NCBI RefSeq assembly: GCF_027595985.1
Contig: NC_073307.1
Span: forward strand, 121,437,678 to 121,501,677
From: Sorex araneus
Taxonomy: Eukaryota; Chordata; Mammalia; Eulipotyphla; Soricidae
DNA: 64,000 bases
Direction: 5' to 3'
Shown: positions 1 to 64,000 of the stretch, piece after piece
How the letters are laid out: each line of letters begins with the position of its first letter
Position numbering within the stretch: the stretch's first letter is position 1
Notes under the pieces: generated by a model
What the model was told of the DNA's origin: nothing
Seen by the model: the letters and a program-made list of their open reading frames with translations, nothing else
The model's database searches: none
Made by a program: the position numbers and the translations under genes

Positions 1-2907
1 CCTAGATATATTCTCAGTAGTGGCATTGCTGGGTGAAATAAGAGCTCAATTTCTAGTTTTTTTTTGAGAAAAGTCTATATTGTTTTCCAAAAGGTCTGAA
101 CCAGTCGGCATTCCCTCAGCAGTGAAGGAGAGTCTCCTTTTAGCCGGAATCACACTAACACTGGTTGGTTGCCTTTGTTCTTTCGGATGTGTGCCATTCT
201 CTGTAGTGTGAGATGATATTACATTGTTGATTTGATCTGCATCTCCCTGATGAGTGATGAAGAGCATTTTTTCATGTGCCTTTTGGCCATTCGGATTTCT
301 TTTTTAAGAATGTTTCTGTACATTTTATCGCCCCATTTTATGATGGGGTTGGAGGTTTTTTTCTTGTAGATTTAAATGCCTTGTATATCCCTGATTTTAA
401 CCCCTTATCAGAAGGGTATTGTGTGAATATCCTTTCCCATTCTGTAGAGTGTCTTTGTATTCTGGTCATTGTTTCCTTTGGGGTCTAGAAGCTTCTTAGT
501 TTAAGATAGACCCATTTGTTTATCTCTGTTTCCACTTGCTTGGCCAGTGGCATGGCATCTTTGAAGACACCTTTAGCTTCAATGTCATAGAGGATTTTGC
601 CCACCTTGTCTTCAATGTACGTTATGGATCTGGTTTGATTTTGAGGCTTTTAATCCACTTTGATCTGACTTTTGAGCATGATGTTAGGTAGAGGTCTGAG
701 CCCATTTTTTTTGCATGTAACTGTCCAATTTTACCAACACCATTTGTAAAAGAAAATTCCATTTCTCCATTTTACAGTTTTTGCTCCCTTATCAAAGATT
801 ACATGAATATATATTTGAGAGTTTGTGTAGTAAGTATATTCAACCCTGTTCCATTGGTCTGTGGCTCTGCCTTTGTTCCAATACCATGATTTTAAATTAT
901 TACCACTTTGTAATATAATTTGAGTTTGGGGAATGTGATGCCTCCCATCTTCTTTTTCCTAAGAATTTTCTTCAGCTACTTGTGGGGTTTGTTGTTCTAT
1001 ATGAATTTCAGGAGTGTTTGATTCATTTCTTTGAAGAATTCATGGGTGATCCTATAGGGACAGCATTGAATATATATAATGCTTTGGGGAGTATTGCCAT
1101 TTTGACACTGTTAATTCTCCCATTCAATGAGCAGGGGATATGCTTCCATTTCCTCTTGTCCTCTTTTATTTCATGAAGTAGTGTTTTCTAGTTTTCTTTG
1201 TACAGGTCCTTGATCTCCTTAGTTAAGCTGATTTCGAAGTATTTGATTTTCTGTGGCATGATTTTCAATGGGATTGCTTTTTTCATGTCACTTTCTTCTC
1301 TCTCATTACTTGCGTTTAGGAAAGCCATGGATTTGGGGGTATTGATTTTATAGCCTGCGACTTTTCTGTACAAGTCTATTGTTTCTAGGACCTTCTTGGT
1401 AGAGAATTTAGGGTTTGCTAATTATGGTATCATATCATCTGCAAATATTGAAAGCTTGATTTCTTCCTTTCTTTTCTGGATGCCCTTAATATCTTTTTCT
1501 TGCCTAACTGCTATTGCAAGTATTTCCAATATTATATTAAACAGAATTGGTGAGAGTGGGCATCTTTATCTTGTCCCTGATATTAGAGGGAAGGCTCTTA
1601 GTTTTTCCCATTGAGGATAGTGGTTGCCATAAGCCTCTGGTAAATGACTTTGACTATATTGAGGAAAATTCCTTTAAAACCCATTTTAGTGAGAGTTTTC
1701 ATCAAGAATTGGTGCTGGATCTTCTCAAATGCTTTTGCTGCATTTATTGATATGATCATATGGTTTTTATCTTTCCTTTGTTGACATGGTGAATTATGTT
1801 GATTGATTTCCAATGATAAACCATCCTTGCATCCCTTGAATCCCACTTGGTAGTGGTGCATGATCTTTTTAATGAGTTGTTGGATTCTATTTGCTAATAT
1901 TTTGTTAAGGATCTTCGCATCTGTGTTCATCAGCCTGTAATTTTCTTTTTTGGTTTGGTTTTAGTATTAGGGAGATATGTGCCTCATAGAAACTCTTTGG
2001 AAGAATTTCTGTTTCTTCAATTTCCTGGAAAAGCTTGAGAAGAACTGACTATATGTTCTCTTTAAATGTTGAAAGAATTCCTTAGTGAATCAATCTGGAT
2101 CTGGGGTTTGGTTTTTTGGAAGACTTTTAATTACAGTTTCAATTTCCTTGATAGTAATAGGTCTATTCAGGTATTCCAAAACTTCTTGTTCAGCTTTGGG
2201 AGATTATAGGAATCCAGGAATTTATTCATTTATTCTAGATTCTCTTCTTTCATAGCATACAGACTTTCAAAGTATTTTCTGATGATCTTTTGAATTTCTT
2301 TGGTTTCTGTTGTGATGTCCCCTTTTCATTTCTGATTTGGTTTATTAGGGTTCTCTCTGTTTCTTTCTTTGTGAGTCTTGCTAGTGATTTATCAATCTTG
2401 TTTATTTTCTTAAAGAACCGGCTCTTGGTTTCATTGATCTTTCAGATTGTTTGGGTTTCCATGTCATTCATTTCTGCTCTAAGTTTTACTATTTCTTTCC
2501 CTCTTCCTGATTTGGGCTCTTTTTGTAGGTCTTTTTCTAAGATGTTGAGCTTTGAAACCATATAAGCTCTTTCTCCTTCTGTGAAAAATGTTTGTAGAGC
2601 TATAAATTTTCCCTGTAACATGGCTTTAGCTGTGTCCCACAATTCTGGTTGCTCAGGTCTTCATTCTCATTTGTTTCCAGGTAACTTTTGATTTCTTCCT
2701 TGATTTCCACCCTAACCCACTCATTGTTCAGCATTGAGTTGTTCAATTTCCAGGTGTTTGATTTGGTTCTAGCGTCTGTGAATGATTAATTTCTATCTTC
2801 AGTGCATCCTGAAAAGATTGTTGATACAATTTCTATCTTCCTAATTCTATTGAGATTCTATGTTTTGTGTCCCAGCACATGGTCTATCTTGGAAAATGTT
2901 CCATGTG
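1..2907 (-). mobile_element. L1 retrotransposon, ORF2 C-terminal part (3' side of a split element)
   Basis: Minus-strand LINE-1 ORF2 remains. Positions 1930-1598 translate to 110 residues of the reverse transcriptase palm with [12 protein letters not shown] and a degenerate core around [17 protein letters not shown]. The 3' part of ORF2 continues to the left edge of the window. Many stops and frameshifts show it is dead. The element is split at 2907 by a solo LTR and resumes at 4393. Its 3' UTR and poly(A) lie outside the window. Confidence 0.9.
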
Positions 2908-4386
2908 TGTTGGATATCAACCCTAAGTGTTTTAGGCTTCAGGGGTGAATTGCTCCTTTCCTCCTCCCAGAGAAGCTTACTATGCCCTTGTTAACATCCC
3001 TAAATTGGTTATAATCTAACCAATCGGCCAGTGAGGTACTTATCTGGCTTGGGTAGGGTGGGGCATCTGGGTTTGACCCCCTCCCTCAGACGCCAGAGAT
3101 TGGAGGAGGCAGAGGATCTTGTTTCTGGGTCTCGTTGAACCTGGTTTTTTGGGGCTTCACTCATTTGTGAGGTTCGGCCCAAGTGTCAGGAAAGCGGCCT
3201 GGAGCGTGGCAGTGCCTGGGCAGTGGATGTAGTTCATGATAGTGGATGTAGGGTTCATCAGTCAATTGCCCCCTTTCTTCTTCCCTGGGAAGTTTAACAT
3301 GCCCTTGCTAGCATCCCTAACTTACTTAAAGTTTATTTTCAACTTTTCCTTGTATTGTACCTCTCATTGTCACAGTTCCACAAGTCAGTCTTGATTACTT
3401 GTAACCAAAACTTTCTGGTAATTCTGAACTTGTATTTGTACTGCTTTATATTTAAAGTGTTGTATGTTTGTACCTGCTTTTCTATTTCCCCTATAGCCTT
3501 TTTATATTTTAGTATAGAGCAATGTTCTTTGGTTAAACACAGACCATTAATGCTATGCTCCTAATATTTGGGAGCTGATTGACCCTGAAATATATCTACT
3601 CCTGGGCATAGTCATAACTACTTGACTCAGGCTTCAGTTTCTGTAGTTTCTAACACTCCAAATGGGAGGTCCCGCCGTGGGACTGGGATGGACCTATGGT
3701 GAGTGGCAAAACTACCCGGCATTGAAATGGGACATTCTAGAAAGCATAAATGCATGGTCTTGATGCAAACTGTTACAACCTAAGAGACTATATCCCCATG
3801 AGGAAGGACACACTGAACTGTCCTGAGGACTTAGTCTGGGGTTTACGGTAAAAGCCTTTCTTGCTCTCAGAGCCCAGAGTAATAAGTGTTAAAAGCCTTG
3901 CTTGCTCTCAGAGCCCAGAGTAATAAGTGTTAAAAGCCTTGCTTGCTCTCAGCCCAGAGAACTTAGTGTTGGGATCTTTGTCTCTTACTGTATTTATTCA
4001 AACAACAACAAGTATTGATAATTAATACAACTAGAAGGAAAGATAAAAGCAATGAAGTTGTCCCTGGGAGACAGAGTGTCTTCTTGAGTTGATCTCCCCA
4101 AGATAATTTCCTCAGCCAAATGTTTACCTATGTAAATGACCAATCACACTTGTCCTTACCTAAACCCCCCTTCAGATGTTCTATAAGCATGCTGGCAGCT
4201 CTGCATTAAATCGGCCATTTTCACCATCAGACTGTGGCCCCCAGCTTTCCCATCTCACAGTTCCTCTGTGTCTCTGTTGGGGAGCCCTGGACAGGTGGGG
4301 AGGCGGGGAGGTGGCTCAGGGCCGCTGAAAGCACACACGTGTCCAGCAGCAGCAGCAGCCACTGAGGATTACTTTGTGAATTTACA
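2908..4386 (+). mobile_element. Solo LTR, family W, inserted in L1
   Basis: The segment begins TGTTGG and ends TTTACA. It is flanked by CATGTG (2902-2907) and CATATG (4387-4392), a 6-bp target duplication with one mismatch. Removing it restores the L1 reading across the site. It holds a diverged internal duplication (about 2937-3005 versus 3251-3325) and three 41-bp repeats. An ATTAAA near 4205 may be its polyadenylation signal. A 6-bp duplication fits class II (betaretrovirus-like) ERVs, but the family is not named here. A fragment of the same LTR lies in inverse orientation at 8700-9443, and parts resemble family Y LTRs near 22.9 kb. Confidence 0.75.
3851..3972 (+). repeat. 41-bp tandem repeat, three copies, inside LTR W
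   Basis: The unit beginning AAAAGCCTTGCTTGCTCTCA recurs at about 3851, 3892 and 3933. The third copy lacks two bases in the AGAGCCC part. Only related single sequence is seen in the inverse fragment near 8740-8800. Tandem arrays in U3 often carry enhancer elements; that role here is inference. Confidence 0.85.
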
Positions 4387-4392
4387 CATATG

Positions 4393-6420
4393 CACTGGAA
4401 AAGAAAGCGTAGTATTCTTTTTTTTTTGGGCGGGGGGATTTAAATCCCTATATAGATCTATTAGCCCTCTCTCTTCTATTTCTTCCTTCATAGCCAGGGT
4501 TTCCTTGCTGAATTTTGGCCTTGTTGATCTATCCAGAGGTAATAAGGAGGTGTTGAAGTCTACAACTACTATTGTGTTTCTACCAATGTCCTCCTTAAAA
4601 TTTGTTAGCAGTTGTTTTAATTAGTTAGCTGGTCCCTCATTAGGTGCATATCTGTTTAGGAGTGTGGTTTCTTCCTGCTGTGCATACCCCTTGATTATTA
4701 AAAAATGGCTTCCACTGTCCCTTATAATCTTAGTCAATCTTAAATCTATGTTGTCAGATACTAGTACAGCCACTATGGGTTTTATGAGGAAGTGGTTTGC
4801 TTGAAGGATTGTTTTCCATCCTTTGACTTTGAGTCTGTGTTTGCTCTGACTGTTCAGATGTGTTTCTTGTAGGCAGCAGAATGTCGGGTTCAGTTTCTGA
4901 TTCCATTTTGCCACTCTGTCTCTTAATTGGTGCATTCAGACCACTGATCTTGAGAGAGATTATTGTCATTTGGTTTTGTGCCATCTTTTTGTAGAGGTTT
5001 GTTCTGTTTGTAGGGATTTTTCATGTCTTAAAGTAGCCCCTTTAGTCCTTTTAAGTTTGGTTTTTGAGTTTTTGAAGTTCCTGAGCTGCTATTTATCCAT
5101 GAAATAGTGTATTGTTCCTTCGACTTTGAATGAGTTTAGCTGGATAAAACATCTCGTTGAGGCGTTAATTTCATTGAGTTATTTCACTATATCCCACCAC
5201 TGTCTTTGGGCTTGGAAGGTTTCCTCTTATAAGTCTGCTGTAAATCAAAGTGGTGCTCCTTTAAATGTGATTTCTTTCATTGACCTTGCTGCTCACAATA
5301 TTTTGTCTCTATCCGCGGCATCCGTCATTCTGATTATGAGATGTCTTGGAGTCTTTTTACTAGAGTCTATTTTAGCTGGCACCCTTCAGGCACTTGGATC
5401 TGGATGCCTGCATTCTCTAGCTATGAGAACTTCTCAGCAATAATATCTTTAACTGTGGCTCTTTCACTGGGGTTGCCTCCCTGTACTTCTGGTACTCTGA
5501 TGATTCTTATGTTGTTCCTTTTGGATTCATCCCCTAGTTCTCTGATTCACCCTAGAAATATTTTGCAGTCTTTTCCCATTGTTTGTTGTTGCCTGTTAGC
5601 TTTCTGCAACTCATCTTCAAATTCACTGATTCTGTCTTCGGCTGTAGCCATTCTACTGTTTAGGGCACTCACTGAGTTTTTTATTTTATCTACTGAATCC
5701 TTTTTTAGTGACATTTATATTTTTAACTTTCTTATTTATACTCTCATTTCTTCATGTATTTTCTGGCTACAAGTTCCACTGTTTCTTTCATGTTCTCCTT
5801 TAATTTACTGGATGACTGTTCCACCGTTTCTTTGAATTCATTCAATATCTTCAACATTTCCTCTCTGTATTCTTTATCAAGGAGATCGTATATGTGGATA
5901 ACCCCTGTTGAGGCGTCTGAATTCTTCTCTTCATCCTCTCCTCGTTGATGATTTGTGCCATTTCTTCATTTTGTAGTGTATGAAGTAGTGTAGTATGGAG
6001 GTGGGACCTTTCAGTTCAATATCAGTATTCCACTCTCATTGTGAGAAAGGATTCTGGATGAGCTCAGTCAGTGGTAGTCCCCCTTTTTGCTTTTAGAATA
6101 CCACCTTCCTCTTTCGTGGTCCTTTCTGACTTATGTGAGGCCTCTAGTGAAGCTTCAAACGTTGTGTTCTTTTATATTGGGCTTGTACAGCTTCTTGTGA
6201 TCACTGGAATTTTGGTGAAGTTGGAATCAGCTAGTGGAATATTGGCTTATTGTGTTTGAGATAGCCAGAATGTTCTCCACAGAATTAGGAAATGGAGATT
6301 GAGATGTGATTCCAGAGTTCTGGAAAAAGAAAAATACCTTCAGCCCAAGAGGACATGCCCCTTGCTGCGGAGACCACGCCCCCTTCCACGGAGGCCATAC
6401 CTACCTCCTAGTAGGTCCTG
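4393..6420 (-). mobile_element. L1 retrotransposon, 5' UTR, ORF1 and ORF2 N-terminus
   Basis: Upstream half of the minus-strand L1 split by the LTR. ORF2 starts at 4984 with MAQNQMTIISLKISGLNAPI, the start of the L1 endonuclease domain, and runs to about 4621 with frame breaks. ORF1 occupies about 5950-5040. A helical coiled-coil stretch rich in Glu and Lys precedes an RRM-like part near 5530-5300, broken by several stops. 5960-6420 would be 5' UTR; it is GC-richer and contains GGGGGCGTGGTCTCC-type boxes on the minus strand. A related 5' UTR piece lies at 20698-20945. Confidence 0.85.
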
Positions 6421-6559
6421 AGTGATGCTGGGAGGAGTTCAGGGCCAGGTGGTGGGCTGTGGTACATGTGCGGGAGTGGAGCTCTGGCCGATCATACACC
6501 TGAGAGAGCAAATCAGCAGCACTGAAGTGGCAGCCCTTAGGGCAGGAACAAGAATACAA

Positions 6560-7095
6560 ATGATTCCTCTCATAATATGCTTTTTTTATATCCCACAGGT
6601 AAATACAATCATTCTATGTCTGTCTCTCAGCTTTTAACTCATTTCATTCAGCATGATACTCTCCATGTCTATCCATTTACAATAAATCATGTATAACCCT
6701 GTAACTGCATCTGATGGAGATTCATTTTTTTTTTAAAAAAAAACACCTTTTTATTAGTGAATCACCGTGAGGTACAATTAAAAACTTATGAACTTTCATG
6801 TTTGCATTTCAGTTATACAGTGACATTTTACATCCCTCCACCTGTGCTCATTCTTCTTTAACAATGTTCCCAGTATCCCTCCCACCATACCCACCCCATC
6901 CCTGACCACTCCACCCTGCCTCTGCTGCAGGGCATTCCCTTTTGTTCTCTCTCCTTTGGGGTGTTGTAGTTTGCACTAGAGGTATTGAGTGGCCATTATG
7001 TTCCCTCTATAGTCTACTTTCGGCATGCATCTTTCAATCCAAATGAGTCCTCTGAACATCCTCTACTTGGTGTTCCCTTCTCTATCTCAGCTGCC
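6560..7095 (-). mobile_element. L1 3' end fragments (minus)
   Basis: 6560-6690 matches the end of L1 ORF2 in reverse (the counterpart of 8160-8240). 6728-7095 is an L1 3' UTR in reverse, starting from a T/A-rich tail at 6727-6750 and running through GTGAATCACCGTGAGG into the CCCACCCCATCC stretch. At least two pieces appear joined. A younger L1 is inserted at 7096. Confidence 0.8.
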
Positions 7096-7106
7096 TTTTT
7101 TAAAAG

Positions 7107-8504
7107 AAATTATTTATTTTTAATTAATAAGTCACCATGAGGGTACAGTTACAGATTTACATATTTTCGTGCATGTGTTTCACTCATACAATGTTTGAGA
7201 GCCCATTCCTCCACTGGTGTCCATTCTCCACCACACAAGCAAAAGAATGGGCTTAGACCTCAACCTGGCACAAAATCAGATCAAAATGGATTAAAGACCT
7301 CAACATCAGACCACAATCCATAAGGCACATCGAAATCAAGGTTGGCAAAACCCTCCATGATATTGAAGCTAAAGGTATCTTCAAAGATTATATGCCACTG
7401 ACCAACCAAGTGGAAACAGAGATAAACAAATAGGACTATATTAAGCTAAGAAGCTCCTGCACCGCAAAAGATACAGTGACCACAATACAAAGACAATATA
7501 CAGAATGGGAAAGGATATTCACCCAATACCCATCCAGTAAAGGGTTGATATCAGGGGTATATAAAGCACTGGTTGAACTCTACAAGAAGAAAACATCCAA
7601 CCCCATCAGAAAATGGGGGGGGGGGGCGAAGAAATGAACAGAAACTTTTCCAAGGACGAGGTATGAATGGCCAAAAGGCACATGAAAAAATGCTCTGCAT
7701 CACTAATCATCAGGGAGATGCAAATCAAAACAACCATGAGATAGCACCTCACACCACAGAGAATGGCACACATCCAAAAGAACAAAAGCAGCCACTGTTG
7801 GAGAGGATGTGGGGAGAAAGGGACCCTTCTACACTGCTGGTGGGAATGCCGACTGGTTCAGCCCCTTTGGAAAACAATATAGATGCTTCTCAAAAAATTA
7901 GAAATTGAGCTTCCATTTGATCCAGCAATACCACTTCTGGAAATATATCCCAGAGAAACAAAATAGTATAGCCGAAATGACTTCTGCACTTATATGCTCA
8001 TCGCGGCACTGTTTACAATAGCCAGAATCTGGAAAAAACCCGAGTGCCTGAGAACAGATGACTGGTTGAAGAAACTTTGGTACATCTATACAATGTAATA
8101 CTATGCAGCTGTTAGAAGAGATGAAGTCATGAACTTTGCATATAAGTGGATCAACATGGAAAGTATCATGCTTAGTGAAATGAGCCAGAAAGAGAGGGAC
8201 AGACATAGAAAGATTGCACTCATCTGTGGAATATAAAATAACAGATTAGGAGACTAACACCCAAGAATAATAGTGTACCCAGGAGGTTGGCTCCATAGCT
8301 TGGAAGCTTGCCTCACATGCTGTGGGAAAGGCAGCCCAGATAGAAAACAGATCTGTAAAATGTGATTGGAGATCCCGCGCGGGAAGAGAGATGTGTGCTG
8401 AAAGTAGACTAGAGACTGAATATGATGGCCACTCAATACCCCTATTGCAAACCAAAATACCCAAAAAGAGAGATAGAGAACAAATTGGATACTGGGAGAT
8501 TCAA
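7107..8504 (-). mobile_element. L1 insertion with 5' inversion (twin-primed)
   Basis: From the left: T/A-rich tail, then the last ~130 nt of the L1 3' UTR in reverse (to 7233). The strand then switches to sense L1 from ORF2 C-terminus through most of the 3' UTR (7234-8500). The two pieces meet in L1 coordinates: the sense piece stops at ...GATACTGGGAGA and the reverse piece starts just downstream, at the GGTGGAGAATGG-like box. This is the structure expected from twin priming. Likely target duplications are TTTTTTAAAAG at 7096-7106 and TTTTTTTAAAAAAG near 8505-8518. The host sequence is an older L1. Confidence 0.75.
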
Positions 8505-8518
8505 TTTTTTTAAAAAAG

Positions 8519-8699
8519 GAATAGAAATCATTTCAGGGTCCAAATGATTCCCTGACAGTTCACATGATTGCTGCAGTACACTGTGAGCCTGATGGTCAGA
8601 TAAAGCCTGATCTGCTCTTTGTTCTGAGATCTAGTGCCAGAGAAAACCCATCAAGAAGTAAAAACTAAAACAACTGAACATCCAGCACTGATGGCATCC
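8519..8699. other. Unassigned spacer
   Basis: A short stretch between the inverted L1 and the LTR fragment. No coding or repeat signal was recognised. Confidence 0.4.
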
Positions 8700-9443
8700 A
8701 GGGGCTCACAGAGCATGCATTTAGTTCTCTGGTTTGAGAGCAAGCAGGGCTTTTAGCACTTAGTTACTTGGGCTGAGAGCAAGCAAGGCTTTTACTGTAA
8801 ATCCCAGACTAAGTCTTCACACCACTTCAGCTTGTCCTTTCCCCATGGGGGTCCTGTCTCTTAAGTCATAGCAGCTTGCATCAAGATCGCTCATTTATGC
8901 TTTCTAGAATGTCCCATCTCGATGTCAGGGTAGCTTTGCCACTCCCTTGTGGGGTGTCAGGAGCTACAGCAACTGAGGCCTAAGTCAAGAAATTATGACC
9001 AAGTAATTATGTCCAGAAATATATATAGTTTAGTCAAATATTAGGAGCATAGCATTGATGGTCTTTCTGTGTTTAACCAAAGAACATTGCTGTGTAGTTC
9101 AATATAAAAAGGCTATAGGAGTAATGGAAAAGCAATACTTTAAATACAAAGCGACCCAAAGGTCATACAGCCTGTCATGGTAGTTGACAAATAAAAGACA
9201 AAGTTTTTATTTGCATACAAAGCATTGCAAATAAAAAGTTCAGAATTACCAGAAAGTTTTGGCTTATCAGTAATCAAGACTAACTTGGGGAACTGCTACA
9301 ATGAGAGGTAAAATATAAAGGAAAGGTTAAAGATAGACCTTAGTTAAATTAGGAGGATTAGCAAGACATGGTAAGTTTCTCTGGGAGGAGGTATGGGGGC
9401 AATTCACTGATGAAGCCTGAAACACTTAGAGTTAATATTCAAC
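8700..9443 (-). mobile_element. LTR family W fragment, inverted
   Basis: The reverse complement matches 2908-3960 with many differences: the Ctaatatttgggagctgattg-like box, the GTCCCACGG/GGTCCCGCC box and the AAGCCTTGCTTGCTCTCAG repeat are shared in order. The part equivalent to LTR W 3970-4386 is missing, so it is truncated at its 3' end. Its 5' edge is near 9443. Confidence 0.7.
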
Positions 9444-10112
9444 CTAGTATCTGGGGATGTAGGTAAAGATGGAACAGAAAGAGCTTATGATCCTCTCCCG
9501 AGGCATGTGGAAGTAGAGAAAGACGGGTCAGAATACCTGATGCTGTAGTTTCCTGCATAAGCCTAGGTCTCCTTAGTTCTGAAGCTGTAACATTTTCTAC
9601 TGTGTCATGGATCCACTGTTACAGTGGTAGTGACAATTTCAAAGAGATAGTAAAATAATTGTCAGGGATTTTTTGTTTCTTTGTTTATTGAATGAAAAGC
9701 TAAAGATTCTATGTAGGGAAAAAAATTCTTAGAGAAGAACTGCCATGACAGGCTGTGTGACCTTTGGGTGGCATAGGCTTCTTCCAAGAACAAGGAACTC
9801 GGTCATTTCTGATAAACAAGGGTGTAGGGTTTCAGAACTGTTAAAGCCAAAAAACCAGATGATCTCAAAGATTAGTTCCCCAGAATGAGGTTAGTTCTCT
9901 GGAATGTGCCAGGAGGTGGGATGGATGATGTGGACCAAAAAAATATGTACTTTATAGACAGTAGATGGTGAATGAGGCGTGGTGTTATGCCTGTAAGAAT
10001 AGTGTGTCTGACTTACTGGTGTGTGTTGAGAGATGCCATGTGTATCTGTTGGAGTGCAGGTATAGTGTGTATTCTTGTTTTCTGTCTTGTCTGTCCCTTT
10101 GTCTTGATCACT
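9444..10112 (+). other. Probable 5' leader of decayed class I ERV
   Basis: No gene is seen. From about 10000 the plus strand is rich in TGTGTCTG/TTGTCTGTC, resembling the U-rich leaders before gammaretroviral gag, and it is followed directly by the gag start at 10113. No intact LTR or primer site was found. A 20-bp inverted pair, AGGTCATACAGCCTGTCATG near 9162 and its near complement near 9742, flanks the older part. Confidence 0.4.
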
Positions 10113-11735
10113 ATGAGCCAGAGTCAGGTGACCCCAAAGTCCATCCTTCTGAATCATTTTTCTGAAGTGCGCACCAAGGCCAGTAATTATGGCATGAAAC
10201 TAAAAAAAAAAGGTAAATTTGACACCTGACACCCTTTGGTACCATTTTGACACTCTGTGGAGTGGTCTGGCATCCCTAGGGCACCTTTTCTCTGAAGATG
10301 ATCGAAAGGGTCTGGGATTTTATTAACAGGCTGGCCTAAATGACCACCTGGACCAATATCCTTATATTTTAGTGTGGCAGGCTCTGGTAGAAAATCCTCT
10401 GTCTTGTTTGATGCAGTTGATTCATGAAAAACCAGAGGAATCCCTAAAAGTTTTAGCCATAACCAGGGCTGGTCCACAGCCTCTGCAGCCGCCTGCCATA
10501 GTTTCAGCCACCCTGGTCCTCATAAGATGCCTGTCTTGCAGGAAGGTTTGGATTTCTATTCGTCCCTGATAGACTTAGGGACGAGGGAAATCCCCCCACC
10601 CTATGCAGCTGCCCTGCCCCGTCAGCCCTAGGTGACAGAACCCCCAGAGCCTCTCCACTCCACGGCCTCGCCATCAGAGTTCCCTGCCCTTAATAATGGC
10701 AGGGACTTAGACCACTCTGGCATCAGGAAGAGACCCTCTCTTCCCTAGAGGGGCTCCAAAACTCCCAGTTTGGGTGTTTGTGGCATGGGGCCCAATGAGG
10801 AGTGTATGTACCAGTATTGGCCCTTCTAGATTAGTGACCTATAAAACTGGAAGGCACAAAATCCTCCCTTCTCAAGGATACCAAGTACCTCACTGACTTG
10901 ATCAGGCCCATCCTGCAACTAATAACCCCACCTGGGACAACTGTCAGCAGCTCCTTAACACTTCATTCACCACTGAAGAGTGGGAGCAGAATTCCTCCAG
11001 GGCCAGGAAGAAAGTTCCTGGAGACGACGGGCAACCAACAAATTTACTGGAAACTTGATTGATCAATGGTATCCCCTGGACCAGAGAACTGGGACTTTGA
11101 GGATGTGGGAGGTAGGGAGCTTCTCCAAGTTTACCGCCAGACTCTTATGGCAGGTCTCTGTGGCAGAGAGGGTTGTCAATACCCATGAGACTCTGGAAGA
11201 AAGGGAAGACCAACTTAGGAAGGAAAACGGGGAAATGCAGGACAGGATCAGGAAAGAAGGCAGAGAGCACAAAAGGCAGGAGAATAGGTGGCAGCAGAAG
11301 GAAATGGTTAGGATTTAACTAGTGGGAGTCCATGGGGCTGGCCAGGGTCCTAGGTTAGTCAGCTCTGGGTGACCTCAGGAACCAGGGTCTCGCCCCCAGC
11401 TGGAGAGGAGCAATGCACCTATTGTATGGATTTTTAGCATTGAAAATGGAATGCCCAAAATGTCAGGGACAGTGAGGGCAGGAAGCAGACCCAGATGTGA
11501 GACTTGGGTTCTGCTGGCTGGAGGGGATAGTAACCAGGGCGCATGGGGCTCAGACCCCCTCCCCGAGTCTTGGGTAACTATATATGTGGAGCAAAAGCCA
11601 GTGGGGATGATGCTAGACATGGGATCCAACACTGTCTTAAATAAACACTCTGAGCCAATGTCTTGAAGGATCAGTTTGGTCCAAGGGATGACCGGTCCAA
11701 GACATATCAATGGACCTATAAGCATCAGATAGACC
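10113..11735 (+). pseudogene. Decayed class I ERV gag-pro (gammaretrovirus-like)
   Basis: Scattered frames in order give a gammaretroviral Gag-Pro relic. The start at 10113 reads MSQSQVTPKSILLNHFSEVR, a matrix-type N-terminus in which the usual second Gly is Ser. A PPPY late-domain motif is at 10593-10604. Capsid-like reading follows at 10840-11050. 11100-11317 gives a Glu/Arg/Lys-rich capsid end (THETLEEREDQLRKENGEMQ). A protease-like piece near 11570-11670 reads VGMMLDMGSNTVL, with DMG where the catalytic DTG should be. Frameshifts and stops are many. It stops abruptly at about 11740, where MRGPR sequence begins. No pol or env follows. Confidence 0.8.
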
Positions 11736-11741
11736 TGGCAG

Positions 11742-13013
11742 AGTATGCTTTCAGCGTCTACATCCTCAACTTGGCAGGAGCTGATTTTTTCTATCTATCC
11801 ACCCACATGATATTCCTCATAATGAATTTTGTCAGAGCTATCAAATGAGACTTCCCCAAACTGTTCGGAGTTTTTTTTTTTTAATGAAGTTTGTCTTACC
11901 TTATGTTATAAGTCTGAGCATTCTTACTGCCATTAGCACTGAGTGCTGCCTGTCTGTTCTAAAGTCCATCTGGTACTGTTGCCACCGCCCAAAACACAAG
12001 TCATTTCTCCTGTGTGCCTGCTCTGGGAACTGTCCCTGCTGCTAACTCTTCTGAGTATGGAGTTCTGTGGCTACCTATTTGGAGAATCTAATAATTATTT
12101 GTGTAGGCTAATTGATTTCAGCATTGCCATGGCTAATTTTCTCCTTTAGGCTTCTGTTTGGGTCCAGCCTGGTGCTGGTGACCAGATTGCTCTTTAGCTC
12201 CTGGAAAGTGAAGCTGACCAGGCTGTTTTTGACCACTGGGTTCACAGTGCTGGGCTTCCTCCTCTGTGGCCTGCTCTGGGGAATCTATACATTTCTATTA
12301 TACTAAATGTCATTTATTTCTACTATGCACCTCTTAAAACTAACTCTAGTGACAGATGACAGATGTTTTAACCTGTGTCAACAGCTGTGCCAATCCTATA
12401 ATTTACTTCTTTGTTGGCAGCAGAGAAGATAGCAAAGAAGGAGCCTCAAATGAATTCTGCAGAGATCTTTGCAGGATGTTCCTGATGAGGATGTGTTAGG
12501 GTTGAGCAGACCTCTACCCCGGGGAGGCGCAGAGGAACGAGACCGAGACAACTCTTTCTGCAAACACACGGGGTTTATTCAGGCCAGCATGCTGGGGCTC
12601 AGCAGCGTACCTAGAAGCAGGTAGGGGCTGAGAGCCCCGAACTCAAGAAGCAAGCAGTTTTTATACAGTATTGGAACAAAGATCACACAGTTTGTCAAAT
12701 TCTTGTGGTCTTCCCTAATGCAGCTTGACCTGGTTACAATTTACGGTTCCTGGAGCCGTTTGCTTATCTAAGATGGTTGCTGCCTGTTTATCTAGCAGTA
12801 TCCTGGCCAGTTTACCTAGCAATATCCTGGCCTGGTTACCTGGCTGTGGGCCACCTGGTGGGATCAGCCCATGTTTGAACCTCAAAGAAGCATTTTTTGT
12901 AATTTTCAAACTGCTTTAACCCTTAGGGTGCTGACCCTTTCAGATGGAAGTCAAAGCAGCCCTCCTCAGGACACTCTGGAGATGTCAGGAAATACGGTGA
13001 CCCAACTCAATCA
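11742..13013 (+). pseudogene. MRGPR-like receptor pseudogene 1
   Basis: Plus-strand Mas-related GPCR copy. It begins inside TM1/TM2 ([20 protein letters not shown]), so the N-terminus and TM1 are absent. TM3 to TM6 follow in shifting frames with early stops and a run of T at 11871-11882. The third-helix motif reads STECCLSVL, lacking the usual Arg. SCANPIIYFF is recognisable near 12385-12415. The C-terminal tail is interrupted by a solo LTR at 12494-12942 and resumes at 12943 with GSQSSPPQDTLEMSGN. The following 3' UTR (CTCAATCAAAATGTAGACA) matches that of the intact receptor near 27540. Not functional. Confidence 0.92.
12494..12942 (-). mobile_element. Solo LTR inside MRGPR pseudogene 1
   Basis: 449 bp, starting TGTTAGGG and ending CCTTTCA, flanked by GATG at 12490-12493 and 12943-12946. 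This 4-bp duplication is exactly the receptor sequence interrupted (the GATGAGGATGGAAGTC context). TTTATT near 12567 is AATAAA on the minus strand, so the LTR reads minus. A 4-bp duplication fits class I ERVs. It contains two TATCCTGGCC repeats at 12795-12835. Confidence 0.88.
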
Positions 13014-13422
13014 AAATGTAGACATAGTTTTCAGAAATTTAATTATTGCATTTAGATATTGTATTCTTACTTCTTAAAGCTGAATATTTGAAGTGAACCA
13101 CAGTTTTCATCCTCTCTCTATCTCCATATATATATGTAAAAAGGCTATATTTGTATTTTTGTATAGTGTTCGCACAGAATTAATTTGCTATTAACATCAT
13201 CTTTGAGTGTTTTTCACATATAATAATCATAAAATAAATCTGGATCGTATGAATGAAGTTACATGTGAAACTAAGGAATAATTTCCAGTGAGTTTTCTAG
13301 AGGGATGGTTCTAAATCTGTTTTATACATCTACCATGTTCTGAGGACTTACTATTTCTCCAGCAGTTTCTCTCTTGCACCAAATAATAATTCTTGTAAAT
13401 TAGCACTGAAGACAATAGAAAC
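13014..13422 (+). other. MRGPR pseudogene 1 3' flank
   Basis: The first ~50 nt match the 3' UTR of the intact receptor. The rest is AT-rich with no gene seen. Confidence 0.6.
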
Positions 13423-13595
13423 AGGGGTTGGAGCAATAGTACAGCGGATAGGGTGTTTGCCTTGCATGCAGCTGAGCCGGGTTCGATTCCCAGCATCCCA
13501 CATTGTCCCCTGAGCACGGCCAGGGGTGAATCCTGAGTGCAGAGCCAGGAGTAGCCCCTGTGCATTGCCAGGTGTGACCCAAAAAGAAAAAAAAA
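13423..13595 (+). mobile_element. SOR-type SINE
   Basis: tRNA-like head with A box (AGTACAGCGGATAGGG) and B box (GGTTCGATTCC), the body AGCATCCCACATTGTCCCC, the end GGTGTGACCC, and an A-rich tail. It is flanked by GACAATAGAAAC (13411-13422) and GACAAAAGAAAC (13596-13607). Confidence 0.92.
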
Positions 13596-14127
13596 GACAA
13601 AAGAAACAAAAAAAATACCAATTGGATCTCATCAAACTCAAACATTCCTGTACACCTAAGGAAACATGGGCTAAAACTAATAGAAACTAAATGAAGAGGG
13701 AAACAATATGTGCACTCAATAACATCAGATAAACATTTCTTGAGATATATAGATTAAAAAAGAAAATAACTTTGTGTGCATGCCTTTACAATTATGTTAA
13801 GCTTATACATTCACTGAGGAAGAAAAATACCACTGCCATTGTGATGTTCATTACTAAGACCAGACTCAGTGAAGGCATGAAACCGCATGTCTTTGGTTAC
13901 ATGCTCCTCCCAGTCACAAAGATGTGGTTTCCTACTTCAATCGCTAGGTGGCCTCCAAGACTTATGAGCTTCAGCTCTGAGATGAGAAAGAAGAGTACGG
14001 GAGAGGGCATCATTTTTGACTCACCTTCCTTTAGTCAGGGCATACTTAGAAATTATCACCCAGCTTCAAAGACTGTTATACACATGAATACTTTATGTTT
14101 AAAAATTTTATTAATACAATTTCTTTA

Positions 14128-14337
14128 TAGCTCCACCCTGCCCCCTGAAAGCTATACTGGGAGCTATACTGGGAGCTATACTGGGATTCTTGGTGGTGGA
14201 ATATGAGCACTGGTTAAGGGATGGGTATTCGAGCATTGTATAACTGAGATTTAAACCTGAAAACTTTGTAACTTTCCACATGGTGACTCAATAAAAAATT
14301 TAAAAAAAATTAAAAATAAAATTTTAAACCAAAAAAA
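14128..14337 (+). mobile_element. Short L1 3' end insertion
   Basis: The last ~200 nt of an L1 3' UTR with A-rich tail. It is flanked by a perfect 15-bp duplication, AATACAATTTCTTTA, at 14113-14127 and 14338-14352. Near its 5' end a 12-bp unit, GCTATACTGGGA, is repeated three times (14150-14186). Confidence 0.9.
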
Positions 14338-14352
14338 AATACAATTTCTTTA

Positions 14353-17300
14353 CCAGGACATGGGCTGTAGCAGGCACTTAGGGTCTTTATAACCCTCTAT
14401 TTATCTTCATAATCTGATACCCTGGAAATTTTCTTGGACTCCCTTCACATGAGTGTTGTGACACATTAGTGGGATTTCTCAGGTGGGATCCAGTACCAGG
14501 GCTGATGTTGGCCTTACACTTTATTGAAAGATATTATTTATTTAATTCACTTTAAATGTCATCTTGAGCTTCCAAGGATCTTGTTATAGATGGCTGCTAA
14601 GAGTTAATGACTAGATAAAGTGTCTTAAATGTTGAACAACAACAAACAACATGAGATAAGTTCCAACTTATAGGATACTGAGTTATCAGTGAGGGACAAA
14701 AGATATGCAGTCAATATCACAACTGCATCACTAGTAAATGCTGAAAAGTACTAGTCACTTGGAAATCTATTAGTCCAAGTTAGAGTTCACATGAACATCA
14801 GTTTATCTGGGGAAAGGCTCCAAAATAGGGCCTTAGGGGGTAATGGGCCACTCCCAGCGATACTCTGCACATTGGGCCAGAAGTTCAATACTAGCATTCA
14901 CAGATGTGGTGCTACTTGAGTCCTGAGGCACCATGTTCCACCCAGACCTCCTATAACAGAGCTACAATCTGCGATGGTCAGGAGGTCTTGTGGTACCAGG
15001 GATCAAAGCCTGGTTAGTGTGTAACTACTGTGCCTTACTGGAGCCTCTCTTTTAATCCCTCACATTTCACAGTGTAGACATAGGCACCACTTCTATATCC
15101 CAGCCCCTTCTGTCAAATTCCTCTATTTAGTTACATCTTCCAAAATAAAACAGAAACTAAACCTTACACCACTTTTAATGATGTGAGGGATTGCACAGGT
15201 AAGAGTATGTTACATAGATCATAGTAAACATATTTTCTCTTCAGTGAATAATTCAGAGACTCATCTCTTTCTCAACTTCACTGCCTTCATCTTTCCCAAT
15301 CTTAAATCATCTCTAATATAATTTTAGGACATATGCTAAACTGTACATTATCTCTCTGAGCTATATATGTAATATTTCTCGGTGCCCGTTAGAAGTTTTG
15401 GGTTAAGAAGTCTACAAGGACTGCAAAAATTCTGCCCCTTATAAACATAGCAAAAGAAAATGCTTGTAACAAAAATCATTGTCTTAAAAAATGTCTTTGT
15501 ATGCACAAACACACTAGCACATCACCTTTGCAATTCTTTCCCTTCCATGTCCTCAAACCCCTTAGCAGGCAAGCACACTGCACACAGAGCTGATTGTCAG
15601 CCCTACTCCCAGGACAGTATTTCCCACCAGTCTTAGTAAAAATGGTATTTACAATGTGGTATTTCACTACCTCTATACTTAACATACGTTGGGCACTACT
15701 AGATGGACTAGATGTTTCAAATAGGACTTAAATCTGTCCACTACATACACAGCAGTTTTGAACCAACTGCACATGTAATCGAATCTGAGTGTCTTGGAAA
15801 TATGAACACTCTAGCCTAACACCAACCATTTCCCACCTCTCCCTCTTCCAACCCCAGTTATAATGTTCACATTTCAAAAGACAATCTCCCCCCACAATTT
15901 TGCAGAAAATGCACATATACTATTGGTTATACACTGGTAACCTCTGTTAAAATCTATAAGGATTAGTTGTGATTAGCTTCGCACTCATTGTCCATTATAT
16001 ATTCTATATACAGCAATGCGAAGCAAAAAAAAAGCAAACACAACGAACAATTAGCCTGACTCTCTATACCCACAGTGGCAGAGAGCTCTCTGCACGACCC
16101 TCTCCCTGCTCCTGCCTCACCCAGTGCACCAAGTGCAGGGCTCAAACAGGCGCTTTGCCACCTCCCCCGCCCACCCCCCACATGAATTTTGTTTTTTAAT
16201 TTACAAAGCATTTTTTCAACTACTACTTTAAACATACATCAGGCACTTTAGAACATCTAGGAAGATTTGCTTTTAGATGTCCTGAGGTGACAATGTATGA
16301 TAAAAAGTAGAACTTAGTGAATTAACCCAATTTCTATATATATTATCTGTTGTAACTGATAGAAAGGGAGCTTCTGGGACATAAACCACCTTGTTAAACC
16401 ACCTCTGAGTAATAAAACATCAAGTCTTGTTTCTGTGTGTTGGCAGCACAGGGGAGAGTGACTTGCAGGGGAAGGGGCTGTTCTGGTCACAATGGATGTT
16501 GCTGGTTGGTTTAATGTGTCTCTGACTGCGTGCAGGAACACAGTGTTGGTACTTCATTAGCACTAGGCTTTCTTACTAACATTTCACTAGAATGAGTGGA
16601 TAATTCTCTTAGAAGCTTATACTTTGTTACTGGGTTACTTTATCTCGTTTTCACTTGAACATTACAGGGAATGCAGTATTCTAATTGTAACTATGCCAAT
16701 ATCTTTATCTAGAGGACTTGCTGCCATTTTTATCTTTTAAGAAATTTTCCTTGCCAAGAAAGGCTGGATTAAAATTTTTCCTTCCAGTTCGTGTTATGTA
16801 TTTGTGTTTACCAAATATTCTATAGCTTTGGGACTTTGAAATGGTAAATATTCATAGTATATAAAGAAGCATGATACATAAACATATGATCTTAATAACA
16901 TAATGGATGTTTAGTTGTGTAGGTAAACAGGACCTAGAAGGACATGTCAGACATAACTGCATGTAATTGTGTATGACTGTTCTTTGCTTCTTTTTTCCAT
17001 TTCTTATTCACATGTTAACTTCCAAAAAGAATAATAAATATTTAAAAAACCTGAATAAAAGAAGTCTACAATGACTAATGTAATTATTATACCATAGAAA
17101 GAACACTCTCAAGTGACAAGAGATTTTCACAGAAGGATAAGGAATTATTTTTCTAAAATTTACTTGTAATTTACTTGTAATTTTTGTATTTTCTGATGAT
17201 TATTAGAGTCGTGTAGACTTTATATACATTTAATTCATTTCCTTTACCTTTAAAGTTCCCATTTATTTACATTAATCAACGTGCTAAAGATAAATCTGTA

Positions 17301-17880
17301 TAATGTGAGAGATTCATGATGTCTTTCATAATGAATTATGGAAAAAAACTTGCTCTCCTCAGAGATCTGACACAGTGAATAATTTCTAACCCAACATCCT
17401 AAGTATATGCGCCAGTGTTGTAACCAATGTCAAACTCCATTCAAATCAACCAGGATGTCTGAGTTTCTTGCAGAGCAGACAGCTCTCATGACGATAGGTC
17501 ATGCCTGGGGTTTCTAATTTATTTCCTCAAAGAATAAATCTTAATCTCAGACAGAAATATGCTGAACTGACCGTTCTGATGCTGTCCTTCACAACATTTC
17601 CTATCTTCTCACCTCCTAAATAATAAGTTCTGAGATAACATGGTGTGGTAATAGGACCATAGAATAGTTAATGTAATTAGAGAATTGTGTTTCAAAAAAG
17701 AAATCCCAGACTTTACAATCAGAGAGAGCAGAGTTAGAATGCAGGAAGAAACCTAAGTTTATGCAAATGCCAGTGGGTATCTTAATTTCTCTAAGTCCCT
17801 ATTCTTCCAATGTAATGTGGAATAATAATTGTCAGGTTATAATGTATTCATGAAATCAATAATTACACAATAATTTCTTT
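14353..17880. other. Intergenic DNA, mostly unassigned
   Basis: No gene is supported. 14870-15060 has a weak old SINE-like stretch (GGTACCAGGGATCAAAGCCTGG, minus). 15460-16560 is less AT-rich and looks like transcribed 3' UTR-type sequence, but no coding frame is recognised; it could be a retrocopied 3' UTR. 16560-17340 is AT-rich. 17390-17880 is 5' flank of receptor pseudogene 2. Confidence 0.4.
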
Positions 17881-17890
17881 AGTCTTATTT

Positions 17891-17900
17891 GTGTTTCCAG
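17891..17900 (+). other. Splice acceptor before MRGPR pseudogene 2
   Basis: TTTGTGTTTCCAG followed by GAGCACC about 20 nt before the ancestral ATG. The same acceptor is seen before the intact gene and before pseudogene 3. It fits the usual MRGPR layout of a single coding exon behind a 5' UTR intron. Confidence 0.6.
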
Positions 17901-17919
17901 GAGCACCAGTGGACACGAT

Positions 17920-18903
17920 ATGAGCGTAGATTCAACTCTCAGTCAGGGGGACTGAATTAACAACATTGGATGGAAATGACCAGACCTCTGATTCAAGTGT
18001 GGATTTAGAAATCTTGATCCTGAAGTTACTGACAATCATCATTGCCCTGGCGGGGCTGGCAGGAAATGCTGTTGTCCTCTGGCTCCTGGGCTTCCAGATA
18101 CAGAAGAATGCTTTCTCGGTCTACATCCTCAACTTAGCTGGCACTGAATTTCTCTATCTCTCTTTCCGATCTATTTACTCTCTCTGGTTTGGGTCATTGA
18201 CATCTCGAATTTCATCCCCTTTGATATCCTGAACATTGTCTACACCCTGTTGACCTCTACCTATATTGTAGGCCCGAGTATTCTCAGTGCCGTTAGCACT
18301 GAGCTGTGCCTTTCTGTCCTGTTATCTCATTTGGCACTGCTGCCACCAGCCAAATAACATTTCAGCTCTTATATGTGCCCTTCTCTGGGCTCTATTCCTT
18401 ATACTGAGCATCTTGAAACAAAATTACTGTGGTAACTTCCATTTATGTTTGCAATTTGGTTTCATCGTTGCTGCTTGGCTCATTTTCTTACTTGTGCTTC
18501 TGTCTGTGACCAGCCTCACCTGGCTGGTTAGATTATGTGTCTCCAAAAGGATGCAGCTGACAAGATTATATGTGACCATCGGGTACACAGTGCTGATCTT
18601 TCTCTTCTGCGACCTGCCCTGGGGCATCAACTTCTCCCTCTTAAACTGGATTCACAATAATAATGTATTCTCCTACAAATTTAACAAACCTGCATATATA
18701 CTAACCTGTGTCAACAGCTGTCCCAAACCCATAATTTACTTCTCTGTTGTCTTCTTTCTGCAGTAGAAGCAGCATCAAAGGCAGAACCTCAGGTTGGTTC
18801 TAAAGAACGCTTTGCAGGATGTTCCTGCTGTGGATGGAAGTCAAGGCAGCACTCCCCAGGAGACCTGGAGATGTGTGAAAGCAGGTGTTTGTCCTATTCA
18901 TAG
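17920..18903 (+). pseudogene. MRGPR-like receptor pseudogene 2
   Basis: Plus-strand Mas-related GPCR copy. By alignment to the other copies the ancestral ATG is at 17920, with a stop soon after. A downstream ATG at 17966 opens 88 residues through TM1 ([15 protein letters not shown]) and TM2 ([18 protein letters not shown]) before a stop near 18230. TM3 is frameshifted and reads STELCLSVL, without the conserved Arg. From 18287, 159 residues cover the end of TM3 to TM7, ending SCPKPIIYFSVVFFLQ with Lys in place of the NPxxY Asn, then TAG. The tail continues after the stop (DVPAVDGSQGSTPQ-like). At least two frame breaks. Not functional. Confidence 0.93.
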
Positions 18904-19297
18904 TCACGGATTCCTCATGCTTGCATGGTTTGAGTCAGTTGTCCCTTCAGTTTGAGAGGGTTTTTTTTTTTTTGGTTTATTCAAACCTGGGTGACTGATA
19001 TGAAAACCTCTTTCTCCTGAAAAATTTTTAATTTTTGCACCTGTGACACTCTGAGGACAGACTCAAGGGCATTCTAAACCATATCATTCGCCACCATGTC
19101 AAGGGAGCTTTAGCAAACATGTGTCTAAGGTGCTTGAAAACCCACTTTGAAAAAATCCTCCCTCAGTAGAAAATAAAAGCAGAACATAAAAATTCTGGTC
19201 TCTGAACTTGAGAGGAAGTCAGAGAACATAGTGAACATTCCTAATAACTCTTGAGAAAAGCTCAGAGTAACAGTTCAAACTAGGTCTCCAGGTGGCT
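18904..19297. other. Unassigned 3' flank of pseudogene 2
   Basis: A/T-rich, with T runs at 18961 and 19301. No gene seen. Confidence 0.4.
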
Positions 19298-19690
19298 CTT
19301 TCTTTTTTTTTCTTTTTTTAAAAAATTTTTTTAAGTAGTGAATCATTGTGAGGGTACAGTTACAGATTTACACACTTTCGTGCTTGTGTTTCCCTCATAC
19401 AAAGTTCGATAACCCATCCATCCACCAGTGTCCATTCTCCACCACCAATGAACCCTTTATCCTTCCCACCCCTCCAGTCCCATGCCCCACCCACCCCACC
19501 CCACCTCTGTGGCAGGGTATTCCATTTTGTTCTCTCTCTCCTTTTGGGTGTTGTGGTTTGCGATAGGGGTATTGGGTGGCCACCGTGTTCAGTCTCTAGT
19601 CTACTTTCAGGATCCATCTCCCTTCCCGAGCAGAATATCTATCCACATTTTATTTACATCTCTATCTGAGCTGCCTTTCCCCCACTGGAC
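19298..19690 (-). mobile_element. L1 3' end (minus)
   Basis: T-rich tail at 19300-19335, then the L1 3' UTR in reverse (GAGGGTACAGTTACAGATTT, CCACCAGTGTCCATTCTCC, CCCACCCCACC). It ends near 19690, where receptor 5'-flank sequence begins. Confidence 0.88.
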
Positions 19691-20697
19691 TCTGAGTACA
19701 GTTTTCTTCTGCTCTGGACCTTCTGTTCTTCAGAGACACAAGCTCTGTGACATCTAGGTGACTGAGAATGACCCAGTCAAAGAACAGAGGACACCAGGAT
19801 TTGAGGGACTATGACCCTGAAGTGTATGGTCAGTTATGTCATCTCTCTGGAACAGAAAGCTCTTACTCATGTTCATTAGAGTGTCAGAATGCCTATCATT
19901 TGTCAGGGTCTCATGGATCAGTATGATAGATAACAAATGAGTGATTGATGGTTGGGATGAACCACAAGTGTGTGAGGGGGGTTGATGGTGGATAGAAAGA
20001 GAAGAGACCACTAGGACAATAATAGTTGGGAAAGATCACACTGGACAAATTTAAAAGTAGGTAAGGGGTATTCTGATAACCTTTCAACATCAATATTGCA
20101 AGACACACTGACAAAGAGAAGAGAGAGAGAGAGAGAGAGAGAGGGAGGGAGGGAGGGAGAGAGAGAGAAAATGTGAGAGAGAAAGACAGAAAGTACCTGT
20201 CAAAGAGGCAGGCAGGCATGGGGGTTGGGGATGATGGGAAGGAACCTGGGAACACTGGTGCTGAGAAATACACTGGGGGAGGGATGAATGTTGGAATACT
20301 GTATGACTGAAATCCAGTCATGAACGGCTTTGTAATGTTCTAAATTTTTTTAAATAAATGAGCAAGGGGAAAATTTAAAAAGCAAGGGAAACTGGAATGA
20401 CTTGCAAAAATTGCAAAAATGGAACTGTCACCAGTGCAAGCAAGCATCAACAGAAGCATCTTTACTTATCATTATTTGGAAAGTTTTTGTGTTTGAGAGT
20501 ACTCATTAAACATGCACAATGACTCTGTCTTCTGTGAGCTCAAAAGAAAAGAGACTCCAGTAGGCACCTGCTATTAATGAAGAATATTATTTATTTAAAA
20601 TTTTAATATTTTAGTGTGGGAAAAGGTATGTAATCAATGAAGAGAGGATTCATTATTTATTTAATCTGCTATATATGAAAGTATAGCTCTTCACTGG
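19691..20697. repeat. Orphan fragment of MRGPR 5'-flank duplication block
   Basis: Homologous in the same orientation to 28850-29860 and 60530-61580: TCTTCTGCTCTGGACCTTCT, ACATCTAGGTGACTGA, TCTTACTCATGTTCATTAG and the old L1 3' end before GTTGGAATACTGTATGACTG. It contains a GA/GGGA microsatellite at 20117-20168. No receptor coding sequence is attached here, so the unit has been cut by the L1 on its left. Confidence 0.8.
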
Positions 20698-20945
20698 GTG
20701 CCCCAGGCACCCGTGCCTGCCGGCCCGCATGGCCCCAGGACCCGATCTCAACCCAGCGTCCAGTGGCCAGGGACCCCTGGGCCCCAGCTGCCAAGGCAGA
20801 TCCTGCACTTCCTGCTTCTTCATCCAGGTGCGCCAGACCCATCATTCAGGGCCAGGAGGGGGCGTGGCCTCTGTGGTAGTGGGTGTGGCCTTCGCTGCAG
20901 GGGCGTGGTCTCCCAGAGCAGTGACCGCATATGCAGCTGAAGTTA
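20698..20945 (+). mobile_element. L1 5' UTR fragment
   Basis: GC-rich block with repeated GGGCGTGGCCTC/GGTGTGGCCTTC/GGGCGTGGTCTCC boxes ending GCAGCTGAAG. It resembles the 5' UTR of the L1 read on the minus strand at 6330-6420. Confidence 0.6.
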
Positions 20946-21785
20946 TTTTCCCTTCAATCTTCCGTCTTTCTCATCTCCCGCACTCCTAGCTCCTGTCGTC
21001 CTCTCTCAATCTACTGCTGGGCCTCTCTTCTCCCTTTATGTCTCTACCCTTGCTCCTAGGCTACACACAGCCAGGAAGTAAAATCAACATAAGAAAGTCC
21101 TTCCTGACTGCCAGCAGGTAAAATACCTCTTAAGGGTTTACTCCATTCCTTAGTCCAAGAGCTTATTCACATCTTAATACTAGTTATTTTTGTATGGACA
21201 TAGCAAGAGATACATTGAGGCTTGCAAGGCAGCTCTCCTGGCAACATCTTGCCACAGACTCAGACCACAGCACTCAGGCCAGATTAATCATTCCTCACCC
21301 TAGCAGGGTCCAAATCTAGTTATCACTGTTTGGATCATGACAGCATTTGTCCATGACCAAGCTATTAACTTATAGTTAAGCATTAGGCACTTTGGCCAGG
21401 CCCATCTCAATGCCAGGGTAGCACACAACTCACCGCTTGCCCTGGGTCCTTCTCGTCCCCCGTCAGGACCGTGCTTTGGGGGTGCTAGGAAGTAAGGGCA
21501 GCTGAGGCTTAGGTCAAGAGAACAGATGCCCTGGAGGAAAATATCATGTAGAGTCAAATGACTCCCAGGTTACAAAGCATAGCATTTGCTAAGTCTTCCT
21601 GTGCCCATACAAAAAGGACATGGCTTTGAATAAACTATGCAAAGCACTCAAGGAGAAAAGAAAAACAATATTTACAAGTCAACAGAACACTAAGAAATAA
21701 GCTACAAATAAACACAGAAGAATGGGAGCACTGTGATGGGAGTAACCCAAAAAACCTAAACTACCTGAGGCTATGTTATCCTACA
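20946..21785 (-). mobile_element. LTR family Y, truncated copy (minus)
   Basis: The reverse complement matches the copy at 22623-23450 closely. Its 5' terminus (TGTAGGATAACATAGCC) is at 21785. The 3' ~180 bp after the polyadenylation-signal region are absent; the homology stops at about 20946 next to an L1 5' UTR. Confidence 0.85.
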
Positions 21786-22622
21786 CATATCATATGAGAT
21801 TAATTCTCTATCTGACTCGTTTAAATTTTTTATTGTCATGGCAATAAGTCTTGCATTTTTTTCATGTGTCTCACGGCCATCTGTCTCTATCAGAAAAGTG
21901 CCTTATAATTTTTTGGCGTTATTTTCATGGTGTTTGTTCAGGACATTCAGTATTTTAATCAAGACTGTAAGGCTGGAGCAGTTTTCCAATTGGGTGGAAG
22001 CTTTTGGTAGTGGATGTGACTGCCAAGGCTTCTGGAAGTAGAGGGGGCAGGGAAGGTAGCCTGTGCCGACCCCAAAAAAACCTGCATAGCAGAATTTTCA
22101 ACAGATCATATCTTGATGAGGTCTGTCCTGAAATGGTGGAGTCAGGCTGGGGGTATGGCTGTGATTTCCAATTGTGGAAGCAAGTGGCTGCCAGAAGCTC
22201 AGTTTGGCCGGGCCCCAGGTCAACCTGCCCCCCTCCGATTTACCCTGGTATGTTCAACCATGCGTGGGTCTGAGCTAACTGCTGCTTTTGGTCTCTTTTG
22301 AGATTTATTTAGGGGTCTCTGAAGCAAGACCGGTAGCAGAGCTTACATGATGCGCTGGAGTTGGTTTGTGGGGGTGACTACCAGTGCTTCCATGAGTAGG
22401 GGAGAGTCTCCCACCCCAACTCTGAGTAAGCCTGTAGATTTCAGTCACAAAACTTGCATACCAGAATATTCGACAGATTACATCTTGGTGAGGTTTGTAC
22501 TGAGACAGTGGGTTCAAAATAGGGGTATGGCAGTGATTTTGGATTGTGGAAGTAAGTGAATACTGGGGGCTCTGCATGGGCGGTCAAACGGGACAATCTC
22601 GCCCATTTTCGTGGGTCCCTAT
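21786..22622. repeat. Spacer with a diverged ~360-bp tandem duplication
   Basis: 21790-21860 matches receptor flank block a (TTTAAATTTTTTATTGTCATGGCAATAAGTC; compare 26075 and 35630). 22075-22195 and 22437-22562 share GCATA-CAGAAT-TTC-ACAGAT-ACATCTTG and GTATGGC-GTGATTT-ATTGTGGAAG in order. No gene is seen. Confidence 0.55.
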
Positions 22623-23636
22623 TGTAGGATAACATAGCCTCAGGTAGTTTAGGTTTATTGGGTTACTCCCGTTACAGTGCTCCTTAGCTTCTTTCTTAGT
22701 GTTCTGTTGACTTATAAATAATGTTTTTCTCTTCTCCTTGAGTCCTTTGCATAGTTTATTCAGAGCAAGTACTTTTTGTATGGACACAGGAAGACTTAAC
22801 TAATGTTATGCTTTTGTAACCTGGGAGTCATTTGACTCTACATGATATTTTCCTCCAGGGCATCTGTTCTCTTGACCTAAGCCTCAGCTGCCCTTACTTC
22901 CTAGCATCCCCAAAGCAGGGTCCCGACATGGGACGAGAAGGACCCAGGGCAAGCGGTGAGTTGTGTGCTACCCTGGCATCGAGATGGGCCTGGCCAAAGT
23001 GCCTAATGCTTAACTATAAGTTAAGAGCTTGGTCATGGACAAATGCTGTCATGATCCAAACAGTGATAACTAGATTTGGACCCTGCTAGGGTGAGGAATG
23101 ATTAATCTGGCCTGAGTACTGTGGTCTGAGTCTGTGGCAAGATGTTGCCAGGAGAGCTGCCTTGCAAGCCTCAATGTATCTCTTGCTATGTCCATACAAA
23201 AATAACTAGCATTCATATGTGAATAAGTTCTTGGACTAAGGAAAAGAAATAAACCTTAAGAGTCAGGAAGGGCTTTGGAATGCCCTGCCCTCAGGAAGGG
23301 CTTTCTTATGTTGATTTTGCTACCTGGCTGGGTGTAGCCTAGAAGGCAAGGTGGGAGAGAGAAGGGGGAGGAGAGACTAGAAAAAGAAGCAGCAGTTGAT
23401 CCAGAGAGAGGATAGAGCTGGGAGTGCGGGAGATGATAAAGATGGAAGATTGAATAAACGGTAACTAATCAGCAACTAGCTTGGTCCTCGTTCTTCCTTC
23501 GCCTTTCCTTGACTGCCGACCATCCCGATCCAGTTAACACATTGCAGTTCCAGGGCACTGAACGTGGGCGGTGAAACAGAGCAACCCGGAGAGCCCTCGA
23601 GTGCACTCGCCCCTCGGCGAGCTTTAGTTTTTTACA
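22623..23636 (+). mobile_element. Solo LTR, family Y (complete)
   Basis: 1014 bp from TGTAGGATAAC to TTTTTTACA, flanked by a perfect 6-bp duplication CCCTAT at 22617-22622 and 23637-23642. AATAAA is at about 23453. The length and 6-bp duplication suggest a class II ERV. It lies head-to-head with the truncated copy at 20946-21785. Confidence 0.9.
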
Positions 23637-23642
23637 CCCTAT

Positions 23643-24320
23643 GTTCCTGTCTGTAGTACGGTACAGTCTACATGGGCTCGCCCTGATAGCTCAGCCCAGC
23701 CCCAACAGTCTACTTACGCACGGATCTCCCATCCAGAAAGAACCCTCCAATAATCATTTACTTAGTGGTCCCTTCTCTATCCCAGCTGCCATTCACTCAG
23801 CATGTGAGGCCAACTTCCAAGCCATGTAGTGATCCTCCTGGCCCTGATCCCTTCTATCCATGGGTGTGAGTGTCCCATTCTGCTCCTTTATATTCCACAA
23901 ATGAGTGCAGTCATTCTATATCTGTCCTTCTCTCTGACTCATTTCATTTAGCACGGTATTCTGCATGTCGATCCACTTATACGCAAATTTTATGATTTCA
24001 TCTTTTCAAGGACTGGGGCAATAGCAGAGTGGGTAGGCCATTTGCCTTGTATGTGGCTGACCTGGGTTCGAGTCCTCTGTCACTCTCAGAGAGCCCGCAA
24101 GCTACCAAGAATATCCCGCCCACAGAGAAGAGCCTGGCAAGTATCCATGGCCTATTCAATATGCCAAAAATAGTAACAACAATTCTCACAATGGAGATGT
24201 TACTAGTGCCCGCTCAAGCAAATCGACGAACAGTGGATGACAGTGCTACAGTGCCACAGTGCATCTTTTCCAACAGTTGTATAGTATTCCTTTGTGTATG
24301 TCTACACAATGGAGGCTTGT
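23643..24320 (-). mobile_element. L1 3' region (minus), split by a SINE
   Basis: Reverse L1 3' UTR and ORF2 end: CTATCCCAGCTGCC, CATTTAGCACGGTATTCTGCATG and ACTTATACGCAAATTTTATGATTTCATC, resuming after the SINE with CAACAGTTGTATAGTATTCC. The T-rich tail is missing. Confidence 0.8.
24008..24261 (+). mobile_element. SOR-type SINE, long-body variant
   Basis: tRNA-like head (GGGTTCGAGTCC B box) with a second body type ending CTCACAATGGAGATGTTACT and GACAGTGCTACAGTGCC. It is flanked by CATCTTTTC at 23999-24007 and 24262-24270. Confidence 0.9.
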
Positions 24321-27017
24321 CTTTTTTGTCTCCTAAAAAAATCCTTAGAAACCTGAACCTCCTCCATGTTTGTTGTGGTTCATAATAATGCTCATTATTT
24401 TAATTTCATATAATTATTATAATTATAATATTATAATATCATATTATGATTAATGTTCATATTATAATCTCATGTAGTATGATTCACTTTGACTATTTGT
24501 TGTAATAGTCTTATTAACATGGAAGGAAAAAAATAGAAGAATAAAGGAGTTGGAATCTGGATAGATGAACATAGGCCCTGGTTTTGGAGCCATACCTAAA
24601 GAATTCCAGGTTCCCTGCCACCTCATTTATAGTGAGAGGAGTTTCCATCAAATATCTTTAAATGGGTCAGTTTTTGAGGAAGAATCAAAGTTGTAGAGAC
24701 CGCAGTTACTCACATTTTCCATTCTCCTCAGAAATATTATTGAGGGTGTGGGAATAGGGCTGACTGATTCTGGATGGTACCAAGCAACTGGGCCCTGTCA
24801 TCATTGGGCACCTGCTTTGAGGAGGGCACAAGTAAGGCACCGATCCTTGTGTTCTGCCTTTCTTTTCTTCCCCTGGCTGGTTGATAAATGTCACAGAGAG
24901 CCACACAGTGTTAACACTTTTTTAAAAGAGGAATGGGAGAGATATGGGTTTCAAGATTCAGGTCAATTTTAGTTCTTATAGTTCATTTGAAACACAGTTA
25001 CTATTCTTCCTTACAAATTCAAAATCATGAACCGAAAATAATTTGAAAAATAAATATTTATAAATAATTATAAATACCACCATATTTTTTTAAAAAAGGA
25101 AATTATACTGCCAATGATGGGTCATTTGAAGTATTATTCCAAAGAAGTTATACAAATGTTATTATCACAACAAAAATGTAAACAATTTAATGGGATGTAG
25201 TAAAGAAGAGATCTGTCACCCAGAGAAATTCCCAGAAACTTTCTTTTTGAACAAGCCAACGAAGATAGAATCTTCTGCCTTTATCACCAAATCCATTTGC
25301 ATATTCTCCATTGATTATGCATCCAGGAGGAAATATCTCTGTGCCTCACAGACTGATTCCCATTTCCTCTGACTCTGGGACAAATAAGGAAAATAAGAGT
25401 GAAAAAAAAAACTGTGAGAACAGCCATTTGGAATACTTTCTCCCAGCAAGGTTGTGAGTTTGCAATGAGCAAGGCAAACACCCTACCTGCTGTACTATCT
25501 CACTGGCTCCTGAATTTCTGTGTTTCTGGTGCACTCAAGTTACTCTAGTTGCTCCCAGTTTGAGGTCCATGGATGCACCTCAGGACAAAAACACAGCAGT
25601 GGCTTTGGAAATAAGCTTGATAAACTTATCTGCTTTGCATTCTTCCTTTTGGTGGCAAGCTGACTTCTGTTGACAGGAAGATTCTATAGAGATTCACCTT
25701 GGTTTTGAACCCTTCTCTGCCCCTGAAGAAGACTCCTCAGAAGGAGTGGAAGTTGGTGAGAAGGAGGCTTATCAAGTTTCCCCTGAATATCTGTGGTTTC
25801 CTTTTCAAAGACCTGCTGTACAATGACACCCCAATGTCTTTGGTGTCATGACCACTCTTTGCATGTGTCTCAACATTTGATCTGATTAAACCTCTATTCC
25901 AGTCTGTGCATCTCCATCCCCATGTGTTATACTTCCAGCTAGTGGTTCTTGTGGATTCTCTCACTGACAGCCGTGTGCCTGGGCAGCACACAGAACAATG
26001 GAATTTGAGTCTGTGAAAATTAGAAATAAAGTACATTTTGCTTATCTGAGACTCAGACTCTACTTGATTCTTTTAAATTTTGTGTTATTATGGTAATAAG
26101 TCCTTTTAACTTGTTTTCCTTATAAATGCTACAGAAGAATATCAACTCAATAAAATCTACTACTGTCATTTCCAGAAAGAGCAGTTTTTCCACGTTTGCA
26201 TCAGAATTCTTTTTCTAAGATTATGGATGTGAATAACACTTACATTTGGTTTTGTTTGTCAGTGTAAGCTAGAGAATCATTTTTCTTCCCATATAAGATT
26301 TTATGATATGACCAGAAACTTAGATTTTTAAGAGTTGTAATAAAATAAGGTTGTCAATGATATGATAATGCTTTTAAGAAAATTGAATAATATACAAAAT
26401 AAAACAAGTATGGACAATGAGAAACAGTATAATGTCAGAGTTTTCAATGACTTGTTAATTTAAATTTTTCACAATTGTATTTTTTTCCACTGAAGAATAA
26501 AAGTGCAAAGCATTACTTTGCCAGCTGTGGTGACAATGTGGGTTGAGACATTCTCTCACATTTTTCACAGAAGTAAAATTTGACAGAATCAGCAATAAGG
26601 GTCATTTAAAATATGTATAAATATATACATATAAAATGTATACAATGCATAGATGTATACATTTTACATGTATAAATCTGTATAAAGACATAAATATGAA
26701 GACATAATCATGAAATATAAAATAGGAAACCTTTACCTTATGTTAAGTGCAGAGGTTTTTTTCCTCTTCATTTAGTTTCTATTAGCTTTAGCGCATGTTT
26801 CCTTGACTGTACAGTAATGTTTGAGGTTGATGAGGTCTGATATTTTTCTTTGTTTCTATTACTTTTAGTACCAATTTATAAGAATTAGTATTTTGTGTGA
26901 GAGAGCAACTCATGGAGAAAGAGTAAGTCCACAGAGATGTATAAAACAGATATAGAACTACTGCATTGGAAATTTTTCCTAGGGTTAAAATGCAACTTAT
27001 TCCATATTATCCAGATT
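24311..27017. repeat. MRGPR 3'-flank duplication block a, copy 1
   Basis: No gene. It is homologous to 32060-36200 and to 44010-45136 plus 54652-55330 in the same orientation. Shared marks are AAGAATTCCAGGTT, TAGAATCTTCTGCCTTTATCACC, TCTCTGCCCCT-AGAAG, CAATGTCTTTGGTGTCATGACC and ATGGCAATAAGTC-like. 24400-24480 is an AT palindrome-rich patch. An old SINE remnant (AAGGCAAACACCCTACCTGCTGT, minus) is at 25465-25515. 26740-27017 belongs to the receptor 3' flank and matches 43110-43470 and 58480-58790. Confidence 0.8.
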
Positions 27018-27029
27018 TACCTTCTGATT

Positions 27030-27275
27030 GGGCAGAGCGATAGCATAACCGGTAGTATGTTTGCCTTGCACGAGGCTGACCCAGTTTCGATTCCTCTGTC
27101 TCTCTCAAGGAACACAACAAGCTATGGAGAGTATCCTGCCCACTTGGCAGAGCCTGGCAAGTTACCCGTGGCATATTCCAAATGCCCAAATCAGTAAAAA
27201 CAAATCTCACAATGGAGACATTACTGGTGCCAGCTCGAACAACCGATGTACAATGTGATGACAGTGCTACATTAC
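27030..27275 (+). mobile_element. SOR-type SINE, long-body variant
   Basis: Full-length copy flanked by the perfect 12-bp duplication TACCTTCTGATT at 27018-27029 and 27276-27287. It is absent at the equivalent site near 43470 and 58790, so it inserted after the receptor units duplicated. Confidence 0.92.
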
Positions 27276-27348
27276 TACCTTCTGATTTTTATAAGTGAGA
27301 AATACAAACATGTCCTGAAAACACTCAAAGATTAATGCTAATAGCAAA

Positions 27349-27354
27349 TTTATT
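27349..27354 (-). terminator. Polyadenylation signal of the intact MRGPR gene
   Basis: TTTATT on the plus strand, that is AATAAA on the coding strand, about 185 nt past the stop codon. It is conserved at the matching places in the other minus-strand units (43540 and 58852 areas). Confidence 0.6.
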
Positions 27355-27399
27355 CTGTGTGAACACTATACCAAATAGACATTTTACCTATATGCATAT

Positions 27400-27424
27400 G
27401 TATATATATATATATATATATATA
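27400..27424. repeat. (TA)n microsatellite
   Basis: About twelve TA units in the 3' UTR of the intact receptor. The matching region at 58890-58910 has only a few units. Confidence 0.95.
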
Positions 27425-27536
27425 CACCATGAAAATAAATGATGGTTCAGTTATAATATTCAGCTTTAAAAAGTGAGACTATGGTATTTGAAAGACAATG
27501 ATACAATTTCTGAAAACTGTCTACATTTTGATTGAG

Positions 27537-28526
27537 TTAGGCCATATTAGTATTTCCTGACTTCTTCAAAGTCTCCTGAGGAGGGCTGCCTTGATTTACA
27601 TACTCCCCAGGAACATCCTGCAAAGCTCTCTGCAGAATTAGTTTGAGGCTCCTTCTTTGCTGTCTTCTCTGCTGCCTATAAGAGCCAACAAAGAAGTAAA
27701 TGATGGGATTGGCACAGCTGTTGACACAGGCTAATACATTTGTCACTACAAGTACTATAGCAATGTCCCTGTAAGAAACAGTTGTCATCCAGTGTGAGAG
27801 AAAATAACTGATTCCCCAGGGCAGGCCACAGAGGAGGAAGACCAGCACTGTGACCCCGATGGTCACATACAGCCTGGTCAGCTTTATCTTCTGGGAGCCA
27901 CACAGCAATCTGGCCAGCAGCCCCAGGCTGGACCCAAACCCAAGCACAAAGGAGAAAGACAGCCAAGCAACAATGCTGAAATCAATTAGTCTACACAAAT
28001 ACTCATCATATTCTCCAAACAGCAAACCACAGATCTGCATTCTCAGAATGGTCAGGATCAGGGACAGCACCCAGAGCAGGGCACACATGACAGATGACAT
28101 GTGTTTTGGGCGGTGGCAACGATACCAGATGGGCGTTAGGACAGACAGGCAGTGCTCAGTGTTAATTGCAGTGAGAATATTCAGGCTTGCAATATAGGGA
28201 AAAACAAATGCTAGGAAAAAAACTATTAAGAGGTTTCTGGGGTATATTTCACTATATCTGATCAAATGCATTATGGAGGATACCATGTGGGTGCATAGAC
28301 AGACAAAATCAGCTCCTGCCAAGTTGAGGATATAGACAGAGAAAGCATTCCTCTTCATGTGGAAAGCCAGGAGCCAGAGCACTACAGCATTTCCTGCCAG
28401 CCCCAGCAGGGAAATGATGAATTCCAGAATTCCTGAGATCAGCAAAGCCATGTCAAGTTGTCTATAAAAGTCAAATAAATCCTGCCACATGCTTTCAATC
28501 TCCCAAGGTGCGACAGTTACATCCAT
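27537..28526 (-). CDS. Mas-related G-protein-coupled receptor, MRGPRX-like, intact
   Basis: Single-exon 329-residue class A GPCR; the family usually has about 320-330. The start is chosen at 28526 (AACATGG context, 26 nt after a splice acceptor). The extracellular N-terminus of ~26 residues has no N-glycosylation sequon. TM1 is ~27-55 ([13 protein letters not shown]), TM2 ~61-86 ([14 protein letters not shown]), TM3 ~98-122, TM4 ~144-165, TM5 ~180-208, TM6 ~220-243 (FLLCGLPWGI), TM7 ~255-280 with NPIIY at 273-277. The tail is Arg/Gln-rich (RQQRRQQRRSLKL), then ALQDVPGEY. The third-helix motif at 123-126 is TEHC; most family members have Arg where this has His. MRGPRs of this branch act in sensory neurons and mast cells as itch and pain sensors for peptides and amines; the ligand here is unknown. 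It sits in a tandem array with four broken copies. Orthology to one human MRGPRX gene cannot be assigned. Confidence 0.95.
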   Translation of the reverse strand: MDVTVAPWEIESMWQDLFDFYRQLDMALLISGILEFIISLLGLAGNAVVLWLLAFHMKRNAFSVYILNLAGADFVCLCTHMVSSIMHLIRYSEIYPRNLLIVFFLAFVFPYIASLNILTAINTEHCLSVLTPIWYRCHRPKHMSSVMCALLWVLSLILTILRMQICGLLFGEYDEYLCRLIDFSIVAWLSFSFVLGFGSSLGLLARLLCGSQKIKLTRLYVTIGVTVLVFLLCGLPWGISYFLSHWMTTVSYRDIAIVLVVTNVLACVNSCANPIIYFFVGSYRQQRRQQRRSLKLILQRALQDVPGEYVNQGSPPQETLKKSGNTNMA

Positions 28527-28551
28527 GTTCAGAAACTCTCTGCTGATGTTC

Positions 28552-28566
28552 CTGGAAACACAAATG
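28552..28566 (-). other. Splice acceptor of the MRGPR coding exon
   Basis: The coding strand reads TTTGTGTTTCCAG then GAACATCAGC, with AG at 28553-28552. The same site precedes pseudogenes 2 and 3. The upstream non-coding exon was not located. Confidence 0.65.
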
Positions 28567-29322
28567 AGAAAGAATTTTCAGTATGATCACGGATCCCCAT
28601 GGTCATACAGGTACCTAAGACCAGAGAAAAGCAACTTAGACAGTTTAAGCAGGTCACACAGCTTTCACATGCTTTATTTAGACTCTGCCTGATCTTTCTG
28701 AAAAGCTTAGGATTTCTCTACTGAATCACAACTTTTCACAGACATGAAATGTTCTCAGGTCTTAATTTTCCCACTAATTTCCTAGGCCATGTCCCATCAC
28801 ACAGTGTCTGCAGAGGATTTTCCTTACAGTCTGTGAGGGGCAGCAGTGAGACTCTAAGGCCATCTTCTTCTGCTCTGGGCTTTCTGTTCTTCAGAGGCAC
28901 GAATTATGTGACATCTCAGTGACTGAACATCACCCCGTCGCAGAAAACAGGACCCCAGGATATAAAGGAATATGACCCTGTAGTAGAAGGTCTGTTAAGG
29001 CCCATATGTCAGCTCTCTAAAAACAGAAAGCTCTTACTCATGTTCATTAGTATGTCCCAATGCCTCCATTTGTCAGGTCACAATGGGTCATTAGGATATA
29101 GATAACAAATGAGTGACAGATGGTTGGAACTAACCACAAATGTGTGTAAAGATGGGGTGGGTAAGATAGGGAAGAGGCCACTATGAAAATTATAACTGGG
29201 AATGGTCATGCTGGACAAAATTGGCAAGATTGGATGGTTAAAAGTAGGTAATGGACATTCTTGATAACCTTTCAGTATCAATGTTGCAAACCAAAATGCC
29301 CAAATGGGAAGAGAGAGAGAGA

Positions 29323-29409
<87 letters not shown>

Positions 29410-30266
29410 GGATGGAAGGGTGGAGGGATGGCAAGGAAACTGGGACCATTGGTGGTGGAAAAAGTACACTAGTGAAGGGATGGGTGTTGGAATACTGTAT
29501 GACAAAAATCTAATCATGATAAACACCATAATGCCCTAAAAATGAAAAAATATAGGGAAAAGAAACGAAAGGAAAAAATTAAAAATCAGACATGTAAAGA
29601 AGTATTTTTACTTATCCTTATTGAAAAGTTTTCATGTCTGACAGCATTCATTAAACATGCACAATGACTAGTTCTGTCTTCTGTGAGCTTAAAAGACAAG
29701 ATAATCTAGTAGGTACCTGCTAATAATATTGGAAATTGTTTATCATAATAAATAAAAACTCAATGAAATTTTAATATTTTAGTATGAAAAAGGTCATTCA
29801 AGCAATGGAGAGAGTCAGGAGTGGGGCTGAATGAGAGACTTCATTATTTACTTCTGAAAGTATAGAAGACAGTAAGATTTGTAATTTTTTGGTATGCAAT
29901 TCTATAGAGAATTCTTAGACAACTGTGGTAGGATATTGATTTTTAGGGATTTTTATGTTAATGTTTGTGGCACACGTGGTGATTCTCAGGAGTTACTCCT
30001 GGCTAAGTATACAAAAATTACTCCTGAACATGCTCTGAGGTCAATATGGGATGCTGGGGATGGAACCTGGGCTGGACCATGGAAAGAAATGCCTGCTGTG
30101 TACTTTCACTGGGCCCCATGGAGATTGGATATTGCTCAGGTGCCTTTTACCAGAGTGACTTGTGATTAAAACACAAATGTTCATTTGAACTTCAACTTGG
30201 AAAAAGTTGTCAAATCAAGGTGAAGAAGAGCTTCTGGTTTAGTGCTACTAAAGAAAAAAACTCTCT
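28567..30266. repeat. MRGPR 5'-flank duplication block c, copy 1
   Basis: No gene. It is homologous in order to 60070-61970 and in part to 19691-20697. Marks are GAGAAAGAATTTTCAGTATGATCACGG, GACTCTGCCTGATCTTTCTG and AAGCTCTTACTCATGTTCATTA. It holds an old L1 3' end (about 29240-29550), a long GA array, and an old SINE at about 29960-30130 (minus) that is also present at 61660-61815, so that SINE predates the duplication. Confidence 0.85.
29309..29406. repeat. (GA)n microsatellite
   Basis: About 48 GA units with one GGGA break. The equivalent places near 20117 and 60965 carry shorter purine arrays. Apparent Arg-Glu or Ser-Leu reading frames here are repeat artefacts. Confidence 0.97.
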
Positions 30267-30275
30267 CTGGGTCTT

Positions 30276-30928
30276 GTTTTTTTAATTTTTATTAGTGAAT
30301 CACCATGGGGTAAGTTACAAACTTATGAACTTTCATGTTTGTATTTGGTTTACATCCCTCCACCAGTGCCCATTCTCCTCTACCAGTGATCCCAGTATCC
30401 CTCCCACCTCCCCCATTCCAACCCCCACCACCCCATCGTGCCTCTGGGGCAGGGCATTCCCTTTTGTTCTCTCTTCTGTTGGATGTTGTAATTTGCAAGA
30501 GAGGTATTGAGTGGCCATCATGTTCGGTCTATAGTCCACTTTCAGCATGCAGCTTTCAACCCGAGTGAGTCCTCCCAACATTCTCTACTAAGTGTTCCCT
30601 TATCTGTCTCTGCTGCCTTTTCCCCCAGCATGTGAGGACAGTTTCCAAACTGTGGGGCAGACCTCCTGCTTCTTATCTCTACTACTCTTGGGTGTTAGTG
30701 TCCCATCCTGCTACTTTATAATCCACATATGAGTGTGATCTTTCTATGTCTGTCTCTTTATGACTCATTTCACTCAACATGATACTTTCCATGTTGATCC
30801 ACTTATATGCAAATTTCATAACTTCATCTTTTCTAACAGCTGCATAGTATTGCATTGTGTAGATGTACTAAAGTTTCTTTAACCATTCATCACTTTTGGG
30901 GCATTCCAGTTTAGTCCAGATTTTGTCC
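30276..30928 (-). mobile_element. L1 3' end insertion in block c
   Basis: Reverse L1 3' UTR and ORF2 end, from the T-rich tail at 30276 to CCATTCATCACTTTTGGGGCATTCC. It is flanked by CTGGGTCTT at 30267-30275 and 30929-30937. The paralogous site near 61960 is uninterrupted, so the insertion is younger than the duplication. Confidence 0.9.
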
Positions 30929-30937
30929 CTGGGTCTT

Positions 30938-32055
30938 TTTAAGAAAACATTAAGTTAACAGAACAAAATTTGTGACACTGAGAGGCTGACAGGAACGTGA
31001 AATAGAGAGCCTTTTTGGTCATGGAATTACACTGAAATCCAGCAGGTGGGTGTGGTGAGTGAGATACCTATGTAAAGCAATAAAATTAACCCTTAAACTT
31101 CATATCAAAGTTATTGAGACCATTCAAATATAATATAAAAAGAATGAAACTGCTAAGTAAATACTATCATTTCTATATAGAGTAAAGAAAATAGAAGCAC
31201 AAAGGGTTTGAGTGGTAGGTAGGTACCTGTTTGCATGCATACAATTGGTATAGTGCTGTTCTGAATATCTAGGTCTCAGTCAGTTACTTTTCCTTTACCA
31301 AATCTACAGATCCACTTGTAGAGTGGAATGGCACCTACCTAAAGAGAAGTGAGAAAAAGATTGCAGTAACGCTTCTACAGATCCCAGGAGGAATATATTG
31401 ATTTGGGATTTTTTTTGTATAGCCTGGGTTATATAATTTCAAAGGTTAATGATACTTTGTAAAAAAAAAACCAAGGAGAAAGCGTTTAACATTTAAAGAA
31501 AATTTTAACATTCCAGCATCACACAAGCACAGTAGTTTCACTTCCTTCCATCATTGACTCAGTGTCCCTACCCCTCCATCTTCTTCCTCCCTTATCTCCT
31601 CAGCTTTATATGTTTTTGTACTGAAGTCCAGTTATCAGTTTCTGTTGGTCTTGGGCATTTGTATCCCTGACATTATTTCTTTATATGAGACAGATTATTC
31701 TATATATTTGCCTCTCTCCTAACTTCACATAATATAAGATCCATCCACATAGCAAGCAATGAATTGTATGTTAATTGAGGCCTCCAAGAACAATGCTCAA
31801 AGGCACAACTCACTTGCTACTAGAAAATACAACCTTTGTTCTATCAAGCAAAAGACTAAAATTATAGGAAGACACTCTTCTGCCCTATCCCCACAGTGAA
31901 AGGAAGACACATTTTCCTAGATATGATGAATAAACCATCAAGTATGTCTCGGGTCTTGCAGTTTTGGTGGGCAGACAAGAGGAGGTAAAGTATAGACCTA
32001 TTTCCATCCATCGGGGCCCATGTCCTATTCATACATGTCATTGAACACAAATTTC
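30938..32055. repeat. MRGPR 5'-flank duplication block c, distal part
   Basis: Homologous to 61980-62460 and 63640-64000 (AAATCCAGCAGGTGGGTGTGG, GGTTTGAGTGGTAGGTAG, CACTTGTAGA-TGGAATG, TTTCTGTTGGTCTTGGGCATTT). No gene is seen. Block a copy 2 begins just after. Confidence 0.8.
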
Positions 32056-32594
32056 AATTGTAATAAGTGCAGGTCCTTTTTGACTTTTGACAAAAATCTT
32101 AGAAACTCAAACCTTTTCATTTTGTTGTGGCTTACAATATGCTCATTTTTATAATCTCCTCATGTAGCATTGTTCACTCTATTTATTGTAATAGCCTTAC
32201 TAACACAGAAGAAGACAAATTATGGAGAATAAATGAGTTGGGATCTGGGTAGGTCAACATAGACCTTGGTCCAGAAGCCACGCCTAAGGAATTCCAGGTT
32301 TTCTGCCTCATCATTTATAATGAGAGGAGTTTCCATTCAGTGTCTCTGAAGGGATAGATTCTGAGAAGAATCAGGTTATAGGTACGCCACAGAAATATTA
32401 CTGAGGGTGTGGGAGCAGAACTGCCTGATTCTCCATGGTACCAAGCAATTGGTCCCTGTCCACACTGGGCACCTCCTTTGAACAGAGGAGAGGTTAGGCA
32501 CTGACACCTTGCATTCTTCCTTTCCTTTCTTCCCATAGTTGGTGGCTACATGTCACAGAAAACCACATAATTTTAATGAAATTCTTTAACTTTT

Positions 32595-32767
32595 TTTTTT
32601 TTTCTTTTTGGGTAACACCTGGTGATGCACAGGTGTTACTCCTGGTTCTACACTCAGGAATTACTCCTGGCAGCGCTCAGGGGACCATATGGGATGCTGG
32701 GATTCGAACCTGGGTTGGCCGCATGCAAGGCAAACGCCCTACCCGCTGTGCTATCGCTCCAGCCCCT
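32595..32767 (-). mobile_element. SOR-type SINE (minus)
   Basis: T-rich tail, GGTAACACCTGGTGATGC body and the tRNA-like head in reverse (GGATTCGAACCTGGG, GCTGTGCTATCGCTCC). A perfect 16-bp duplication, AAATTCTTTAACTTTT, lies at 32579-32594 and 32768-32783. Confidence 0.95.
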
Positions 32768-33069
32768 AAATTCTTTAACTTTTCAATTCTTGCCTAAAAT
32801 TCAAAATATGCGAAAAAGGGAGAAGCATGCTAAAGGGAGAAGTCATGTTTTCAAGACTTTAGCTATAGGTCAGTTTTAGCTATTATAGTTCATTTAAACC
32901 ACATTTGTTATTCTTTCTTCAAAAATCAAAATCACAAACACAAATAATTACAAATATTTACTACCACCATATTTTTAAATAAAAGAGTGTTTGTATTGGG
33001 TATGATTTTTTATAATAGCAAGAAATGAGAGATGATAAATCATTTTAAATAAATTATACAGATGGAGAT

Positions 33070-34243
33070 TGTAAAAAACTAAAGCTAGCAGAGGGGGGCG
33101 CGCGCACTCGCTGGCTCTCTGGGCGGCTCTGTCTCACCGCCCACGTTCGGTACCCCGGAATCGCTGTGTGTGCCGTAGGTCAAGGGCAGGCGATGGAAGG
33201 AAGAAAGCCAAACTGTTGCTCCATCGGTTTATTTCATTTCCATCTCCATTCTCCTCTGATTCTCCTCCTGCTTCTTTCTCCCCCATCCTACTTCATTCTC
33301 TCTCTCTCGATCTGTGATTCTGGCCCCCAACCCACTCTTACAGCCTAGTTAAATCTCCCCAGCATGAGGGGGTTGGGGCATACACTTAGGTGTGGTCAGC
33401 AATAGGGTAAGGTTCTTTTCCCTCAGGGGATGCTTCTCCTAAGACTTAATTCTCTTTCAGCTGGAGGATCCACCCAAGGGCGGAGTCCCATGAATGTGTT
33501 TCTCTTCTCCTCAGCCAGCAAACATATAAGAATTCATAATATTAATCATTTTGTATGGACACAATAAGAGATGCATTAAAGCTTATAGAATTGCTCTCTT
33601 GGGGCCATCTCAATCTCAGACTACAGTGCTCAGGCCAGAACAGTCTTTCCTATCCCTAGCAGGGTCCTAGTCTCATCATTACTTTTGGATCATGACAGCA
33701 TTTGTCTATGATCAAGCTCTTAACTTATAGTAAAGAATTAGGCACTTTGGCCAGGCCCATCTCGATGCCAGGGTAGCACATAATTCACCACTTGCCCTGG
33801 ATCCTTCCTGTCCCTCATCAGGACCCCGCTTTTTGGGGTGCTAGGAACTGAGGGCAACTGAGGCTTAAGTGGAGAAAGCAGATGCCTGGGAGGGAATAAT
33901 ATTCGAGGCCAATTAAGTCTTAAGTTATAAAAACATAATATTGTCTTCTTGTGTCTATACAAAAAAGACATAGCTTTAAAGTAAATTATTCAAAAGGCAT
34001 AAAGAGGAGAGAAAGGCAATGTTATAATATTCAGTGTCCTAGGAAGTTCTGACCTTACCAATTAACAGAGTTTGATTAGAGGAAGAGCAGACAAACTGGT
34101 AGAAGTGGTTACAGATAAACAAAGGAATGGGAGTGACTCGGGAGCACTTTGATGGGTGTGACTGATAAACCTAAGCTCCTTGGGCAAGGGGAGCAAGGAC
34201 GAACCAAAATCAGGCCTAACATATTTAGAGCTATCTTCCAACA
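33070..34243 (-). mobile_element. Solo LTR, family Y, third copy (minus)
   Basis: 1174 bp. The plus strand begins TGTAAAAAACTAAAGC and ends TTCCAACA, with a 6-bp duplication GGAGAT at 33064-33069 and 34244-34249. It is the reverse complement of the type of 22623-23636, sharing CACCGCCCACGTTC and the GTCATGATCCAAA/ATCATGACAGC block. TTTATT near 33228 is AATAAA on the minus strand. Confidence 0.88.
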
Positions 34244-34306
34244 GGAGATATGACAAGCAAAAAAAAAAAAATAAGGCAAACAATTATATGGAATGTGGTG
34301 AATAAG

Positions 34307-34557
34307 GTGCTGGAGTGATAGCACAGCGGTAGGGCGTTCGCCTTTCTCGAGGCTGACCAGTGTTCGATTCCTCCGCCTCTCTCGGAGACCATGGCAAGCT
34401 ACCAAGAGTATCGCACCCCCATGGCAGTCTGGCAAGCTACCCGTGGCGTATTTGATATGCCAAAAAGAGTAACAATAAGTCTCACAATGGAGACGTTACT
34501 GGTGCCCGCTCGAACAAACCTATAAGCAATGGGATCACAGTGACAGAGACAGTGACA
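34307..34557 (+). mobile_element. SOR-type SINE, long-body variant
   Basis: Full-length, flanked by GTGGTGAATAAG at 34295-34306 and 34558-34569. Its 3' end has CAGTGACAG-type short repeats. Confidence 0.92.
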
Positions 34558-34971
34558 GTGGTGAATAAGAAATCCATCACACAGAGACACAACCCAGAAA
34601 CTATCATCTGACAAGCATACTTCAGAAGATAGAATACTCTGCCTTCATCAACAAATCCTATTTGCATATTCTCCATAGATTATGCTTCAAAGAAAAATAT
34701 CTCTATCTCACAGAAGGATTTCCATTTCCTGTGATCTGGTGCATCCAGGGAAATAAGATGTCAAAAAATTGTGAGGACAGCAACTTGAAATACTTTCTCC
34801 CTGCCAGGCTGTGAGTTAGTAGTGACACAGGTCAGCAGTGGGCAAGGCAGACACCATAACTGCTGTCCTTTCTCCCTAGCATCTGAATTTCTGTCTTTTC
34901 TTACCATACTCATATGGCTTCAGTTTGATATTCATGGATGTATGTGACTTAGGACAAAACACAGCAGTGCT

Positions 34972-35152
34972 GGGGGCTGGAGCAATAGCACAGCGGGTAG
35001 GGCGTTTGCCTTGCACGCGGCCGACCCAGGTTCTAATCCCAGCATCCCATATGGTCCCCTGAGCACCGCCAGGGGTAATTCCTGAGTGAAGAGCCAGGAG
35101 TAACCCTTGTGCATCGCTGGGTGTGACCCAAAAACCAAAAAAAAAAAAAACC
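34972..35152 (+). mobile_element. SOR-type SINE
   Basis: Near-consensus short-body copy with head GGGGCTGGAGCAATAGCACA and end GGGTGTGACCC plus A tail. Perfect 14-bp duplication AACACAGCAGTGCT at 34958-34971 and 35153-35166. Confidence 0.96.
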
Positions 35153-36209
35153 AACACAGCAGTGCTTTGGAAATAAGCTTGATAAACTTACCTGCTTTGC
35201 ATTCTTCCTTTGGTGGCAAGCTAACTCCTCTTGACAGGAAGAGTTTGCAGAGATTCACTTTCGTTTTGAGCCCTTCTCTGCCGCACAGAAGACACCTTTG
35301 TCAGAGTGGGAGTTGGTGAGAAGGAGGCTTATCAAGTTTAGCAGGAGCTCTTGTCTGTTCAGAGACCTGCTGTCAAATGAGAAAACAATGTCTTTGGTGT
35401 CATGACCTCTCTGGGGAAGTGACGCAACATTAGATCTGATAAAACCTCCATTTCAGTCTGTGCATCTCCATACCTATGTGGTACACTTCCTTGCAAGTAT
35501 TTCTAGTGGATTGTCTCATTGACAGCCACGTGCCTGGGCAGCAACAGAAAGCAATGTAAGCTGGCCCTGTAAAGATTTATAATTAGGAATAAAATGCACT
35601 TTCCTCACCTGAGACTCATCTGTCTCCTTTAAATTGTGTGTTATCATGGCAATAAGTCATGTAGTTTCTATTTTTCCTTACAATTATTTACGGAAATATA
35701 TCAACTTATATATAATCTGCTGATTCTATTTCTGGAGAGCAGCAGTTTGGTTCACTTTTGCATCTAAATTCATTTGCTATGATTACCTATTTGAAGAACA
35801 TGTATATATTTCCTTTAATTTGTCAACTGAACCAAGGAATTAATTTTATCCAATAAGATTTTAGGATATGGCAGGAAATTAAAATTTTTGGGGGTTGGGT
35901 CTTAAATTTATTTGTGAGTAATATGGTAATAATTTCAAGTAAAATTGAGTAATTTGCAAAATAAGCCAAGTATGGACAACCAGAAATGATGCAGAACCAC
36001 AGGTTCCAATGACTTAAATGCAAATTAAAATTACTCAGAATTGTATTTTTCCTTCCTAAAGAATAAGAGTGCAAAACATTTCTTTATCAGCTGTGGTAAC
36101 AGTGTGGGATGACACATATGTACACATTTTTGATGGATGTTAAGTTAAGGATCACCAAAGTAGGGACATTAAAAATATGTATAAAGACATATAAATGTCA
36201 TACATTTTC

Positions 36210-37960
36210 CCCCTTAGTTGAGGAGTGGACGAGGAGTTCACTGGGGCAGTGTGCTCCAAGCCCCACATAGAGCTAGGCTTCGATATTTGTAAAGGTCAAT
36301 AATGACTGGAGAAGAGAGAGATCATACATTCTGACCTACATTTCCTTCTCAAGGCTAAATTGGAATAATGGCAGCTGACCCAAAAACATTTCAAAATGAA
36401 GAGAATTCCTCCATAAAGGGGGTTCACACTCACAGCAGGGCAATTGGGATTTTCAAGGGGGGCTTCCTTAATCTACCTATTTCCATCAGATTCCCCTAGA
36501 TTTCACCACGTTTAATTCTTAAAGAGAAAATGGTCAAAGTTCCATCCACTTGAGCTGCTTCCTGCTGACACAGGGACGCTAACCCTGCCTGCACAAGGGA
36601 TGAAATCTCAAGCTACCTTGATTTTTAATGAGCCCCAAGCAATGAATTTGAAAGATCAGATCAATTAGGTTAAGGAACGCTACTTTAAAAGGACCAAACC
36701 TTGGAGACAGATAACAAATGAGAAATGCTCAAATGCTCAGGGTAGCAGAACTAATGATCAATAGCACAGGAAGCAGAGTTCTGATTTACTTCCTTCTTAC
36801 TACTCTGTCCATTCCTTTCACTAACATTTCACTGCATTAGTCCAGATGTCAGTAATTTTCAGCTCCCCTGATACACCTTGTTCCAATGCCCATTCTTCCT
36901 CTTCTGCAGAGTGTTCTAGCTTAGAGGAAATGTTCTCTAAATGGGGTATTAATCCCATGATGTAACAATAATTGAGAGCTGGTAAAAAACTCTGTTCTCT
37001 CTATATGTATTAACTAAGTATGAATACTTAGAACCAGTTTAGATGTCCACTATCAGAACCTTAGACAATTGACAGGCTGGAGGAAAGCAATTCATCCTGC
37101 CCTTTGGGCTAAGATCTCCCCTGGTAAAGGTTTGGCTTCCACTTTTCTGGCCAGACTGGTGGAAACCTGTTCAAAATTAAGTTTCTTTGTAGACAACACA
37201 GCTTACTTACTAAATTACCCAATTATCCAATCACCTTTGTAGAACTAGAATCTAATTCTTGTAGAAACAAGGTTCTCTCTCCTCCTTCATCTTACATTTG
37301 CCAGACAGCTTAACAAACCTGACTTGTTCTTCTGCATCAGCAGAGCAAGATAGAAGAACTCTCCATTTGGGGTACCCTGTTACTTACTGAGAAGTCCTGT
37401 GGATTGGTCAAAGACAGAGCAGGAGACACCCCAATAACGGTATTCCGTGTTTTGCCTCACATCAGGCCTATGTCAGGCTCAACCCTAGATGTGAAGATCA
37501 GGTCCCACAATGAACTAGATATAGAGCCTTCAGGTTGAAATGGGTATGACCTCTAACCTCCATAGAACTGTACTGGCAGTCAGGAATCCATCCCATCTCT
37601 TCTTTAGAACTGGGAGATATTTCAGCCTTCAGTATTTGACACTGTGGGTGGGGCCTGGGCTGAGTCTGTCATTGCAGATTTCCAGCTTCCTCATTTTCCA
37701 CGGCACAGACGATGTCCAATCCTTCCTTAAGCAGGCCTGCCTTTAAGGTCTGTCCCTGTCATTTAGACCAGTCCCCTGACTCTTTCCCTGGAAAAGGACT
37801 TTTGGGGTGCCACAGCTGGTTTTCCTGTCAGCACCAGGGTTAGACCCTATTGCACAGAGGAAAGGCTTTTGTCTGCATTCATGCAAACATGCATAGTGCC
37901 TTAATGCTTCATGGCACTGAGGAGAAAAAAGCACATATTTCATCCTCACTCACAATGAGA
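36210..37960 (-). mobile_element. ERV family X fragment (minus): internal 3' part plus LTR start
   Basis: The reverse complement aligns in order with 49675-51600 of the provirus on the plus strand. Shared blocks include the sequence near 37850 versus 49730 (CTTTCCTCT-TG-AATAGGGTC), GGGTACCCCAAATGGAGAG-like (37370 versus 50230), GGGATTAATACCCCAT-like (36945 versus 50730) and the PPT-to-LTR junction GTGAAATCT-AGGGG near 36515 versus 51530. No reading frame is intact; nothing like pol or env is recognised in it. It shows that family X exists outside the provirus. Confidence 0.75.
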
Positions 37961-39640
37961 TATACCTGTTTGCTATGGGTCCTAGTCAGAAGAAGCATTG
38001 AGTTCTGTAGAAACAGAATATACAGTTTAGCAACATCATGTCTAATTCACTTAGTTCCATGTTGAAAACCTTGATTTCTAATGATCTAAGAGCATATAAC
38101 AGGAGTCAGGAAACTAGACCAATTCTGCAGATAATTTAAAGAATTTCTTATAACAATAGTTTGCTCACAGTTTTCTTTATGGCTTTATCTGCCACGAAAT
38201 TTGTAAAGAAGTTGCTAATCACTATCTTGTTTATCATAAGTGAACTATACTCTGCAGTACTCTTTCAAAAGCATTACTTTGGTGTTATGTTTTTGTTTTT
38301 AGATATTCAGAAGGTTTCGAGGGTCTGGTGCCACCAGCAGGTCAACCTGTACCTTGGGGCAAGTGCATCAGCAGCCTGATGGTGCCTTCAGACTTCCAGG
38401 TACCCCAAAGTTGCTGCTGTGCATTTGGCCAGATCCCAACAACTTGGGGCCAATTTTACCAAGAATTTAGACAGCCAAAAGTTATGTATGTGGGAGACAC
38501 ACCCATAAGTCACCTCCAGCTCAGCTATATAAGCTCAAAGCCTCCTTCCCTCTCGGAGAGCCTGGCAAGCTACCGAAGATATCCCGCCCGTATGGGAGAG
38601 CCTGTAAAGCCACCCATGATGTCTTCAATATGCGCAAAACAGTAACAACACCGTGGTCTTCATGTTTCTGGAATAAGCAGATGCCATTGGGCTACACTAG
38701 CATGCGACAGGGACTAATGGAGACGTTACTGGCTCCCGCTCGAGCAATCGATTAACAACAGGATGACAGTGATACAGTGACAGTGATTCAGAAGGTTTAC
38801 AATGCTAACAAAGATCTTATAACATAATATCTACTTGGTAAAAGTTCACTTTACACTAGAAACTTTATCTTTAGAATTCCAATTTCTAGGGAAACAGATA
38901 TAAAAAATTAAAAATCTCACAGAAAATGGGATAGTTATTCCTCATTTAAAAATAGGCTTGGGCGGCTCATAGCCATGAGGAAGTCACACACTTCCTCATA
39001 TTTAAAAACCACTAAAGCCTGTAGCGGCTTGAATTTCAAAAGTGACTTTTTTTTTTTAGTACAAGAAAGCTGGTCTGGAACCTCAGCAAGAAAAGTAAAT
39101 ATCTTTAACTTTTATCAAGGCACAATTCTTGGTTTCAGTAGCTCCTGAAATTTTGGTTACCAACAATCTCAAAAATAAAATATTGGTAGGGTATGAATTT
39201 TGCAACTAATTCTATAATTTTAGAAACTCACATTTTTAATCCATTACTCTTTAAACTTCTTCTTATGTACCACATTAATTTCAACTCACATTCCAATAAT
39301 CCAATGCAAATGCAAATATACATCAACATATCAGCATAAGAAAACCCTCAAACCATCTATTTATGAGATGTAAGAAAAGCTACTTTGACTTAATTTTAAA
39401 GGTTCTTAATTATTTCAAATCATAAAGTTTTTACACCAGATACTTTAACAATTTCACAATTCAAACATGCTTTCAGACACAGAAAGAGGCCATTGGTACT
39501 CACCAAACTTTCAAATAGCAACATTAGAAAATAGACTGTCAATGTTTATGAAAGCATGAAAAAACTTTGTTTTGATGTAGCCTGATTTTATCTTTGCACT
39601 GTCTCAAAACACTCTTGTTTATTTTTGGGTTTTTTTGTTT
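37961..39640. other. Unassigned DNA with a disrupted SINE
   Basis: 38540-38790 is a 5'-truncated long-body SINE (plus), CTCGGAGAGCCTGGCAAGCTACC to GACAGTGATACAGTGACAG, with an internal ~75-nt foreign stretch at 38650-38715 also seen at 60150-60190. 38975-38999 is a 10-bp perfect hairpin. The rest is AT-rich with no gene seen. Confidence 0.5.
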
Positions 39641-40376
39641 TGTTTTGTTTAACCAGGCAGGGGTCTCTCAACCAGTTCCTGCCAGACCAAGATGTAAGAG
39701 GTCTGGTCTGGGTGTCCTGGTCCTGGCCAGAAAACTTTACCTTTAACTTTTCAGAATGGTCCCCAGAGCAAAAATACCTTTCACTAGCCAGCTAATGTTG
39801 AAGGCTGCAGAACAAAGAGTTATCAGTTTACCTCTCTTCACCTCTACCGAGAGGTTGCTGCCCCTGGATCTGAAATAACTGAAATGGTCAGTCACAAGGG
39901 AAGCTAGGGTCCATTGATCCTGAGTCATGATTAGATGGTGAATTGGGGGCCAAAGACAAAAAGATTCACTAGAAACAGGACAAAAAGACAACACAAAAAT
40001 ATATCACTCACTCAAACAACAAATACACAACATCCGTAAAAGACTTCTTGACAATGCGCGCTCCAGATTCAGATTCAGATTCAGGCACCCCGAGTTTCCT
40101 TACCAAACGGAGTCCTCCAGTCTTGGGACCTTTCAGGAGTAGTGGGGATATCTCCCACACTACCAACCAGGGACTTTCCTGCACGTCTGCCTGGGCACTC
40201 TGCCAGTCTCCCAGAGCGAGCCCTTCTGCTAGTCCTCCTGACTAGCGTCCTGCGGGTTTTCTAGGGAACAAAGATCTGGTTAATCCGGTTTTTCTAAATC
40301 AGGCAAACCTGAATAAAGTTGCTATATCGTATGTGGAGAGATCTGAACTGCTGGGGTTCCCTTCTCATGTACCAGA
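39640..40376 (-). pseudogene. Class I ERV leader and gag matrix fragment (minus)
   Basis: Reading minus from the LTR at 40377 there is a leader with a donor-like GTAAGG near 40100, then a gammaretrovirus-like matrix start at 39928 (MTQDQWTLASLVTDHFSYF) continuing RSRGSNLSVEVKRGKLIT to about 39743. The second residue is Thr, not the Gly needed for myristoylation. The sequence breaks off near 39640. No pol or env follows. Confidence 0.75.
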
Positions 40377-40850
40377 TGTTGTGTCTGAGTTTCAGATCCC
40401 CAATTGTGGAGTGATCAAGTCCACACACGAAAATGCAAAAGCAAAGGAACTTTATTACTAGCTCGAACCAGCACTAGCTTGAGCCAGGGTCCAAGTATCA
40501 TCAAATACAGTGGAATCTTAACACGGATCCAGACTCCAACTCACAAGCAATTTATACAGGGTTCAGTTAAGAAGTCGTTTATATACTGGTCTATTTTTAG
40601 CATTGCCCTATTCCAACAGTGGTCAGTAATTAAACAACAGGTACCAGTAACAGTTTGGGGTTCTTTCCAACAAGGGTGTGGCAACCCTTCATAAATAGAC
40701 AGATCCAAGTGCCCAGTTTCTAATCTAGGTGAATTATTCAACTGGGAGTTTACCAGAAACTGCAGTCCAGCTCTGGGGAAACAGAAACTGAGGCCTAGTT
40801 GAGACTTAATGTTAGCTGCAGCCTGTCATGGCATCAGTTTGGCTCTCACA
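40377..40850 (-). mobile_element. LTR of the minus-strand class I ERV
   Basis: About 474 bp. The plus strand begins TGTTGTGTCTGAG and ends GGCTCTCACA. TTTATT at 40451-40456 is AATAAA on the minus strand. The leader and gag of the same ERV follow on its 3' side. The primer site downstream is too decayed to assign to a tRNA. Confidence 0.65.
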
Positions 40851-40987
40851 TTCAAGAACAGCTAATTTTGTGTTTCTGGCATTGTTCTGAGAGCAAAAAT
40901 AAAGAAAATGCATCATAATCTTTGACTTAGGCTGTAGTATGAAAGTAGCATGGAAAACATAATGGTAGCACTATAGCATTGCCATCC

Positions 40988-41208
40988 ATTTGTTCATAGA
41001 TTTGCTCGAGGGGTCACCAGTAACATCTATATTGTGAGACTTGTTGCTACTATTTCAAATACGCCTGGGGTAGCCTGTGAAGCTCTGCCATGTGGGCGGG
41101 ATACTCTCTGTAGCTTGCCAGCCTCTCTGAGAAGGATGGAGGAAGGAATCGAACCCAGGTCAGCCATGTGCAAGGCAAACGCCCTACCTGCTGTGCTATC
41201 GCTCCTCA
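40988..41208 (-). mobile_element. SOR-type SINE, long-body variant (minus)
   Basis: CACCAGTAACATC-TATTGTGAGACTTGTTGCTACTATT body, then the head in reverse, GGAATCGAACCCAGGTCAGCC and GCTGTGCTATCGCTCC. Confidence 0.9.
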
Positions 41209-41244
41209 CACCCAGACCAAAGGGTTAAAAATAAGCCTAATGTC

Positions 41245-42230
41245 AGAAAATAGGGCCATAAAATGAACAGAAACTATCAAAGAAGAAATCCGGATGGCCA
41301 AAAGGCACATAAAAAACTGTTCTTCATCACTAATCATCAGGGAGATGCGAAGCAAAACAACAATGAGATATTATCTCACACCACAGAGCCTGGCACACAT
41401 CCAAAAGAAGAAAAACAACTGGTGTGGGAGTGGCAGTGGAGAGAAGAGGACTCTCCTTCACTGATTGTGGGAATGCCCACTGGAAAACAATATGGACATT
41501 TTTCAAAAACTTAGAAATTGAGCTCCCACTTGACCCAGCAATGCCACTTCTGGAAACATACTCCACAGATGCAAAAAAGTAGAGTAGAAGTGACATCTTC
41601 ACTTGTATTTACAATAGCCAGAATCTGGAAAAAACCCAAGAACAGATGATTGGTTAAAGAAACTTTGGTACATCTACACAATGAAATACTATGCAGCTGT
41701 TAGAAAAGATAAAGTTATGAAATTTTCATATAAGTGGATCAACATGGAGAATATCATGCTAAGTGAAATGAGTTGGAAATAGAGGGACAGACATAGAATG
41801 ACTGCACTCATTTATGGAATATAAAGTAACATAATTGGAGACTAACACCTAAGGACAGTAGAAATCAGGGTCAGGATTATTATCCCCCCCTTGGAAGCTG
41901 ATCTCATGCTCTGGGGGAAAAGGTAGAAGGGATGGAGAAAGGAGCACTAAGTAAATGATGGTTGGAGGAAGTGGATGGTAGATGCATGCTGAAAGTAGAC
42001 CATGGAATAATAATAATGGTCGCTTGGTACCTGTATTGCAAAATATAACACTCAGAAGGACAGAGAAAGTAAGAGGGAACGTGCCTTCCATGGAGGGAAG
42101 GGGACATGGGAAGTGTGGGGGTGGGCGGAGGGATAATGGAAACATTGGTGGTGGAGAATGGGCACTGATGGAGGGATGAGTATTTGAAAAATACTAAGCC
42201 TAACAGAAATAAAATTATACATATATGTGT
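41245..42230 (+). mobile_element. L1 3' part (plus)
   Basis: ORF2 C-terminus (GGCCAAAAGGCACATAAAAA, CATCAGGGAGATGCGAAGCA) through the 3' UTR to CCTAACAGAAATAAAATT. The corresponding place in the 57-kb unit (near 57100-57130) lacks it, so it inserted after duplication. Confidence 0.88.
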
Positions 42231-43109
42231 GTGACTAATTTTTATTATTTTATTATATTTTATTAGACATTATGGTACCATGATGCACACAGTTATTCTT
42301 AGCAGAGATTAGGGATGCAGTGCTTCAATGCAGTCCCACCGGCAGTGCTGACTTCCTCAACTGTTGTTCCCATGTTTTCTCCAATCTTCCAATCTGCGTT
42401 ATTGACAGGCACTTTTCTAAATTTGATTGTTGGAGTTTTGATTTCATAATTACTGTCCTGTTGGCTCTGAAGTGTAAATAAATACACATATCCCATGTTG
42501 GTACGAACAATGTGCTCAAAGCCTGGAACCAATCTCCTGTTCCGTCCCATTCCTCTAGGTTTATCCCCCCTCATTTTTTCCCTTTCCTGTCCCTGTCATT
42601 TCTGTATTCAGTGGTCAAGGATAGTCTGGGTATCCCCTCTGTGATACCAGGTATTCCCTCCTCCTGTTATTTTTTTAAAGACCACAGATAACTAATGTCA
42701 TCTAGTATTTGTCACTTCCTTTACATGGTATACTCCAGTTCTATCCAATTTGTGGCAAAATGCATGATATCTTCATTCCTTGCAGCTTCAGTGTATAAAC
42801 TCTATATATAATCTATCATACTTTCATTATTCATTCATCTGCTCTTGGACACCTAGGTTAATTTCACATCCCAGTGTAATATCACCTCTGCCCATGGTAA
42901 CTCTGTATTTAGTTCTCTGAGAAAAGTCCATACTGTTTTCCTTAGGCTTAAAGTAGTTGAACCAGCCATGGAGATGAGTTCATTTTTCAATGAATCCCCA
43001 ACCACTGTCTATCTCCTTCAAAGAAGTGCCTTTCATTTTCTCTCCAGACTTTTGGATAGGGCTTTTGCATTATTTTCTGTTGTTAATCTGTGTGCTTTAT
43101 ATATCTAAA
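42231..43109 (-). mobile_element. Old L1 3' fragment within receptor unit B
   Basis: Homologous in order to 57150-58480 in unit C (CAGTGGTCAAGG-TAGTCTGG, CTCCAGTTCTATCCAATT). It contains reverse ORF2-like sequence (CTGAGAAAAGTCCATACTGTTTTCC). It is older than the duplication. Confidence 0.7.
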
Positions 43110-43800
43110 ATAGGAAACCTGTATCTGATGTTGTTGAAGGCACATGTGTCTTCCTGTTCATTTAGTGTCTATTAGTTTCAGCCCATGTTTCCTTAGCTGT
43201 ATAGAAATCTTTGAGTATGATGAGGTCCCATAGGATTACTTTTGTTTCTCTTATCTTGAGTACCTAATTCATAGGAAATGGGGTTTGGTACAAGAGAGCA
43301 ACATATGGAAAACAGAAAGTCCAGAGCACTGACACCATGTAGTAGATGTAACAAACAAATATAGAACCACCATATAGTAGATGTAACAATCAGATATAGG
43401 AAAGACAATTGAAATTACTCCTAGAGTTCCATATGCAACTTCTTTCTTATTAGCCAGATTTCCCTTCTGGTTGCTTATCTGTGAGAAATATAAACATGTC
43501 CTACAAACAATAAAAGATAGATTTTAATAATAATTTTATTCTGCATGAACACTAGACAAAAATAGCCTTTCTTCTTACATATACAGATAATGAAAATTAA
43601 TAGTGACTCCATATACAAAGAAATACAATTTAGTTTTAAAAAGTGAGAAATGCCAGATATTTGAAATGCAATGCCAAAATTTCTGGAAAAATGACATTGT
43701 GATTTACTTTGACACATGAGTATTCCCTGACATCTCCAGACTCTCCTGAGGAGGGCTGCCTTGACTTCCATCCTCATCAGGAATAGATCTGCAAAGCCCC
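43110..43800 (-). pseudogene. MRGPR remnant: C-terminal tail and 3' UTR only
   Basis: 43110-43735 is receptor 3' flank matching 26740-27540 and 58480-59030. 43735-43790 read on the minus strand gives PDEDGSQGSPPQESLEMSGN, the last part of the cytoplasmic tail, similar to the intact gene's GSPPQETLKKSGN. Nothing of the seven-helix part remains. To the right, after a SINE, block a copy 3 begins directly. Confidence 0.85.
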
Positions 43801-43848
43801 CAAATCACGTTATACTTGTATTAATGTATCATTTAGAAATCATTCCAG

Positions 43849-44001
43849 AGCCTGGAGCAATGGCACAGCGGCTGACCTGGGTTTGATTCTCAGCATCCCA
43901 TATGGTCCCCCCAGTACGACCAGGAGTAATTCCTGAGTAAAGAGCCAGGAGTAACCCCTGTGTATTGCTGGGTATGACCCAAAAGCAAAAAAAAAAAAAG
44001 A
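43849..44001 (+). mobile_element. SOR-type SINE (shortened head)
   Basis: Head AGAGCCTGGAGCAATGGCACAGC followed by GACCTGGGTTTGATTCTCAG; part of the head between the A and B boxes is deleted. It ends GGGTATGACCC plus A tail. The imperfect flank AGAAATCATTCCA / AGAACTCATTCCA is present. Confidence 0.88.
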
Positions 44002-45136
44002 GAACTCATTCCAAATAAGTTATATTAATGGAGATATAAGAAGAAAAAAATAAAGAAAACAATTTGATGGAATGTAGAGTATAAGAGATCCATCATCCAA
44101 ATAATGTCCCAGACAGTCAGTTCTCTGAACATGCTAAAGAAGACAGAATCTTCTGCCTTTACCACCAAATTTCATTCATATATTCTATACTGATTATGTA
44201 TCCAGAAGGAAATACCACTATGTCTTAAAGATGGATGCCCATTTCCTCTGACTCTGCTGATCCAGGAAAATGAGACATGAAAATATCGTGAGGACAGCAA
44301 TTTGAAGTGCTTTCTGCCTGCCAGGTTGTGAGTTTGCTGCCACACAGGTAGGTAATGAGCAAAGCAAACACTACCTACAAAACCATCTCACTGGCCCCTG
44401 ACTTTGTATCTTTTCTTGTTTCACTCCTTTGTATACAGTGTGAGGTTCATGGATGTGTTTTAGGACAAAAACACATAAATGGCTTTGGAAATGTGCTTGA
44501 TAAGCTTACCTCCTTCTTGTTTTTCCTTTGTGGAAAGCTAAGTCCTGTTGAGAGGAAGTGTCTAAAGAGATTCATCTTTGTTTTGAAAATTCTCTGCCCC
44601 TCAGACAAGCCCTCAGAAGGAATGGAAGTTGCTAAGAGGAAGGCTTATCAAGTTTCCCAAGAGCTCCCATGAGTTCCTGTTCAGGGACCTGATGTCAACT
44701 GAGACCACAATGTCTTTGGTGTCCTGACCACTCTGGGGATGTGTCTCAACATTAGATCAAACCTCTACCTCACGTTGTTCATCTCAACTGTCATCCGGAA
44801 CACTTCCCTCCTAGTGGTTTTTGTGGATTCTCTCACTGACACCCTTGTGTGAACAGCAACAGAAAGCACCGTGAATTGTCTCTATGGAGGCTTATAATTA
44901 GGAATAAACTGCACGTTCCTTCTCTGATATTCATTCTCTGACTTGTTTAAATTTTGAATTATCAAGGCAATAAGTCATGCGTTTTCTTTATCATTTTCCC
45001 TTTAATTGGCCACAGAGTTTGTCAACTGATATATAATCTACTGGTCCTGTTTCCAGAAGCTGCAGTTTGGGTTTTTAGGACAGTGTGTGAAGAGCATAAT
45101 TTAGTCTATTTTATCATACATTGGTGTTCTGAGACC
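44002..45136. repeat. MRGPR 3'-flank duplication block a, copy 3 (left part)
   Basis: Homologous to 25130-26230 and 34260-35760 in the same orientation (CAGAATCTTCTGCCTTTACCACC, CTCTGCCCCTCAGA, CAATGTCTTTGGTGTC). It is interrupted by the provirus at 45137 and resumes at 54652. No gene. Confidence 0.85.
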
Positions 45137-45442
45137 TGTAGGGAGCCAGAGCACATGGAGCAAAGATGGCGCCGACGTCCGGCTGCCCTAGGTAATAAAT
45201 AACCTCCAGAGCGCGGGCCCCGGCATCGCCCCCCATGGGGTGATTGGAGGACAGCCAACTGGCGAGCAACACGTCAGAAGTGAGGGGTCTTCTCTATAAA
45301 AAGGGTATCGCTCTGAGGGTCGGGGCCTTCCTCCCCCACTGGTGTACGTGTGGAGATCTCCAATAAACTTGCTGCAGAAGGACCCTCAACCGGTGTCGTC
45401 TCTCTTTGCTGGCGAAGGGAAACCGCGACAACGCGATTTACA
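45137..45442 (+). repeat. 5' LTR of the provirus
   Basis: 306 bp, TGTAGGG to TTTACA. TATAAAAAG begins at 45295 and AATAAA is at 45362-45367, giving a short U3-R-U5. It reads base for base the same as the 3' LTR. It carries a GC-rich proximal part (GGCGCCGACGTCCGG) with a CRE-like ACGTC. Confidence 0.95.
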
Positions 45443-45444
45443 AC

Positions 45445-45462
45445 TGGTGCCGAAACCCGGGA
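45445..45462 (+). promoter_or_regulatory. Primer binding site, tRNA-Phe type
   Basis: TGGTGCCGAAACCCGGGA, exactly complementary to the 3' end of mammalian tRNA-Phe as I know it. It lies 2 nt after the LTR. IAP-type elements use the same tRNA. Confidence 0.88.
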
Positions 45463-45465
45463 CGC

Positions 45466-45476
45466 CGGGTAAGTTT
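45466..45476 (+). other. Candidate major splice donor of the provirus
   Basis: CCGGGTAAGTTTC, with GT at 45469-45470, a strong donor directly downstream of the primer site. It would pair with the acceptor at 52065 to make env mRNA. Confidence 0.6.
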
Positions 45477-45828
45477 CATTCGCACCCTGGGGAAGGCCCC
45501 TTCGTTCCGAAGGGAGGGTTCAGAACTGCAGGACGGGGTGGCTCGGAGAGGCAGACTACGGCCTGAAATTTTAGAAAGGGTCCAGGATAGTCTGTCAGAA
45601 ACCGAGCGGTCGGGTACCCGAAACTAAGAAAAAAGGATTGCCGATAGAGGCAAGGGCGAGGGAAGGGGGAGGGGAGAGTCCTCACCCCGCGCACTCGCAA
45701 CAAAGGAAAGTGGACCGCCCGGAGGGGGCGAGAATGAGGCGGGAGAGGAGGAGGCCGCACCTCCCCCCACAGTTTACACAACTTGCTCTAGACTGGGTGG
45801 GCCGAGGAAAATCTATCCCTGGGGGGAT

Positions 45829-46296
45829 ATGGCTGCAGCCAGCCTGAAACCCAAAGAGAGCTCTTCAGAAGACTCCCTTTCGAGCTCTGAAGAAGAGCAA
45901 ATTCTAGACCAGGAAGCGGCACGCTACAAAGCGGCACACAGCTACGAAGCGGCACGCTATCGCCCCCCTGACCTCCGTAATCGAAACCGAAGCAGCAGAA
46001 CGCACTTACCGCGCCCCGTACCCTCAGCTCCCCCTCCCCCGCCATACGCACGGGGAACAGAAGGAGCCCATGCATCCCGAACATCTTTATTTTCTGCTGA
46101 CCTGCATAAGCAGATGAGACTAGCCTTTCCTGTCTTTGAGGGAGATGGGAATGGAAGAGTTCATGCTCAGGTAGAATTCAATCAGATTAAAGAGTTGGCA
46201 GAAGCGGTCAGAAAATATGGGGCAAATGCCAATTATACCATTTCCCTACTTGAAAGACTGGCCAGGGATAGGATGACCCCCCCCTTTTGCCTCTAG
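45829..46296 (+). pseudogene. Betaretrovirus-like gag fragment
   Basis: 155-residue open frame. The first ~30 residues are Ser/Glu-rich (SSEDSLSSSEEEQILDQEAA), like the phosphoprotein part of betaretroviral Gag, with a local repeat of EAARY. PSAP at 65-68 overlaps PPPY at 70-73, giving TSG101-type and NEDD4-type budding motifs side by side. Residues ~98-150 resemble the start of betaretroviral capsid (IKELAEAVRKYGANANYTIS). Matrix is absent: the frame begins Met-Ala and no Met-Gly matrix frame is seen in the leader at 45463-45828. The capsid is cut after about 50 residues at a C run near 46280. Capsid C-terminus, nucleocapsid, protease and pol are missing. Confidence 0.8.
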
Positions 46297-46745
46297 ATTG
46301 CTAGCTTCTTATTAGAAAGAGCCGGATGTACATTGTAGCAACCCCATTGTCAGGGGGACAAGACCAAAGGTAATGTGGACTCCCGTAGGGCAGGTTTAAG
46401 AATTTCTGTGTGAATGTACTGCGTGGGGTGCGCACCGGAATGAAAGAGGACCGGTCAGAATGAGTGCAGGAGTGTGATTTGTGCAAGTGCCTTTAGTGTG
46501 TGTGTATATTTGTCTCATTATATTTCTCTTAGTTATGCTTATTATTATCAGCAGAGAAGTCAGGAAAATGCAAGATCATGTGGTTGAGTGTTTAATAATA
46601 TCAGGAATGAAAAAGAGTGTCGCTAAGGTGGTCTATCCACCTCAGAAGTAGTCTTGATCTTAAAATTGTAACATCTGACAACTTAGGTTTCAACAACTTT
46701 GTCATGGATTGTTTTGCCGGCTTATATCAACAAAAGCGCTTTCTT

Positions 46746-47444
46746 TTTTTTTTTTTTTTTTTTAATTTTATTTATTTTTAATTAGAGAATCACCATGAGG
46801 GTACAGTTACAGATTTATACACTTTTGTGCCCATACTTCCCTCATACAAAGTTCGGGAACCCATCCCTTCACCAGTGCCCATTCTCCACCACCCGTAAAC
46901 CCAGCATCCCTCCCACCCTCCCCAATCCCATCTCCCCCCGACCCCACCCTGCCACTGTGGCAAGGCATTCCCTTCTGTTCTCTCTCTCTAATTAGCTGTT
47001 GTGGTTTGCAATAAAGGTGTTCAGTGGCCGCTGTGCTCAGTCTCTAGCCCTCATTCAGCCCGCAACTCCCTTCCCCCACATGGCCTTCGACTACAATGTA
47101 GTTGGTGATCGCTTCTCTGAGTTGACCTTTCCCCGGAACGTGAGGCCAGCCTCGAAGCCATGGAGTCAACCTCCTGGTACTTATTTCTACAGTTCTTGGG
47201 TGATAGTCTCCCACTCTGTTATTCTATATACCATAGATGAGTGCAATCTTTCTATGTCTGTCTCTCTCTTTCTGACTCATTTCACTCAGCATTGACCAGA
47301 ATCCAAAGACTATCCACAGAATGGGAAAGGATATTTACACAATACCCATCAGATAAGGGGTTGATATCAATGGTATATAAAGCACTGGTTGAACTCTACA
47401 AGAAGAAAACATCCAACCCCATCAAAAAATGGGGCGAAGAAATG
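46746..47444 (-). mobile_element. L1 insertion with 5' inversion, inside the captured segment
   Basis: T-rich tail and reverse L1 3' UTR to the ORF2 end (46746-47293), then a switch to sense ORF2 sequence (47294-47444, matching 7480-7625). It is flanked by a perfect 14-bp duplication, AAAAGCGCTTTCTT, at 46732-46745 and 47445-47458. Confidence 0.95.
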
Positions 47445-47666
47445 AAAAGCGCTTTCTTGACCCAATTTTATAACCAGGAAACTGGCTGGTCAGACAGAGA
47501 AACGGGGAGCAATGTTCCCAATCGGCCGACAGGGCTCAATTTGCCCTGGGGACTGCTCTTTCCTTTCTCTGTCTATCAGTTTTTCTCCCTGCCGTTTTTG
47601 AAGGGTCAGATCGATCGATCAACTGCAAATGTGTGCACGTGTAGTGGTGTTTTTTAGTCAGTTCAT

Positions 47667-47686
47667 TGTCTGTCTGTCTGTCTGAC

Positions 47687-47716
<30 letters not shown>
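47667..47716. repeat. (CTGT)n microsatellite
   Basis: About twelve CTGT units with one interrupting GA. Confidence 0.95.
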
Positions 47717-47717
<1 letters not shown>

Positions 47718-50700
47718 GGAACACTCGAGTGTTAGAGCTAGTTTGAAGTCATTAATTCTTAGAACTGAGCAAACAAAATCAAGGGAGTCAGAGTGATATG
47801 TAGTCCAGCAATTTAAAAGATTTAGGTATCTTTGGAACTTGTTAGATCAGGTTTAAAGAAAGATTTCTAATCAGAATGTGGCGACCACGAAGGGATTGAA
47901 ATTCTCAATCTAGATTTCTTATTGGAAGAACATTAATGTTTATTAACAGTTGTAACTCTTCTGAAATTCGTAGTCAGTACTATCTAGGAAGAGCTGAGGA
48001 AGTAGCTCCTAAAACTAGCCTAAAACTAAAGTGAAATAACAATTCAGAGGATGCAAGGCTTTATCTTACAAGCCTCAGCTAATTTTAATGAAGAATTTAG
48101 CTGTTTTTAAAGCAACAGAGGTATAGAAACCACCAAAATAGACAAAGTTTTCTTATGTTTCCATAAACATTGATGGTCTGAGTGTTTTTTTTTTCTTTTC
48201 TGTGCTAAAATCAAAGGTTGGTTTAAAAAAAATATATAAAGGGGGGGTGGAGGCTCTCTCTCTGTATTTGAAAGGATGTCTGTATGGTGGACTTGTTTAA
48301 AGTTAGAGAGCTCATGATTTGAAATAACTAAGATACAAAAACTATTGGATTTAAGCCAAAGAAGGTTTACTCATGTTTTATAAAAATTGATGGTTTAAAG
48401 GTCTTATGCTGTTGTGTCAGTGTACATATGCATCTGCATTGGATTATTAGAATGTGAGCTGAAATAATTGTGGAAAAGCAGGTTCAAAGAGTAATAGTTT
48501 AGTTAAAACATGAGTTTCTAGAGTTATGAATTTGGTTGCAAATCTTATCCTACTGGTATTTTATTTGAATCTGAGACTTTTGGTAACTAAAATTTCTAGA
48601 GATACTTAGCAAAGAATTATAATAGATTAATCTCAGGTGTCAGCCTGATAGTCTGAAGCCATAGCATTGTGCCTTGGTTAAAGTTTGAGATAAGAATGGA
48701 GTATTTCATGGAAAATGTGGGAAATTTTACTGACTATTGTTAAATCAGTCTGTCTAGTACATGAAAATGCATGTTATTATTCTGATAACTTTATTCATTG
48801 CAAAGCTTTGTCACCAGATATCATATCTAGCTCTGACCATCACATAGAAGTTTGTATGCAAGTGTGAGATCCTTAATGTTTTATGGTAATCTATGAGTGT
48901 TTTAATCTTTATATTTGTGTTTTCCTAGAAATCAGAATTCTAAGATGTCTCCTGGTTAATTTCTAATGTGGAGTGAACCTTTGCCCAATGAATATGTCGT
49001 AAGAACTTTAGTTGTGAGCATCTTTAAAGTTGTTGAATATCTATAGAACTGACCTAATGCTTTTGAAATAACACTGAAAGTAGTTTTGTCATGTTAAATG
49101 AAATGATTGGTAATTTGTGCCCAAACTTGGAAGATCATGTTGTACTAAGTTCAGTAAAAATAAGAGTTTAAACTTGTGGGACTATAAAGAATATAGATGT
49201 ATGTCTTAAGTCAGAAAGATAATGGATGCAGATATCATCAGTTGGAAAAAGGAAAGAAACTGATCACTGTTTTAAGAAACTCTTTAAATCACATGCAGAA
49301 TTGTTCTAGTATGTTTTTGGTAGGATCTATGGAAAAGATATTGGATGGATTGTCTGGAACTCCTGTTACAGTGCTCTTAGATTATTGAATTCTTCAAAAG
49401 TTGTGGAAAATCAAGTGTTTTTTTAAATGGGATTAAATGAATTAGACATGTTTAACTGTACACTGGACTCCCAGTACAGTGCTCTTATTAATGGGAAGTC
49501 AAGGTTTTCAACATGGAATTGAATGGGTTAAACATGATGTAAATTGTACACTTTTCCTCTACAGATTTTAGCTTCTTTGACTAGGACCCACAACAAATGG
49601 GTGTGTTGCATCTCACTGTGAGTAAAGTGAAATGTTTGCTTTTCTCTTCTTTTGTACCTTCAGTATGTTTTTGATGCTTCATGGCACTATGTTGGTTTGC
49701 ATAAATCCAGATAAAAGTCTTTCCTCTCTGTAATAGGGTCTACCCCTCATGCAGACAGGAAAATCAGTTATGAGACCCCAAAGCCCTCTTTCAGGGAAAG
49801 AGTCAAGGGATTGGTCTAAATGACAGGAGCAGGTATTTAACAGGTACTGTTTCAAGTACCCTACAAACCTCAGGGAGACCCTAGAGGCCAGTTGGCTTAA
49901 GGAAAGAATGGAAATCATCACTGCTATGGAAAATGAGAAATCCGGCAATCTGTGTGACTGACACAATCTGGGCCTACTCAGCATCAAGAAAAACCCTGGA
50001 AACCAGGATCTCTCCCAGCCCTGAAAAAGGGAGGGGATGGACTCCTTTCTGCCAGGATGCATCTACGGAAAAGGCCACCTCCAGTTCTACCTGAAGGCTT
50101 GAGACCATCCAGTTCATCGTGGGACATTTATGGCCAGGCCTGGGTAACTCTGACGTGCCACATAGAATTAATGCCATTATTGGCGTGCCTCCTGTCTTTA
50201 GCCAACCCCCAGGACTTCTCAGTAAATAATGGGGTACCCCAAATGGAGAGTTCTCCAATCTTGCTGTATTTATGCAAAAGAACAAGTCAGATTTGTTAAG
50301 CCATCAGGCAAATTTTAAAATGAAGGTGGAGAGAAAACCATGTTTCTGTAACTTGCTTTTTAAAGAATCAGATTCAAATTCTACAAGAGTAATCTAGTAA
50401 ATGTATTCTAATCTGGATCTAAAAGGTATCCCTTTTGGGTAATTCAGGTATAATGTGTTTTGCTGACTGTAAAGTAAGCAGCCTAGTCTTTGGGACTCAA
50501 TGTTGAACATGCTGTCACTAGTCTGACCAGGGTATTGGAAGCCAGAGCTTTAGTGGGGGGAACCTCAGCTCAAAGTGCAGAATTAATGCTTTCCCCCAAC
50601 CTGTCAATTGGCTACAGTGCCAAGTGTGGACATTTAAACTGGTTCTAAGTATTCACTTTTAGTTCTATGAACACAGTCATTTGGAGAGAACTAGAATTTT

Positions 50701-51546
50701 AACAGCTCTTAATTCTCGTTCCATCAAGGGATTAATACCCCATCCAGAGAATACTCATCTAAGATATTCTGCAAAAGAGGAACAATAGGCATTGGAACAA
50801 GGTTTTCAAAAGGAAATTGATAAAGGGTTACACTAAGCTTCCAACACAAGTGAAAGCCATCTTTCATGGAAAGGAACTCAGAACTGTGCTTTCTGTTTCA
50901 TTAATGAATTGTGGGCCTCCTTTCCTAACACTTGTAACTTCAAGGAACTTGCCGAGGAAAGGATTGGCAGATTGACATGCAAATGATCAAACGCTCATAT
51001 ATTCAAGATACAAACATCTACTGCTTCCAAATGACAGCTTCAGTGGATGGGTAGCTTTTCCAACCTGAGAAGCGGTGTGGTGCTTCTAGGCCACTAGAAA
51101 AATCTGAACATAGGAAGTCATTTTCTATCAACCAATGGGTGAAGCAGTTATTCCTTTCCATTGTTTTTATGACAGAAATAGGTGTAGGATTATGTTGTGT
51201 TGGTTTCTGCTGCTTTAATTTCTGTCTCACCATCCCAGGCAGAATGTTATATAAAACTGTAGATCACTCTGCTCTTGCTAGATCAGAGGCAATATTCTAC
51301 TCCAAGGTCCAATCATTTCAAAGTGACATTCCTCAGTCTAATTGATCTGATCTTTTCTTTCAGATAACTTCAGGATCCCAACCAGTTCATTGCCTGGGGC
51401 CCACTAAAACTAAGGTAGCATGAGGTTTCACCCCTTGTGCAGGCAGGGCCAGCGCCCCTTTGTCAGCATGAAGCAGCTCCAGAAGATGGACCTTCAGCCA
51501 TTTTCCCCTTAAAGATTTAAGGTGGTGAAATCTCTAGGGGGGAATA

Positions 51547-51953
51547 TGATGTAGGCAGGTAGATAGGGAAAGGCCCCTGGCAATGAAACTTAGATCATCA
51601 AAGTCTCCGGGGAGGAGAATCCTGAGACCCCTCCCCCCCTGTGAAACCGCACCTGATAAGACCTTCAACAGACTCTGAGGATAGTAGACCCCTCCCCAGG
51701 AGGTTCCCCAAAGAAGGCTATCACCACTCCCAACCTCCCTGGTATACTTGAAAAGAAACCACATGTGGGTGGGGGCAGGTTGTAAAGAACCTATAAAAAA
51801 CAGCCCAATAGTCCATTCAAGGCTCTCTTTATCTTTGGAGGAGCCCGAGTTCTTTCTTGAGCGCGTTACTCCTACTGCTTTCTCCTTTTCCACTTATCTC
51901 TTCCTCCTTCCCTAAGACCTTCTAAATAAAGTCTGTTACTTCAAAAAAAAAAA
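51547..51953 (+). repeat. Internal LTR (U3-R) of family X with poly(A)
   Basis: It begins just after a PPT-like AGGGGGGAATA and has a TATA box at 51792, AATAAA at 51925-51930 and an 11-A run at 51943-51953. No U5 or primer site follows: the sequence passes directly into the env leader. Ending at R plus A is the form of a retroviral RNA 3' end, not of an integrated LTR. Confidence 0.75.
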
Positions 51954-52042
51954 TTTAAGCTACTTAGCTCAGGGTCATAAGGAGTGAGAGTTTTTAAAGA
52001 TTTCCGAGTCCGCAGAATGCTCCAGGGGGAACCCCTGAGAGG

Positions 52043-52065
52043 GATTCTCTCTTTTCTTCTTACAG
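52043..52065 (+). other. Splice acceptor upstream of env
   Basis: TTCTCTCTTTTCTTCTTACAG, a strong polypyrimidine tract with AG at 52064-52065, six nt before the env ATG at 52071. Confidence 0.75.
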
Positions 52066-52070
52066 AGAAC

Positions 52071-53812
52071 ATGCGGCTCGTCGTCCGGTGCCGACCCTGC
52101 GGGTTTGCAATGATGATCCTGCTGCTGACTGTGCAACCCACGGAGGCCGGATTGGGCCGGCCGGCTGACCCTACACGCCTCCTACAACAGCTGTATGGGA
52201 CCCCGTGCAACTGTCAGGGAGGACAATCTTCGGTGACCCCAACGAGTTACACGAAAACCGTGGACTGTGGGACTCTGACTATATATCTCGTCACGCGGCC
52301 CAGTGCTCGGGGCGGACTAACCCAGTTTTGGCAGTGCGTGCCCAAGCCTACTTTTATAAATAAGGGGGATCCCTGTCCTCAAAACTGTCAAGTGGTAGAC
52401 CAGATGAATGCCATGTGTTATACCAGCTATTCTGAATGTACCCTAGGAGGAAAGAGGTATTTTAGCCCCATATGTCCTACGAGGGAACGTTCGGGGGTGA
52501 CTGGTCAGTCGTCCCCTCCAGCAGAGGGAACCCTAAGTATGCTGCTGCCTCATGCACGGCCCCAGTGGGCAAAGATGCCTGCTGGCCCACGCGAGCCCCC
52601 TTACACGTTTCCGATGGGGGGCCTACTGATGTGGTCCGGGAGGTGGAAGTGGGGCAGAAAATTCAACAGCTGATTCTTGCCCGATTTCCTCAGATTGAAT
52701 ATCATCCCCTGCTACTCCCGAAACCCCGGGGCATGGATTTGGATCCCAGTACTGAGAACATTTTGGCCGCCACACATTCGGCATTGAATGTTACTAACCC
52801 CACCCTGGCCGAAGATTGCTGGCTATGCCTACCATATGGTGACTCCTGGCCTTTGGCAGTGCCCTCTTCTTTAGCTAATGACTCCACCCCCTCTGCTGTG
52901 CAGGTTGACAACTGCTTTGCCAGCCTTCCCTTCAAGGTACAGCCTCTTGGCTTTAATTTTAGTTATTGCTATTATAGGGTTGCTAATAATGATTCGTATG
53001 ACATTGATGTCGGGGTGCTGTCTACCTCTGGGTGTGAACAGTCTATTAATAGCGCTGGCCCACTGTGTGCTGGGACCAGCCGAGTTTTTGTGTGCGGCAG
53101 CAATCAGGCCTATGCCCTTCTCCCGACGAACTGGACTGGCCTTTGTGGGCTAGCTATGCTACTCCCTGATATTGACTTACTTAAAGGTGATGAACCAGTC
53201 CCCATCCCATCTATAGATCACATTGTCCCTCGCCATAAGCGAGCAGTGCAGTTCATTCCATTACTACTGGGCCTAGGTGTCTCCGCGGCCGTGGGCACGG
53301 GTTCGGCGGGATTGGCCACAGCCCTTTCCTCCTACTTCAAGCTGTCCCAACAACTAGCAGACGATGTTACTAAAGTTTATCAATCCATTAAGGATCTCCA
53401 AGACCAAATAGATTCCTTGGCAGAAGTGGTACTCCAAAATAGGAGAGGTCTGGACCTCCTCACTGCGGACAGAGGGGGAATTTGCCTGACACTTCAGGAG
53501 AAATGCTGTTTTTATGCCAACAAGTCGGGTATAGTGAGGGACCGGGTTAGAAAGCACCAAGAAGAATTAGAAAAAAGGAGACATGAGTTTTATGAGCGCC
53601 CGTTTTGGTCGGCGTGGGGGGGTGTGTTGCCCTATCTCCTCCCCCTTTTGGGGCCCCTTGTTGGAGCATTATTACTGATCTCCTTTGGTCCTTGGGCATT
53701 CCAACGCCTAACTCAGTTTATTAAAGATCAGGTGAATGCCGTGACCTCACGCAAGGTGGAAGTGTACTATCACCGCCTGGTACAAGCCTATCCAGAAGAA
53801 GAGTTTGCATGA
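52071..53812 (+). pseudogene. env of gammaretroviral/type-D kind, split by one frameshift
   Basis: The surface-subunit N-terminus reads from ATG 52071: a signal peptide (AMMILLLTVQPTEA), then a Cys-rich start with CNCQGG. This frame stops at 52673. The second frame is open from 52466 and coded to 53812, so a 1-nt shift lies about 52466-52500. In the second frame, counted from Met 52472: SDGG-PT-D-VV-R at 47-56, CWLC at 116-119 (the SU-TM disulfide motif), furin-type RHKR at 254-257, fusion peptide from ~258, helical region, immunosuppressive-type segment ~322-338, CX6CC (338, 345, 346), membrane span ~384-407, 39-residue tail. Four or more sequons lie in SU. The kind is that of viruses with betaretroviral cores and type-D Env. 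Except for the shift, no stop is seen. Confidence 0.9.
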
Positions 53813-54322
53813 TTTTTGTACAATAGCCTATCCTGCATAATACCGTGCCTTGTTTTTGACTGAATCTTGGCAGAGTGTAAGTTGGCGTAGGTGATGATGC
53901 CTAGTCTTTTTAGATCGTTTAGTCCCAATGGTTGCTCAGCCTAGGTGGTCTGTCCCCCCGCCGGAGGCATCGCCGCTTTAAATCAAGCTGCTCCGTGCTT
54001 TCTTTTATGCTGAGTGTAGCCCCTGCACACTTGGGATCTGTGGATCCATTGCACGAGTTTGGATGCACCGGCAATGGTCTCAGGGAAGGGTGTCAGACTA
54101 GATGGTACTGCACTAGGTCTCTCTCCTCCCTGACCCAGGGCGACGAGCCGCTTGCATAGGGCCGCCGTCGAAATTTTGCCCTGCCTGGAAAAGCGGACGG
54201 CGGGACAGGAGGAGCCTCATCAGATCCTGAAGAGGGACCCGTTGAGGCCACCTCAGTCCCTGGTATTTTTACAGGCAGTGGTGTCCGTCGCCCCCTTTCT
54301 CGCAGAGACCGGCTCCTTAGTA

Positions 54323-54339
54323 AAGAGATAAGGGGGAGT
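54323..54339 (+). promoter_or_regulatory. Polypurine tract before the 3' LTR
   Basis: AAGAGATAAGGGGGAGT directly before TGTAGGG of the 3' LTR, the plus-strand priming site for reverse transcription. Confidence 0.9.
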
Positions 54340-54645
54340 TGTAGGGAGCCAGAGCACATGGAGCAAAGATGGCGCCGACGTCCGGCTGCCCTAGGTAATA
54401 AATAACCTCCAGAGCGCGGGCCCCGGCATCGCCCCCCATGGGGTGATTGGAGGACAGCCAACTGGCGAGCAACACGTCAGAAGTGAGGGGTCTTCTCTAT
54501 AAAAAGGGTATCGCTCTGAGGGTCGGGGCCTTCCTCCCCCACTGGTGTACGTGTGGAGATCTCCAATAAACTTGCTGCAGAAGGACCCTCAACCGGTGTC
54601 GTCTCTCTTTGCTGGCGAAGGGAAACCGCGACAACGCGATTTACA
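54340..54645 (+). repeat. 3' LTR of the provirus
   Basis: 306 bp, identical to the 5' LTR on my reading, followed by GAGACC. Between the env stop and the PPT (53813-54322) lies about 510 nt of non-coding DNA with GC-rich parts. Confidence 0.95.
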
Positions 54646-54651
54646 GAGACC

Positions 54652-55330
54652 TTAGAGGAATATATATCAATGAAAATGCACTGGACTTGGAGTTCTCTGG
54701 TTTTGGTCTTAAATTCAGGTTTTATCCCATTTTAGCTACAAAATATTTTACTCAAAGGAGTAAAACTTTGAGTCTCACTGTCATTTGATGGAGAAGGGAG
54801 TTCACCTACATTCAGTAGCCAGACTGAGTGATGGCAGAAGAGAGTTCAAGTGAAAGCAAATGGTCAGAGTTGCATTTGCATCTGAATTCTTTTGCTATGG
54901 TTACTGATTTAAATGACATGTATACATCTTTTTTGTTTTCCAGCTAAAGTGGGAAATCACTTTTCTTCATATGTACTATTTTAGAGTATGGCAAGACAAT
55001 TAGAAATTTTCAGAAGTTGAATTAAATTTAGTTCTAAATATTATGCTAATACTCTTCAGGAAAGTTGAATTATATGCAAAATAAACCTAGTATGAACACC
55101 CGAAAGGGTGAAATATCACAATTTACAATGACTTAAATATAAATTGTAATTTCTCAAAATTGTATATTTTCCCTGAAGAGTAAAAGTGTAAACCATTTTT
55201 TTCAGCTGTGGTAACAACGTCGGATGAGACATTCTCAGACTTATTGATGGAAGTGAAATTTGACAGAATCAACACTTATGGCCATTTAAAATATATATAA
55301 TGACATATAAATGTCATACATTTTCCTCCT
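54652..55330. repeat. MRGPR 3'-flank duplication block a, copy 3 (right part)
   Basis: Continues block a after the provirus. TTGCATCTGAATTCTTTTGCTATGG and GACAGAATCAACACTTATGGCCATTTAAAATAT match 35760-36180 and 26200-26640. No gene. Confidence 0.8.
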
Positions 55331-55716
55331 TTATTTCTTATGTATTTGTTGATTTACAGAGATGTTTGTTCATGTGCCAAGTACATAATACAAAATGTAC
55401 ACATGTAGAATTATTTATAGTATCATCACCAAAAGTTAATGTGTCCAACACACTGGATAACTTGCAATCTATGTGAACAACAGCTCCTGTGTAGATGTAT
55501 AAAAAATAGCAATACATTAGTTTGGAATGGTTTCTAAGTTAATACCAATTTTTGTTAAGACTATACTTTTTCTTTTTTTTAATCACCCTGAAATACAGTA
55601 ACAAGGATTTCATGTTTGAATTTTAGTCATACAATGATCAAACACCAACCATCCATCAGTCCACATTTTCCACCCACAATGTCCTCAGTAAAATTAGTTC
55701 AGTCATTCTTTGTCTG

Positions 55717-56117
<401 letters not shown>

Positions 56118-56118
56118 G

Positions 56119-56286
56119 CTATTTGTGTCACACCTGGAGATGCACAGGGATTACTCCAGGCTCTGCACTCAGGAATTACTCCTGGTGGTGCTCAGGGGAC
56201 CATATGGGATGCTGGGAATCGAACCCTGGTTGGCTGCATGCAAGGCAAATGCCCTACCCACTTTGCTATCTCTCCAGCACCGGCCC
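56119..56286 (-). mobile_element. SOR-type SINE (minus)
   Basis: GTCACACCTGGAGATGCACAGG body, then CATATGGGATGCTGGGAATCG and the head in reverse, GCATGCAAGGCAAATGCCC, GCTATCTCTCCAGCAC. Confidence 0.93.
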
Positions 56287-56540
56287 CTCTCTTTCTGATT
56301 CAATTCACTTAACATGATACTCATCATGACAATCCACTCTTAAACAAATTTTATGACTTCATCTTTTCTAAGAGCTGAATAGTATTTCATTGTGTATATA
56401 TATCAAGGTTTCTTTAATCAGTCATCTGTTCCTTGGCACTTGGGTTGTTTCCAGATTCTGGCTATTGTGAACAGTGCTGCAAAGAACATATAGGTACTGA
56501 TGTTTTTTCTACTGTACTTTTTTGCACCCTCTAAGACTAT

Positions 56541-57150
56541 TTTTAGGGGGTCATTTTTAAAGTTTGTTACAGAGAAGTTTCTCTGGTCATGCAGAGCACC
56601 GAAACCATGAGAAGGAGCCAGAGTATTCTCTCCTGAGTGTGAAGCTGGATCTAGGTGTTGCTTCTTCAACTGCCTTTGACCGTTGATGATCGTTCTTCTC
56701 TTCTTTTGGAAGAGTGATAGGGAGAGGATACAGTCTGAGTGAATTTGTGAAAAAAGAATGCTAAACGTCATTAAAAGTGTGTGAATCATACACATAAGAA
56801 GTTGATAGCTAAAAGATATAATAATTTCATAAAACTCAATATCAAAAAGATGTTGAATCAATCCCCAAATGGAAGTGTTGAATTGGCTTCTTCAAAGAGC
56901 AATGACAATTTTCAAGGAAACTAAAAATTGTTTTGTTAGTTTCTTTTCTAAATGAGAAGGTAAAGTTTCTGATTGGCCTACATAGTTCTGAAAGCAAGAA
57001 GAATAAAGAGGATGCATCATAAACCTTGACTTTAGGATACAGTACAAAAGTAGTAATTGAAAAATGGTTTTGGAACAAAACCTCACACAAGGCCAGTGGG
57101 TTAAAATTAAGACCTAGAATTATATTTATACATATATGTGAGCAACTAAC
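56541..57150. other. Unassigned flank leading into receptor unit C
   Basis: No gene. From about 56960 it matches 40870-40980 (AGAGGATGCATCATAAACCTTGACTT), which marks the left edge of the unit B/unit C duplication. Confidence 0.55.
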
Positions 57151-58480
57151 ATTTATCTTATATATCATAGGTTTTACAGTACCATGATATACTTACTTAT
57201 TCTTAGCTAACTTTTATGTACACAATGTTTCAATGCAATGCTACAAGCAGTTTTACTTTCCTCGAGTGATGTCCACAGATTTACTCCCAACTGCCCCTCT
57301 GCCTTTCTGACAGGCACATTTCCACATATATCATTAGCTTTAGTTTGAATTTCATGCTTATAGGTTTGTTGACTCTGTAGTATAGATACATACATATATT
57401 CCATCTCTACACTATAATGTGCTAAATATCCTTGAATCTGATGTCTGTTACTTCCCCTTCCTCTAGACCTATCCCCTTCCTTTCTATATTTTCCTGTCAT
57501 TCTCATTTCTGCATTCAGTGGTCAAGGGTAGTCTGGATAGCCCTGCGATGAGACAGGGCATTCCCTCCTCCTACCATTCTTCTATAGACCACAGATAACT
57601 GATGTAATCTGGTATTTGTCCTTCCTGTGACTCACTTCATTTATATGATATTCTCCAGTTCTATCCAATTGCAGCAAGATGAATTATTTCTCCACTCTTT
57701 GCAGCTGCAGTGTATAAGTTGTATATATTATATATCATTTTTCATTATTTATTTATCAGCTCTTGGATGACTTCATACTCTAAGTATTGTAGGTTGATTC
57801 CATATTCTAAGTATTGTGCTGAGTGTCGCTGTGAATAGTGATGAGTATGTCCTCTTGAATGAATGATTTTATCCTGGGTTAGATACCAAGATGTAGAATT
57901 GTTATATCCTAAGGTAACTCTCTCTCTTTTTTTTTTAAGGCCAAACAAAATTTTTCTCATGACTTACGCTTGCCTCTGTTATCAGGAATCACTCCTAGTG
58001 GATTTGCGGGTCCATTTGGGGTGCCAGGGACGAAACCTGATTGTCTGCATGCCATGCAAACACTGTCCTGAGTACAGTATTCTTTTTGCCCTTGTAACCC
58101 TATGTTTACTTCTCATTAAAACTCCATACTGGTTTTCTTAAGGATTGAACTAGTTGAACCAGCCTTGGATAGGGTTTATTTTTTCAGCATACCCATAACC
58201 ATAGACAGTTTCCAGTTATGTTTCATTTTGGTTTTCTCGTTTCTAATGTGTGCTAGTCACAGTGCTTTCAGATTTTATCATATTGTCATCTTCATATGTA
58301 TTTCTCTGATACAAACTGATGATATGCATTTATTTTTTCATGTGTCCATTGGTCATCTGTCTCCTTCAGAAAAACCTGATCATTTTCTCTCCCCATCCTT
58401 GTATATGACTTTTGGATTCTTTTCTGCTGTTAACCCTTGTGATTTATGTATCTCAGATAGGAATTCTTTATCTGGTATTT
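57151..58480 (-). mobile_element. Old L1 fragment in receptor unit C
   Basis: Paralogue of 42231-43109, with an extra old SINE-like insertion (minus) at about 57930-58085 (GTGCCAGGGACGAAACCTGATTGTC). No gene. Confidence 0.65.
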
Positions 58481-59026
58481 TGAATGAAAATATTTTCCCC
58501 TTTTCTGTTGATATCTTTTTGTTTTAGCATATGTTACCTTATAGTGCAGAAATCTTTGGGTTTGATAAGGTTTCTTTCGTTTATTTTTGTTTCTGTTCTC
58601 TTGAGTACTTCCTTCATAATAAATGATATTTGGTGCAAGAGAGCAGCTAATGGAGAAATAGTAACTCCAGATCAGTAATACCATATATAGATGTAACAAA
58701 GAGATGTCAAACCACACCTAGAAAACACATTGGAAATTACTCCTAGAGTTACATATGCAACGTATTAGCTAGATTTCCCTTCTGATTATTTATCTTTGAG
58801 AAATACAAATACATCCTGAAAAGAATCAAAGAACAATGATAATTGAAAATTTATTCTATGTGAACACTACACAAAAATAAACGTTTTACCTATATATATG
58901 TACCATGAAAATAAATGTTGACTCACTTATACAATGAAATGACATTCAGCTTTAAAATGTTGAAATGCCAGATATCTGAAATGAAATGACAAAATACCTG
59001 AAAATTATGTCCACGTTGTGAATGAG

Positions 59027-60030
59027 TTAGAACACAACAGAATTTCTTGACATCTCCAAGTCTCCTAAGGAGGGTTTCCCTGACTCCCATTATCCTCAGG
59101 AAGATCCTGCAAATCTCTCTGTAAAGTTAATTTGAGGCTCCTCTGCTACATTTGCTGCTGGATTTGTGAGACAACAAATAAATAAATTATGGGATTGGCA
59201 CAGCTGTGACACAGGATAATACCTCTGTCACTAGAAAATGCATTAAGTGGTATAAGTAATTGGCATCTTTATATAATTAATTAGTATCCAGAAGAAGAGC
59301 AAATTATGGATGCCCCAAGGCAGGTCACAGAGGAAGAAGACCAGCACGGTGAGCCCAATGGTTACATACAGCTTGGTCAGCTACATCTTCCTGGAGCCAC
59401 ACAGAAATCTGGTAATTAGTACCAAGCTGTATCCAAAGAGAAGCACCAAGGTGTAAACCAACCATGTGGCAATGATGAAATCCATGAACTTCCACAAATG
59501 TGTATGACATTCTCCAGACAGATAGCCAGTGAACTCCATTCTCAGGATGCTCAGAAGCAGAGACAGAACCCAGAGCAGGGCACACATGAAAGATGACATG
59601 TATTTAAGGCAGTGGCAATGATACCAGATGGGCTGTAGGACAGGCAGGAAGTGCTCAGTGTTAATGGCAATAAGAATGCTCATGGTTGAAACATAGGGAA
59701 ATACGAACACCATGAATATAAATCTAGGTATGAAGCTGAAGTATAATTTGAAATCATAGACAAAATTATTCATCTGTAATAATATCTGGATGGATATACA
59801 GACATCAGTTCCTGACAAGTTGAGGATGTAGACAGAGAAAGCATTCCTCTGTGTCCAGAAAGCCAGGAGTCAGAGCACCAGAGCACTGCCAGCCCTACCA
59901 AGGAAATGATGATTTTCAGAATATTTGTTATCACGGAAGCCATATCCACTCCAAGTGTTCTATCAAACACCCAATAACTTCCATTCTCTGGCATGCTTTC
60001 AGTCACCCAGGCTGTGACAGTTGCATTCAT
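59027..60030 (-). pseudogene. MRGPR-like receptor pseudogene 3
   Basis: Closest copy to the intact receptor, sharing kilobases of flank. ATG at 60030 begins MNATVTAWVTESM, with a sequon at residue 2. TM1 is damaged: LVGLAVLWCS shows a small deletion inside GNAVV and a frameshift. TM3 to TM5 are open from about 59818 to 59381: INTEHFLPVLQPIWYHCHC at the TM3 end, so the motif is TEHF, without Arg and without Cys. A stop follows GSRKM. TM6 and TM7 continue in another frame (LPWG-like, then CANPI near 59190), and the tail ends near 59027. At least three frame breaks. The splice acceptor upstream (TTTGTGTTTCTAG) is kept. Confidence 0.93.
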
Positions 60031-60039
60031 GCTAGATAA

Positions 60040-62445
60040 TCTTTGATGGTGTTCCTAGAAACACAAATGAGAAAGAATTTTCAGTATGATCACGGATTCA
60101 GTATAATCACATGAATGAATGTTTTGAGGCTTTTCATGTTCTTGGAGCGTACAGATGCCCTTGGGTTACAGTAGCATGTAACAGGGATGAATGGAGACAT
60201 TACTGCTGTCCGTTCGAGCAAATCCAATATCAACAGGATTACAAGTGATACAAGTGAAACATGGATTCTCATGGCTATACAGATACCTGAGACCAGAAAG
60301 AAGCAACTAAGAGAGTTTAAGCAGGCCACACAGCTTTGATATCCTATATTTGGACTCTGCCTGATCTTTCTGATTAAAGCTTGGGATTTCTCTACTGAAT
60401 CACAACTTTTCAAAATATGAAACGTTCTAAATTCCTGATTTTTCCACTAGTTTCCTAGGCCATGTCCCATTGCATAGCGTCTGGAGGGGAGTCTTTCTGG
60501 GCAGGATGTAAGGGAAGGATGTAAGGGACTCTGAGGCCAGCCTTCTTCTGCTCCAGGCCTTCTTCTCTTCAGTGGAAGAAACTATGTGACATATCAGTGA
60601 CTCAGAAAGACCCACTCACAGAAAAGAGGACACCAGGATTTGAAGGAATATGACCCTGAAGTGTATGGTCATTTATGTAAGCTCTCTGAAAACAGCTAGC
60701 TCTTACTCATGTTCATTATGGTGTCCCAATGACTAACATTTGTCATGATCACAAGGATCATTACAAAATAGATAACAGATAAGTGATGGATGGTTTGAAC
60801 AAACCATGAGTGTGTGTGGAGTGAGGTCGGATAAGATAGAGAAGAGATGGCTAGGACTGGTAGCTGGGAATGATCACGCTGGACAAGATCTGAGGCTTAA
60901 AAGTAGATAGGGGATATTTTGATAACCATACAGTATCAATATTGCAAACCACAATGCCAAAAAGGAGATAGAGATAGAGACAGAGAGACAGAGAGAAGTA
61001 AAGCTCCTGCCATAGAGACAGGCAGAGGTGAGGGATGGGGAGTGATGGGAGTGAACTTGGGGATACTGATACTGGGAACTCTACACTGAAGTGTGATGGA
61101 TGTCGGAATACTCTATGACTGAAGTCCAATCATGAACAGCTTTGTAATGCTCTAAAAATATAAATAAAAGGAAAAAAAAACAAATGAGTGGGGGAACAGT
61201 TTCAAAGCAGGGGAAATGGAATGACATAAAAAAGCTGCAAAAATGCAACAGTCATCGGAGTTTTGCATGCATAAAAAGAATTATCTTTATACTTATCCTT
61301 ATTTGGAAATTTGGAAATTGTTTTGTTTGAAGATATTTATTAAACATGAAAAATTACTATTTCTGTTTTCTGTGAGCTTAAAAGATAAGAGAATACAGAA
61401 GGCATCTGCTAATAATAAAAGATATTCTTTGTCATGATAAACAAAAACTCAAGGAAATTTTATTACTTTAGTATTGTAAAAGCCATGTAATCAATGGAGA
61501 GAGGAGGCATTGGAGCTGAATGAGAGACTTCATTATTTATTTAATCCTGCTACATATGAAAATATAGAAAGATACTATTGCAGTTTTTTAGCATGCATTT
61601 CTAGAGGATTCTTTGGAGAACTGGTTGGGATATTAATATTTTGTGTTGTTTTATGTCTGTGGCACACCTGGTGATGCTCAGTGGTAACTCCTGCCTGTGT
61701 ATACAGAATTACTGCTGGACATGCTCAGGGGACCATACGGGATGCTGGGGATGGATCCTAGGCTAACCACGTGCAAGAAGAATGCTCTACTGCTGTACTA
61801 TGATTGGGCCCCATGGAGATTGGTTATTGGTCAGGTGCCTTTTACTGGAGTGACTTGTGATTTAAGCACAAATTCTCATTTGAACTTCAACTTGGGAGTA
61901 GCGGGCAAATTAAGGTGAAGAGCGCTGCTGATTTAGGGCTATTCAAGATTAAACCTCTTTCTGGGTCTTCTGTAGACAGATTGAGTTAACAGTACAAACT
62001 GGTGACTCTGAGAGCTTGAGAGGAGGGCTGAGTAGAGGGCCTTTTTGGTGATAAGATGACACTGAAATCCAGCAGGTGGGTGTGGTGAGTAAGTGACCTT
62101 TGTAAAGGTATAAAATTAAGCCTTGAACTTCATATCTAAGTAATTGAAACCTTTCAAAACTAATGTCAAATGGATGAAAATGTTAAGCAAATACTATCAG
62201 TTCTGTACAGAGAAAAGAGAATGGAAGCACAGAGGGTTTGAGTGGTAGGTAGCTGATTCCACACATACGGTTGGTGCAGTGCTGTTCTGAATATCCAGGT
62301 CTGGGTCAGTTGCTTTTCCTTTCCCAACTGTACAGATCCACTTGTAGAATGGAATGTCACCTCCTTAAAGAGAAGGAGAGAAAGATGCCAGTGATTCTTC
62401 TAAAGATCTCAGGAGGGACATTTGACTTTGGATCTTATGTATAGC
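60040..62445. repeat. MRGPR 5'-flank duplication block c, copy 2
   Basis: Homologous in order to 28553-31430. Differences: a partial SINE-like insertion at about 60135-60262 (absent near 28595) and no L1 at the 30276 equivalent. The old SINE (minus) at about 61660-61815 is shared. No gene. Confidence 0.85.
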
Positions 62446-63330
62446 CTGGATTATACAATTTTAAATCTATAACATTTAAAATTGTATCATGATCACGAAA
62501 TCCTGTTAATCATCGATTTCTTGAGCAGGCTCAGTAACCTCTCATTTTGTCCTTTCCCTGAGATGGTAGAAGTCTATCTCAACTCAGCCCTCCCAATGGT
62601 GTCACACTGGGGGATCTTTCAGGGTCAGGGGAATGAGATCCAGCTTGTTACTGGATTTAGCATATGAATACACCATGGGAAATTTGCAAGGCTGTGGGCA
62701 GGAAACTCTCAGAAGCTTGCCAGTTTCTTCCAGAGGGAGAAGTAGGCTACAAGATATCTCACGGCTGTGAAACGGCCGCGCTTCTGGGAGCTTATTTTTA
62801 AGTCTCTGGATGTTGGCTGTTGGTGGGATTACACACACCTGGGTTCTCTGCTGGTACCTTCATGTGTGAGGCCTGTTCAAACCTGTGGAGAGGGGCCTCG
62901 AGCATGGATTTAGCTAGGTTCCGGTGGTCTTCGACCACCAGGAGCTCTGCTCGGGGTGGGGAGGGAAGCTGGAGCCCATCCCCTCCGAGGGGCCCCGGGG
63001 AAGACAGTCAGGCATGCGGGCAAGAGACTCCCTGCATCACTCTCTTCTGGGAGCTTGCTTTTAAGTTTCTCTCTGAATGTTGGCTGTTGATGGGATTACA
63101 CACACCTGGACTCCTCTGCCGGTACCTTCATGCGTGAGACCTGTCTGAACGTGTGGAGAAGGGCCTAGAGCATGGCTGTAGCTGGGTTCTGTTGGTCTTC
63201 AGCTGCCATGAGTTCTGCTCAGGGTGGGGAGGGAAGCTGGAGCCCATCCCCTCTTAGGGGCCCCGGGGAAGACAGTCAGGCATGCAGGCAAGAGACTCTC
63301 TGCATTAAAAATTGTATAATCCAGGCTATA
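62446..63330. repeat. Insertion bounded by inverted repeats and carrying a 263-bp tandem duplication
   Basis: AGCCTGGATTATACAATTTT near 62447 recurs inverted as AAAATTGTATAATCCAGGCT near 63307. Between them two copies of a 263-bp unit stand head to tail: 62781-63043 and 63044-63306, both from CTTCTGGGAGCTT through GATTACACACACCTGG and GGGGCCCCGGGGAAGACAGTCAGGCATGC. The paralogous place near 31430 has none of this. No coding role is seen. 62510-62780 has SINE-like long-body traces (minus). Confidence 0.75.
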
Positions 63331-63371
63331 TATATATAACATATATATATGTATATAAAGTAAGGTGAAAG

Positions 63372-63630
63372 TAATTAATTGTATTACTGTAGCACTGCCT
63401 CCTGTTGTTCATCGATTTGCTTGAGCAGGCACCAATAACAGCTCCATTGTGAGACTTGTTGTTACTGTTTTGGGTATATGGAATATGCCATCGGAGCTTG
63501 CCAGGCTCTGCCATGCGGGCAGGATACTCTGGGTAGCTTGCCGGGCACTCTGAGAGGGAAGGGGTAATCAACCCATGTTAGCCTCATGCAAAGCAAACGC
63601 CCTACCTGCCTGCTATCACTCCATCCCAAA
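63372..63630 (-). mobile_element. SOR-type SINE, long-body variant (minus)
   Basis: ATTACTGTAGCACTGCC start, CATTGTGAGACTTGTTGTTACTGTT, GCATGCGGGCAGGATACTC-like body, then the head in reverse, GCAAAGCAAACGCCCTACC. Confidence 0.88.
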
Positions 63631-64000
63631 GTACTTAACATTTAAAAAAAATTCTAAAAACTTTTTATTTGATGTTACTGTCAGGTTTCAGGTATTGAAC
63701 GTACCAGCAGCACAATGCTCTGTGGTTTCACTTCCCTCCATCACTATCCCAATGTCCCAACCCTTCCATGTATTTCCTCCCTTACCTCCTCAGCTTCATA
63801 AGGTTTTTTACTGAAGTCTAGTTCTCAGTTTCTGTTGGTCTTGGGCATTTTTTATTCCCTGAAATTATTTCTATATATGAGACAGTTTATTCTATATATG
63901 CCTTTCTCCTAACTACACTCACAATAAGATCCATCTACACAGCAAACAATGAATTGGATGTTATTTGAAGTCTCCCAAGATGAATGCTCAAAGGCCCAAA
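63631..64000. repeat. MRGPR 5'-flank block c, distal end
   Basis: Matches 31490-31850 (GTTTCACTTCC-TCCATCA, GTATTTCCTCCCTTACCTCCTCAGCTT, TTTCTGTTGGTCTTGGGCATTT). It runs off the window. No gene. Confidence 0.8.

Follow-up and report, generated by a model that had tools for sequence, protein, structure and literature searches.

A shrew provirus contains the polyadenylated 3′ end of another retroelement's RNA, probably acquired by template switching

Introduction

How could the 3′ end of one retroelement's RNA, together with a poly(A) run, come to lie in the interior of another retrovirus? This question is raised by a locus of the shrew Sorex araneus. The whole stretch of DNA analysed (the window) is 64,000 nucleotides long (G000:C6:121437678-121501677), and a genome of 2.41 Gb was searched. 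An earlier interpretation made from the letters of the window (the sequence-only reading) had described the end of a foreign endogenous retrovirus (ERV) and a run of A inside a provirus. Here, X is the family of the foreign ERV, X′ is a subfamily, and Y is the segment to the left of X′. Proviruses with the LTR and gag of the window element are called A type, and relatives without X are called B type.

Organization of the provirus

The features of the window are listed below.

45131–45136: left copy of the target-site duplication, GAGACC
45137–54645: whole provirus
45137–45442, plus strand: 5′ LTR of A type, 306 bp, identical to the 3′ LTR
45445–45462, plus strand: primer binding site TGGTGCCGAAACCCGGGA, recognized by eye
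45628–46283, plus strand: gag reading frame, ending at the left junction, with the start of Gag_p24 (PF00607, 4.4e-08)
46277–46284, plus strand: C run with the left junction inside it
46285–47500, plus strand: Y, ~96–98% identical to B-type proviruses; X-related from 46596 on (81–89% to three X pieces)
46732–46745 and 47445–47458: 14-bp target duplication of an L1, AAAAGCGCTTTCTT
46746–47444: L1 insertion, apparently twin-primed
46746–47292, minus strand: L1 piece, probably the L1 3′ part
47293–47444, plus strand: L1 piece from ORF2 (ORF2p match, E 3.4e-15)
47500–48300, plus strand: X′ subfamily segment, mostly 94–100% identical per 50 bp
48350–51942, plus strand: 3′ end of family X with internal region, polypurine tract, U3, TATA box and R
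51534–51543, plus strand: X polypurine tract, with U3 starting at about 51547 (by eye)
51792–51800, plus strand: X TATA box TATAAAAAA, recognized by eye
51925–51930, plus strand: X polyadenylation signal AATAAA
51943–51953, plus strand: A11, where the poly(A) end of X meets the A tract of a B-type leader
51954–52003, plus strand: X′-related stretch before the env leader proper
51981–53812, plus strand: env (TLV_coat), two overlapping frames, broken in the window copy
54340–54645, plus strand: 3′ LTR, 306 bp
54646–54651: right copy of the target-site duplication, GAGACC

The provirus is bounded by its own LTRs and a 6-bp duplication, and its interior contains a foreign RNA end with poly(A). This part of the sequence-only reading is confirmed by the LTR pair, the GAGACC repeats, the junction sequence and its recurrence in the genome. 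As the two 306-bp LTRs are identical, integration was recent. The element combines a 6-bp target duplication with a betaretrovirus-like Gag_p24 match, and it is a putative class II (IAP/beta-like) provirus; its primer binding site presumably resembles tRNA-Phe and is IAP-like.

From left to right, the element comprises the A-type LTR and gag, the C-run join, Y, X′, X, the join between poly(A) and the A tract, and the leader with env. Identities calculated per 50 bp (with the copy at C1:194.73-194.74 Mb as the X reference) are highest to B-type elements up to ~47.50 kb, then to X′ up to ~48.30 kb, and then to X, at 96–100%. An alignment over a longer stretch gave just 88–91.5% identity to X′ because the identity changes piecewise. 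The insert had been ascribed to one other ERV family. The contribution of X stands, but the cargo has several sources (Y, X′ and X), and comparison found no source for positions 46285–46595. The A run had also been thought to pass directly into the env leader. Leader and env do lie downstream, but the first ~50 bp are X′-related (positions 51947–52003 align to X′ with a score of 48, the best of 500 letter shuffles scoring 31), and the leader proper is located further to the right.

The L1 insertion is located within Y; L069 and L070, both of B type, have the empty site. Of the 38 distinct A-type copies compared, the window copy alone contains the full-length insertion, with weak or short partial matches in L060 and L068. 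Two further repeats were observed around the provirus: an old X relative (67–87% identical in pieces; window 36458–39362, minus strand) ∼6 kb upstream, and a long degenerate TTTC/TTCT repeat array just downstream of it (window 55686–56150).

Recurrence of the junctions in the genome

At the right junction, 12 nt separate AATAAA from A11, which is followed by TTTAAGCTACTTAGCTC / TTTAAGCTACTTAGC. Of 933 candidates, 40 were scored, and this junction was matched over its full length at 36 of them, window included; the order R–AATAAA–A(n)–leader is present at at least 35 sites in the genome. The genome counts given here are minimum values or vary with the pattern used. In the 25 X-type copies that were read, the A run before the first other base comprises 7–38 residues, and none of the 25 joins retains a U5 remnant. 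L021 and L023 differ slightly just before the A run, and part of U3-R is missing in L023. For the left junction, 40 of 361 places were scored, and all 40 matched. Other genomic copies carry both junctions: downstream of 26 of these 40 left joins, on the same strand, a right join of X type follows at 4.7–5.7 kb, which shows that the recombinant spread after joining. No leader motif was found within 12 kb of the remaining 14. Chance, misassembly or a single-copy accident is ruled out by the recurrence of the junctions (36 of 40 on the right, 40 of 40 on the left).

Family X and its polyadenylation site

The R region of X was found at 353 sites (up to three mismatches, control 3), and LTR ends that continue into U5 at 309 (up to one mismatch, control 0). 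In X proper, R is followed by ACTGCTTGTCTACTCC, the U5, in 11 of the 14 ends read, including both ends of four LTR pairs 6.3–6.5 kb apart. The genome-wide and the individually read ends thus uphold the assumption that U5 normally follows R in this family. The other three of the 14 ends contain poly(A) instead of U5, and one of them, L124, is cleaved ∼6 bp further on.

Poly(A)-ended X sequences were found at 91 sites (up to one mismatch, control 0), of which 35 lie within 150 bp of the leader and 56 elsewhere; with the one mismatch allowed, a few of the 56 read CTTCAC or CTTAA rather than CTTCA. All 22 off-leader ends that were read (20 fetched of the 56, with L123 and L125; L124 was excluded) have their poly(A) at the same base as the provirus and pass from A into other DNA; over the 56 sites as a whole, poly(A) starts at this base or within a base of it. 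X RNAs are therefore polyadenylated at TTACTTC/A, a site that is fixed independently of the provirus, and the X segment of the provirus ends there. These sites, 35 at the leader and 56 elsewhere, also rule out that the A run is a mere local expansion. Since X ends elsewhere have either U5 or poly(A) at the same place, the A run in the window is, as judged from these comparisons, the poly(A) tail of a family X RNA.

The off-leader poly(A)-ended copies look like L1 retrocopies of X RNA, and in a same-strand comparison no two of the flanks of the 20 fetched copies were alike. By eye, both L123 and L171 run into a SINE-like repeat. Retrocopying of X RNA seems to have been frequent. Two R variants, AATAAAG and AATAAAA, are found among the poly(A)-ended copies (L123, L125 and L169–L188), which suggests two waves or subfamilies.

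Several observations concern the family at large. The exact X marker is located inside four U5-bearing LTR pairs 6.2–6.4 kb apart (among eight pairs, with 100 of the 309 places listed). An identical variant of the marker with two mismatches is clustered at G000:C3:220.5-223.7 Mb and C7:3.7-6.5 Mb (100 of 114 places listed), perhaps as a result of segmental duplication. In the X′ elements L161 and L162, translation by eye upstream of the shared part gives MGQNTSTPLSLTLAHW, a class I-like start of gag, and L164 aligns with both over this region.

The acceptor: leader, A(n)T(n) tract and B-type elements

The search for the leader motif gave 95 sites (control 0), 68 of which (28 + 40) were covered as sequence and 12 as alignment rows alone. 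Forty of the 95 belong to the right-junction list and comprise 36 full X-type joins, the X-type join with a deletion in L023, and three B types (L024–L026). At all 40 sites fetched from the 55 leader sites away from X joins, the leader is preceded by A(n)T(n), and the tract itself by Y-derived ends of several kinds, not by the end of X. In B-type relatives, most of pol is already missing, and apparently non-coding Y is joined to the same leader through A(n)T(n). The three B-type copies that were followed further back contain only remnants of pol: by eye, L069 and L070 contain a protease-like frame and disrupted pieces resembling RT and RNase H, followed by ATTGCCACCCCCCCC and Y, and L071 is like them. 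The LTR region of these three differs from that of the window, with 79–91% identity in U5 and leader. As B-type elements lack X and already lack most of pol, X was most likely added later, into Y. The sequence-only reading, in which X replaced pol in one capture in this provirus, does not hold: the join is present at at least 35 sites, and relatives without X were already short of pol.

At the position of the leader tract, X′ has the sequence GGTAACAAAACTTTTTAAAGCTACTTAGCTCAGGG, so the A tract and the ∼50 bp that follow it look like X-family sequence. Y appears to come from an X relative, with the poly(A) end of X joined inside it. An A-rich tract before env in relatives had been considered evidence against a captured RNA end. 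The acceptor does have such a tract of its own, but on the X side U5 is missing and the sequence ends at the poly(A) site of X.

Five upstream ends meet the tract, with small variants of each counted once: GAGATAAC, CTTGTCCTAC, GTTTGGTT, GATAGTC and the CTTC of X. In three of them the donor has its own A run at the join (GTTTGGTT and GATAGTC, both inside Y, and X). The two Y-derived ends coincide with A runs inside Y of L069/L070, which indicates that A-to-A joining removed parts of Y; these two ends could also be deletions within one RNA. A more speculative idea, which we regard as doubtful, is that A(n)T(n) before env is a reusable docking site, at which T-ended minus-strand cDNA would re-anneal to any A run, poly(A) tails among them, and the centre of the element would thereby be exchanged again and again for the 3′ end of any co-packaged polyadenylated RNA.

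The left junction and variation of the cargo

A probe from A-type gag matched 84 sites (control 0), 29 of them outside the junction lists. Twenty of the 29 were fetched: eight continue gag with ATGACCCCCCGAGAC, nine have the C run and Y, and three are of a deletion type, D. All eight intact-gag A copies contain C6 at the position of the left join, and three B-type copies contain C8–9 there. At both joins, therefore, a short sequence is common to donor and acceptor (the A tract and the C run). In the D type, the join of gag to X lies near ATGGCCAAGGCCAC, and X appears to have been captured here a second time, independently. The leader motif was not found within 12 kb downstream of any of the eight intact-gag sites, nor of the 12 other fetched gag sites. 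Because it is also absent near these 12, its absence near the intact-gag copies is weak evidence, and points only faintly to env having come with Y.

Another left join is present in L163 (C49:10700-12600), where a stretch that resembles pol (YMDD, by eye) passes straight into Y at a point that differs from the C run. Two leader sites lie 4.0 kb apart on one strand (G000:C1:107647205 and 107651217), as do two gag sites at 7.2 kb (G000:C1:257816706 and 257823884); both pairs are possible tandem or nested proviruses.

The cargo at 47.6–48.2 kb was compared in 38 distinct A-type copies (39 rows, L054 and L061 being one locus), for part of which the right join is shown. Ten copies are X′-like (seven of these rest on a partial stretch), eight are X-like, and mixed classes contain nine, seven and three copies; the classes, about five for 37 of the 38 copies, were set by eye from the identities, with L065 left unclassed. 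Since the cargo differs among copies, homologous exchange with X-family RNAs has probably occurred repeatedly.

A template-switching origin and its alternatives

We consider it highly probable that reverse transcriptase assembled the central cargo by switching templates between co-packaged RNAs, and that a recombinant lineage, probably a non-autonomous one, resulted. Minus-strand synthesis on a B-like RNA would have proceeded through env and the leader to the A tract, and then transferred to the poly(A) tail of an X RNA. X would have been copied from its 3′ end, followed by a return, by homology, into X′-like and Y sequence. In the last switch, synthesis would have moved at the C run to the matching C6 of an A-type gag RNA. 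Minus-strand transfer can produce all of these joins, which are directly visible in the DNA, and the order of the switches is the presumed one. They may have taken place in one round or in several, the latter being suggested by the varied cargo among copies. The product would then have spread, presumably with enzymes supplied in trans. In this process X would have been taken only to its poly(A) site, leaving behind U5 and any downstream poly(A) element located there, and the loss of U5 may explain why the internal AATAAA is tolerated. The exact U3 donor was not found: two U5-bearing X copies are 83–95% identical in pieces within 50874–51744. Another X piece is 98% identical over 48677–49027. 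Poly(A) also occurs at the junctions of captured oncogenes.

An improbable alternative is that L1 inserted a copy of a polyadenylated X RNA at the A/T tract of a B- or A-type provirus, the left edge being erased by later homologous exchange with X and X′ RNAs. X RNAs do look like frequent L1 substrates, given the 56 off-leader poly(A) sites and the 22 of 22 ends that enter other DNA, and the join has poly(A) at the X cleavage site. The tract in the leader, TTTTAAG, is similar to the L1 target consensus, but on the strand that would give the opposite orientation. In the window, no target duplication was seen to the left of X, in keeping with the sequence-only reading, and the left side passes homologously into X′ and Y, although later recombination could hide such an edge. 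In addition, exactly three T precede AAGC in 22 of the 25 X-type joins read, as expected of one inherited junction. Template switching, favoured from the start over L1 pasting, fits the missing duplication and the homologous passage better.

It is very unlikely that an X provirus or solo LTR integrated into a class II provirus and later lost its U5, with the A run growing at the break. X is a numerous LTR family, as its 353 R-region sites indicate, but the break is located at the very base where X copies elsewhere have poly(A) (22 of 22 read among the 56 sites), no second X LTR was found in the window provirus, and U5 is kept at none of the 25 right joins. Insertion of a whole X provirus is ruled out by this absence of U5, compared with 309 U5-bearing X ends. 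That the A run is a microsatellite native to the leader with a coincidental X end, or an assembly artefact, is extremely unlikely. In its favour, A(n)T(n) also stands at this place in relatives that lack X, and A lengths vary. Against it, the join recurs at dozens of unlinked places, and X ends at its poly(A) site; the native tract is likely the acceptor rather than a complete explanation.

Comparison with known recombinant elements and implications

The closest known case is recKoRV of the koala, a recombinant of koala retrovirus and PhER that is present in 15 copies in one animal (PMC5696478). Its described structure comprises a 5′ LTR, leader, truncated 5′ gag, a 4.9-kb non-coding ERV 3′ end with the 3′ LTR, the env end and an LTR (PMC5696478). 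In both elements, the LTR and 5′ gag of one element are kept at the left, the centre is the 3′ part of another ERV (including polypurine tract, U3 and R in the window element), and the product has spread to multiple copies. In the published description of recKoRV, the 3′ LTR is given without mention of U5 or of a poly(A) run, and 'polyadenyl' is absent from the main text (PMC5696478). The X end of the window element, in contrast, stops at R, and the poly(A) in place of the absent U5 sets the element apart from the recKoRV type proper. The shrew lineage further differs in joining an A tract that is present in relatives, in its left join at a C run, and in a mosaic cargo that varies between copies.

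In the D type of cattle ERVK[2-1-LTR] and in mouse ETn/MusD, the centre of a competent ERV was similarly swapped for old retroelement sequence, with gag and env (or pol) retained as flanks, a proposed spread in trans and pervasive recombination between types; the account of these elements describes no RNA-end signature (PMC10924933). Retroviral capture of host RNA and oncogenes, including patch repair, likewise involves switching into co-packaged foreign RNA with microhomology at the junctions (PMC4997597). In the shrew, by contrast, the cargo is a retroelement 3′ end, and the genome still contains both the donor and the acceptor family. In LTR-mediated retroposition (Tan 2016, as summarised in PMC5408686), cDNA is also placed between LTRs by switching at microsimilarity, whereas here the cargo is an ERV transcript rather than a gene mRNA and the product was amplified. 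HERV mosaics and env snatching offer further recombinant proviruses, some of which proliferated after recombination; that recombination was mostly between related groups, with secondary integration, and 'polyadenyl' is absent from the main text (PMC4724089). In the open-access literature, a poly(A) junction inside an ERV was not named in the titles or abstract openings found, a result that depends on the wording of the query.

When a retrovirus has captured foreign RNA, the event usually has to be deduced from its final product. In the shrew genome, the donor family is still present, as are the acceptor lineage, relatives with intact gag and dozens of products, which allows the joins to be located closely. 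The question of how unrelated sequence enters retroelements thereby becomes testable by comparison between species, and the case suggests a route by which elements without pol keep renewing their cargo. In summary, the RNA end was most likely joined in during reverse transcription and the product then multiplied to dozens of sites, so that a retroviral template switch can be followed to relatives that the same genome still contains.
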